Shown in pieces: positions 1 through 64,000 of a stretch of DNA of 64,000 bases. The stretch is from Echinostoma caproni. Taxonomy: Eukaryota > Platyhelminthes > Trematoda > Plagiorchiida > Echinostomatidae. Numbering within the stretch: the first letter of the stretch is position 1; the number at the start of each line of letters is the position of its first letter. The notes beneath the pieces are model-generated. The model worked only from the letters and a program-made list of their open reading frames with translations. It ran no database searches and was not told where the DNA came from. The stretch spans positions 228,521-292,520 of the forward strand of contig UZAN01039370.1 in the NCBI GenBank assembly GCA_900618425.1. Direction: 5' to 3'. The translations under genes were made by a program, and so were the position numbers.

Positions 1-1722
1 CATCCAGGACCATTTTTGGTGAACATTCACCGACTTTAAACGTTAGTATATCAGAGACAGATAATCTAGGTCGTTACTGGTAAGATTTACGTTGCTTTCG
101 GCTGTTCACGGTTGCAAACCGCCGAATTCTTGTACAAACCAGTACTCAAATTGTCATTTGTATATAATCTACCGTCATCGGCTAATGGATGTTGGGATTC
201 CTCATGCAAAATGATCTGCGAATTTCATTGCTACTGTTGTATTCCTGTTAAAATGTGCATCAATGCAAATCGCCCCATGGGTGTGTAACCGATGCACCCG
301 CATTGGATATGGTGAATAAAATTTTCATGCGATTACTGCAGTAATAATTTCGATTAAGTAACGGATGAAAGCGTAGGAATAACTGAACTGGTCTTTCCCT
401 CTGTGGATGTACTGTTTTACAAAGTAGCTATTACCGTTTCTAACAGACCAGAAGCAGCCAACCAGTCAAATGAAACACCAAAATGAACGCCTGAGACAAA
501 GAAAATATTTACTGAAATTTCAAGCATTTAGACATTATTTTTCTACTGTTCACCGCATCCTATAAAACAATTTCAGACAGGCTTGGACAGTTACAAACAA
601 ACCAGTTGTCACATAATTGCGTCTAATCCAATACCTTAGTGCACATTTCAAATTCCAAGTAACTGCATTTCAAAAGTGATTGTGATAGAACTAATAAGCA
701 TGTAGCAAATTTCAGAAATGGTTTTTTGTTTGCATCATTAGGGATGTTTTGAAAAGAAAACCAATACACAATGTTTGATCCAATTAGAAGATTGATGTCA
801 CTTGTAACCACGGGCTGCCGTCATCATGTTGATGACCACTTAAAACTATTTACTTTGATGCTGGATCATTTATCTTAATTTATACTTAAAAATATGGGAA
901 AGGCGATATGTAGTTAATTACCTACAAGACAGGTATTCAATAAGTTACAATAACAGAGAAGTTTTAGATGCAAGACAAAGAAGGCTTGTATTGTGAGCTG
1001 TTGGTAAATAACAGAAAATGTCCTAACGTTAATACCCTAGGCAGAGTAGTATTCAACTTGCATTTCGTGAACCAAACTGGTCATATTGTAATTTCGTTTA
1101 CCAAAATTTATCAATAACATAATAATAGGATATCACCGGAGTCTGCTTCCGTTATTTATGATAATTCAGCGCAAGAATTCTACGTGTTAATAAAAATATG
1201 TATCATGCTTAATTCTCATACAAATCTCATTCGTCAATTCGATGCATCTGTATTCCTTTCTAACCGTTGATCAGTCTGTTGCGTACGGACTTTGTTTTTG
1301 GCCGTTAAACGTGTTTTAGTATTGAAACTCACTACGCTTTCTTGACAGCTTAATATCAGGTCACCAATGCAACTATCCTCGATTTTCCGTTTTGCACAAC
1401 TGTGTATCTAAACCAGGTTATTCAACATTTACGAACTCACTTTAGATAATGATTCTTTATTGGATCGTTCAAAATGGCCGATATGGTCTTAGATACCGTT
1501 CTTTTGTTTATTTCAACTTTATGTTGAAGGAAACGAAAGGCACATGAACCAGGTCGATAAACTTTGGGATCATCCTACTTGGTTGATACTTGTTTCCAAA
1601 GTCCATTTCCAACTCATCAAATTAATCTTCAGCAGATAACAATATAAATAAATGTTTTTTTGGAAACCATCGGTTTTTAAGAAACCATAACATGGACGGT
1701 TTCATTCCCCGTTAACTGACAG
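1..1722. other. AT-rich DNA without a recognisable gene
   Basis: I see no conserved protein motif, RNA gene or long repeat here. The only open frames are short (for example 623-811 on the minus strand) and are of the size expected by chance at this base composition. It may be intronic or intergenic. A weak splice-based exon model begins at 1723. Confidence 0.5.
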
Positions 1723-2519
1723 TTCAGAATCAAGAACTTATCTCAAGGACATCAACCGCTGATTTTCTAAATGTAGCCACCAGTCTCCAACTGCAACTAA
1801 AAATGTAAGTTTACCACAATTGGCAATGGGAAAGCAATTTCCAGCTAAACCTCAATGAAATTATTCTTGGTGTATAGGTTATACTTTTGGAAAAACGGTT
1901 ATCCGGGTAAGAGTGGAAACTTGAACTATGAGACCAGGTTCGGTCCGACTCTACTGGTTGAATACGCTGACGAGTCAATGCGTAATGACAGTTTGATTAG
2001 ATTTATATATATATATATATATATATCTGTATATATATAGTTCTTATAGTTGGGTCACGTTTATCATATGCATCAAAATAAGTTGACAAGTTGAGCATCA
2101 TTGTTTTGTTTCACCGTCAAATCCGTATTTCTGCTTGCATGATACAATGAAAACTTCAACCCAGTTCTTCTGTGTAATTGTTAGTCGTTCATGTCTATGG
2201 GTTATAACTCGCGCAAGTACATTGGTGGAGGAGATTTGTGAAACTCTTCGGAATCTATCTGAACCACTCATTGAAATTATGTGAGCCAAACATAAGAACA
2301 AACTATGTTATTTATGCTTTTGAAAATAATATTCGAATCGGGTTCTCACATCAAATCAGTACAGTTTCTATCCAAGTCGACAATGTTCTTTATTTAAGTA
2401 ACGAAATTACGCCACGCGGAATAAATTTCTCGTGTTTTCTGTGGACAGCCCCGAGCGATATTCACACCTTTGCTTCCAATACTAAATCGGATATAGTACT
2501 CCCCGAAGGCATCAAAGTC
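1723..2519 (+). CDS. possible four-exon fragment of an unidentified gene
   Basis: Four short open segments can be joined without a phase conflict: 1723-1804 (before it TTAACTGACAG, after it GTAAGT), 2185-2280 (acceptor with a pyrimidine-rich run ending TTAG, donor GTGAGC), 2360-2397 (acceptor AATCAG, donor GTAACG) and 2449-2519 (acceptor CTGTGGACAG, donor GTGAGA). The joined frame would encode about 95 residues with no stop, including the stretches TLVEEICETLRNLSEPLIEI and PSDIHTFASNTKSDIVLPEG. No family is recognised. The lower half is also readable as one unspliced ORF, 2238-2534. Splice sites were picked by eye with several alternatives, so a chance chain is quite possible. Neither the first nor the last exon is identified, and a start codon is not proposed. 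Confidence 0.22.
2004..2039. repeat. (TA)n microsatellite
   Basis: A run of TA dinucleotides is interrupted once by CTG and followed by a second short TA run. It lies in the intron of the weak exon model described at 1723. Confidence 0.95.
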
Positions 2520-2680
2520 GTGAGAATTGATTGAATGTCCTTAGTTCACTAACAGTTGATGATTGAATGAACCACAGAATTCTATAAATCCAGCAACCTA
2601 AACTGCTATTTTTTATTTACGTCCGAATGACCGATCATGCACGAATGCCATTACGTTTTGCCAAGACACATCAAGCGTAA

Positions 2681-2869
2681 CCGCAATCCGTCTGGAACGT
2701 TTATTGTGCGCAAGGTTATAACATAGAATTTCATTGTTATTGGACATTTCGGTGCAAACTATGCAGGTGTCGGTTGAGCGACGGATATCCTTCTCATACT
2801 CATTTATGCGAATGTAATGGATGTAAGCAGACCGTGGATAAAATCAACGTTATGAACTGCATTGCGGAG
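2681..2869 (+). other. cysteine-rich open frame, possible exon
   Basis: One frame stays open for 63 codons between stops at 2678-2680 and 2870-2872. Its second half is cysteine-rich: FHCYWTFRCKLCRCRLSDGY is followed by LCECNGC. A GTAAGA donor-like site at 2869 and candidate acceptors at 2714, 2726 and 2766 would allow it to be an exon. The phase does not agree with the end of the segment at 2519, so I do not join them. No domain is recognised and chance is a real alternative. Confidence 0.2.
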
Positions 2870-2872
2870 TAA

Positions 2873-4262
2873 GAATCTCTGAATTTGACGATGTGCTATG
2901 TTTGATTGCCACGTGATGGGGCTAAACAAAAGAAGTAATAATCTGATTTGTAACCTCACACATTTGGCAATACTCTTGGCGTTATTAATACATGTTTAAG
3001 TTCGTAATCTCACAAAGTGACGCGTAATGCTGATATATACATTCAGTATTTTCAAAAGGCAGTTAAATAATATGAAGATCTCAAACGGCAATTTCAGGAG
3101 TGACAGTGGAACCAGATAATGTTGGGATATAGTTGGGTCGTTTAATGATTTACAGACCATGTTACCTTTGAAATGCGAGTAAGCTTGAAACAATATTTTT
3201 ATTAAATTACACAACAGTAATTTGCTTTGCCATTAGGTAATAGACTCAACAATGAAACAGCTGATTATGAATTATATGGAGTGAAGCTTGTAGAAAACAT
3301 TGGTCGGGGGCAACATATATGAGGCACGTTGAGAAAGCCTCATGGGTCGCAAAATATGTGCAGTGATACGCGTATTAATTTAGATGATCGATAATCCATT
3401 TTTACTTTAGCATTTGCTGGCGAAATACAAATGAGGATTGCATCAGCGTGGAACAAAAGGAAGTGTTTAGGTAATTTGTATTCCCATTGGTCATAGACGA
3501 AGCCAAAACTATTTTTCTCACAGTGGACACATGAAAAACTGCATGTATCTAAAATGTGTCCTTATGAAGAGAGCCAGGTCTATTAGAAAGTGTATCTGAG
3601 CAACTGCTTCTACTAATAAAGAAGTTTCTATTACAGTTACACTATAATCATACATTTTGAACCACAGTTCCTAAGTTTTGATCCCATCTGCTTCGAGTAT
3701 AGTTGAAAACAATTCATTCTTTAATGTTGAGCAATGATCAAGGTCACCTATTAGACGGAAATCCATGAAAATGTGTGTATCATGCGAAACTAGAAAATGT
3801 TTGCCCTTTCGGAATAAAACAAAACATTATGTGCTGCGTTTGACAATTCAAGCACTACGCAGGTGTGATTGGCTGAGAGACGAGAAGCGTTTCTGCCATT
3901 CGTTCATTATTCAAACGACTNGACTTACACAAACCTTTGATATGCGGACAAATTCATTCTCGTTCAAAATTAGGCACACAGCTAAAACTTAAGAAAAGTC
4001 GCCACGTGTGATGAAAGCCACATAGAAAATATCAGTGGTTTTCTATAACCTACTGTAACCTACATTGTCACTCATGGATTTTTATTATGAGCGAAATCAT
4101 TTTTAATCTGCCGTCTGTCAAAATGTGATTAAGTATGTATAGTGGAAACCCGACTTTTTCGGGGTAATTGAATTCGTTTGTCTTTACATCCTTAACACAA
4201 ATCACATAAATTCGTGTGTAATCCGACGTTGGAATTGGCTCACTTCAACCAAATTCTTGCGA
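2873..4262. other. no gene seen
   Basis: AT-rich sequence with one ambiguous base at 3921. A 23-bp segment at 3156-3178 is flanked by TTTACAG and GTAAGC and could be a micro-exon, but nothing else supports it. No repeat or motif is recognised. Confidence 0.5.
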
Positions 4263-4358
4263 TAAATATTTATTATATTTAATATTAATTATAATATTAA
4301 TTATATTATTATTATATTAATTAATATTTAATATAATATATATAAATAATATTTATAT
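4263..4358. repeat. AT-only low-complexity tract
   Basis: About 95 bases are composed almost wholly of A and T in irregular TAATATTAATTATA-like units. The tract is rich in self-complementary stretches and lies shortly upstream of the Penelope-like element remnants. Confidence 0.95.
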
Positions 4359-4610
4359 CCTTGGATGCAAATGGTATTTAAAAGCTGTTTCTTTGTTTAT
4401 AAGGTTTTATTGATAGAACGTCTGTCTCACTTTGTCCGAAGCGACTCACAAAATGGAAAGAAGCCGCATAAAGGAAAAGGAGAAATGGGTATTTGATTAG
4501 TAATGTTTGGTTGTGTAATTGGGTTAAGGTTCTGTGTTGGCATACTTTGAGGCTAACTGAACTTCGTTTGTGATGATCTTACGTAAAAGAAAGATACGAT
4601 ACCAACGCAA

Positions 4611-4887
4611 ATTTGCAAACAAGATCATTTTCAGTGTATCTTTACCATGCCATTACAACACAATAAATATGACAAGTCGCAGAACAGTCCAGAACTGTTT
4701 CGGGGAGTTCGATTGGTTAACACAAAAATCCAGTAATTGAATACGAGTATTGGCCAACGCCAGCTTGGTGCGGAACTTGATATAAACGTTTCTTTAGTAC
4801 GATGGAATCCTACGCTTGTTTCAAATGTTTGAATAGTACCACGGAGCTCATAATGAGAACACCTATTGGCAAACATGCTAGTTTTCA
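4611..4887 (-). repeat. inverted copies of the Penelope-like element's 3' terminal sequence
   Basis: Read on the minus strand, 4669-4611 matches 6622-6682 of the plus strand at roughly four positions in five (shared core ATATTTATTGTG.TGTAATGG, then ACTGAAAA). Minus-strand 4887-4806 matches 6660-6722 (shared core TTCTCATTATGAGCTCCGTG, then TTCAAACA). The two left-hand blocks are separated by about 140 bp not found on the right. Penelope-like elements are known to carry terminal repeats (pLTRs) in direct or inverted orientation, often with partial tandem copies, so I read these as inverted terminal repeats of the element starting at 4911. An independent inverted insertion is the alternative. 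Confidence 0.7.
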
Positions 4888-4910
4888 CTGTGACCGGTGA
4901 GGGTGACAAT

Positions 4911-5507
4911 ATCCCAGCATAGTTTTAAGGATACAACCGGGCTCAATGAAGCCTTGAGTGGCTTAAACATCAAAGACCGCTACAAGTTTTCGTTAGACGT
5001 CACATCTCTGTTCACGAATGTTCCGATCGGCGAAACAATTGATTATTTGTCTACCTATTTCGAAATTAAGGGGATTGACGTAGGCCTACCGACAGCCGAC
5101 TTAAAGGAATTGTTCCTGTTCTGCACTCACAATGTGCAATTCAATGAGAAAATCTATTGCCAGAATAACGGTGTGGTAATGGGGTCCTTTTATACCGATG
5201 TTTTCATGTTTCAAATATAAGGTGGTCTACTTAAAACATCTATCGAACAATGTGTTTTGTACAAACGTTACGTAGACGATATTTTGTCCGTGATGGAATC
5301 AATAACGGAGTGCCAACATATACTGGATCATTTCAATGCTGCGCATCGGAATTTGAAATTTACGATTGAAAGTGAGGCAAACAATCAACTAACATATTTA
5401 GATGTTTGCCTAACTCGTTGTGATCACGGTTCCATCAGGCAGTCAGTACACAGTAAGGCGCCTTGGAACGGACAGTACATTTTTTTCCGTAGCTTAATAT
5501 GAAGAAG
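4911..5507 (+). pseudogene. reverse transcriptase core of Penelope-like element (broken)
   Basis: One frame runs from 4897 to 5502 with a single internal TAA at 5218-5220, where a sense codon is expected just before the GGLLKTSIEQ segment. Palm motif A is in SLDVTSLFTNVPI, with the aspartate of LDV. Motif B is QNNGVVMGS, after which the usual PLGPVLA-like stretch is shortened to FYT, an apparent in-frame deletion of about four codons. Motif C is YVDD at 5269-5280 within KRYVDDIL. The following NQLTYLDVCLTR matches the conserved FLDV segment. Near 5490 the frame shifts so that LNMKKNLIL continues in another frame up to the insertion. The upstream ATG at 4897 lies in flanking repeat and is not a credible native start. 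Confidence 0.93.
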
Positions 5508-5520
5508 AATCTCATACTTT
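5508..5520. repeat. left target-site duplication of the SINE-like insertion
   Basis: AATCTCATACTTT is repeated as AATCTGATACTTT at 5967-5979, 12 of 13 matching. Removing one copy plus the insert rejoins the interrupted reverse-transcriptase reading frame, with NLIL on the left continuing into LANRARKICT on the right. Confidence 0.88.
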
Positions 5521-5555
5521 AGTGCGATGGAAATGTTTGTGATAACCAACAAAGA

Positions 5556-5600
5556 GCACTGGATAGCTGCTTCGTCCTGTTTTTGACTCATCAACAGTGC
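5556..5600 (-). ncRNA. degenerate hammerhead ribozyme motif
   Basis: On the minus strand the order is GCACTG (helix I), TTGATGA, GTC-loop-GGAC (helix II), GAAG, CAGCTATC (short helix III and the TC before the expected cleavage site) and CAGTGC, which pairs with the first GCACTG. The active consensus requires CUGAUGA and GAAA. Here the first core base is U instead of C and the last is G instead of A, so I expect little or no self-cleavage. The layout, with its minimal helix III, matches the hammerheads of schistosome SM-alpha repeats. Confidence 0.75.
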
Positions 5601-5619
5601 GTACTCCTGTGTCCCTGCC

Positions 5620-5675
5620 AAGACTCGAACGGCGATTCTTGGGTGTTGGGACTTCAAACCTTTTCCCTTGGGCTA
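5620..5675 (-). promoter_or_regulatory. internal RNA polymerase III promoter-like boxes (A and B) of the SINE
   Basis: Reading the minus strand, TAGCCCAAGGG (5675-5665) resembles the A-box consensus TRGCNNAGYNGG, and GTTCGAGTCTT (5630-5620) resembles the B-box GGTTCGANTCC. The spacing is that of a tRNA. Whether they still drive transcription is unknown. Confidence 0.6.
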
Positions 5676-5966
5676 CACAGTCGATGGTTATCATCTTCTG
5701 CAAAATGGCTCAATCGATTTAGATGGTGAATGTTTGGATTGGCCCATTCTAGTTTTTACAGGCACTGTAGATGATTTTGGGTGTGAGTTTCACTCCTTGG
5801 AAGGTTGGAAATTGTTGGTTATCACAAACATTTTCATCTCACTAAAATGCAAACAAACAGTGGAGAATTAACGATGTCCCAAGGAGTGAAACCCACATTG
5901 AACATTATCAACAGCGCCTGGTGCCTGTAAAAAGCCGAATGGGCTCTTCCAAACATTCACCATCTA

Positions 5967-5979
5967 AATCTGATACTTT
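5967..5979. repeat. right target-site duplication of the SINE-like insertion
   Basis: AATCTGATACTTT is the partner of 5508-5520, with one mismatch. The Penelope-like coding sequence resumes immediately after it. Confidence 0.88.
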
Positions 5980-6503
5980 GTTTGGCCAATCGAGCTAGAA
6001 AAATTTGCACGATGGACATACTGGTTGAGGAACTCCAAAATGTGCGGAATATCTTCATCCAAAATGGGTACCCGGAGAGGTTGCTGGAATCCAACGGCAA
6101 GAAGCATTTTCCAAGAGGTTAATTGCTGAGAAGAATTCTGTGTACGTTTCTTTACCATTAAAACTCGACACCTCGGCAGAGATTGTGCACAGAAACCTGT
6201 CAAATTCCATCAACAAAACTTTCTACGCGTCCGTGAGCATCACCCTGCGTGTTTGCGGAGTGGAGCAAATAAGTCAATCACAAGCGCTGTCGTGTTGTCC
6301 CTTGTCGACACTAATAACATTGTAAACGTGACCGAAGCGTTCCACCCCTGTAAACAGTTAAGAAGGGACGGCCTAGACACGTGCGGTTTCGCCTTCTAGC
6401 CACAGCAGAGGCAGTCTCCGTTCGTCTTCACAAACCCCTCTGTGAGCTCAGAAACATTTTGTGCAAGCACACAAGCTCCCATGGCCGAATAGCCGACAAC
6501 TGA
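5967..6503 (+). pseudogene. thumb, linker and C-terminal tail of the Penelope-like protein (broken)
   Basis: Three frames are needed. From 5970, ILCLANRARKICTMDILVEE and then NIFIQNGYPERLL match the reverse-transcriptase thumb and end at a TAA (6119-6121). From 6140, VSLPLKLDTSAEIVHRNLSN and then INKTFYA match the linker usually written LPFKGD...NRTF. From 6277, SLVDTNNIVNVTEAFHPCK and, after another shift, VRFRLLATAEAVSVRLHKPL match the conserved tail downstream of the endonuclease. The GIY-YIG segment itself, normally about 90 residues between linker and tail, is absent: only about 40 bp separate the two. The stop at 6501-6503 is the likely native end. Confidence 0.85.
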
Positions 6504-6740
6504 CCTGTCATAAAACATCGGAGCAACTGTCAATTGGGGACCAATTATGAAACAAACTCATCAATACTTTATATACTTTCCCTCTCTTGTTTTCCTTGTA
6601 AATGCTTCTTTAATACTGGTGATATTTATTGTGCTGTAATGGGATGATTAAGGCGCACTGAAAACGAGCTTGTTTGCCAATTGTTCTTCTCATTATGAGC
6701 TCCGTGCGACTGTTCAAACACGTGAACTGAAAATGTTGAC
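6504..6740 (+). repeat. 3' non-coding end of the Penelope-like element
   Basis: The sequence follows the C-terminal stop of the element. From 6622 onward it shares two blocks with the inverted copies at 4611-4669 and 4806-4887. It holds no open frame of note. The exact 3' boundary cannot be set by eye; 6740 marks where the similarity fades. Confidence 0.65.
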
Positions 6741-6961
6741 AGTGAAATATTGATTCACACATTAGCTGGATATCTCAATTTGCGGAAGCCCTCATGGTAA
6801 AAGCAGACGTCGGACAACCGAATAAATCTTCCGTACACAGATTATCGTGGCAACTAGAAACGTTCATAATAATCTTTGGTTGTCGAAGCTGCACTGTCTT
6901 CTAAGAAAGGTGTGCACATTATAGTTTTAAAATAAATACCATGCTTTATTGGCGAGCACGG

Positions 6962-7035
6962 ATAGTGGCGATCGAGTAGTACAGATCACAAAATCAATAA
7001 TCCGGATGGTCTGCGTTTCAGTCCCATTACCACCG
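6962..7035 (+). repeat. tRNA-like SINE head or tRNA pseudogene
   Basis: An A-box-like TGGCGATCGAGTAGT (6966-6980) and a B-box-like GTTTCAGTCCC (near 7015-7025) are spaced as in a tRNA gene, ending in ATTACCACC. The stems do not pair well enough for a functional tRNA. The layout resembles the second tRNA-like segment at 49293-49366. Confidence 0.4.
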
Positions 7036-10000
7036 GTTAATATTGCTCGTGTTTTGTTTTATGGCAGCCGGTCCTTCTTTCTTGAAAATTTCAGCGTTGT
7101 GTTCAATATAGAAAGAAAAAAGGAAAATAGGATGTATTCTTGGAGATAAATATAAAATTTGACGTTTCGCGTTAATATGGCATGCGACGAAGAATACATT
7201 TGAACAAGTCTTCGACCTAGTGCGAGAAAAACAGGAATTTTGCTGTGTGACGTACAGTGTCTCATGCGATTTGAGATATCCTGCCACAGTGTGAAGTTCT
7301 TTTAAGCAGATAAACTGTATGACGATGATGGATTCTCACGGTTGAGAAATCCAAGGATCCAATGCTAAAATAGATAAGTACTGTAAAGGATGCATAAACA
7401 AAGTTGGCGGTAGGTGCGAAAACAAAGTGTTTGAAACAATAAAAAGAACCAACATTCATCCACGGAACTACTTTCTTCATCACAATAAACGTCACTATGA
7501 CCTATTCAGACGTGGTATATCTGCAGAAAATAAATCGTTCTTACCCTACTGTTTTACCACATTAATTCCTGACGATGCACACAAAACTTGAACTCCTCTT
7601 AGATTATCGCAATGCTTTAGGCGAACAGATGGAGGACACAATAAACATTTCTGAGTCGTAATCTCTTACGTTAGGTAGGGTTCCGAATGCAATTCGTAAA
7701 AATGATCCATCAAAATCTCGTTATTCACCATACTTTGTTTCACAGAGTTGAAAAAAATTCGTTCCATGTGTAACGTTCGTATAGCCAATAACACTCACGA
7801 GATTATTGGAATATTTGAAATCATTATACAAAGTGTACAATCAAATATGAAGGGAGTATATATATATATATATATCAAAATCGATGAACCGTTCTTGCTT
7901 ACATACCGAAATATTGGAAAGAGGGAATCAATGCGGACTGCGATAACTAGATGACGACTGGGTGAATCTGTCAACATTACTAGCTGCACGGACACTATTT
8001 TGCGCCGTGTTATTTGATCAAAATACCTATTAATGTGAAAAGATATAAATATCTAAATTCAGTATGATTACCGTCCCTGAATGATATACACCGCGCAGAA
8101 GTGCATTGAGTACATCATTTGCGTGAACCTGAAAACAATACGCCAACAATTGTGATGTTACTCAATGAAAAGCAAATATTCAACTCCACATACTTGTCGT
8201 ATGGTGCTTTTCATTTAATTACACTAATCACTAATTATTTTGATTCTTTGAAAACGAAAAATGGTTTCTAAAATGGTTTCGTTTTCCCGTTGCAATATTT
8301 ATAAAATCCTAACTCATTCATCATATCAAATTATCACAACACAGAAGTATAACGCATTAATTTGTAATAAACTGAAGAAGTAAATAAGAAATGTAGATTT
8401 ATAATGTTTCTGTGGGGGGAAATCATAGACTTGTTTGCTTTCGTACATTTCCTCAACACCACCGCTGTTATGGTGTTTTTAGGAAAACGCGTAGTTAAAC
8501 CTTGAAATATGTTCCATGGGAACGATCTGTCACAAAGCACTTAGGCTGAAAATCACGCTCTCACACGATGGGATCTCAGCATTGATGGCGGAACGAAATA
8601 AAACGGAAATCAACTACAATGTGAAAGAATTTACTCAGGCATTATTTGATTTAAAATCCCTAAAAACAGTCGACGTTTTCTGGATTTTAGAATTGATATC
8701 CGGGTAACCTATGGACTGTTGGTGTAATGAACGAAACGCTCAAAAATGGCTGCCGCTGTATCTGTAGAAATTTCTCATTTCTTCTGTCAATGTTGTTTAC
8801 GCTAAACGTATATAGTTGCAAACTGAGAACAATATATTTCGAAATATTTTGCCTAATCTCTGCACTTTACATCAGTGAATATATATGAGGTTATCTTAGT
8901 GCCTAAGGCGTACATAAGTCCACAAGAATAACAAATTCGTACAAAACACCGTTCGTGGATGCTATCTTCATCCGGGATTGGTTTTCAGCTTCATTCTCAA
9001 ACTAAGCGAGTGAACCCAATACTGCCACCATTACTACCAGTATTGCCAACCAAAATAATTATTTTGGCACGTTACTTGATTACTTGCTTGATTGATTTGC
9101 GGCTTCATTTTTGGTCGAGAGGAATACAAATATCCTCAAATGAAGTAAGCGGGATACAGAAATCGGAAACTCGTTGCATTCACTCATTGTTATTTGCGAA
9201 TATGCAAACATATAAGCAATTACAGTAATCCTGGAAGTAAATCCTATTCTTGCTACCTTCATACAATTCAGGTGCCGTAATTGACATGAATATCGAGCAA
9301 GATGTTTGTACTATTCACAAACGTTTTCTTGTTTATCTCTGATGAGCACCCACACAAAACGGTCTTGAACTTTACAGTAAAATTATACCGGTTATTGTAT
9401 ACACGTCCTGTCATTTATCCGATGCCAATGACAAGATAATCGTCCTCAGTTATCGATTTACATCAGTCACGTTAGTTGCAATGGAACGGGGTTAGGTACC
9501 TAGTTCACTAATTGTTTACCAGTTTTAGGTGAAGGCTACCAACTTCCAATGGCTTCATTTGACTGGGTCACGTTTTCTTCCAAATATATGCCCTTTTAGA
9601 TAGACGGACATTGTTGAGCTGTTCGACTGCTTCGAATAACCGTTCCTTACGTTACTCAAGAAAACCTTACGCATTCGATCGCCAAATGTGAACACGAAAG
9701 AGTGGCGGTGCCCAAAATTCAACCTCATTTATTTGAATAACGGATCTATTTCCTTACCGATTAATCGACTGGAGGAAGCTCTTCCGATCATACGAGATTA
9801 ACCGAATGAATATAATAAAAACGGCTGGATAGTTTAAAGATTGAAGCCATTCTGTGTCTCAAATCTACCTGTCAGATATATACATTGTTGACGGAAATCA
9901 ATAATGAATCAGCTACATATCTGAGGACCAAATGTATACTATAACACGAAGCCTATGCTATCTCAAGTTTTGTTCACCTCAGTGTACTATGTGCCTCCTC

Positions 10001-13000
10001 TGTCACAACGGTAATGCGGCAATCAATTACCAAACCAAACCATTTTTCCTCATGCTTGTGGGTGAAAGCCTCAAGTCACGGAATGCGTTTGTGGCAACTG
10101 ACTGAACAACAGCTTATCAACTGTCTGAAAATCAGAATGGTTGGATTCCGATATAGCAAAAATAATAAATCAAGGTTTGCTGACTGTGACGACGAAATGG
10201 GAACACGTAATTGAATTACGTTGTAGAGCATCGTTTTGGGTTGTAAAAGAAAATGACAGTTGGTTTGAAATCATTGTGCCGCTTGATTTATTACTTCACT
10301 CTCTAGCATAATTTCTGAAAACATTGTAGTTGCAGTCATAAATTCAACCAGAGGTGAAACCACGCAAGCAAGTTTGCAGTTTTTTTATTATAGAAATACA
10401 ATTTAAACAGTGGAATTTACCGTGCAATTAAAGCCAGTGTTGGAATTGTATCTTTCTAGGAATGTGTTATGCAATCTACTTACATAGATTACGTTGCACT
10501 CAATGAAATTGCATGCATCAATTTTGTTCAATGAAGTTTTTTTCTATCGACAGGAAAAGGTAATTTGAGAATTTGATTGGCGATTCCGATCAAGAGTATT
10601 CACATCAGTCCATCATTCTTTATAATTCCTTCAAATTAACCATTAATTGTGGTCCTTCTATCGTCTCTGGTGCGACATAGTTGTCGTACATAGATTATGA
10701 ACAGCATATTTTACTACAACCATGGACATAGTTCTGCATGGTGCAGCGGGAGAGCAATTTAACGTTTCAGCCATTAATGCAATCATATAGTTTGTTGATA
10801 ATAACTTGTGAATTCGTTTTTTGATTCAGAACCTAAGAGTTAGGAACCAAATCTTCCGAGACTACGCATCTCAATTGGAACAGATAATGAGAACTGATTG
10901 ATCACAAAAGCTGTTTTATCAAGTATTGAATATCAGGCGGCTCCTTATAGGGAGTTCTCCAACTATTCCCACTAGGTTTACATAATGATATGCTCTTCTT
11001 TTCATTATTGGCCAGCATCATTTCTGATAAAGTTCGGGTTCTCAATAAGGTGTGGATAAACATCCAATGTTAATAAATATTCTTCCCATTTCCCTAATCT
11101 TCATTGCGTGTACCTAGCTTATAACAGCCTAATGCAACCAATTTCATTATGAATTGATTCATGATAGCTCAGAAATATTACTTTGAACGCCATTTCGTCG
11201 ATCACGTGCTTCAAGAATTCCTTGCAGTTAATTGCAAGCGTCTTTCCTCAATTTTTTCCTTTCGTAATTATAGAGATAAGGTCTCATGATGCATTACCAC
11301 TTACATTTTGATCCTAATGAGCATTGATTAGTAAGTGAACAATTGTTGAATAATTAGCAATGCGGTTTTATGATGGCCAGTGAACACCCGTGTTTAGCCC
11401 GTGATCAACTTCGTCTAATGGGCTCACTTCTTCTGTGACGGTGGGAGCGCTCAAAAGCTAGTCTTCAGGAGGAAAGTACACAGAGCTTTCGGTATTATTG
11501 ATGAATTAAGCCAAACCAATAGCGGCTCTCAATGTTTTCACAAGCGCAAGCGTTCTCAGAGAAAAAATGTTTCAAGAACTTGGTCACTTTCCAGAATTTG
11601 CATTGTGGAAATCACTCTACATCTGTAGGTTTCCAAATGGAACCCGAAATCTTCAAATAAAACAAAAGGATACTCAACGTTGCGTGCAACTAACAACACA
11701 CAAGCACGCTTGGTTTCGTGATTGCCATTTTATATCTGTAAACAAACTACCCGAGCTCGGCTGACGGAAGTCCATCATTAACTGCATTGGGGACGGAGTG
11801 AACAATTCACCAGATAGCTGTTCACACGTTGAGTGATAGGCGGTTTTCATCATCGTAAACTGAAGAGCGGAAATGAAAATTCAATCTTATTAACTGGAAT
11901 TCCCAAACGTATGCGGCTAGTGGTTGATGGCACGAACGTACAGTTTTATGTAAAATGCAATTTATTTATTGCAATTTTATATGATTAGCTCAAATGAGAT
12001 AGCTATTACTTCGTTGTCCAATAAAATGCCAGTCAAACATTTTCTTTTGGATTGGATGAATGACAATAACTGGAAGTTTCGAACTGCGATTGAACATTGA
12101 ACATTGCGATTGTTCGCAATTCTGTATTTTTGATGAACAAACATTGAAGAAGAATGGAACTGCCAACAAACAAAGCATGTTCGTTGAATTGGGATGGTGA
12201 TGTATATGCCTTGCTTAGTTGGTGAACATCAGACTTTTGTAAGGTCCAGTGATGCAAGTTTACGACCGCTGAGTTCAATCACTTTCTTAGTGAATTGTGC
12301 CCGTTTCGGTTGCGAATTTTAAATGTGAAATTTCGTTATTGACCCCATTGAGCAAGTCTAATCCCCAAATTCCCAGAATGTGAAAGTACTAATTTATTTG
12401 TTTGTGTTACCCTATTAATTGAAGAAATGTAACCCATATTTTATTGTATTCATGTATCGCTTCTAGTTATCGAATACCTATTATTTTTGCATGTATCATG
12501 AAGGCGAATGATGTTACTGTAATCATTTTCGTCCCTCGTTTTCATAGCACATTAGTCTTGACCTAAGGTGGTAGAAATTTAAAGTTTATTGCCGCAATGT
12601 CATATAATTGCATTGTTTAAAATAGGATTGTAAGTTAAAGCGCACGGAACTACGCAAAACATGAAAACGTATGGACCAGTTAGATGATCAGCACCTTGCG
12701 ATGAGCTAAAATATTTTCCAAGGGAAAACCTAAGGTTCACCCTTAAACTGCGTTCCGTTTCCGTTTTCTTAATAAATACTCATGCACCTTTCTGTCGAAT
12801 TATTCGTCACTGTCTTCCCAAGCGGATGAAAGAGTAGAGTAGAGAGTAATGTTGGGAATGTTGGGAGCATGAGGGACATGTGCTTGCAGGTAAATCCTCG
12901 GGGGAAACGTTTACGACAGTTAGTGGTTTAACGAGAACTCTCTATCCATCGACAAGGTTGATTCCAAGGTCCCAGAACAGAACGTTCAACGCAACCTATA

Positions 13001-14127
13001 GGCTCGAGGCTATTGATTGGGATTTTTACTCTCTCACGCTGTGTTTTACTTTGACCGAAATTAACCTTATTTCACCCAACACCTGACCCCCAAAGTATTA
13101 CACGCTGTTGCAATCGACTTAACGGCATGCGAAAAGCATGTTTCAAACGCCGCAAGCTCTGTAGGTCCACCATATGCCCAAATGGTAGAATACGTAGAAC
13201 TCTACACATAACATAAGCATTTCTAGATTGGTTGCCTCACCAAACTCGTGGAATGTGGTTCAGAATTTTTCTGTTAATGCGCAAAACATAGGTTCGATAA
13301 GTCACTTCATGAAATGTTCCCAATGAACATCATGTAATGACATCAAGCCTACCTGAAACCTTTAGAGCTGGAAATTAGAGAGAGAAAAGTACGTATATAA
13401 CCAACAATTGTCTCAACCAAATGTTTGAAACAAAAGCAAATAAGCCCTATTCTTATTCCAGCGAAGTCAAACTCTTGGTATTATTTTAAAGCTAAATTGT
13501 GCTATACTCTAGGAGAGGACCGATATAGTTTGTGTTTCTAACAATCACCACGGCTATCTGTTCCCAGCTATACCTATCAGAGTTTTCGAAATCCCTTTTG
13601 AACATGCTCGAAGCCTCAGGGCGGGTACATCTACTAGATCATTCAAGTTGTTTGTGGCTATCGATTAGCCGCGTCAAACCTACTGCCGACTATACTCAGA
13701 ATAGCCTAAAAGGGGGTGATAAGAATAAAACTGGTGAGTGGTTCACTGCCCGGAAGAAGATTCGCCCCTTCTTTCACATGGTTATTCGTATTCGGTATCA
13801 CCGTTGATCAGTATACTATGATATTAGCTAACCTCCAAGTAAGTAAGTATCACATCACTTCCGTCTTGGACGCGGACAGATGAAGTATAGAAACTCTGAA
13901 TCACAACACAATTTAACTGTGGTTTACTAAGTTTTCGCTCTTAATGGATGCGGAAGCTATGTTGGCTTCAAAGATATTTGGTTGGGCCAGTTGTTGTTTG
14001 TTCTAAAGTGCCACCGGTTATTCTAATCTCAGTTATTTAGACAGCCCACTGATAGTGATTACCATCAAAAGAATTATCTGTCTGTTTTCCCGACATACTA
14101 ACACTTGAGAAGAAAACATATACTGAT
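7036..14127. other. no gene recognised
   Basis: AT-rich sequence with short chance-size open frames. It holds a (TA)n microsatellite at 7857-7875 and, at 12836-12875, short tandem units (AGAGT, then AATGTTGGG twice). The segment 12870-13090 is richer in GC and has one open frame (12880-13086), but I recognise no family in it. Confidence 0.45.
7857..7875. repeat. (TA)n microsatellite
   Basis: About nine TA units, flanked by GGGAG and TCAAAA. Confidence 0.9.
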
Positions 14128-14523
14128 TCAAATTTTGTAGATTATCACGTAATTTATCGCAGTGCATGTTATCTTCGTACTTTCAGCTAGCAATACAGTA
14201 TCGAAGACCAAGTAAGGTTGACAATTCGATTCTGTTGGTAAGAGTTTGGTAACACCAGCATTTTGGATAACCACATCAACCAACAGTAACATCTCAGCAA
14301 TAACGGATGTCAAACAGATCCAGAAATCACCCTCAAATTCCATGTTAGGTCGCTGAACCCATGGTTGCGTGTATTTTTTATCATAAACTCTAGCAATATT
14401 CAACATGCTCGGAATAAAAACATATATTCCAATCAGTGTTTCCAAGCACCCTTGGATTAATCGGTTCTCATCAGGAAAAATGCTAATTTCTGTGACAAAA
14501 ACCGATCCACGTTTGGATGGCAT
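14128..14523 (-). CDS. unidentified open frame, possible membrane-protein exon
   Basis: A 131-codon frame opens at ATG 14523 on the minus strand, with an acceptor-like TATATTTCAG four bases before it. It encodes two hydrophobic stretches, LETLIGIYVFIPSMLNIA (about residues 28-45) and FWICLTSVIAEMLLLVDVVI (about 67-86), separated by a charged and aromatic loop containing YDKKYTQPW. Two helices joined by such a loop would be compatible with the first two segments of a voltage-sensor-like channel, but no signature motif supports this. A possible donor (GTGTTA) follows QNAG. About one frame of this length is expected by chance in a window like this, so confidence is low. Confidence 0.22.
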   Translation of the reverse strand: MPSKRGSVFVTEISIFPDENRLIQGCLETLIGIYVFIPSMLNIARVYDKKYTQPWVQRPNMEFEGDFWICLTSVIAEMLLLVDVVIQNAGVTKLLPTESNCQPYLVFDTVLLAESTKITCTAINYVIIYKI

Positions 14524-14549
14524 AATGCTGAAATATAGATAACCTTATC

Positions 14550-17500
14550 AAAAGACAAGACTTTGTAAGCGCAAATATCACGGTGTGAATGATCATCACC
14601 AAAGCGTAATTCAATGTATACTTTTAGTGATATTAACTTGAGTTGTTAATCACTGGTGCTTTACCTACTGAAGAACAGTTGCCTCAACAAAGTGCCTAGC
14701 CCGGAATCCCCTTTTTTTGTCTTTTAAAATGTGATATTTATAATACTCCCAGTTTACCGTATATTGGTTACACTCACTTCACCGAGATAACAGTCTATGG
14801 ATTTGTTCTTGTATTACGAGTTCGATCACTCATTTTGAATAGGTGATTATTGGTTCACTCGTCTAATCTGTGATACAATGCATATGTTTGTTAACATTTG
14901 TGAAAGGAGAACAGCATTTACTTTTTACCTGTCTGCCAAATACGGTAAAAAACAAGACTTAATTTATCACTATTCATTATGTACTGATTGGGTAAAATCA
15001 AGGAGATCGGAAAGAAATTCCTAGTAGTCCCCTTATAAAACAACCAATACGATTATGCTGAGAGGAAAACTGCAATAGGACCATTGTCAACAATACTCCC
15101 ACGTTTTTTTTCAAGCTATAACCTAGGACAAAAGTGGTCATCAAGAAAAGCTATTGGTGAATGCAGTCGACTGACTGTTATGTACCGCCAGAATGTCACC
15201 CATGATTAACCAACGACAAGGAGAAACATCGAGATGCATGACAACACAGTTGACAGCACTAATTGAATCATGTCTTCTACCGCATCGAGATACACACTTA
15301 AGTGTGTTGTGCTTGCCATTTGGATTCCACCTAAAACAGTCTCGCAAAAACAATTTTTGCCTGTCGCTTGAAAGTGGTCGTTAGCTCGGTTTTGCGGCCA
15401 TCCAATGTGTCTCCGTTTCTGGCTAACGTGAGTTAGTGAAATGGGACAACTGAATTGACCAATACACGTTCACTAAAGAGTTTCACTGCAAACAATCCGT
15501 CAAACTAAATGACGGGACAAGAATCAAAAAAATAAATAACTTCTGTGGATATAAACGGTATACCCAATCTCATTCATCCGTCCTTTCATGTTTATTAATC
15601 AATGCCACGTAGATGTTTTCTTTCAAAAAGGGCTACTATATAGTTGCACGCAAGTTGCAACCGTAAAATGGGAGATGTAGCAAAACGGTTGCGTGAAATT
15701 CGACTCTTCAGAAAACCAGAGTAGATGTCCACAAATGTTGGCATGAATTTATAATACACGATGTCCGGAATCGGTAGCGCATGCTGATTCCAGCTTCCAC
15801 ACAGCCTGTCATTGTCTTCCTATCTGAACTGGACAATTGGTCTTCATGTGAGCACATCTTTTCCTTAAACCCATAGTAGGACAGCATGAGTGTGTTTCGA
15901 CGGAACGTGCAGTTGTTTATGCACATTCAGTTCTCAGGTGTTGTTCATAATCAACTTAACCAACAGGCGTTTCTTACGATGATGAACACAAACTATTCAC
16001 TGCAACTGGTTAAATGATAATCACATATTTAAATAATGAGCACGCAATGGGTATTTCAGTACCGTTGTGAAATCAAATGGAGGATGGGCTTGCTAAAAGT
16101 GAGCACCAAACTCTGAACGAACAGAATCCACAGTTTAGCGCGTAATCACTCAGCCTAAATGCATACAGCTCAAAGTAAAGATGAGGTGGAATTTTGTCTG
16201 AATTCTGCTCACCAAAATTTGATTGGAAAACTACATTTCACACTGAATACAGCACTGCGATTCAAATGGATTGTTGTTGTCATTCAAAGTTGCAAACCCA
16301 ATGAAATAGGGTACTTTGCGAACCGTTTTCGCTCCTTTCCAAAAGTAATTATTTGTGAGACTAGACACAAAACAAATTTGCGAAAATCCGTCCAATAGAT
16401 GATTAGTGGATGTGTTAAATCGAGTGTCTGATGAGTTCCGTCGAGGAAAAGAAGGATGGCTTTTAAGACTGGGAAGAAATGGCTAGTTGTTTGTTTTGCC
16501 TGATTCTCGTTCACAGTCCAACTCCATCGACCCAACTGTGAATTTAACCGACTACCTCAAAGACTTAAAGGATTCTTAATATTCAACTAACCAACGGGCA
16601 GCTGATGAAATCATTCTTATTTTCAAAATTGTCGCAGGTATGGCACATTGTTCATCTCGCCGTTAGAATCCAGGATATTGACCCCATTGAACGAGTTTCT
16701 ACCCTAGATAATTTTTAACTGTTAGCAGTGGAGTATCTGTAGTCCACGTCTCATTGATTCTGTTCTTAATGGTCACATGTGGACAATGGTCGCCGCAACA
16801 AATGAAATACGAAACATCCATGCTACCGATGGGGGTTTTAACTTCCATTAAATATATCTATATATGTATATAACTAAACGACATATTGAACATACTCACG
16901 ATTTGAGACGCCAATCGAGCCTGCTGCATTCCTCCATCATACTTCCAATACATTGGTCATACACAGCAAGCCGGTCATGTGTCAGGCATAGTAAACCTGT
17001 CTAACCGGGGGATCCTAAACAATATTCTCGTGTTTCCCTTGTTTCGGGCAAGGCAAACAGAAACAATTGTATTTTGTGTTCAGTCTGTCTTGATATGGTC
17101 AGTTTGTCTCTGCATAGTCTGTTAACCTTTACACTGCATTCCCAGGTACGTAGCGGGGTTCTCCACACCAAGTCCCGGGACTGAGGTTACCGGTTTCGGT
17201 GACAGAGCTGGTCACCACACAAATGTGTGTAATAAAATACTAAATATTTTTTTTTTGTTTTACCCTTTTCAAAGGGAACCATGGTGTGAGTAAGCTCAGT
17301 AGTACACTGAAGGTTCTTACATTAATGAATAATATTTTATTATTGTTCCTTGGAGATTTCGATCCGAATTTCTTCCTGTTATACGCGTTGTTTCATCCCA
17401 GTACATTCCCAAATAAGCTGAAGAATGTCATTGTAAGTGAAATACCACATCTCAGGTTTCCAGCAATAAATTTAGAGTGAAAGGCAATTCTTTATTGAAA

Positions 17501-18143
17501 TATATCAACTAATAACAAAAAAAGCAAAGATTTTTGAACAACCGTGATCGACTGAAGGAGTAGGAGACTAATAGTTCTTGTAATTGGAGGCACATAAAAC
17601 AATGAGATCAGCAAGACACAGATAGTCCACATGTTGTTATCCCCAGCGACTAATATTTATTAGCTAGTTCGTTTTGTTACAGCACGGAAACCCAACTCGA
17701 CTAACTTCGTCCTACTTTTCGCAGTAAATATACAATGTGTTTGGATTGGGTGCTCCCTCATGTGGTCACCTTCGCAGTATTATCTTAGTTATCGTATTTT
17801 GCACTGATCTGAAAACTGTGAAACGTTGGCATTTGTATTGTTAATCTATCATAAGGTTTCAATTTAGTGAGTCATCATCTAGTGCATCGAAGTACCCGAA
17901 GAACATGTATTTTTTTTCGTTTTAAATGATCCTGGTTTTAACATTCATTTCTAGGGATACACTTGAAAAGAGAGCACATGAAAGCCAGGCTGCACGATTC
18001 ATCCTAGGGCAGATTTCGTTCGAACTGAGCTGGGACTAATCGGCAGAAAAATTCTGTGTATATGGGGGAGCAGTAAATCATGCCGCATACGAATTCACAC
18101 ACGTTTATGCCTTCACACGTTTACCACTCTCCAGGTTGTTAGC
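14550..18143. other. no gene recognised
   Basis: AT-rich sequence. A perfect 16-bp palindrome lies at 15292-15307 and a 7-bp-stem hairpin at 15344-15360. A short irregular TA tract is at 16853-16871. A more GC-rich patch near 17145-17225 has no recognisable identity. Confidence 0.45.
15292..15307. repeat. perfect 16-bp palindrome
   Basis: ACACACTTAAGTGTGT reads the same on both strands. Palindromes of this length are uncommon but not exceptional in a window this size, and no function is inferred. Confidence 0.9.
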
Positions 18144-18271
18144 GTGACTGACAATTCGTTTGCGCACTCAGTTTCCATAATTATATTGCAACCGACTCCG
18201 CGAAGTTTAGCAGCTGGAAGTGGGTGTTGCCATGATCTCAGATGGGCTTGTTGGGTTCGGAAAATGATGAA

Positions 18272-18760
18272 TCATTTACAGATATTGAGCGGTAGATGGT
18301 GCAGGGTGCCTTTGGGTAAGAGTGGAGATTTGTGCTGTCGTAATGGTATTGAATGTATTAGCGGTGGGTGATGCATGTGTGTGGATTCCAGGGGTCGACT
18401 TGGGTGATGACTTTTGATCACGTGATTGCGATATATGGAATTTAATCCAACATGGGGTTTTAACCTAAATCTGCATATGCAACTGCCTATCGTCCGTAAC
18501 AATGTAAAATGCTCGGCGTCCCCATTCAAGCTGATAAATGATGTGTGATTTGGCGAACAGCGGTAAGGCTCCTCTGTGTGTGGAGTACAAATGGAAGAGG
18601 CTGACGTTATTCTCAGGGCCGTCATACGCGTTTGGAAATCGCTCCGATCTCTTAATGAATATCTTACCAAAACTACTAGGATAGCCGCTCTCGACAAGAA
18701 CAGGAACAGTATTTTTACTTTACTGCGGGGAGTATAGAGTCGTATCATAAAATCTTTCAA
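18272..18760 (-). CDS. longest gap-free open frame, 162 codons, unidentified
   Basis: This is the longest uninterrupted frame without Ns in the window, in a patch (about 18150-18720) that is richer in GC than its surroundings. The predicted product starts MKDFMIRLYTPRSKVKILFL, has a short hydrophobic N-terminal stretch that could act as a signal anchor, and is then rich in Ser, His, Arg and Pro with no recognised domain. The opposite strand is also open for much of 18589-18735, which suggests that composition rather than selection keeps the frames open. A decayed transposon or an unspliced exon are alternatives. The downstream plus-strand tail CAATAAATAAAATAGG could be a repeat's 3' end. Confidence 0.2.
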   Translation of the reverse strand: MKDFMIRLYTPRSKVKILFLFLSRAAILVVLVRYSLRDRSDFQTRMTALRITSASSICTPHTEEPYRCSPNHTSFISLNGDAEHFTLLRTIGSCICRFRLKPHVGLNSIYRNHVIKSHHPSRPLESTHMHHPPLIHSIPLRQHKSPLLPKGTLHHLPLNICK

Positions 18761-20053
18761 TAAATAAAATAGGTGAATCCGGTTATAACAGAATTCAGTT
18801 TCATCATTATTTTTTTCTCCTTCGCGCTGTTGGTGGGAATATCGCTAGTAATCGATTCCATAAAATGATAACTATTTTATCGTTGCACCTTTGTCATTGC
18901 ATTTGTCGTAATCTGTAAGGCACATATAGAACAAAGATTGAAAACAGATATTACACATACAATGTTTAATCGTGCCCATATGCCTTGATATGTTAATTAC
19001 AATATACTCATCTGCACATTTTCAAATGAAATGCGTTTAAACATCAGTTCCATGGAAAGCCAAACAGTGAGCTCGTAGTTAGGGGTAGTGCATTAGTCTG
19101 CCAACTACAGTCCTTCACGTTTTATTGTGAACAAGATTTTAATCGTGTGCCGACAGAATTAGAACCAAACCGCCTAATATTCCGGTTGGGATGTTTTTAG
19201 CTTGTATATTGAGTATATTTCGGTATAATAAAATAACTGAGGACTAACAGAATGATAAATCACTAAAATATTGAAAATAGTCTGTTACATTGAACTAAGA
19301 CAACAAGGAAACAAATGTCAACGATGAGGGTGTGTTGCATATAGAGTATGATGCAACTAACCGAAAAGAAAATCTAAACCTGGGCAGCCTATTATCTGCT
19401 GAAACTGTTCACAGAAGATAAGTTATCCTTTTTGCCAATAATTTTTTTCGTTATTCAGCTCCTTGTTGGTTATCAACATATAAGTATAAGATGTGTTAAG
19501 GTACTCGATAGGGGAGTTGAACTTCTGTTAGTCACTTATTTGCAAGACTGAAATTGCGTACCGGTCACAGTGTGGTCTCTGCTACTAGTAAATAGGAATG
19601 CCTAAAATTTGAGAGCACATAACAACAACTTTCTTGGATTTTGTCACTGCAAACGAAAGTTGTTATTCAGGTTAAAACCTGGGCAGTTTTGAATGTCGCT
19701 ATCTCTCAGCAAAGTTCGGAAAACATATATGTGAAACAATCAATTGCATCATTCCATGTGCATAATTATTCATAAGATTATGAGTTCACAGCTTTGGAAA
19801 TATGTTGTGATGATGCATGCGTGGATTGAATCTCACGGGAATTGAGCCGCCATATGGAATATCGGTTTTCTCGACTGCGTTTTACTCAACGATAGGAAAT
19901 ATAGATGGAATGAGCAATGTCTTCTCTACCGGAAAATATTTATTTTTATAGTTACGCCCTGCTTGTCAGAACCTTTTTTGGTGGGGACAATATAAGGTCG
20001 AGACCAGAAGCAGTTGAATTATTGAATGTATAGAGAACGAAAATAGCTGAATG

Positions 20054-20059
20054 NNNNNN
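20054..20059. other. assembly gap, 6 N
   Basis: Six ambiguous bases. A minus-strand frame (19952-20209) reads through it, but that has no meaning. Confidence 0.99.
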
Positions 20060-21215
20060 CGTAAACATTGGTAGACGTAGATTTATGATCTCCAGCAGAC
20101 GCTCGGCGGGGTGCCGGTAAAAAACTGTAGCCGAAAAGGTTATATGAATCCTGGCTATCTGCTTCATCTTCGAAGTACCTTCATACAAATGAGGTTTCTT
20201 GTCATTCAACGCGAAGCAGATTGAGGTTAGTGATGTGGGTATACACTATATATTTCAAAACTAACAATTCTTCCGAATTTATTCTGATTTCAACTCAAAT
20301 GGTAATTCATCTATCGGGAAGTCTAACCACAGACAAAGTTCTCGCTCGTTCTTTAATGTTTGATAAATTTTCAACGTAATCCCCTCCAAATTTGAAGCTG
20401 AGAAGTTTGTGACTGATGTTCCAACTGGGTCTCAAACAGATAAAATAAAGAATCAATAAAGTTTAATAATTTATTCTTCCGTTTTTAAAGACTTACCGTC
20501 ATCGACGAGGTTCGAAGCACTGGATTATGCGTTGATATTAATCAAAGACGCCCCCACGGACGACCATATTATCCAAGATTACTGAATAACACTTTTGCAC
20601 CGCTGATCAGACCCATTCTGACCAAAACCACTGTTTAGAGCTTTCTAACTTCTCAGTTCACGCTTCATTTGCACCATACATTACGAACTTCGTGTTTTAT
20701 ATACCCTGCGGCATAAACGAAGCCAACTTAAAAATCAGAAATTGTGATCTGGTCAGTGACAACGTATATCATATAAGTTGTTTGATGTTTTTGTGGCGGT
20801 TTGAAGGTAGTAGATATTTCACAAGCGTATTATCATAGTATTCTACACTCAGAAGCATACAATTGAAATTACATGAGTACCATAGTGTAAATAATCATCG
20901 TGATTCCGATGTCTCAGTCGAGTAGAAGAACTTGATTCAGAATATTCACAGACAATTTTGATAAACATCCAGCCCGTCCGTGCAAAATCTCTATTTTCTT
21001 CAGGGGGTCAAATGTATACCCAGATCTAGTCACCGAGCTTCTACCAAAACGCGTAACCTATTTAATCTGTTCACCAAAAGACGTGACCGAAAACATCTGC
21101 ACGTGCATTGCAGTTCTACAATCTACCGTGTAGTGCCCTCACATTGACCTAATGTTCTTTTCAACGTCAAATCAAAACCAGATGTAATAGAATTTTCAGT
21201 AACTGGGTTCTTTTA

Positions 21216-21238
21216 ATGATGATGATGATGATGATGAT
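21216..21238. repeat. (ATG)n trinucleotide microsatellite
   Basis: About eight ATG units in a row followed by ATAAACATT. It is a likely polymorphic marker. Confidence 0.95.
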
Positions 21239-23825
21239 AAACATTAAATGAAATGAATAATTGTTTTCTTTTCTTTGAACCTTATGAATCAAAGCTTTTA
21301 TCTTTATTCTCATTTATTTTGCACGCGAAACCAAATGTTCTGTTATCACTGCTGTCTCATTTTGTTACCGATAAATTTACATTAAATTCTTCTCACCGGC
21401 CGGTAGTTCAACACGGCCTTTCAGGTATGATTTCTCAGCATGATACAAAAGCGCATACAGAAGCAGAATACTGTTTCCACAAGCACAAACATATCTGCGT
21501 GTTCAATGATTTAACGCCATTTATGTACCTGTTGAATACAAAACTGCTATACACTTCTTGTTTTGCTGGAAGTTTGTTTTTCATTTGTTAAAACGTATAA
21601 ACAGGTTTGTGTAATCGTTCGTACTAGGCATTCATTCGTATCGATTCTCTAAGGGAAAATGCTCATTATTTGATCTATACTATCAATGTAACAAGCTTTC
21701 TGCACGTGACCAGTTTCATTAGTCATTTTGCAGTTACATTACCCGAAGATGTGCGTCTAACACACGAGTTTTGTTACAGTTTCATTGGCCCATGTATTCA
21801 GGGTTCAGTTGTTTGCATCACTTTACAATTCACATATTCGTGAAACTTTGAAATTATAGTGCATCCTTCATGCCAGTTTAGACTTCATAACTGAATGCAT
21901 TACTGTTCTCATTCTAGTCCAAACATGGACATATCACTGATGAGCTTGCTGTATAATGATTTAGTAATGTTTCGTCGGTTCTCACATCATTTCATTGGAC
22001 AATATATGACTGTCCATCGTATTGAACAAACGAGTTCTTAATTAGTCCAATGATCCATCTGGTATGTCGGTTTACTGATTAGTATATATATCAATGTATG
22101 GTTCCCGTATTTTGATTACAGTCGGATTCAGTATGCATCAGTTGAGTCATTGCCTGAACATGTCTTTGTGTCTATCAGGAAATTAACGTTCAGTAATTTT
22201 CAGGTAAATGTTAAACTCCTTATTCCACCTATTACCTCCAGATAAAGGAGTCTGACGAAGTTTGAATGCTTTCTTATAAACTCGTCGCTTTTCAAACCCA
22301 CTGTGCATCTCCGCCTGTGCATGGTATTTAGTCTTTCTGTGGAGCAAGAACTCTACCTTCATGCTTCCTGTATAGCTGATTATGATTTCGAATCGTCTAG
22401 CACTTAGTGTGGAATGCTGGTTTAACAAACTTTCCATGATAAGCGCCGTACCAGTGTCAGGTCGAATAAATATTTAATTTCGAATCTCACAGAGAAGCGC
22501 ATATATCACGTTTCCAAAAAACAAAAACATGATTGTCTAAATGAAAAACTATTACAGGCTTGAGGTAACGTCATTTCAAGAATGTTACTTTCAATATCCG
22601 AAAAGGATTTCCGAGTAACAGAACTACCACTGCCATCTACGACTTATCGCAGTTTAAATCTGGAAGAGGAGTTTAAATTTCTCTCAGTGATTAGAAGTCC
22701 ACCCCTGTCAACTAAACGGCGGCGGGTTTCACTTTCGGAATTATAGGCAGTCACTAAACAGAGCGATAGAAGTCTGCTTGCGGTGAGAAATAGGCATAGT
22801 GACAATTGCATGCAACATATGCCTTTTTTCTTAAACATAAAACAATGAAGTTGTGGGAACTGTCTTTCAAATGATGTAAAGCAGCCTATAGCTTTTGTAG
22901 CAAGGATCCAATCAGGCTGCAATGATAACAAAAATATTAGTCAGTCTTTCATAATCCTATGAGTAACGTATTTTGAATGGAAATCCTTAAGGCATATCCG
23001 CTTCTAATCATCCATTCGCAACGTGGTTCCGAAAATGTAGGTATTGCTTTCAAGAATAGTAATGGTCAAATGAAAATAGCGTTACCCGTGTGATACTTTT
23101 TAAAATCTTATTTTTATTTGCCGTAATATAATATTTATTATTAATATTAATATACAATATATAAAAATGATATGAACTGATAATATGGCGAACTCAAAAT
23201 GCCATTCAGTATTACTTTAGAATTATAGAACTAAATACATGTTTTACTATACCGACTCGCAGGGTACTCCATAAAGTCGTAGATAATACAAGACCTTCTC
23301 GCTGTTCTGTTAGCATTTAGCCCTATTTATTACCCTTCTAATGTTATTGAATGTGTCGATGCATGTCAAACGAAAAATAATGGAATCGTTAAATGTCTCC
23401 CTAGCCTGTAATCTTCCATTCAATCCGTCTCTTGTTTTACCAAAGCACTGTGACTTTCAACCTGTCATAAATGCATCGCAGTCATACAATCCGTTTTACC
23501 TTGACAAAACTAAAAATTAGACATAAATCAAATTACGTCACCTTTCAGCCGTTGACATTTAGATCAGTTGAATCTCTACATGTTTGAAATTTAAAGTCAA
23601 TAAAAATCTGCATCAAGCATCGGACAATATGGGGCAGAAAGACTTGAATAAAAATCTTACCACAAAACCAAAAGCGAATGCTAAACACTTCTGCTGGTAC
23701 GCATATATGGCCGTCAAGTATGTGACTGATCTTGCATAGTGTCTGATAAAAGCTGAAAGGTATACATTTTGAATCTCATCTAGAAGAACAAGTTTGAGGC
23801 AGATTAGGACTGTCGAAAGAAACGA

Positions 23826-23867
23826 AAAGTCGTGTTACGATGTTTTTATCCAACGAAACACGACTTT
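23826..23867. repeat. hairpin with 11-bp perfect stem
   Basis: AAAGTCGTGTT (23826-23836) is exactly complementary to AACACGACTTT (23857-23867), with a 20-base loop. No coding context or known RNA family applies. Confidence 0.85.
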
Positions 23868-26576
23868 ACCAGTAAAATGTATTACAATAATTATGACCAA
23901 ATTTATTAACCTAAGGAGTGATCTGTGATTTTATTTGTTTATTTGAGTGTGGAGCGATAACCGGAACTTCTTTTGTTTCGCCATCATTTCCGATTCCTGA
24001 ACATTGATAAATAAGATATCCGTCGAAAATGATAATGCGAGAGTAAGGGACAAATTGCTTCACTCTTTTATAAATTAAATCCACAGAAGTCTCATGATTG
24101 GTATACATCTGAGATGTCATAAACAGAATTGTGCGACTATCTTCGTGGTCACAAACCTATTTTTGAGAAAACTTTTAAACTGGGTATTCTGACATAGATG
24201 AATAGTAAGTGACTTGAAATAAATCTGCCCCAGTTGTGGATTAACTCAAGTTAAGCTGCACGACAACAATTGCTAGACATATTAACTCGACTGAAAGCCT
24301 CACACATTGCATTTGTGCTAGTAATTGAAATAACCATTTCATATGGTATCATTTTAGTAATAAATCAATCATTTTCAATTGATAACCGATAAGGTATCCC
24401 AGATGGACGATAAATAAACCGAGAGAAGATTTTATTATCCGAAATCATGATGACGTATATTCTAAAGTCAACTTTGTTTTCTTATCAGTCGAGATCGAAC
24501 ATTTCAATATCAGGTATAAACCATTTCCAGATATTGACAATGAATAATTGTTAGGTTTTAGTGCATCGAAAGGCTTTGTTTTACAGCTGCAATGTACCTG
24601 TCTTTGCCATTAAAGGTTTTACAACGCTCTGCGGTGTCATATGAGGAAAACGGTTGATCGTGTCATGATCGCCTGATTTGACAACGACCACACACGCATA
24701 GTTATAAATCAACTGGAAAATTAACTGGCGTTCGTGCCAGTGTAATACTGCGGGGTAATGTCCAGACACACACGGGGATTGTTCAACTAGGCATATGTAT
24801 TACCTACGACTTACCAACACTTAGGTGCGATCATAAAACTTTATTTTGTTACGCTGTTTGTGCACTGCAACTCGCCTGTGAGCAAATAGCAGTTCACTAA
24901 AATGTCAAACATGGTAGTGGTTGTAATTTTAAAAAAATGAACTATCGCCATCAATAAAATATTTCGTTCAAAGGGTATAAAATATGCGTGACAGATTTTC
25001 AGTTTCCTTCAATGAAGTAAATAGTTTATCAGTATAAAACCGGTGTTGTCGAAAGAGGAACATTAGTGTATTGTGCTTTTTACTTAAGAGATAAATTGAT
25101 TGTGAAAATGAAACCTTCACTTTGTTTAAACCAATCAGTTATTGAATAGTTGAACTTCGTGCACCAGTTAACACCATGAATGTGATCTTCATCGTGATGG
25201 TCGAGTGCATTTGAAATCCATCATATTTTCTGTTGAGCACCCACGTTGCATCACGGAAATGGTTTGATATACTTACGTTGTTGGCCACACGCAACAACAC
25301 GTGCATAGGAGTGACACGGAGAATAATTCAGGTCACGGATTACTGCTTTGATGAACACGGACCATTCTCCGCACAAATGAAATTCCTGAACTCCATGGAT
25401 TGCGTGTTGTGAATATGAGCTTGTTCTGTTTTGCACTTAGCCAATAACAGGTAGCTTTTGAGTTATTTTTATATGTTTACCATTGTACGCGTTGTCTACT
25501 GACGTATTGTTTACTTTGATGCCTCCGATAAGAAGGGAGTGCAATCCAAACTCTCTTTTTTTTCTAAAAATCTTCACTTCGGTTAGTCAAAGTGAAATCG
25601 TAGATGATACTGAAACTCGAGTAATCAAAAAATGACTAAGCAGTTTGCGTATATTACGAAAAACTGGATCAAGACAAATATCTTGACGGTAATTCGCTTC
25701 TTTTTGATAGAAATTTCGATTTCACCAGACAGCATCGAAGTTTGAAAGTTAGAGAACCACTAGTTCTGTAATTGTACATAAGAAACCAGGCAAGCGAGTG
25801 CGTAATGTTGCAGGCACGAACAAGAATAATTTCTGGCAGGAAAGGAAACAGAACGCTCGTCGTCAGTGAACAAATTCAAACAAGTGTCTAAAAAAAACAG
25901 CTGTATTACGTGATGCAAAGAATGTATAATTAGTTTTAGAATAACTGTAGAGCAAACCATTTTCTGTGTGAATTCAAGAAGTTTCAACTCAAACCTGGCT
26001 CAAAGAATGTTTCACTTTAAAAGTCTCTGTTTTTTATCGATAATGAATACGTTCAAGTGTGTTCGACCGCTGAACGCTGTGTACGGTACAGATTCGTTGA
26101 AATAATGTGATCCATCCACACACTTATATAGCGGATTTAAAGGTGTATCAACCAAATCTGTAAGTGTGTTTCACATTATAGTATTACACAAGTGATTATT
26201 TTATTGCATAATGTAATTTATGGTCATCTGACATCAGCAAACTCAGCGTTGATCAGAGTGTATTTACAGTCACTCGGTCTAGTACTTCGTGTATCGACTT
26301 TCCCCTTTTGCTTGCCTTTCTCTGCGAACGTTAGGGCTCGCTTATGTATCACAACAACCTTTGATTTTAATCACGAAAAGTGAGGGAGCTCATGAATAAA
26401 ACGGACTCTGAGTCCTCATCCTTTTACACGTATTACATTCGAAGACTGCATTAAATCGGTTGCTATGATAAACATTCGTGAATGATAACCGCGTTCTCTG
26501 TTCGTGTTCTTGATCGATGACGGGGTGTATGAGATGATGCCAGCGGTAAACAAACGTTCGTAACTGTCACTTCAGT

Positions 26577-26723
26577 GTATATATTTATATATACCACCGG
26601 CTTGCAGGCATGGGGTTGGGATACAAGGCAGTGTAAAAGGGGGTCAGAGAAATAAGTTGAATGACGCGAAAAACAATGTGCTTGTTGTTTCACAGTAAAT
26701 CTTTTCTCATTTTTTGTGCGCAT
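26577..26723 (-). mobile_element. probable 3' non-coding tail of the RTE copy
   Basis: The sequence directly follows the stop of the RTE-like coding remnant on the minus strand and ends in a short TATATATAAATATATA tract, as short RTE 3' ends often finish in a simple repeat. No target-site duplication was identified, so the boundary is approximate. Confidence 0.45.
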
Positions 26724-27236
26724 CTAATTTATTTGTGGGACACGAGATTGCAACAGGCAGACCGTTGAATGATCGCGCCGCTGCCTTCTATTCCGGGTTA
26801 TATCTCTTAGCGTCTCTAACCAACGACAAGCCTCATCCCGTAGGCCACAACCTCGTAAGTGAGCAGCACCAGCTAAAGCCAAAACCGAAGCCAGCTTCTT
26901 CATATCTCTACACTATATCATGATCTGACCGCCGCGGCGCTTCTTCCAGACTTCCTCGGCAAGTGCAACGAGAGCACGCAAAGGTAGTCAATGGACAAGT
27001 ATACGCAATACGTGATCAAGCCATTGGAGGTGGTGTAGAGCAGTTACTCCTGTTAGAGAGCTACTATCTATACCCAATACCTGACGATGAACCTCATCAT
27101 CGCTCACCCGATGTCCCAGCCGGACACGAGCAATGCTTCGGAGAAATTGGTAGTTGAATACAGAAATCCAAATGGCGTCCTCAATGCGTAAGGGTGTTTG
27201 AGTTACCACGAATAAACTTATGCTCCACACCCCGTT
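26724..27236 (-). pseudogene. C-terminus of an RTE/SR2-type non-LTR retrotransposon reverse transcriptase
   Basis: One minus-strand frame runs from about 27236 to a TAG at 26724-26726 with just two internal stops. Its order of motifs is that of trematode SR2/RTE elements downstream of the reverse-transcriptase palm: FLRSIARVRLGHRVSDDEV, then LHHLQWLDHVLRI, then WKKRRGG and LRGCGLRDEACRWLETLRDI. The family consensus around these is IARVRW.HRVSN.EVR, LRWLGHVLRM and W.KARGGQ. The stops are a TGA (26988-26990), where an arginine codon is expected before LP, and a TAG (26913-26915), where the family has tryptophan. Both are single-base changes from sense codons. The copy is 5'-truncated, as is usual for LINEs, and cannot be active. 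Confidence 0.92.
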
Positions 27237-27239
27237 TCA

Positions 27240-30200
27240 AACAGTTTATGAATAGGATTGAGTATGTAAACTAAGTTGGAATGAATTATTGCTTATCTAA
27301 CATATTGGTTACCATAGAATAATGACTACATATGATTGCTTCTGCATTAATGGGAACAGAGAACGGATCCACTCCCCCCCCCCGACTGAACCATGCGGTC
27401 TTGATAAGTGAACTAATAACTCGACCCGGTGTGAGACGTTTCTAGAGGATTTTCTCAATCGAATTCACAACAATCCCCAAGTATTTTCTCTGTGAATTAT
27501 GGCAACAGTTTTGTAGAAGCCTTGTATCCACCTTTCCGCAGCGATTATTGTTCATTCGAATAGGGGAAGAGATTGGTTGGAGGCTGCTCGACGCTTTAGT
27601 TGAAAACCGCTAAGGTACTAGTATTTTACGTTCATCCGGTTCAGACGTGATAGTGGGCACACTTTTTGACGGTCTCCATAATAGCGGTGTTTTTGGAAAA
27701 GGCTTGGGACTTAAAATAAATCTCTGAACCAGAATACTCGAAATATCTTGCAAAGCTTTGGTAGAATGTTTGCACAACATGATGTAGGAATTCTCTTCAG
27801 GCACCTATTTCTTAGATTTTCTGTAAATGGGTGATAACCGCAATCATTGCCTCAACAGCTAAAGTCATATCAGCGTTGATTATTTAGGAGAAGACCAAGA
27901 ATAGCTGCAATAAAAACAAGTGGTGCTTATTGTGGTGTGAGAAACCTTTACTGCCCATTTTTAATTTACAGAAAGGGTGGAATAAATAAGGAGTGGACTA
28001 AATGGAACTCATTCTGGTCGACGTTATCTGGGACTCGTTTGGGGTAAATTGGGTTGTATACTTTGACGCAGATGGTAAGAATAAAGAAACCTGCTTGTCT
28101 TTGTGATTCTCAAGTCGTGATACTCACAAAATCGCACAACCGCCGTCAGTGCTATTATCTCGACATTCACGGCAGCTAAATTATCTATTTGTTAAAATCA
28201 ATAAGGTACGTTCCATGTATGTGAAAACTATCCTAGCGCACTCAATACGGAAATAAATTGCTTTCACATGACACCCCTGATTGACAACTCCAAACGACCT
28301 TTTACATTTCCAATATATTGCTGCTAGATTGTAAATGGTTTGTGATTATGTGTATTGAGACGAAATATTGGTATTGCAAACCATGAATACACCGCATTTT
28401 TTTATTATACGAATAAAATATTCTTGAGACAAACTGTGGTCAGCTTTTAGATGGGATTCTCCATCGAAGTCATTTGCGTCACAACTTCAATCATTGTACT
28501 ACTCCTGTTTTCTCTCACCAAAGTAAGCCGGATCAAGTGCATTTAAGCGTTGTAGGCATCCGTTGGTTATTACTTTTGATTTGTCTCGAACTGAGATTGT
28601 ATTTTGTCGTTTGCACATTCTCTCTTTGGTCTGCTTCGTTTTCTACCGTAATGACTAGAACATGTTCCACTATTTTTTGTGCTCCTATTAAAATGAGAAC
28701 TATAAATCTTGGTTAAAATGTAGCAAAATGCAACGGAATCACTACCATCATCGTCTGACATGACAAACCCGTCGACCTTCCGAAAAGATATAATCCTTTT
28801 TAGCATGTTCGTATCATAATATATAACGCACTGAGCCATGCAAATAATAAGCTTCTCTTAGGGATGTATTAAACGAATGGTTTGAGTTTATTCATTGCGT
28901 TTACTGAAGTTGATCTTTTCGGAATGAAAGAAAGCAGTTTTCTATCAAACATCATTTCTATCTGACCAGGAATCCGAGGTATTATGATGTGTCACGTTTT
29001 AGCTTGTCTATATATGTAATACTCACCTCGTCTAGAATACCAGATGCTATTCAAGTGCATCAAATAACGACTGAAAGTCTCCCAATGTTTTCAAAACATG
29101 TATTCTGCGAACTGTCTAGAGGTTTCATGCACCTGAAGCAAAATAATCCTGTTTTATGCACAAATATTGGAAATACTGTCAACACTACGGTAATTGTAGC
29201 ATTAAATATATCTGCAAAACATCAAATCCCGTAAATAAGACTAAATATATCATTCCAAAATGGAAAATTGAACAGACAAAAAATAGCAGATTAATAATGA
29301 GAAAGTGGAGTTCGAAATGTTGACTATAGAACTCCAAACGGTGAAGCATAAAAAAACCCAGTTTTCTCGCAATAAACCCTCCAAAGACAGTGGAACAAAC
29401 TTTATTTTGGTGTGATTTTTTCCGGTGGCTCATTTTTGATGCTCATAATACAAGCAGTGTATAAAATAAATTTCATACTACCCAATATTCTTGAAAAGGA
29501 AAATAAAAGAACCAGAAAATATCCAAAAAAGTTCCTCATCTGATTGCGGGATCAGTGTGATGCTTTGGTGTTTCTAATGAATCGTCAACGTTTGGGAACT
29601 TCCTTACCCGAAAAGCACAATGCAAATGAATTACCGCAACATTTTAAACGCATAAAGAGCATTGTTACTAGGTAAAACATCAATCATTTGAACCCGAAGT
29701 GGGCAAAGCCATGTATTTGCATGTGATAAGCGGTTTGCCATCCCATTTTGAGAAGAAATGGATTATTTTATTTGCCGCGAATCTAAAATCCACATAATTT
29801 ACAATGCTGGGATCGGATTTTGATGACTCTAGATGTGTTTCATCAACTACACTCCCGTTGGTCCTTGTTGATCTGAAGTGGAGCTGGCTTCTTTAAGCAT
29901 AAATTATCTGAAATGCCAGAAAAGTTCAGGATTCCGAGTTTTCCGCATATAGTGGTTCGCGAAAGGTTTGTACCTGCCTTGATTTTTTTCAAATTGTGGA
30001 AAATCAATGAGCCATTGCACCGCAGTCATCCCACACGGGAAATATGTTTTTCAGTACACTTTTGCTTACGTGTTGCATCACTGAATTGATACTAAAAAAT
30101 AATTTGTGGCATTTTGCAAACCAAACCATTAGAAGCTTTTGACACGCATTTCTATGCGAAATCGTATTTTCCTTCAATATATGTGGCATATCGAGCCCGA

Positions 30201-31412
30201 GCTATCGTAAATAAATCACGAGTAACTAGGGTTAATTAACCTCAGTTGTGTCCAATCTCAATAATCGATTAGTAGTTGTTGACCACCACCTCGTTTGATA
30301 AGTTGCTGATATAAATTATTCATTGAGATTAAAATTAAGTGAAATCGACCTCCATATGCTCCAATGACTTCATGACATTTCGCAGGCAGCCACGTGAATA
30401 CACCAATGAGTCTAATTGGATTCCGTTCCAAAGTAGTTGGTGTAATTTCATAAGAAAAATCACTGGTAACCGGATGCGGAAGACAAAATCCACTGACAAA
30501 AAATTGGTAATTGTGGAACAATTGTTTGTGTTCGAGCTTTATCCTGACTGCTCAAAGACTCTTGTATTGTAAACTCTATCGGGCATGGCTTGAAGCTGAA
30601 GTTAATAACACGCGATTTTGCGAATCCTCCTCCTCAAAAATAGAAAAAACTATATCAAACCATTTATTTCTGATCAAAAGTATGATTATTGAGCAGCGAT
30701 GATACTTATGCATTGATGGCATAGTAATGCAATGATCATAATAATGTGTAATTCATTATATTTTTCGAATTATATGTACTGTCTCCTAGAATAAACGTCA
30801 TTTTACCCATAACTTTGAGAAGAATAGTAAAAGGATGTTATGAAAACGACGTTTGAGGGTGTGCTGAGAAGTTGAATTATTGAATGGCTGTGAATAAGTT
30901 GAAATCTCTTCTGAGGAACATCATTCAGGGTTGCCTGTCAGTTGAAGCTTCTGTCAGTGGAATACCGTAAATATAAGCAAGTTTTATGTCTCGCAGGAAA
31001 GAAAAGGATTTAAGATTGGTCAATAATATCGATCCTAAAGTTTCATTTCTGTTCGGTAAAATAACCCTCGCTTTGGGATTTGTGGCTGAAACACTTCTCA
31101 TAACTGAGGGTTTGATTTACATCAACATATCATCAAGATGAACTTGAATTATTTCGGACCTGTTTACCTCATAGATTTACTTTAACTTAGAGTGGTCTAT
31201 GTTTTACGCAGACATGATAGTACCCCATAAATTATAGCCACTTCTAAAGCTTCTATGTAAGCACTGTTGTGCTAATATATAGAATTGATATCACAAACGT
31301 TTTAGATTATCAGAGTTCCTTCAGTCGGCTTATAATATTGGAACAATTGTTGCATTCACCTCCTCAGTGTCAACTTCAGACTTTGTGCGGATAAATTCAT
31401 ACCTTTGTTGAT
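27240..31412. other. no gene recognised
   Basis: AT-rich sequence with a run of eleven C at 27373-27383. Open frames are short (the longest are about 80-90 codons) and occur on both strands without recognisable motifs. Confidence 0.45.
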
Positions 31413-31573
31413 CTTCAAGATCAAGGCATTCCTGCACGTTTCATTTTGGACTCGTAAATACTGATAGAATCAGCCTGCTGCTGCGACCTAGAAAAGTTGA
31501 AATATTGGCAGAGTTGATTTCGTATTCTATCGCACCCATCAAACAAACTACCTCACTACGTCGCTTCACCTAA
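31413..31573 (+). pseudogene. possible Ty3/gypsy reverse-transcriptase scrap
   Basis: An open frame without a start codon reads FHFGLVNTDRIS, then RPRKVEIL, then TTSLRRF before a TAA at 31571-31573. The order resembles the end of the Ty3/gypsy reverse transcriptase, where FLGH.VS..GI..DP.KV.AI is followed some 15 residues later by LRRFLG. Matches are scattered, the catalytic YVDD region is not visible upstream, and no LTR was found. It could be a coincidence or a very old fragment. Confidence 0.28.
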
Positions 31574-34500
31574 TTTGCCGTTACGGTACAAGATAAGATT
31601 GGATATAAATTGGTCGTATAGCTTGGCCAATATCCAAAAAGTATGTTTTGATAAATATTCATAAAGAGTAATTTAAGCAGAGAGTTCATCAGTTTGGTTT
31701 TCTACGGCTGTTGGACGTGAATAAGCATATTACAATGATGAGAACAATTACGAATTTATACCTTGTGTAGTTCTGTTGATGTGTGTTGGACGACTGATGC
31801 CCATGCGTCTGTGAATTGGTAATCCAATACCCATTTGCAGATCATCATTCTGCCTACTCTAGCAAGCAGAGCTCAGACTACGGATAACCTATTTATGGTA
31901 CCATCTCAAACTGTTTCAAAAGCAATGGTTTAAATAGTGTATTGCATCATGTGTACGAGAGAAAACAAACACCAGTGATTTTGACGGAAACCAAAACATC
32001 AAGTAGATAATGTATTCAACTCCCACCAGATATTCGAAAACTTCTACAAAAATGAACGATTTCAGAATTTATTATTCTTGTTCTTAAGCCAAAAAACTGA
32101 GTAAAATCTTTAATGCTCCGTTGGAATGAACTTTCGGATGGTGTTTTTTACGCGGTACGGTAATGTTTTCATGACAGCACATGCTTCCTAGTCGCACCTG
32201 ATCAGTGATCGAGCAGTGGTACACAAGTGGTCGAACACAACATGTGACGTGTGAGACGGGACAAGAGTGAATTACCTATTCAGGCTTGACCTAGCTCGAT
32301 ATGGACAGGGTGCGTAACTACCTCGTTTTATAATCATCTAGTCTGTATAAACCCTCTACTTGACTGTTAGACGAAACACGTAAAAGCGGACAGAAACAAT
32401 GCATGCCAGTAAGGTTGTTCGGTTTTTGTACGAACAAATAAGAATCAAGTATTCGGTCAACAAAGTATAGTACTACGTATATAATTGACTGACTCCCTCA
32501 ACCATCCATCAAATTTCATATCGGCTCCATTTTCCTTGGTGTGCTTTCAATAGGGACATGAATTAAACTGTTGATTTGGATTTCACATAAGCCTACTTCT
32601 GAAGTGTTCCATGGATGGATTCCACTTGGAAAAGCAGGCATTGTGGGGCATTTCTGACGAAATATAACCGTCTCCAAATGGTAACGTGGATTTCTACATG
32701 GACTTTAAACAGGCTGAGGTATCATTCTGCCTGCCCTTATCATCGCATATTTTTAAGTTATTTCAGAGCAACAACGCGTTTCTTGTAGCGGACAGATAAA
32801 CACTTCACGATACTCCTAGACACAGTAATGTGCTTCACCAGGTCAGGTTAAACGCTGTATTTGACCAGAACGGAAAATGTGTGAAGCAGTTTTTGTCTTG
32901 GAGGTTTTGATTCAATAACGTTATTTTGCCGACGTACCACCTATGTATCAACAGGTATTCATCGAATTGGTTTGAAACTCTGACTAACGTCAAATTTCTT
33001 TCCTGCAACATCTTGCAAACTGTTTCCCTCTCTGGAATGAATATGTTATAGCCCACATGTTTAACATATCTGTAATAGTATACATTTATTTCTTCATTAT
33101 TCAAACATTATTCAAATGTACGATATCTCGAGTTCGACAGCGTTACTGGTACATCCGTTGTAAGCTAACAAACCATCACAAGGAAGACATCATAAATGTT
33201 TATTTGTGGTAATGACTCATATTTATGACACAAAGATGTCAGCTTCATTTTGTCAATACCCGGTCGGCTCTTATTTGTGAGCGATTGGGTCAATCGGTTT
33301 GACATGAAATTCGTTAATTTACAATCGAATTGCATTTGCCAATTTCTACGTTTATTGGGATATAATTCCGCACAAAATGTATTCACGATGCGACATTTTA
33401 CTACAGTAAATTTTTAATCATTCAAATTATGAATGCATTTCAGATATAAATTATCATTGATCAAAACACGTGAAAAACTAGACTGTTTAGTTTATGCACA
33501 TTGAAAATAATACACATCCTCATAAAACAGCCTGCAAAAATTAGAAAGAATACACCTCTTGATTGCTCTACAACACATTTTCTAATTCTGAGCCATAAAG
33601 CTTTTCACTAACTCCCAAGTTGCCGAAACTTGAGGTAATGCTAATTGAATGGTACTACCCAGGGAGAAATTGAATAACGTTTGGAGAAAAAGATCCCATT
33701 ATTTCCACTCCTTTAAGTTCACACAAACAAATCGATATGTGAATGCAATATGGAAACAAAAACATAATTATAAATTGAGGTTTGTGTAGTACGCGTTCCG
33801 TTATTAAATTCATAAAGTAATAATATGTAGTAGTCGTGTTTGCTTGATAGTAATTTTGTTATGCGTTTCCAATCTGCAATTTGTCGATTGTTACGTTCCT
33901 GAGAACGAATTTTGTGTCCGTAAACCTCTGGCAACATCCAGCCTATTGATCATTCACTTTTGCCAAAAGGGAGAGTTTCATCGTCAGAAAAAGCCAAACT
34001 GCTAAACGCAACGGGACTATCAAACATCTTGTGTTTTCTACACAAATGGCAGTGATAAATGCAGCCAATATGATAAAAACGAGTTGAAATTCTGACTGGC
34101 GAAACTAATATAGTTTTATTGGTGATGTAAAGGAAACTTCACCGTGTGCATCCAACGCTTTATCAAACTAATTTCATCTGTCATCCAGCAAAAGCGAATC
34201 GTTCTGTTTAGCAGATCAACTAAGGAAGATAAATATTGATAATCGGTCAGTTTTGAGTACACTGGCGATAAATCGAAAAAACATTCCATTTACTGAAATC
34301 ATGAATCGGATAAAAATAAGGGATCGAATCTGACCTAGAGATCACCTTCTGAATATAAGTGCGGCTTCATCAAATCTGATTCTCTTCAGTCTGTGCATTT
34401 GAAAGAAATCTGGGATCATAAATTTAATACCCGTTTGATTTCGGCACAAGATGGACTAGTTAAAATGTTCCACAAGAAAGTTGTGGGATTCTATTCGCCT

Positions 34501-37500
34501 TTGCTGTGCACTTTGCAGCTTACGGAACAAAAGAAAAGCTAAATCCCACGGTACGGCTGATTCAATCTGACCAAGTGTTGAGTATCCATCGGCTCAACCC
34601 GACAAGGGTAAAAATAGTAAACGAGCCTATTAGTTGCCCATTGAATAAGTGGGTACTATGCATTCACTCTATGAGTGAGGCTCCCGGTTCGATAATCAGG
34701 TCTGTAGACAAATTCGCATTGCACACTGATTTATTATCGCATGCGTTATGTTTTTGTCCGTTGGGCACACACGCAAAATTAGAACACACTCATGATTTTC
34801 CAATCAGTATCGATACACCAAATTTTGTTCGAGGTTCAGTAGTCAAAAAATGATAAAGAGTCATTGGATTTTTCATCATTCTTTATATTGGACTTGGAAT
34901 AATGTGAAAAATATAAAAGAGAAATAAACTTCTGGAACACAGTCGTAGCAAAACTGACCATCTTGAATAAACGTCTCATTCACTTAACCTAAATATTATG
35001 AATGTTTACTCAAACTGCATATACTCATCCTTTTTAAACCAAACATCTTTTGTGTTTTATCCAGGAAAAACATCACAACCGGAAATAAAACGAAATTCTC
35101 ATGTTTTGATTGACTGTGCGATGAAACAATTTTGATCGATAGAATGAGGATTCAGTCCATTTTGAGAGAATCAGTGACGAAATATCGTCAGCATTGACAG
35201 GAACAGAAACTATGTGAACTCCGATACATTGATTTTCAAGAGTTCGGGATTTGTTTTGTCTTGTCTTGTTCACAAATGAAACGTTCCGTGCGGGAGCCAA
35301 GATTGGTTTGAGAAGTAAAAGAAGAAATAAATAAATGACAGATTATTGTGTGACCAAAGGTTTATACTTTCTCCTGGGCACAAACAAAACAGTTCTTTCT
35401 GTACCACACTTCAGTTTTAAAGATTCTTCAAACGTTAAATGTGTTTATATAAAGGACTAAGACAGATATTGCATTCATCTTGGCAAAATTGTCTGCTTTT
35501 GGTCATCTGTCAGCAATTGCTCATATACTTTCCTCTTTGCACTCAATTGCATGCAACGTAGCTAGCGGATTCATACACACCGTTGTAAGTAAAAATATTC
35601 CTAATGATCTGGACGTCTCAGATAACAAGTTTTAATACACCGTTGATAAAGTTTTCAAAACTAATACTTATCCTGGTTTCGCGATGGAGAAAACACGTTT
35701 GATTTAATGGAATTTTGAGACTAAATCTCAAAACCACTAACAGTAAACGCAATCGAGTTGCATTCTGGAGAACGCTCAAAATTCGTGAATTAAAAGCTTA
35801 AATTATTGCATGCCACTGGCAGGATGTAAGTGCTCATTGACGTTCTCTACAATTTTAGTTGTCACACTTCGTTTTTCACTGACGTGATAAAATGTATAAA
35901 ATACCTAGTTTTTTTGACAGAATAAAAGAAATCTCATTGGCGTTTGCTTCTATCCAAAATCCGAATAAGTTGCAAAATGTGATTGATACGTTAATCCTCG
36001 CCCTGATAATTACTGTTTTGCGTTATCTTTGACATGTCTTTTTGTGAGCCGAAAACAAACTGATGAATGTGCGTTTTTGCGTGTCTAAAAACAAAACAAA
36101 GCATCCGTTTTTGATTATTACCAAACTAATTGAATCATCTCCATTTCTTTGCCGCCACCATTTCTACTGTTTTCTGTTTTACATCAGAGGACGCAACGGA
36201 CGCTTTCCACGAATTCATTATTCTGACACAGTTCTGTTGACATCAGTTGTTCTTCAGGGAATAAAAGCACACTTTTGAACAGTTTTAAATGGGTTTACTA
36301 CGGTAATGCTGTTTGATAAGGACAAGTGTATTAAAGCACACTACACCAGAACGTTTGAAAGATAAATTCCATTTTGGTCAATTTAAAGTTGACTACAAAA
36401 GTGAATTGTTAACAAGATTCCGTATTGACGTGATTTGTCGAACGTTTCCTGCAACACGTTTACGCACGAGTTTCATCAACCGATCCATTGAGTCATTGAA
36501 TATAAGGATACATTGTCAATATCACTTTCTTCCATGTTTGTCTGTTCCTGTATTTGCTCACTTTAAGCAAACCACATTGACAGGACGATCAATGACTTTT
36601 CTCAAAGAATCAAGCAACATTAACAAAGATTGTAATCACACCCATATCGTCTATTCTGGCATTATGTTCATTGCATATGTTTACTCCATGCATGTATAAA
36701 TGTATTAGTCACATATTGAAAAAGTAAAAAGAAACAGACAGATTTAGTATTCAGTTAAAACTAAGTTCACAGGAGATAAATGCTTCTAAGATGATTTGGG
36801 AAATTGAACCACTCAAACATGCAAAACCGGGGACGTGTTTCAATGAAGAAGTTGGTTGAAAACAGTTAGAGGCCAATCAAATGACGGACAGACATAACAC
36901 AGGGTTTGCGTTCCAGATAATGCAAGATTACTCACGCACTGCGCGGAGTCATATAACGTAACCGATGAAGTTTTAAAATCCCGTATGTTGTCCCTTTGTT
37001 TCAACCCTATACAGTTCATACACGTAAGTATGTATTTTGTGAAGTTTTTGTTCAGTACAATATGCATCAAACTAGTCTATTGCATTTGAATGTTACTTCA
37101 AGTGTGGTATGATTTCGATTAATAATATTTCAGCGAGTGTGGCTCATTATAATTAGTTTAGTTTCTCGATCCGACATTTCAAATGTAATAATTTCAGTCC
37201 TCATTTATTCTTCCACACAAAGTATAACAACAAAATGAAGTATGATTTGGTATACTTATTTTACTTTTCATAACAACTTTGAAGTTTTGAATCAAAACAA
37301 TTGAATCAAGTTCCCTATACAAACATATTTGAATAATCCGGATACATATTCCCAGTTTAAAAACCTGAATCAATAAGATCATGTAATGAATTAACCAGCA
37401 AACCGGAAGGTAAACAATGTAAGAAAAACTCCTTCTGTACATTATCATTGGTCGGGTACTGATAATAATGACCAATATATACAGATGGAGTGAATTCAAT

Positions 37501-39101
37501 AATGTAGTTGGATTCGTTGGCGTGTGTGTGGTTACACCTGCCTGGTTAGTGCCAGAGTCGACCTAGGACGAAGTTCATACGCTTTTAGTTATACAGTGGA
37601 CATTTGTTGTCAGCAATCAATAAAGTCTCGAATATCTTTAGGCCATGTTTGTCGCCATAACTTAACCCAAAGTGAGAGCGCATTTGCGGTGTCTGGTTGT
37701 GACCACTTTTGATGTGGTGGTGTGCTATGATCGAAACTTGTCTACGTGATCTGTGGAGTGGGCTGAGTCATTCATTCAAGCACGTTTCTTGGAATGTTTG
37801 GTCAAGATAGCGTGCAGCTGTCATTTTTCCTACTAATCTATGCTTCGTTGAAGTTGCAGCAGTGGGGTAAATACAATTCTAGATAGATTCGACTGAGTGG
37901 TGATCTCCTGATGGAGATAAGGTGAGACACTGTGCAGCAGGGTTGGTTATTAGTAAAGCGCTTTTTAAACACTGTGTGGTAAGCCTGATTATTGAATCGG
38001 CTCGTATGGCAGGGTCATGAGGATATCCAGTTAAGAAACCCGATGATTTATTTTCTCATTATGAAAGAGGACAGATGACTATGCGTATCAATTTATCCGT
38101 AATGCGCAAACATATTCTCCTGCAGCTTTATTATTCTGTCTTCCCATATCGTCCCATGCATCGTTATTACGCTTATGCAATCGATGCGAGCTTGTAGAGG
38201 GAAATCATTTTGAAGTGTTTCTCCATTGACATACCTGTTTTGAAGCAAAATACAGTTGACCGAAATCCTCCAGTACTCGCCCAAAACATAAGAGCATTCG
38301 TTTTCAATTGAATGGTTACCGTTCCATCATGTTAAATTATACTGGAGAAGCAATGAAACAGAGTGCCTCTATATACCTCCAAAACTTTATTGTAATTCAC
38401 ATTTTGTATGACCATTTATTCGTGTACAGACTTTTACCGTTCAAATACTGAAAATGTTTTCTCGTAATTCATTTAAAATGTGTTCTCAAGGGAGTTGTTT
38501 TGTTTGATGTTCTCATTACGTTACCATAAATACTTATTTATCCCATAACCTCAAATCCATATGTGCTTTTATTGCCAGTTGTTGATACCTTTTTCAGTCC
38601 AATCAGTTAGCGTCCTTATTTTTTCTTAAAATCGTTGAAGATAACAGGAGATTAGAAAAAAATTTCCTACCTCCTTGCTGTATATTTAGTAGTCTTTCAC
38701 AGGATTACTAAATATAGGACACATTTGGATGGAACCAAAGGCTTGAAAACTCACGTATAGCACGGGGCTTTCTATTATTGTTCATAACCCCTTCAAAGTT
38801 ATTCGTGCCCTGTGCTCTACTGCATGCACAGACCGGATGACATATTACATCCTCTTCGATCCAGCTGCTTAGCGACTTTTCATGACAAATCTTTGATGAA
38901 ATGCCCAATAATCCTCTGTCTCAATGTGAAGGTTGTCTAAAAGCAATCCACTGCACAAGTAAAAGCACCAAGTGCTAAACATTGTTATAAAAATGAGTTT
39001 CATTACTTCTGCTTTTCGTACCCAATCCATCTGTCTATCGACATTTATATTTGTGCATCACCCAATGAGGATAACCTACAAAATGGCGACAATATTTTGT
39101 G
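31574..39101. other. no gene recognised
   Basis: AT-rich sequence. The longest frames are 34506-34853 (+, 115 codons) and 36313-36699 (+, 128 codons). Neither shows a known motif, and about this many are expected by chance. Confidence 0.45.
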
Positions 39102-39560
39102 TCAAAAAGTAAGCTGTTTGTTACCGGTAACATCGCTTCGCATAACTGTGCAAAGATTCATATGATGGAATGTTCGATATTGATAGTCCCAGGAAAATCG
39201 ATTGTGAAGCCCAGATGGGGCTTGACATTTCCAGGGAACTCTGCCGATCAAACAGCGTAGGACGACTTTGAATAGGGAAGTTGAGGCCTTGGATGACTGA
39301 TTACGTATTATGATGTAGTAGGTAAACTGGCATTTAAAATGATCTGTGCTGTGTGCAATAAACAGTGATACATAGGGGTAAAAATCCTGTAAATGTACGT
39401 GTAAGCATAAACATTTATTGGGCTTTCCAAAGAAATCGACCAAAGCGTGCATTTGTGCATCGGTGACCGGAGGGTCCTTCGCGGGGTGGTTTTGTTCATA
39501 CTGGGAAACAATACATTGTTTTGCGACTCCCCATTTTGAACGAAAAACATATCCGTATTC
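39102..39560 (-). CDS. unidentified open frame of about 150 codons, coding-like at its N-terminal half
   Basis: The frame is open from just after a stop near 39562 down to a TGA near 39102. Its first third reads FFKKEYGYVFRSKWGVAK and then QYEQNHPAKDPPVTDAQMHA followed by LVDFFGKPNK. This composition, mixed charged and hydrophobic with few low-complexity runs, looks like a folded soluble protein. After PNK the sequence becomes less convincing. The first ATG in frame is near 39452, so if this is coding the segment is probably an internal exon. An overlapping frame (39308-39592) is also open. No family is recognised. Confidence 0.3.
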   Translation of the reverse strand, partial: EYGYVFRSKWGVAKQCIVSQYEQNHPAKDPPVTDAQMHALVDFFGKPNKCLCLHVHLQDFYPYVSLFIAHSTDHFKCQFTYYIIIRNQSSKASTSLFKVVLRCLIGRVPWKCQAPSGLHNRFSWDYQYRTFHHMNLCTVMRSDVTGNKQLTF

Positions 39561-42500
39561 CTTTTTAAAGAAGTTGAATCATCTTCATTCATGTTACCTA
39601 ACCTAACCGCCTACGGGTGAAGAGTATTTAGATGAGTCCCACGTTAATATTTTAACAGTTTTGGTGATATCTTAGAGAGTGAACTCAGTTCTTTAACATT
39701 GTCAAGGCTGGTTTTGTTGATAACACTCTTCAGTGTAGTATATATACAGTATATATACAGTGTAGTGTATATCAATGAGAAGGGGACATCATATGAAATC
39801 TCACTGCCTACCCATTACAACTGATCACTAAACAGAAATGATCTTAGGTTTGCTAATGTGGGCTTCGTAAACACTTTAAATAGTGCAAAAAGAAATATCA
39901 GCCTGATTGATTATGATTAGGTTTTCTATCATATAACACCGAGATGTTTCGGCCGTACTTGGTTAGTTAGAAACGGCGCTTGCAACAAGATGTTTGTGCA
40001 ACAATGTTCTAAGAAATAATTACGAAATTTGAATAGTTGCTTCCTCGTGAATGGAGTAATTTTGCTGTTTTACGAAGTTAGCAGTAAACACAGAATATAA
40101 GAGATGGAAAATTGTTTATGCTTGAAATCATTGTGAGTAGATATCTCTCTAAGTGAAGGAAAATTTTGATTTCTTTGATAATTATTCCTAAAGGAGAAAC
40201 TTAAGTTTCTTTTGGTGCTTTGTTTAATGTGGTTTATTCCCACTAATGAATGACAGTTCAACCCTCAGACACAAACGTTTTTGCATCTACTTATTTCAGT
40301 CGTAAAATGAGAAATGTTCAATCTATCTGTACTTGGATTCGGACGAGTACATTATGCACGACATCATGGAGATATCCTTTCAATCCCTCATTCGTCTTGC
40401 AATCACGCGATTGTTTTTGTTACAGCCACTCAGTTGTCCAGTAAACAATATGCACTCAAAAATCGGATGTACTTTGGAAGGAAAGGCAATTTAGGCAGAA
40501 CTTACAAAACACCAAAGTAAAACGCGTCCCTCTATACACATTCGTCTGTGTGCATTGATGGGGCAATGTGGAGACAATCAAAAAGTGAGCAGCCCTAATG
40601 CGCCTACATAAAATTCGAATTCCGCAGACTTGTCATCCGTGACCCTTCATCTATGCATGACTACTTTAGTATATTTTTCCAACTACAAAGATCGTTGTTG
40701 TGATTCACCGAACACGAAAGGTGGTCTTGAGACATTCTATGCATAACTCAGGAAACAAATTAAATTTTGATTGTTGAAAAAAGACGAGCAAGTGTTAACT
40801 TGGTAGGTTGTATCTCTCATCTCATTTGAGAAGCATACTTTGTTTCGGTGAATTATTTTGGTATTTGAGAATAGTGGTACGGCTAATCACCCCGATTCGA
40901 ACTAAAACAGTTAGCTTTGGGTCATAGCACACTACATTTAAAGATATTGAGCAACAACTAAGAATTACAATGTTTTCATCTAATCACTGTGCTTTGTTCT
41001 ACGAAAATTAATTCCCCAAAGTTATCAAACACATCCAAACAAAAAATGAACCCGGCATTACGCCCGGCGTAATGTTTCAATGTCGATCACAAAAAAAAAC
41101 AGTTAGCTGAACATCACACAAACAGTCCTTGCGAGGCTTCAGATATAGTGCTGTTTGATTAAAAATGATCCATGTTTCCCTTAGTATGCTTGCACAAAGG
41201 GTAAACGTAACTTGTATATGCAGAGATGCCAGCTATAAATCAATAAGCGGCGTCCAAGGCGTATATTGTTACCGTCATTTGATGCAGTACATAAAGGCGG
41301 TTTCCTGACATGGGGATTCACGTTTGGTGATAAAGTTTGATGAATGGTCAAGTAACAGAAGGCTGGTTAATGCGATAACTAGCTGAGAATTCTGCTCCAC
41401 GAAATGCATATCAGCGCGGCGGTAGAATCATCGGCAACATTCATTGGGAGGGCACACGCAAATAGCCGCGTTTTTCGGCAATATTACTTTCGGAAGGAAC
41501 ATTCTGTAAAGCAAAACATGTTTCATACAGAATGTAAAATGATCATGTAAAATGTGACAAAACACAGAAGGTAATAGGGAAAATGCAGCTATTTAATCCA
41601 ATGTTGCACTATGTTCTTTATAAGCAGTACATATTGTCAACAGAGTTTGTTCTCTTTCATATAGTGTCCAAACAAAAAGAAAAAACATCAATTTATCACT
41701 TGCATATTCATGAGAACCAGTAAACTATTCGCAGAACGGAACAATACATATTAAATACGTTTTGTACTTTAGAATGAATTTTACAATGTATTGATTAAAA
41801 CCCTATCAAGTCGAACCGTAAATAATTTCGTATGTATGAAAGGAATACTTTATCTGATAGAGCGTGTTAAATTAACCGGCAGAAGTGTTAGCTTGTTAGG
41901 TGCTCCAGAAAACACTGCTCGCAACTTTCAAAGAGGCGGTCGCGTATTCATCGATTGTGGTAAATAGTGAAACAGGCCTTTTAATTCGGGAGGCACAGTT
42001 GTATATTTCAGGGAGATCCATCAGCAAGTTAAAAACAGCTTCCCGTATACAAGTGAAAAGTAGATCATTAGCGAAGTATAAACATAAATATTATTGAACG
42101 GCAGTTCTCGTTTGAAATGGAGGATCTTTGAGTTTTCTTGTGTTATTTTAGACACATAAAAAAGGCTGCATACTATGTATTGAGTTCAATCACTTTCATT
42201 TATTCTGTAGATATTTTGAAGAAAGCGGAAAAGTAATGTATTCTCCTTTTTAAACATACAAATTTCGTACAGGTTGACATTCACTCAACAGACAACAACC
42301 GATGCCAGGCGTTTCCCTGTACAAAGAAAGGTGAATATTATCCGGAGTGATGAATGAATACTGAACACGTTCTGACTTCACAACCGGGGGAAGCGAAAGC
42401 GGTTTACCTTCAATTATTTACCATGAAAAGTTTTCACATTTCGTCCAATACCTACTGGTAGCAAACTCTCAACATTGTTTGCCTTTGGAAGGGATTGAAT

Positions 42501-43928
42501 GTATGGTTGCAGGAACTGAGGATTGTGCTTGTAGGTGATGTATGAGGGTTGATCAGTTTAAATAAACTATTGAATTTTCTAGGTCTCCTGTCCTTGAAAT
42601 ATCAGGGGATTGTTCCATCTTCTCCTCTGCTCATGCTGATGTTAAGTTGCTGAACTGTTTTATTCCCTCCACACTATATCGTAAACTGGGTATTTTGATA
42701 CACTCTATTAGGTTCATCAATTATTATCGCAGCTTCCCCCAAGCTTTCCATTTTTACAACAGTTTCATTGACATATCTCCAATGCAGCACGACCGCACTT
42801 GAATGTAATTTGTCTTATTTTGAGATGTTCCACGATGGGGTTTTAGTGGGTTTTCCAAAGCGAAATCATCGATTTACCTGTATCCTATTTTTCGAAAAGA
42901 GAAAAACACTTTGGTTGAGCAGAGTAAGTAAGTACCTTTGAGGATAAACACTGATAGACTCAATAAAATCCTCTTCTTCTACATGTATAATCACGAATGA
43001 TTTTTAAAATCGAAATAAATCGCACATTGGTAAATAAACATTAAACAATGCATGAAGCCATGTTTCGTTGTACATCTTGATTTCGTTCAACATATTTACC
43101 ATTTCACAACTGGTCCCGACGACATCTTCACGTATGATCTGCGGACGATTTCTGAACACTGAGATATCTATTTTGTTAGCCTTCAAACTTACAGTATTTT
43201 GCCATGGATGCAGTTTCTCTCTAAAGTCAAAGGCAACATTATTATCTGTTCCAGTTCTTTACGATCATTACAGATCTTTGCTCGCGAAAACGTCCCAAGA
43301 TCACTGGGGATGCACTCAAACGTTCCTTGTTAATTAATACGCTTTATCACGACGATCTCCAATCCTTTACTGGAATTAAAAGTGACCGAATCAAACTTTG
43401 TCCTTTATTACTTTAGAAGAAATAAATGCCCAGTACCTAGAATTAACTGTTATCTTAATAATTTATTTTCTAATAACGCTCAACGTCGATGGGATTTGCT
43501 TTAGGCCGAACTTCTACGTCTTTTGAAGATGCTTAAAGCATTTTAGTGGTTACAAAATATCGAAAATATGTCTGGGATTCTGTGCTGCCATAGAGCGCAG
43601 GTTGTTTTACAACTGCATACTCAACCAAGCAGTAAACGTTTCGACAGTTGTGGTATCAAGAAAACTCTTGTCTTTGAGAAGCATCGGCCCTGAAAGTAGC
43701 ATCACCGATTCGACAAAACCGATACGATTCGTCAGAAATGGCTGTTTGGACAATGAAAGTTTTCATACCGCCACCATTGTCTTGGCCATGTTATTGGGAG
43801 TAGTTTTCTACTGAAAGCACAGAGATGCAAAATGAGACAGATGGGGTAACTGTTGCAGGTCACAGGAACTAACAGAAACTCGAATGAGTTCAAGCCTGAA
43901 GCGAAGTTTTAGATAGATAATAATCGTT

Positions 43929-43931
<3 letters not shown>
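39561..43931. other. no gene recognised
   Basis: AT-rich sequence with a tandem pair of CAGTATATATA-like units near 39733-39772 and a hairpin at 41056-41074. Open frames are short and unremarkable. Confidence 0.45.
41056..41074. repeat. short perfect hairpin
   Basis: CATTACGC and GCGTAATG flank a three-base CCG loop, giving an 8-bp perfect stem in a locally GC-rich spot. No coding region or terminator context applies. Confidence 0.85.

Positions 43932-43987
<56 letters not shown>
43932..43987. repeat. (TA)n microsatellite, left of gap
   Basis: About 28 TA units, bordered by TTTTC on the left and GAAAA on the right, immediately before a run of N. The same TTTTC-(TA)n begins right after the gap. 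Confidence 0.98.
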
Positions 43988-43990
<3 letters not shown>

Positions 43991-43992
43991 AA

Positions 43993-44457
43993 NNNNNNNN
44001 NNNNNNNNNNNNNNNNNNNNNNNNNNNNNNNNNNNNNNNNNNNNNNNNNNNNNNNNNNNNNNNNNNNNNNNNNNNNNNNNNNNNNNNNNNNNNNNNNNNN
44101 NNNNNNNNNNNNNNNNNNNNNNNNNNNNNNNNNNNNNNNNNNNNNNNNNNNNNNNNNNNNNNNNNNNNNNNNNNNNNNNNNNNNNNNNNNNNNNNNNNNN
44201 NNNNNNNNNNNNNNNNNNNNNNNNNNNNNNNNNNNNNNNNNNNNNNNNNNNNNNNNNNNNNNNNNNNNNNNNNNNNNNNNNNNNNNNNNNNNNNNNNNNN
44301 NNNNNNNNNNNNNNNNNNNNNNNNNNNNNNNNNNNNNNNNNNNNNNNNNNNNNNNNNNNNNNNNNNNNNNNNNNNNNNNNNNNNNNNNNNNNNNNNNNNN
44401 NNNNNNNNNNNNNNNNNNNNNNNNNNNNNNNNNNNNNNNNNNNNNNNNNNNNNNNNN
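43993..44457. other. assembly gap, 465 N
   Basis: Unknown sequence flanked on both sides by (TA)n arrays. The assembly probably broke at the dinucleotide repeat. Confidence 0.99.
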
Positions 44458-44459
44458 TT

Positions 44460-44462
<3 letters not shown>

Positions 44463-44490
<28 letters not shown>
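44463..44490. repeat. (TA)n microsatellite, right of gap
   Basis: About 14 TA units preceded by TTTTC. It mirrors the array on the other side of the gap. Confidence 0.98.
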
Positions 44491-44494
<4 letters not shown>

Positions 44495-45482
44495 AGGAGA
44501 CTGAATTTCCGAAGACACATTCTCTATATCCGTAGTGCTATTTTCGGGCTTATTTTGAGCAGTATTGAGACATTTTTCAATAGCGCTCATGGCATCAGTC
44601 ATATGGAAGTCAAACACTTACGGTTTATTAAAATAATCTCAGCTAACACGTTTAAAACATTTGGTTAGTAGAAAAAAAATACTGTTTGTAATGTCATGGA
44701 ATTATGGACTAAGGTCATAAGACATATCATAAACACATCATTCAATATCCAGAATAAAATGAGAGGATTTATTTTTGTCGAACGATTTTTCAACATAAAC
44801 GCTACATTTGTACCACTCGCCATAGAACCATACTTTTAAGCACACAAAATCAATTTTAATAAGGACGGATATTCCTGTTTAACAAAACGTTAATTGTTCA
44901 CCGATATTCATCTTTCGATGGCAGTCGGTCGTCCATGTAACCATTATCGGCTTTCGTTATTTCAGATCACAATTGTGTAACCCTCAGTACAGAGTAGGGT
45001 GAGACAAAAGAAAAGCAACTCATATGCTATGGATATTGAGTTTAAAAAATTACCATAAGGATATCTCATTTAGTGTGCTCCCGATATGGGCAGAAGGCTG
45101 AGCCATGAACAAAGGTCGAAAAGATGATATACCGAACCTTAATGAAAGAGTACTTAGTGACTTTCATGGCGATCAGATCCTACGATTGCATCTCACATAA
45201 CTTTGGTAATTAAGAGCATACGCGTGTATGTAAATTGTTGGATTGCTATTTGGTTGTATATTATGTTGTGTATTTGCATCACCAATATACATTATTGGCC
45301 GGTTGTGATGCACTAGAATGTTTTCTTTTAAATAAAGTTGAGTTTCATGATATTTATCACCTATATTATTTTTTTAGGAATGAACAGTAATTTATCCCCT
45401 GTCTACCTGTACTTGTACTCGGTTCATTCAATAGGACAAATTTCCGAATTTTAGACCTAGAGAGTACATAATGTTGTGTTGA
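44491..45482. other. no gene recognised
   Basis: AT-rich sequence with no open frame above 60 codons and no recognised repeat. Confidence 0.5.
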
Positions 45483-45716
45483 TTTCACGCTTTCTATAAA
45501 CCGATTATAGGTTCCAAAGTACTACCTATAAAGAAATCCAAACGTGCGAATCAACTACCGCGTCAACCAAAGGTTTTGTCCGAAATCAACAAACGTTTAC
45601 CTCCATATGTCTACGAGGATGCTCAAATGAATATAGAAAGTATTTCAATGGATACTCTGATCGATCTAGACACAAGCACAAGCCCAAGCTTATCGTCAGT
45701 TTTTATCGGTTGCTAG
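45483..45716 (+). CDS. unidentified coding-like segment, possible exon
   Basis: A frame lacking an ATG in its first half is open from a TGA at 45480-45482 to a TAG at 45714-45716. From 45513 it encodes SKVLPIKKSKRANQLPRQPK and then INKRLPPYVYEDAQMNIE, with a Ser/Thr-rich end. The first part is basic and the second acidic, as in intracellular linker regions. An acceptor-like pyrimidine-rich stretch ending ATTATAG lies directly before 45511. If spliced there, the exon would start GTTCC and end at the TAG or at a weak donor near it. No family is recognised. Confidence 0.28.
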   Translation, partial: FHAFYKPIIGSKVLPIKKSKRANQLPRQPKVLSEINKRLPPYVYEDAQMNIESISMDTLIDLDTSTSPSLSSVFIGC

Positions 45717-48700
45717 ACGAGTTATCAACTTTTCCACTTACACGATGAAAAACGAATAACTGTTATCACGGGTCTACAGGAGAAATTAGGTTTCCCTCTG
45801 GGTTCACTTTTATGAAAGCATAACCATAAGCATGCAGAAATGGCTTCCACTGCCCATAGTCTGACTCGGTGTGTGCTTTTCCACCCCCGGTTTCAATGAA
45901 CTTGTGAAACATTGTGGACAGGAAAACAACTAATATTGTCTATAAGGACAATGGTTCAAACACTGCTCAGTTTAATTGCTCGATTAAGTTAATGGGTGGA
46001 ATCAAAGGCTTTATCTTTTTTCTGTTGGTGGCAATTCTCCGCTTTAGGTTTTTCTTATAAATTTTCTGAAACAAAATGATTCCTTCTCTTCAACGATTTC
46101 GGCAAAACCAAAGGACATAGGTGCGAACTTCTAAAGTGTACGTCATTTTCGCCTTTTTTGTTCACTTCTGAGAGAAAACTCACTCGGACCAAAATAATTT
46201 CATCCATGCTTGTTTTGATTTGTGGTGATACACTGTTATACTTTGGAACCGACGAAATTCATTGTCAATTAATGGGGAATGCAATATAAATGTCCAATTT
46301 AGAGTATAACGTTTTGAAATTACTTTTTACAAACACAGATTCGCAATATCACAAATAAAGAATAAAAGTGCAACGAAAAAGGATTACTCGGAAATACTGC
46401 TATGAATGGTAATCTATTGCATGGATACTAATTACTGAAAATGAGGTTGTTTATTTTATGTCTGATATACAATCACGTCTCACGTGAATTGTTCTACACA
46501 AACTCAGTTCGTCAATTACACAACACCCGGTTGAAATAAAACACTGTCATGCTTCGTGATGCGTTCAGAATCCCCTACAACACAAGCAACACCAAGGTTC
46601 TGAGATAGGCCGAAGAACTAGCCATTCAAAATTACTATCCCAAACTGTGTAAACAGAGTCGATAGCTTGGTAACCGTTTTTTGGTGAGTAATTGTGACCG
46701 AAATCTTTCTCCGTATATGGTTCTACTATTTACTGACCATATGATAATGATCACAAACGGCAGTATGTATGTGTAAACCTGTGATTTTGGCTTCTGTACT
46801 CAAAGCTTTTATGAGGAAACTATGATTCAAATAGCTTTAGGTGTGACCAAGTACATCGGTTTGACTGACACAAAACTCAAACGGTGGTTCCACATCGTCA
46901 GACTCCTGTTGACTTCATAAATCACGTTTGTATCTCTGCAAACTCTGGCTTTTTATGCTAATGTCATCATGTTCACCCTTCCTTGTTGATTACACAGTAC
47001 CTCACGATACGAATCGGACCGCCGTGAACGCATCGAAAAATTCGTGACTAGTTTATCACATGCAAACTTCTTCAAGTCCAGGAACTGCATGCGTTTAGAT
47101 GCTATCAGTACCCGTAATCTTAGTTCCAGTGTAGATTTGTTTCACTGATAAAAGTTACATTCAACCTACCGCATAATAATATTCATTATTCCTTAATAAC
47201 GAACTACCAATAAGAAACGAGAGTGTAAATAAAGTACACCAACATTGAGTGAGCATCGTGAATAAACTGAGCAGCGTAAAAGAGTTTCAGACTCCATTGA
47301 TGTAAAGAGGAACTGTACTAGCTGGTCAACAACTCCAGTTAGGAAACAACCTGTTGATCTGAAAAAAAGTTTCTTTCATCAGGTGCTATGTTGTAGTATC
47401 ATACTAACGTTCTCTGTGTACTTCGATTCTGGTATGCGTAAATCGTAAACACTCAACAGGAAATTTTGCGTTGATTACCTTATACCACACACATATCGGT
47501 GTGGAAACGCCACACTGATTCAGTTTAAATTCTTGCAAACACCATTCTCCTAATGAGCCCTACGACGTTCAACCATTAAATGAACCCAAGTTTTGGTCTG
47601 TGCGTTTTCTGAAATAATCTGATACAACGGTAAAACACCACTATAGAAGTCTGATCATGGTACAAAAACGGCCGTAACTACGCCGAGTTTACTTCTTATC
47701 GTGAAATACGCATTTTGCAATGTACCAAGCATCTCTCATTTGGTTCGAATGTTAGTAAGTATCATGCAAGCAGTATGTGTACTACTCTACAATTTCCCAA
47801 ATACCAGAAGACAACAGCATTCTATCACTGTATTCCCGGTAGGCAATCATCGTCCTACAAATGCAATTATTATGTCAACAACAGCAAGTGATAGTTGATC
47901 AGCTAGAGGCTGTCTCCCACATCGTAAATCGTGTTCCCCTGAAAAAGCATTCTCCTTTTCCGATCGAATATTTTTTCATAGAAAAAACAATATTTTTGTT
48001 TCTTTCCGCTCAATATCACAGAGCGAAAATCACATCCCCGCCTAACGATGATATATCGTGTTCCGGATTTTCGACTCGTCAGACCTAACACTGAAGGCAA
48101 AATAAATCAGTACTTATAGATTCGGTCGCTCATAAAAGAACATTTAAAGAAATTTCATTTTTTCGTTGATGTATCAAATAAAAGCAAAGACATTACAATG
48201 TAGGAGCAACGCCTCGTGAAAAATAATTCAAGTTTGACGTGATATATTTTGCAAAATCATGTACAAATAGACCACTAACTGGTGATAAGGTTCCTTTTGT
48301 TCTAGGGCTTGCTCGCTTGGTTGGGTAAGCGATGATAAGCATCAACCTCAATTCATTAGATTCGTACTTGTGCACCAGAATAACTTGAATTTTGGTAAAG
48401 CGGTAGATATGCTTTTTATCCTCGTCCACTTAAAGTTCAGCGAAATAATCTCAAAACTTTAGTGTATCAAGGTTTGATTAACCCATGCTATCTTTCAGAG
48501 GCACCAGGCACTGTTGATGGCCTTGCACATAGGCGACAGTAAGGTTGAAGCAGCGTGAAGTTGGGCAGCTAGAATCTAAACTCAGTACATTAGAGCCTGA
48601 TAATACAAGGGATTTTGGCTAAATGAAATGGCTAAATGAAAACAAACAATAATTCAAAGTGTGCACAATTTTAGCCTGGGGAAGACAACAACTGCTGATG

Positions 48701-49292
48701 GATCGAAAGCGATTCACATTGCAGCCAGTTACAACTTTGATCGATGTCAGACATACATCAGACAAAATTAGTGGACCAATATTTCAAAAAATTGAACGAG
48801 CAATAGCTAAAATATGATTGAGCATTAAGCACTATTGCCTACTCAGTGTGAGCATACGTGCCTCATACAAGGTAAGAGCAATACATGCTTCTTCGTATAG
48901 TAGTAGGCCGCGAAATGGACCTACTGACGGGATGAGAGCAACACAGAGGTAAATTAGAATGAGTGGATGTCAGTTGTCACAGTCGGTCTTGTGAACATAA
49001 CTTGATATAAACTTCGCACGAATCACTGGCAAAAGAGTTCATTGGGAGGAGAGAAAAACGTAACTGATTATGGCTACAAATCGATAGATAGCAGAAGGGT
49101 TCCTCGTGCTACTTGAGCAAACAATGACTAGGGGTTAAATGAAGAATACGGAGGGAAGTACATCGATAGGCAAAGCGAAGGATTACAGCTTGTTGAACAG
49201 TAAATTGTCATAACATACAAGTATTGAAGAACAACCTTAGCCTTTTACGAATAGCATTTTGAGGGTGGCAAACCCCTTCCTCATTAATTCAG
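45717..49292. other. no gene recognised
   Basis: AT-rich sequence. At 48502-48525 a short stretch (AGGCACCAGGCACTGTTGAT) matches, with one mismatch, minus-strand sequence of the SINE-like element around 5905-5930, but the similarity does not extend. No coding motif is seen. Confidence 0.4.
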
Positions 49293-49366
49293 CATGTGGT
49301 AGCTCGGTAGTGACGTCACCAAAATAATACCGCGGTAAACGTGTGTTTGAATCTCACCACCACCGT
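49293..49366 (+). repeat. tRNA-like SINE head
   Basis: An A-box-like TGGTAGCTCGGTAGTG (49297-49312) and a B-box-like GTTTGAATCTC (near 49345-49355) are spaced as in a tRNA, ending in CACCACCACC. The T-arm and acceptor pair only partly, so this is a SINE promoter region or tRNA pseudogene rather than a functional tRNA. The body that may follow (GTCTGGCTTTCCCC onward) has no visible boundary. Confidence 0.5.
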
Positions 49367-49758
49367 CTGGCTTTCCCCGTAGTGGGCTGCATACCAGCAC
49401 TTTCATTGACCACTTTGTCATCCTGAAAATTATGTTATTATCTATTCAATGAAAGGACGTAAAAGAAGAAAAATTAAACCGGGAAAACAATCAGTTTAGG
49501 AAGCTTCAGCGGGAGTTGAACGCAAATGGGTAGATATACCTTGAAAATATTCTGATAGGATGAATCCCTACTTGAATAGAAAAGATTTTAACAGCAGTCA
49601 AACCATCGCAAAAATATAGGAAGCGGACCAATTTGAAACATTTTGGAATAGTGCAACTTTATGTATATGCACATTGAGGTATTGTTGTGTCCCGTTAAAG
49701 TAAATAAATAAACACAGGTAATAACTCAGTACGTTTATTGTAAAGGGCACATATGTAG

Positions 49759-49774
49759 CCGGTCCATAGACCGG
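49759..49774. repeat. short hairpin
   Basis: CCGGTC and GACCGG enclose the loop CATA. It lies in a stretch of moderately higher GC that may belong to an old repeat. Confidence 0.8.
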
Positions 49775-50399
49775 TGAGCAAGCAGGAGCGGGCAACAAGT
49801 AGGAACGTCAGAAAGATCAACACAGGGCTCAAGCGTTACACAGCATCCGTATGCCGTCAAGTAGGCATTCGAATAATCTACTAATCAATATTGACACCTG
49901 ATCAGCAGGAGCCGATTGATATCTTAGTAGAGACAGTCCGCATTGCGTGAGTACTTGAGTTTGTTAGCAGGCAATCAATCAATTATTCACTCCGGTCACA
50001 GTCATGCACGACAAACGTATCAGTCAATTTTAGGCCATAGCAGTAATCAGATGTCGTAGCTTGCAAGCAGAAAGATATATCAACTGGCAATTATGAATTT
50101 ACTTGAGAAATAAACTCCTACTCTGCTAATTTCGACAAAATCTCGCAGTAAAATGAGTAATCTTATAAGAAAGTATGGGCAGTGGATTGTCATAGGATTT
50201 TAGTTTGTCTAGAAGAGATAATGAGGACGCAGAAGTGTTACCAGGTATTACGAAATAGCAGACCGAACACAGAGACTCAGATACGTGATGATGGAGTGTG
50301 AGACAGAACATATCGTATCTGGCACGTCTTGTTGATTTTATTTCTGAGAAGTCAAAGCAATGGGTCAAAAACGTGTAGATAGTATATTTGAGAGGAAAG

Positions 50400-51010
50400 T
50401 TAAGGATGGCAAAAACGTACTAGGTCTCTACAAAATAGGAGTAGACCATGTAGCCGCATTTACGTATGTGTTGTGATTATCTTACTTATTGAACTCGCAT
50501 TGTACTCGAAGATTGTTCCAACAGATCATCAGGACTGTTTGCGGATCTTAGTTTCGAGGTTTGTAGAAGCAAGAGAATTTTTTCGGTGGACCGAGTTGGT
50601 TCTGAAACAGTCCAAAGGACTGCAACAGCGAAGAGCGTTCGAAGCTTAATAGACAGACGCCGAGTTTGACTCATTGATATCCGTGCTGTGGAGCGTAGCC
50701 AATTTTTCATTGTGCCAAAGGAGCAAATACTTTTCCGAATTACCTTTACTTTCTTGCTTTCCCGTTGTTCTCTGGCCAACAATTCACTGAGATCTTATAT
50801 TCAAACTTGATCCGGTGGGATATCTGATGCACGCAGACGAACCCTGTGATCTACCATGCCTTCCTTATATCTTCTTTAATAAGTCAATACAGCTTATCAT
50901 CCTTCAGTTGAAAAATGGTAACAAAGTGTCGAAAGCTGATAAATTGTGTCAGTGAAAATGTCCCTGTGTATGATGAAGAGCACAAACCTGAAATAATGGA
51001 CGGAAGAGAA
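50400..51010. other. segment open in several frames; identity unknown
   Basis: A minus-strand frame of 98 codons (50782-50486) overlaps a plus-strand frame that runs from about 50463 to a TAA near 50650 and includes DCLRILVSRFVEAREFFRWT. Both look protein-like, which cannot be true of both. A decayed transposon or simply locally higher GC would explain it. I do not assign a product. Confidence 0.25.
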
Positions 51011-54000
51011 TCAAGACATTGATCTTGTGTGACACGCTCAACCTTCCTTAGCTAGAAATATGAGCTAATTTTTTATCATACTTAAGTTCTTATCTGCGTA
51101 AAAACGTTAATGATCCTTTGTTTAAAATAAATTAACTTTAAAATATATCAAAAGCTTCGCAGTATCGGTGCTAACGTCGTCTATAATACAAAGTTATCTC
51201 ACATTGAATAAACGTAAATCAATACCAAATGATTTTAAAAGGAACGTAAGTTAGTAGACACGAAAACAATGAACCATTAAATGCTATTCGAATGAAGTAA
51301 GCATTCAGGTTTTTCCTTTAGTTTTGTTCATAATACTTAATTTTGAGGGCTTTTAATAAATGCAACGTGGTAGCAATATCTCAAACGCTGATAGAATTAT
51401 GTATTGTTTCTCATATTGAGGCAATCCACACATCAGAAAATTCTTCACTTATTAAAAAAGAAATGATAGCAGACATTCACCTTATATCTACTTCAATTGA
51501 ACAAACGTTGACTGGCATGGTTTACTAAGTTATTGTGTTTCTACAGTATGTAACAGTGAACATTAACGATCGAACAGCTAACATCACTGCATATAATTCA
51601 GTTAACGATTTTCAGTGTTTTGCACACAATCAAAAGTGGACAAAACTGTTAGTTCTACAGACTGTCAATTGCATAATGCACTACGAAGGAGTAATCACGT
51701 AAGTCACGTGTTGTCTGTCCAGAGAGTGGAAACAGCACAACAATCGGAATGCCAAGAACTGAGAAAACGTGTTATAAATAGAATTAGTAACAGAATTATC
51801 GGCTAAGTCATTGTTTGAAAGCTCATAGCTTAGACTGAACTGCCGGGTGCTAAAAACATTTATACTTCTACATTTCGTTGGTGTGAAACCAGTTAGAGCA
51901 GCAAACGAATTGGTGGGAACTTATGGATTACTTGGTAACTTACTTGCTATTTGAATAGTGAGAACCAATGGCCAGATTTATTTCGGATTTTGTCAGTTGC
52001 CTATGGTTTCTAGACTGTAAATTAATCCAGCCAAACTGACACATATGCGCGTAAGTATTCATGGTGTGATCAGGATATTGATTTTTGATTGGTCGCGCAA
52101 TTGAAACCCAACAAATGCACAGATTTATTCAACGAAATTAAGTTCGTGGGATGAAAGTCTTCACTTCAGTCGAAAATGGGCTGGAAACACAAAATGTGGG
52201 GACGTTATAGGATTCTCCAGATTGCGTACAAAATGTACAAAATGATTCAGGCAGTTCAACTGTTGTCCAGAATTAGTCTTCAGGCTATGTGAGCTTGAAA
52301 ATAATTACCGGGTTTGTTCATTATTGATGTTTTTCACGTGTTCAGGTCGCTCAAAATTAGTTTCGATGGTGATATCTACCTCAGAGAAACCACGAAAGCC
52401 AAACGTTTGAGGAACGGATAGAAACACGCGTTTGGAAACTTTACAGCATTCATTCGGAGAAATGTTGAAAAGTTGAAGGACAGACCAGAGCAATTAGCTA
52501 GTTCAACAATATGTGCACGATCACACTAAACGTCAGTAAATTGAGTCACGCAAAAATGTCAGAGGCATAACTGACCAGACGGTAATGATAGAGGAACTTT
52601 TATTACGATTGCTGAAGATACTGGAGCACTTCAGAGCAACCCATGGTTCGCCAATGATTGCTAACACTCTGAAAACTGTTTTGCTGTTAGCAATGAATGC
52701 GAAATGTGTTTTCACGTAACGAAAAACAACCACGTCTGGGCTACTGAAATGTAGGGCATCAATAAATGCGGATTTGTAGCCTGGAAATAGAAAACATACA
52801 ACGACCGACAAGAGGGACTTTTTCAAGGTAATCCGTTATGCATCCGCTTTCGGTATGCACTCTCAACTACACATTGATAAATACGTTAAATACAAGCGGC
52901 ACAGAAACAAAGTAATAAGTATTTTGACCTCATGACACTGCTTGCAAGTCCCGTATGAACTGATTCGTTATGGATGCTATATCTGTAGTGTAATAATAAT
53001 AAAATACAACTTTAATTGCGAAGACTTGGCACCCAAGGCGACATCCGTCAACCACAGTTTAAGTGAAAAATGGTAACATGACCGTCCTGTGGGGAATATT
53101 GCGAGAATATCGAAGTACATCTTCAACAAATCAACCTGGGGGCAACCCATTTAGATTCCAACACAAATGTTTGAAAATCATTATTTTTCATGTTTGAGTT
53201 TGGGTTGATAATTTTTTATCTTATTTAGTGATAATCCTCTATCTATCTAGTGAATAGATCGAACAATTGCAGAAAGAAATACAAATCTTGCGTCGACATG
53301 TAATGTTTGCGAAAAAGCTGAAGCCACCTTTCCCTGAGTAGCAATTATCGTTCATCCGTTGACAGTTTTCTCAAGGGATCACAAAAAACGCGTGCATACA
53401 AACGATATTCAAACTTGCCTTCATGTTAACCGTACGATGTCGTTCATGGTTGAAGAAAACATGATCGACGCAACTTCGCACCACAATAATGGCTTCAGCA
53501 CTATTTTAATGTATCTGAAGTTATATAAAGTTGGTAATTATTTGTTGCAGATTACCACAAACCTGATATATACATTCAGAACACCTTTACCACCAATTTC
53601 GCGTGAAAAAGTAATCTCGTTCGGTCAGGAGTTGTGTGGAATATTAACTCCAAAACGTAGACTTCTAGTCACTATTCTCAGGCGAGAATTGTTCATTAGT
53701 GAATGCTGAATCAGATAAAAGGAAATGCACAATTTTGAGTGACGTGTCAAACGCACCGCAAATCCGCCTTAAATTAGGAGTAACTGCCAATCTGTTGTCC
53801 ATCAACGCGTTTGAATAAACTGCAATTGGCGAAACACAATCATGTGGTATTTTCCGAGTATTTGCAACAAAATTTGATTGACAAGTTCACATAAAATGAT
53901 GATTGACGCAGAAGGAAAAAGCGCGGATGAGCAAACTGCAAATAAACATCCATCGCTTGCAGGGAAACTGAGTGTTTGTGTATTCTAAGCTTATATCTAA

Positions 54001-55211
54001 ATACGTTGTCTTATATTTTGTTATGAGCATTACTTTCAATTTTATTCTGGGTGGCGATAAACATCTCACTGGATTAGGTCACATGATTCTAGCAGAATGT
54101 TTTCCTTCATTTTCATTCACTCTTATCTACAAGGAGTATTCATATATCTCTTGGTGTAATTTTGATTATACTCATTGTCTTGGAAGCAATTCGTTTTGTA
54201 GCAATCCGCACGTGCAACTGCATTTAGATTTCTACATGAAACTCGGATTTCAGAATGTGTTTCTTTCCATTGACATCATGGACCTATGGTTACCTGCAAT
54301 GAAGGCGATTATTTGTAAACGTTGGAGCAGTAAGTGCCTTTGAAATAAATGAGTCATCTTAAGATTGCCCTACATTTGTTCTTTCGCTCGGACAAGTGAA
54401 AGAAACATGCTAGTTTTTTCTGTATGACTGGGGCATTTTACGTTTTCTCTACCTAATGATGTACATATTTAAATGAAAAAGTAGACTGTAGGTTTGGCAA
54501 ACGTAGGAACAGCGGAAGGAATCCTACTTAATTGTCAGAATGTCTGCTATAAAATAATCTGATCCTCGGTTGTAAAAATTAGATACAATGTTTTTCTAAA
54601 ACCACATTTAATGTTTATTACGTGAATCTAGCAAGAGACTAGAAGGAAGGTGAGCGGTAAACGGACGAGCACACTTGACTTTTTCCTTGAATGGAAATCT
54701 GTGAATTTGTAAACAATTCAACTTTTTTAAATGATTGATTTTTCTGATTCACCCAGATGCAACAGAATAGGACATCAATGTTATAATTTTCTTTGTCAAT
54801 TGAACTTGACTGATACGCACCAACTTCGTTCTAATTCGTTTTGAGGACAACACTTGACCTGGATTTTGAGTAAACAATTAATCTGGAGGAGGTAAAATTC
54901 CAACTTCCATCGGATGGTGGCAAGGGCACAGCATTATTGGGTTCAGGTTTCCTGTTGTCATTTCGATTCAACAAAATACTCCGCACCTTTCAAAAGGAAG
55001 GAATAAAGTTAGTAATTTAGCCAATGGAATGACTTGATGAGCAATCAACAATCAGTACCGACAGCTGTTTCTGATTTGACAATAGAGCACCCCATTTTAA
55101 GTCACAATCGAGAATCTCACACCACTCAGCACCAGATGTTTGTGAGATCACGTGAGTTAAACATGTTATATACGGTCCGATGTTTGCTTGTGTACTATGT
55201 TTTTCACTGAG
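51011..55211. other. no gene recognised
   Basis: AT-rich sequence. Frames 53359-53709 (116 codons) and 53972-54343 (123 codons) on the plus strand show no motif. The second has hydrophobic stretches and could encode a membrane peptide, but lengths like these arise by chance. Confidence 0.4.
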
Positions 55212-55379
55212 GCGAGTTATTCCACCGTGATAAAAGGAATTCGACCTTCCTGGCAAAACCAAAACAGTCGCACGCTTAGACAGAAACGAATGCTTCTGGC
55301 GCTTTTGAGGTCACTGGGTAGGTTACAGAAAAATTTGGAGATATTCAATTCCTTGGTTGACGAAAAATCTGAGCTATGA
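55212..55379 (+). CDS. possible terminal exon, unidentified
   Basis: An acceptor-like TTTTTCACTGAG precedes 55212. The frame then encodes about 55 residues ending in LEIFNSLVDEKSEL and a TGA at 55377-55379. The segment RQKRMLLALLRSLGRLQKNL would form an amphipathic helix. An AATAAA signal lies at 55397-55402, only 18 bases past the stop, which is very close for a 3' end. The same frame extends upstream to an ATG at 55188. No family is recognised, and chance is a serious alternative. Confidence 0.2.
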   Translation, partial: ASYSTVIKGIRPSWQNQNSRTLRQKRMLLALLRSLGRLQKNLEIFNSLVDEKSEL

Positions 55380-58300
55380 GTTCCGAGAATTTTCGAAATA
55401 AACTGCCATTATGTAAAGGGTAGGGATTTTCACTTTTGTAGCATCTGACTTCACGAGTCACAAGCGAACTGATGTGGTGTAAAGAACGTTGAGGAACATA
55501 TCCAGAACGGAAGGATCCACAAACATTTTAAACACTATGAACGTCGCAATGTATTTACACATCACAGATCACTCTTGTGGATTTATTTGGATGGCTGCAA
55601 AATTGAACATCTAAGACTGTGAAGAACACCTAACCGTGGGCAATGCACAGCTTAGATGGTTTCATGGAATCATCAAAATAATGTTTGTAGAAGAAATCAA
55701 CGCGTTTTTCAAAATGCAACCTGACATTGTGTCTAAATTTGAATGGACACCCAATCGTGCAGATCCATAATAAGGAGCAGTTCAGATGAATTACCCAATG
55801 GCTGATAGAATACAAAACATCCTTAACAATAATTAAAACTCGTTCTCCATTGCGTGTTCTACGGCATATAGTATTAGAAAATTTGTTCCGCCGAATTGTA
55901 GCATCTGAAGTGCTCTGTGTAACGGACAGGGCAAGAATAACACCGCATCTGAAATAGTTGATTGTTTATTGGTGACAGGAATTTTGTCCGCATGAGCTCT
56001 CTGAACAGCAGTGAAGAATTGGTGATAATTATTTGTAATAACATGAAAAAGATTAAACAATGCTTTTTCATACATAATGTCATCTTTAATTCACTGTAAT
56101 GCAACGACTGCTTATTGAAGCTGCACATCAGTCTGATCCAACGAAATCAGTAATTGTTCTACTGTCCTAGGAGAATGTAACAGATATCAGAAACAGATTT
56201 ATGAAGGGTTATGCGTCTGGTTATATGTGATCCATTTTAATTATTTTCAAAACTTATCTATCAGATTGACATTTTTGTCTTGACAGTTAGTCACCTCTAC
56301 TGGATTCATCAGCTTGGAAACATATTTACAGTATGCTTGCAAATCCAGTGCACCTGTACCAGTGCCAGTTAGATGGTTTTATGTTGGTAATTGATCAACG
56401 TTATTGATGCATTCTTCGTCTACAGAATTTGCAAATCCAATACATAATGATTTCCGGTTCTGTTTTGGCATTAAGTATTCCAAGTAGTACGTATTGACAG
56501 CTCCAACACTCCTGCTGAATCTAGTCGGATGAAAGGCCAATAAAGTCTTCCCTTGTTTAAATTGACTCGGTTTTAATGCTTCGAAATACACTTCTCTCCG
56601 AAATTGATGGCGGGCATCTAAACGTTACACCCATTTGGTTATTCACCGGAAGAACGTGTTTTTATTGACTTCATGACACTCATAACAATAACAACAACTG
56701 GAAGAGAGGCAAAAAGAACGCAAAACACTTCCATTTAATATGGAACAACAGTAAACAAAGTCGGAGTCTAATGTTTCGATAGAAGTACTGAGTTCATGCT
56801 CCAGTAGTCAGTATTGCTTATGGGGACTGCTCATGTTGCGGCAGAAAACTGTCCTACAGAATAGCTTCCATAACCGCTCCGTTGAAATCACACTCGTAGA
56901 CATCGTAAGATAAATGTATCCCCTTAGGTAACCAAAGGTATTTTGAGCGATGGTGACTACTGTAAAGATGATGATGACTGAACCGCGTATGATACCTTCA
57001 TCGAGGTCAAAGAGTACGGCGATGCATTCAACCAGTTATTTCGAAATGTTTGCAAATTAAACGCCGTAGATTATTCAACCGTGAAATTGGTCATCGTTCT
57101 GCATCGACATGGAAACTATTAATCATTTATCTTGGTTAATAATGAACGCACGTAGTGGAACGTGAATCCTTTTACGAGTCTTGAGGCTTAGAATATTGTT
57201 TCTCATAATCGATGAGTTGGATTTTCCGACGAATGTGAAAGGGGCACACATTTTGAATGCTAATTTAGCTTTGAAGCCACTTCATTTCCCGTAGACCCGA
57301 CAGTGATGAGTGACAAATTTTGTCTAGGGTAGACTCTTTCACTCTTTCTAGTGTAACTGTAGATAACAATCTTAGCTGTTTGAAACATATCCACATCGTC
57401 GTTGGTAAACTGCGGCCCTTTTATTTTTTTTGCTTAAAACCTCAGACAATTTCGCGGTTCTTAATTAGATATTGCTACTTTTTTGCACCATTTTGTTTTG
57501 CACATTTTGCTCCATTATACTGTAGTTAATCAACGAATCCATTTTAAACAAGATTTGAAAGACTTATGCTGTTGTCTAACTATTGTTGGGTGCGTTACCT
57601 TAATTCACGTAAACGGATATGTTGCGAAACTTTCAAAGTTTCAAAACTTCTTGTGTCAACTGTTCGCAAATAATTTTCAGAGTGCAAGACATCAAATTAA
57701 CACGTAGTTGTTTTCAACCCTCAACGCGCACCGAATTCCGACAAATGTCATCCCGTATAAACATTCACCGACAGTTGATTGTTTCCTACCGCACACGTTT
57801 ACTGGCAAACAACGAGAGGGTAGTAGTGAAAAGCGCAACGTCCATGTACTGTGAACAAATGCTCCCCTCCCTGTAAAATGGTTTTCGTGTGAAAAATGAC
57901 ATGCTTAGCTTTTTTCAAACTTAAACGGTTGCTTCAGAAGTTGCGAACTTGTTACACAATAAAATGAACAGTCCAACTGTTGAAATGTATCGTAAATATA
58001 TCAATTGGGACATTGACCACAATAAGGGTTTACTTGCAAAATCCGGTATTTCAAACGTAGAAGCCGTTTAATGTAGAGGAGCAACAGGTCAAACTATGCG
58101 TCAGATGCACAACGTCAGGTTAAAACTAAAATTCACTGAGGAAAATGTTCACGATCAAACCTCTTCAAATCAAAACGGCTTGTCAGTAAGTAAGCTCGCG
58201 TAATAGTTGGGCAGCAGTGAGGCCTTTTGCCAATTCACGTCGAACTTCATACTACACCTGTAATTTTTCATTTACAAAATTTAATGTAGCAAATTATCAG

Positions 58301-59734
58301 GCTTTCTTAACTTTACGTTTTTAAATATTAGTTGAAAACAAATCGCAAAATACATTCCTACACATTTGTTTTTCAGCAGTTGTAAAATTAAACACTCTGT
58401 ACACTTAAGCAAAAGAAATTCGCTTAAAGTACTGATAATAAATTGTGTAGTTCAGAATCAGTTACATGTAAAAGAATCCTCAGATTCATAGTGAGATACC
58501 CGATAGCCCCGAGTGGACAATTATGTGACGGATACACCCTTACCAGTTGAACTGTAAGTGCACAACGACACCACCAGCTTTTTCACATTGAGCTCATTCA
58601 CGCTAATAGAGAAGTTAGCAAATCTGTCCATTGTCAGGTGTTATTTGACCTCCATCGAAATGCATTGAAATAAATGCTGAGCTCAGTTAATTGATCGAAT
58701 GATGCTTCATGGTAGATAATACAAAAGGAATATATTCATATTTGGATAGTGATAATACAGTCATTTATTAAACATCTGTGTTTATCAAGTGTAACTACGA
58801 TGAATTTCCTGTTTAACAAACGAATGGCATTTTGAATACTGACCAAATAGCTTGAGGTGTTTTATTTCGACTGATTCTTTTCGCTGTGGCAACCGCGTTT
58901 ATACCGTGCTTCAAATAAATAGAAAGGATGTAAGTTGATAGGTGTTGAATATTTTCCAGATATAATGAATCAATGAGATCATCGTGTTTATTCGATTACA
59001 TTGCTGTTTTTAGATAAAAGTGGATATCATGTTTTTACTAGGATATTGCTAAAGCTTGTCTAACAAAACAGAAAAAACGATCCACGTTGGTAAGCTCAGA
59101 TTAACCAGCATAATCCATATTCAGTATGAACAATTATCAAACCCTGGATTGAAAATGATTATTTTCTTTATGCATTTGTCTTCTCACGTACGTAAATACA
59201 ACTCGATGTTCTAAAACAGTTTTGTCTTTGATGGACAAATTTCATGATAATTAGAATAGAGATAAGCCGTTTGACCTGCGCTTACTTTCCAAATTTTTCA
59301 TCCTACGACTGTTCTAACAATATGATAAAACCATGAAAGAAAACCGATTTTCCTCCGGTAAAATCACACATTCTTGATTTGTGTGCTCTACAAAAGTCCA
59401 ATTTCATATTCAGCGAAACTTTCTCACGGACACAGAAAAACATAATCTCCCTGTATTTTTATAATCGTCTTGCATTATGTGTCATCTCAACTATCATATT
59501 TTCCTAACAGTGTTTCAGTAAATAACTGACAATACGTGAAACAACTGTTGCCGACAAGCCACTAGTAAGAAGCGAACGACAATAAAACCAATAATATCTA
59601 GCTTAACCAGTGGCTCGAACCAAGATAAAAGACCGGATTGTGTGGGACATACCGGATAGATAGCTTTATCCAGGTGGTTGTTCAATGGCGTGAAATAAAT
59701 TGAATGACTACTTCATTGATAAAATAAGAAATAT
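55380..59734. other. no gene recognised
   Basis: AT-rich sequence with overlapping short frames at 57320-57876 and no recognised motif or repeat. A weak tRNA-like string near 58503-58570 lacks a proper B-box. Confidence 0.45.
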
Positions 59735-60387
59735 GTGGGCAGAATTAATATTAGCCATCAATTTCGTGTGCCCTCATTCAGCTGTAAGTGCACACATGAG
59801 TTGAAATGAGTCATTTGAACAAGGTGGTGGGCAAGTGAGTTACGTGAGTTTTGCTTGGTTAGGGGTTGAGGTTAAGTTAGATGACATAATTTGATATGTA
59901 GATGAACTGGTCCGAATGATATGATGATTGCGTTTGAGGGGGATTGAGTGAGGCTCATGTCACGCCAACCTATGATGGGGTGGTGTCAAGGTTGACATAA
60001 TCACTACTACGGCAACAACATNACTCTCAAAGTCCAGGAACGTCTAGGCCTCGCGATGACTCGGTGCGTCAACATGCTTATCTGGATCTAACCAATGACG
60101 GACGATCGCACTAGATGGTGGTTTTCATCCCCCAAAGATCTCCCCTCTCTGTCCCTCCACCTAATTCAGCACATCGTTTGGAGAAGTTGACGTCCATATC
60201 AAATGTTGTCATCTGGCTTGACCTCAGCCCCTAATCAAACACAAATCACTCAACTCCCTTGTCCACCACCTTGTTCAAATCACTCGTTTCAACTCTTATG
60301 TTTGTTCTTTTTACAAGATCATAAAAATGTTCATTTACAGCTGAATGAGAGCACACGAATTTGGTGGTCAATATCAATCCTGCCCAC
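59735..60387. mobile_element. large imperfect inverted repeat (fold-back or MITE-like element)
   Basis: The left arm, 59735-59915, and the right arm, 60180-60387, are reverse complements at roughly four positions in five over their length. Shared blocks include GTGGGCAG..T.ATATT, TTCGTGTG, CTCATTCAGCTGTAA, ATTTGAACAAGGTGGTGG and TTAGGGG.TGAGGT.AAG. The right arm has an extra stretch of about 30 bp near 60300-60335. Weaker similarity continues inward towards 60010. The right arm runs directly into the 909-base gap, so the outer boundary on that side is hidden. It holds no transposase-like frame. It is either one non-autonomous fold-back element or two copies of a repeat in head-to-head orientation. 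Confidence 0.88.
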
Positions 60388-61296
60388 NNNNNNNNNNNNN
60401 NNNNNNNNNNNNNNNNNNNNNNNNNNNNNNNNNNNNNNNNNNNNNNNNNNNNNNNNNNNNNNNNNNNNNNNNNNNNNNNNNNNNNNNNNNNNNNNNNNNN
60501 NNNNNNNNNNNNNNNNNNNNNNNNNNNNNNNNNNNNNNNNNNNNNNNNNNNNNNNNNNNNNNNNNNNNNNNNNNNNNNNNNNNNNNNNNNNNNNNNNNNN
60601 NNNNNNNNNNNNNNNNNNNNNNNNNNNNNNNNNNNNNNNNNNNNNNNNNNNNNNNNNNNNNNNNNNNNNNNNNNNNNNNNNNNNNNNNNNNNNNNNNNNN
60701 NNNNNNNNNNNNNNNNNNNNNNNNNNNNNNNNNNNNNNNNNNNNNNNNNNNNNNNNNNNNNNNNNNNNNNNNNNNNNNNNNNNNNNNNNNNNNNNNNNNN
60801 NNNNNNNNNNNNNNNNNNNNNNNNNNNNNNNNNNNNNNNNNNNNNNNNNNNNNNNNNNNNNNNNNNNNNNNNNNNNNNNNNNNNNNNNNNNNNNNNNNNN
60901 NNNNNNNNNNNNNNNNNNNNNNNNNNNNNNNNNNNNNNNNNNNNNNNNNNNNNNNNNNNNNNNNNNNNNNNNNNNNNNNNNNNNNNNNNNNNNNNNNNNN
61001 NNNNNNNNNNNNNNNNNNNNNNNNNNNNNNNNNNNNNNNNNNNNNNNNNNNNNNNNNNNNNNNNNNNNNNNNNNNNNNNNNNNNNNNNNNNNNNNNNNNN
61101 NNNNNNNNNNNNNNNNNNNNNNNNNNNNNNNNNNNNNNNNNNNNNNNNNNNNNNNNNNNNNNNNNNNNNNNNNNNNNNNNNNNNNNNNNNNNNNNNNNNN
61201 NNNNNNNNNNNNNNNNNNNNNNNNNNNNNNNNNNNNNNNNNNNNNNNNNNNNNNNNNNNNNNNNNNNNNNNNNNNNNNNNNNNNNNNNNNNNNNNN
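60388..61296. other. assembly gap, 909 N
   Basis: Unknown sequence. Open frames spanning it are artefacts of N. The gap begins at the end of the right arm of an inverted repeat, a plausible cause of assembly failure. Confidence 0.99.
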
Positions 61297-64000
61297 GAAA
61301 ACATTTCTCTATTAATTGAGCAGTATGCAACGCCTAAATAAATCGAAGTCCTCTTTGCTTCAGACTTATTTTAATGAAATTCTCTTTAGGACTAAACATC
61401 AGCGTATGCGTTGGGCAAATGCCTATAAATTATGGCGTCGTGATTGGTCACAAACTTATATTGCGCTAAAAAACTCGATGTATAAAGTTGGTGAATCCAC
61501 CCTTGAGCCCACAGCACTTAAGATCACAACAACTCACGGTCACTGATCCACAGTAAACTTTGGCGTAAATATGCGTTACATGATTTAACCTGCGTTCATG
61601 ACAGAAGACCTTTTTATATTTCATGTGAAAAACAATATGCTTCCGTTCCTAGAATGAGTATATGCAAATTTTAAACCAGTTGAACTAACCGGGGTAATGA
61701 TGCGTGCCACGGCTATTCAGCGCCTAATATGTAGGTATGACGAGCACTTCATATTTATCAGATTCTGTTCCTAAACCGAGGTTCAATTTTGGTAGTCCTA
61801 ATTCAACATATCAATGAGAACCCACCATTAGTATATTCTCAATGGCTGATAAATATTTCTTTGCAAGATTTACCATGAAAGTGAATAACCTGCTTTAACA
61901 ACCCAGTAACTGAAAGGTTCAAAAATGATCTATGATGAAGACAATGCACAGTAAATGCCGAAATGTTCTGTCAGTTCAAAAAGTACTATTATTAGAAATC
62001 CATGAACTAACATGACGCAAAACTACTACAGGGATTCCAAAAACGCCATAAAATGCTCACAAGTCAGGTGACAATGAGACATAACGCTCTCGTTAATTGA
62101 TTCGCTGACAGTAAAACCTAAAATGTCTTGCAAAACACTGCGAAGGTAAATAAGATAAATAAAACGTTCGTTGTAGTGACCTGGATTTTAATTGATACGA
62201 AGTCGAATGAGGCCGGCTCTCTGGTCTCTGTTGGACTGATTTTATTCACAGGATATAGTACTATTTTTGTTTGCAGTAGGAAGATGTTCTATTTAATTGC
62301 AACGCAATAAAATATCATAACAATAGCTCTCGATTGCGGGCACAATCATAACATTATGATATGTTTATTATTTACTGTACTAGAAACGTTCGAGTTATTT
62401 AAAGTCGAGCTACATTTCAGGTAAGTGCCAACAAGAGCCAGTTTACCTGTTCGCAAGAAGCTTCAAAGACAGATTATATTATTTCGCGTGTATACAGTCT
62501 TTATTAGTTAGGTAATCCAGCCCCCCAGCCCCTAACCAAGTGGTCGCGTTTCCAGTTTGCTCTGGTTGTAGTTCCAGGGTCCCAAGTTTGCCGCTCAGTT
62601 AAATTCGGACACCTAATGAAACCAGTCAGAAACATAAGTACGATTGTCTCCAGTTTCTTCTTATACGTTCAGTTTGCTCCGTGCACGACAGAAGTCATCA
62701 TGAATATTACATTTCTTTATCGACGATTCTTATTTCTGACAATGGGTTCCAGGTAAAAATATACTAAAATGAAATCAGTGTGTGTTGCTGATTGTAAGAT
62801 GTTTTCACCATCTATTCAATGAGTTGACATATTGTGTAAACGAAAACCTCAACAATACACTTCGATCAAAACGGACTCTGCAGATACGTTTTAAAAGAAC
62901 ATCGCAATAAAAAGTCAACAGCAACAGTACGGACGAGAGCAATATTAGAAGAAGTGTTCATCCACTTATCTTTCAGTGGCAACAGCTTAGTGAACATCCG
63001 TCGGACAAACTCAACAAGCAATAATGGATAAACAAAAGATGTCGACCCCCAAATAAGCACTGTACAAAGAAGAAAATGGTCAAGGCACTTCAGCAGTTGC
63101 CCTGGCCTCAAAATGACCTGAGGAATAAATATGGCCATGGTCTCTGTCACGCAACAGTAGAAACGAAAGCCGTAACCCATCAAACCACAAAACATAGAGC
63201 TCTACTGGCAAGTCCATCCTTCTTCGTTGTTTCCGTCATTCCTTTTAATTTTGCTTGCCACCCATTTATAAGTTTCTTTCTAGTTTTGCAGAATTGTAAT
63301 CAAGATCAGTGCATATGCCCGAATACAGAGTTATTAATCAAAGCTCGTTCGCAAACAAGGTGATTCTTTGATGACAAAATATGTACCAAAGCATAAATTG
63401 AGTTTTCCTAATTGCAAGAGTGAGCTACGAATAGGATTATTTCGGCCAAAAGGATTGATATCCTATCTCCAAATGTAGACGTCCAAAAAGCATGTTCCAT
63501 TATAAGTATTTTGTAACAAAAATTGGGTTTACCATTCATTTCAAATGTAATAAGCACCAGACATTTGGTTTACTAATTCCAATAGTTGTCTATTAATTTA
63601 ATGTGCGTTGCCGGAAGCATCTGCTCGTCCGAGTTTGCGGGTTCTGAGAGCGAATATAAAATCATAATTCTGCATGGCAAATGGAAAGCCATCCCCCAAC
63701 TGATACGTCTACAGTTTTTATCCGTCTAATTCACACGCAAATGAAACTTTTACAGCATTTCTACTATTACTCACCAACAGTTATGTCATTCTTGTTGTCG
63801 TTTGAAAGTAATTGAAATTGCTCTTACCCAAGCACATTAAAGAACAGTAGCTTTACTTTACCAATGCACGAATAAATGTGTGACTTCGATTTCATCATGT
63901 GTTCCTAATTAATTGCTTGCATTTATAATTATATTTTATTTGAAGACTGTTATTCTTGAAACGTTGCAATGCACTTAAAATATTTTGTTAAATCGACTGT
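61297..64000. other. no gene recognised
   Basis: AT-rich sequence. Frames at 61316-61546 (+) and 62866-63195 (-) carry no recognised motif. A C-rich patch near 62518-62535 has no clear identity. The window ends without a feature boundary. Confidence 0.45.

What the first reader, a model, noticed from the sequence alone, without database searches (positions are those of the whole stretch)
5508..5979. SINE-like element nested in a Penelope-like element with a 13-bp target-site duplication
AATCTCATACTTT and AATCTGATACTTT flank a 446-bp insert, and the retroelement reading frame on the two sides rejoins (NLIL, then LANRARKICT) once the insert and one repeat are removed. This gives exact insertion boundaries and a relative age order. 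The long TSD is consistent with LINE-type target-primed integration.
Basis: partly seen in the sequence, partly recalled or inferred. Interest (0 to 1): 0.75.

Follow-up and report, generated by a model that had tools for sequence, protein, structure and literature searches.

The report
Decayed hammerhead-ribozyme SINE inside retroelement
In what looks like fluke DNA, an old Penelope-like jumping gene was interrupted by a small parasitic element that carries a worn-out self-cutting RNA motif; the kind is known from flukes, but this copy went in partly back to front, as if copied from a repeated or circular RNA.

Summary
Two 13-mers (12/13 identical) flank 446 bp, and the local frame rejoins. 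Such a repeat alone is not above chance; here it abuts the insert's inverted-repeat arms at both ends (about 1e-4 expected by chance).

"SINE-like" can be sharpened. On the minus strand the insert has pol III boxes A and B (5675-5622) and, 21 nt on, a full-length but degenerate type I hammerhead (5600-5556; 26.7 bits, cut-off 34, E 3.2e-4 in 701 bases). Boxes plus hammerhead are reported for schistosome SINE-like elements. The host is probably a fluke.

My reading: one target-primed, twin-primed insertion from a multi-unit or circular RNA (inferred, about 0.45). No other full copy was seen; ten own-genome requests did not complete. The kind is known; this copy looks dead.

The parts
5508..5520 (+). 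left copy of target-site duplication, AATCTCATACTTT
   Evidence: 12/13 identical to the right copy
5967..5979 (+). right copy of target-site duplication, AATCTGATACTTT
5521..5966 (-). insert, 446 bp, GC 43.5% (window 37.6%); hammerhead SINE / retrozyme-like, element sense = minus strand
5665..5675 (-). pol III box A-like TAGCCCAAGGG
   Evidence: only box A..box B site in 64 kb; 2 of 200 shuffled windows have one under the strict pattern, 7 of 200 under the lax one; patterns written after seeing the site
5622..5630 (-). pol III box B-like GTTCGAGTC, 34 nt after box A
5556..5600 (-). degenerate type I hammerhead ribozyme, all 45 model positions; stem I 6/6 pairs, stems II and III 3 of 4 each; core changes CUGANGA to UUGAUGA and GAAA to GAAG
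   Evidence: 26.7 bits, below the cut-off of 34; relaxed descriptor, only site in window, 2 of 100 shuffles have one
5518..5552 (-). segment A, direct copy: 3' end of the element in element sense
   Evidence: 33/35 to the inverted copy
5553..5715 (-). segment T, with the two boxes and the hammerhead
5716..5813 (-). segment B, direct copy
   Evidence: 79/98 plus a 7-nt gap to the inverted copy
5812..5846 (+). segment A, inverted copy
5847..5865 (+). segment L, linker between A and B, present only in the inverted piece
5866..5970 (+). segment B, inverted copy; its last 4 nt AATC coincide with the start of the right target-site duplication
4894..5502 (+). left part of the interrupted Penelope-like RT remnant (one internal stop at 5218-5220)
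   Evidence: best hit an Echinostoma caproni RT-domain protein, 67% over 68% of the query
5980..6325 (+). right part of the host element (LANRARKICT..., then a shifted frame)
   Evidence: no homologue found, identity by recalled motif

Best explanation
The insert is an old, decayed copy of a hammerhead-ribozyme SINE that resembles schistosome Sm-alpha elements and animal non-LTR retrozymes, in a trematode-like genome, lying antisense inside a dead Penelope-like element. How it likely works: internal pol III boxes drive transcription of tandem units; the hammerhead of an intact copy would cut them to unit length (inferred from the kind); a reverse transcriptase of another element copies the RNA into a nicked target. 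Here the left flank ...ACTTT-3' would have primed on the RNA end CACTAAA-3' and copied A, T and B; the opposite nick, ending ...GATT-3', would have primed on AATC inside an upstream B of the same RNA and copied B, L and A, giving the inverted half (twin priming). Because A and B occur in both halves, the template must then have held more than one unit: a linear multimer or a circle. Shown: duplication, box-like sites, hammerhead match, inverted tiling. Inferred: pol III use, TPRT, twin priming, template form. Sub-probabilities: hammerhead SINE 0.85; single twin-primed event from a multi-unit template 0.45.
For: Rfam Hammerhead_1 matches positions 1-45 of 45, E 3.2e-4 in 701 bases, 0.029 in 64 kb. 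The only box A..box B pair and the only hammerhead-descriptor hit of the window lie 21 nt apart, inside this insert and on one strand; shuffles give them in 2 of 200 (strict; 7 of 200 lax) and 2 of 100 (patterns written after the site was seen). S. mansoni mucin-gene introns carry hammerheads with boxes A and B (PMC2576457, passages), and the Sm-alpha SINE-like family carries a type I hammerhead (PMC8490949, section 11); that the boxes lie upstream of the hammerhead there is my recall. Animal retrozymes: units of about 300 bp in tandem, GC below 45%, TSDs longer than 4 bp (PMC7229834, passages); the unit here is 315-322 bp, the insert 43.5% GC, the duplication 13 bp. Inverted and direct halves tile A-L-B-T-A. 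The element's own letters match the target at both joints: TTT/AAA and AATC/GATT.
Against: The hammerhead is below Rfam's curated cut-off (the gathering-threshold scan of the window found 0 families), has two core changes and one mismatch each in stems II and III; the minimum-energy fold of the 74 nt around it is not a hammerhead (z -1.27, 18 of 200 shuffles fold as well). No tRNA match. No other copy with boxes or hammerhead was found. Mismatches between the B copies are clustered (70 of 5000 permutations as clustered) and A differs less than B (Fisher p 0.06), so the halves may come from already different units, which speaks against a circle of one unit. No poly(A) or simple-repeat tail in the sequence.
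Confidence: 0.7

Rival explanations
1. A foldback or MITE-like DNA transposon family: the long inverted repeats are the element's own termini and the hammerhead-like piece is cargo or chance.
For: Very strong hairpin: -94.5 kcal/mol against a mean of -52.2 in 100 shuffles, z -9.3; overlapping inverted repeats.
Against: The arms do not end together: the A arms span 5518-5846 and the B arms 5716-5970, so neither pair brackets the insert. Box-like sites and a hammerhead occur together on one strand.
Confidence: 0.15
2. Same kind of element, but two separate events: a 5'-truncated element inserted first, and a second copy landed in inverted orientation or arose by local DNA rearrangement. (This overlaps with the best explanation in what the element is; it differs only in how the inverted half arose.)
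For: B copies differ more than A copies (81% against 94% identity, p 0.06) and their mismatches cluster.
Against: One target-site duplication encloses both halves; self-blastn with 7-base words shows no other direct repeat within 5508-5979, though a very short duplication would escape it. The second event would have had to land exactly on the edge of the first.
Confidence: 0.3
3. An ordinary SINE whose hammerhead-like stretch is a chance match.
For: Score below cut-off; E 0.029 over the whole window.
Against: Full-length match with 6/6 stem I pairs, located 21 nt after the only box A/B pair in 64 kb.
Confidence: 0.1

Closest known systems
Schistosome Sm-alpha / Sj-alpha SINE-like elements
   Same: SINE-like, type I hammerhead; boxes A and B with a hammerhead in S. 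mansoni; fluke-like host.
   Different: No Sm-alpha sequence was available to align; the hammerhead core is mutated, no tRNA match (Sm-alpha copies are predicted as tRNA-Gln), and half of the insert is inverted.
Animal non-LTR retrozymes
   Same: Unit about 320 bp against about 300 bp, GC under 45%, type I hammerhead, TSD longer than 4 bp, one apparent tandem joint. A putative S. mansoni retrozyme RNA with a tRNA-Glu stretch is in print (PMC4918200, figure legend among passages).
   Different: No tandem array here; circular RNA not shown; the ribozyme is probably inactive.
Hammerheads of Penelope-like elements
   Same: Type I (PMC7761336, passages); short stem III without a loop in the alignment; the insert sits in such an element.
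   Different: It lies in the insert next to pol III boxes, antisense to the host element, not in that element's own repeats.
Twin-primed L1 inversions (recalled, no paper read for this)
   Same: Inverted 5' part, direct 3' part, TSD, short matches at the joints.
   Different: The two parts overlap in sequence, which a single linear unit cannot give.

Membership tests
animal hammerhead SINE / non-LTR retrozyme | type I hammerhead motif (recognisable, active or not) | tested here: met
   full-length RF00163 match, E 3.2e-4 in 701 bases; E 0.029 in 64 kb
animal hammerhead SINE / non-LTR retrozyme | hammerhead with intact core, reaching Rfam's curated score | tested here: not met
   26.7 bits against 34; 0 matches at gathering threshold; two core changes. 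Bears on activity of this copy, not on ancestry
animal hammerhead SINE / non-LTR retrozyme | target-site duplication longer than 4 bp | tested here: met
   13 bp, 12/13
animal hammerhead SINE / non-LTR retrozyme | tandem units of about 150-450 bp, low GC | tested here: inconclusive
   one A-L-B joint implies a 315-322 bp unit, insert GC 43.5%; no array in the window
animal hammerhead SINE / non-LTR retrozyme | many dispersed copies in the genome | tested here: inconclusive
   own-genome search did not complete (10 calls); in the window only a B-like piece near 48458-48518
animal hammerhead SINE / non-LTR retrozyme | self-cleavage and circular RNA | not testable with these tools
   -
schistosome Sm-alpha family proper (not filed as a member) | boxes A and B together with the hammerhead | tested here: met
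   order of boxes and hammerhead in Sm-alpha is recalled
schistosome Sm-alpha family proper (not filed as a member) | tRNA-like head detectable by tRNA finders | tested here: not met
   ARAGORN 0 genes; Rfam tRNA not among the matches up to E 10
schistosome Sm-alpha family proper (not filed as a member) | sequence similarity to Sm-alpha | not tested
   no Sm-alpha sequence at hand; the original paper is not held
Penelope-like element (host of the insert) | Penelope-type RT | tested here: inconclusive
   RVT_1 E 0.0035, below cut-off; 13 relatives of 52 candidates, three of them named as Echinostoma caproni RT-domain proteins; the Penelope label is by recalled motifs
Penelope-like element (host of the insert) | GIY-YIG endonuclease C-terminal to RT | tested here: inconclusive
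   no GIY-YIG match in the four right-hand pieces scanned, but the remnant is frameshifted and some members lack the domain (recalled)

The most novel reading that the evidence does not exclude
The insert is a genomic fossil of reverse transcription from a multi-unit or circular hammerhead RNA: two opposed target primers copied overlapping stretches of the same template, leaving an inverted A-L-B next to a direct B-T-A. It would be physical evidence for a step that retrozyme authors propose (PMC7229834, section 17), namely that circular retrozyme RNA is the integration template.
Probability: 0.25. Interest if true: 0.6.

Novelty: new member of a known kind. Interest (0 to 1): 0.33.

Why it matters
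As a SINE in a dead retroelement it is ordinary. It gains interest because retrozyme authors propose that circular RNA is copied by the reverse transcriptase of an autonomous element, with Penelope-like elements as a strong candidate (PMC7229834, section 17), and joints like this one could be counted genome-wide to test for multi-unit templates. If the host is indeed a fluke near Echinostoma, it would also place this kind of element outside the schistosomes.

Tried and rejected
Own-genome search for other copies: ten identical requests, none answered. The A motif (22 nt, exact) gave 0 matches in viral contigs and 0 in genome contigs. The left RT piece: 2 stretches of viral contigs matched a pattern, neither confirmed. 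Right-hand host pieces: 0 of 4 and 0 of 33 candidates reached E 0.001. The right piece against the 13 RT relatives: the one alignment that no shuffle of 200 equalled (P0005) falls inside the RT domain, not after it, so I do not count it as support. microRNA-family matches over 5713-5974 are far below their cut-offs and probably reflect the long hairpin. A plain MITE bounded by the A arms was rejected because the host frame resumes only at 5980. The bare 13-mer repeat as proof of insertion was rejected. An 18-nt A-like match at 19458-19475 (blastn E 0.052) was not counted. Print: 'hammerhead ribozyme' with 'twin priming' and 'hammerhead' with 'circular RNA', 'target-primed reverse transcription' and 'inverted' found 0 papers, in the open-licence library only; the Sm-alpha paper and the Penelope-hammerhead paper are not held. 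Papers: of PMC7229834 I saw the abstract, passages and sections 14 and 17; of PMC8490949 passages and section 11; of PMC2576457, PMC7761336, PMC2770079 and PMC4918200 passages only; no paper whole.

Full report
What is there. The 13-mers at 5508-5520 and 5967-5979 match at 12 of 13 positions and flank 446 bp. With one copy removed, the local frame reads KKNLIL-C-LANRARKICT. The repeat by itself would not be evidence: 13-mer pairs this similar, 300-600 bp apart, occur twice in window 3001-8000 and 1.75 times on average (maximum 6) in 20 shuffles. What makes it an insertion is that the copies abut, with overlaps of 3 and 4 nt, the insert's inverted-repeat arms at 5518 and 5970. From the shuffle rate, 6e-5 such pairs are expected for a tolerance of 3 nt, about 1e-4 for 4 nt by the same arithmetic; the test was framed after seeing the data.

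The flanks. The left flank is a decayed reverse transcriptase: RVT_1 at E 0.0035, below cut-off, and 13 relatives at E 0.001 or better among 52 candidates from 5.8 billion proteins, the best three named from Echinostoma caproni (67% over 68% of the query for the first), the other ten unnamed. The Penelope label rests on motifs that I recall (RYVDD, WNGQY, NL..RA..IC). The right flank found no homologue in two searches and no convincing match to the 13 relatives. A frameshift between about 5480 and 5500 separates the RT frame from KKNLIL and is not caused by the insert. The host is therefore probably a trematode; no other test of the species was made.

What the insert is. On the minus strand there is a box A-like site (5675-5665) and, 34 nt later, a box B-like site (5630-5622). 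It is the only such pair in 64 kb; 2 of 200 shuffled windows have one under the strict pattern, 7 of 200 under the laxer one. Twenty-one nt downstream lies a type I hammerhead matching all 45 positions of RF00163 (5600-5556), 26.7 bits against a curated cut-off of 34, E 3.2e-4 for 701 bases and 0.029 for the window; the scan at curated cut-offs found nothing in the window. A relaxed descriptor, written after the site was seen, hits only this place, and 2 of 100 shuffles have a hit. Stem I keeps six of six pairs with letters partly different from the consensus; stems II and III each have one mismatch in four. The core reads UUGAUGA and GAAG where CUGANGA and GAAA are expected, so this copy is probably inactive; one S. 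mansoni W-element hammerhead with a core mutation was reported inactive (PMC8490949, section 11). The minimum-energy fold of the surrounding 74 nt is not the hammerhead. No tRNA is found.

Comparison. S. mansoni mucin-gene introns hold hammerheads with boxes A and B (PMC2576457, passages). The Sm-alpha family is described as SINE-like with a type I hammerhead (PMC8490949, section 11), and most predicted Gln-tRNA copies of S. mansoni are such SINEs (PMC2770079, passages). That the boxes precede the hammerhead in Sm-alpha is my recall. Animal retrozymes are units of about 300 bp, from dimers to multimers, with GC under 45% and TSDs longer than 4 bp (PMC7229834, passages), and are reported from platyhelminths among others (section 14). 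The insert fits this set: unit 315-322 bp, 43.5% GC, 13-bp duplication. I do not file it as Sm-alpha proper: a tRNA head was tested and not found, and no Sm-alpha sequence could be aligned.

The inverted half. In element sense (minus strand) the insert reads inverted [A-L-B] then direct [B-T-A]. A copies: 33 of 35 identical. B copies: 79 of 98 plus a 7-nt gap. The direct piece gives the order B-T-A and the inverted piece A-L-B; together they describe a tandem or circular unit A-L-B-T. At the left joint the element end CACTAAA can pair with the target's TTT; at the right joint the element's internal AATC matches the target strand ending in GATT. Both are what target-primed synthesis with twin priming would leave, provided the template held more than one unit. 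This is inference. Against one template of identical units: B mismatches are clustered (70 of 5000 permutations as clustered; the longest run of matches alone, 328 of 5000) and A is better conserved than B (Fisher p 0.06). A linear multimer of unlike units, or two events, remains possible.

Other copies. In the window the clearest further trace is a B-like piece at 48518-48458 minus (nhmmer E 7.6e-4, blastn E 6e-4; best in the reversed-window decoy: blastn E 1.1, no nhmmer hit), with no recognisable boxes or hammerhead after it. Its similarity to the direct piece may run a little past B (nhmmer covers positions 33-117 of the direct piece, E 0.049), which weakly suggests that the inverted B is cut off at an insertion joint and not at a natural end. 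Exact scans of two public collections for the A motif found nothing; those collections hold viral, bacterial and archaeal DNA, so this says little. The own-genome search did not complete (ten calls).

Verdict. The element is of a known kind; the overlapping inverted joint is the part worth following.

Noticed in passing
4610-4677 / 6615-6682 and 4820-4890 / 6656-6726: Inverted repeats (82% over 68 nt and 85% over 71 nt) bracket the host-element remnant, perhaps its own partly inverted terminal repeats.
   Followed up: partly
48458-48518 minus: A second, diverged copy of segment B of the insert, without recognisable boxes or hammerhead.
   Followed up: partly
59735-59940 / 60153-60387: Another long inverted repeat, about 70% identical, ending at an assembly gap (60388-61296); blastn of the insert shows no hit there.
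   Followed up: no
5218-5220 and about 5480-5500: A stop codon and a frameshift in the host RT remnant that do not come from the insert.
   Followed up: partly
43993-44457 and 60388-61296: Runs of N (assembly gaps), the first bordered on both sides by TA repeats.
   Followed up: no
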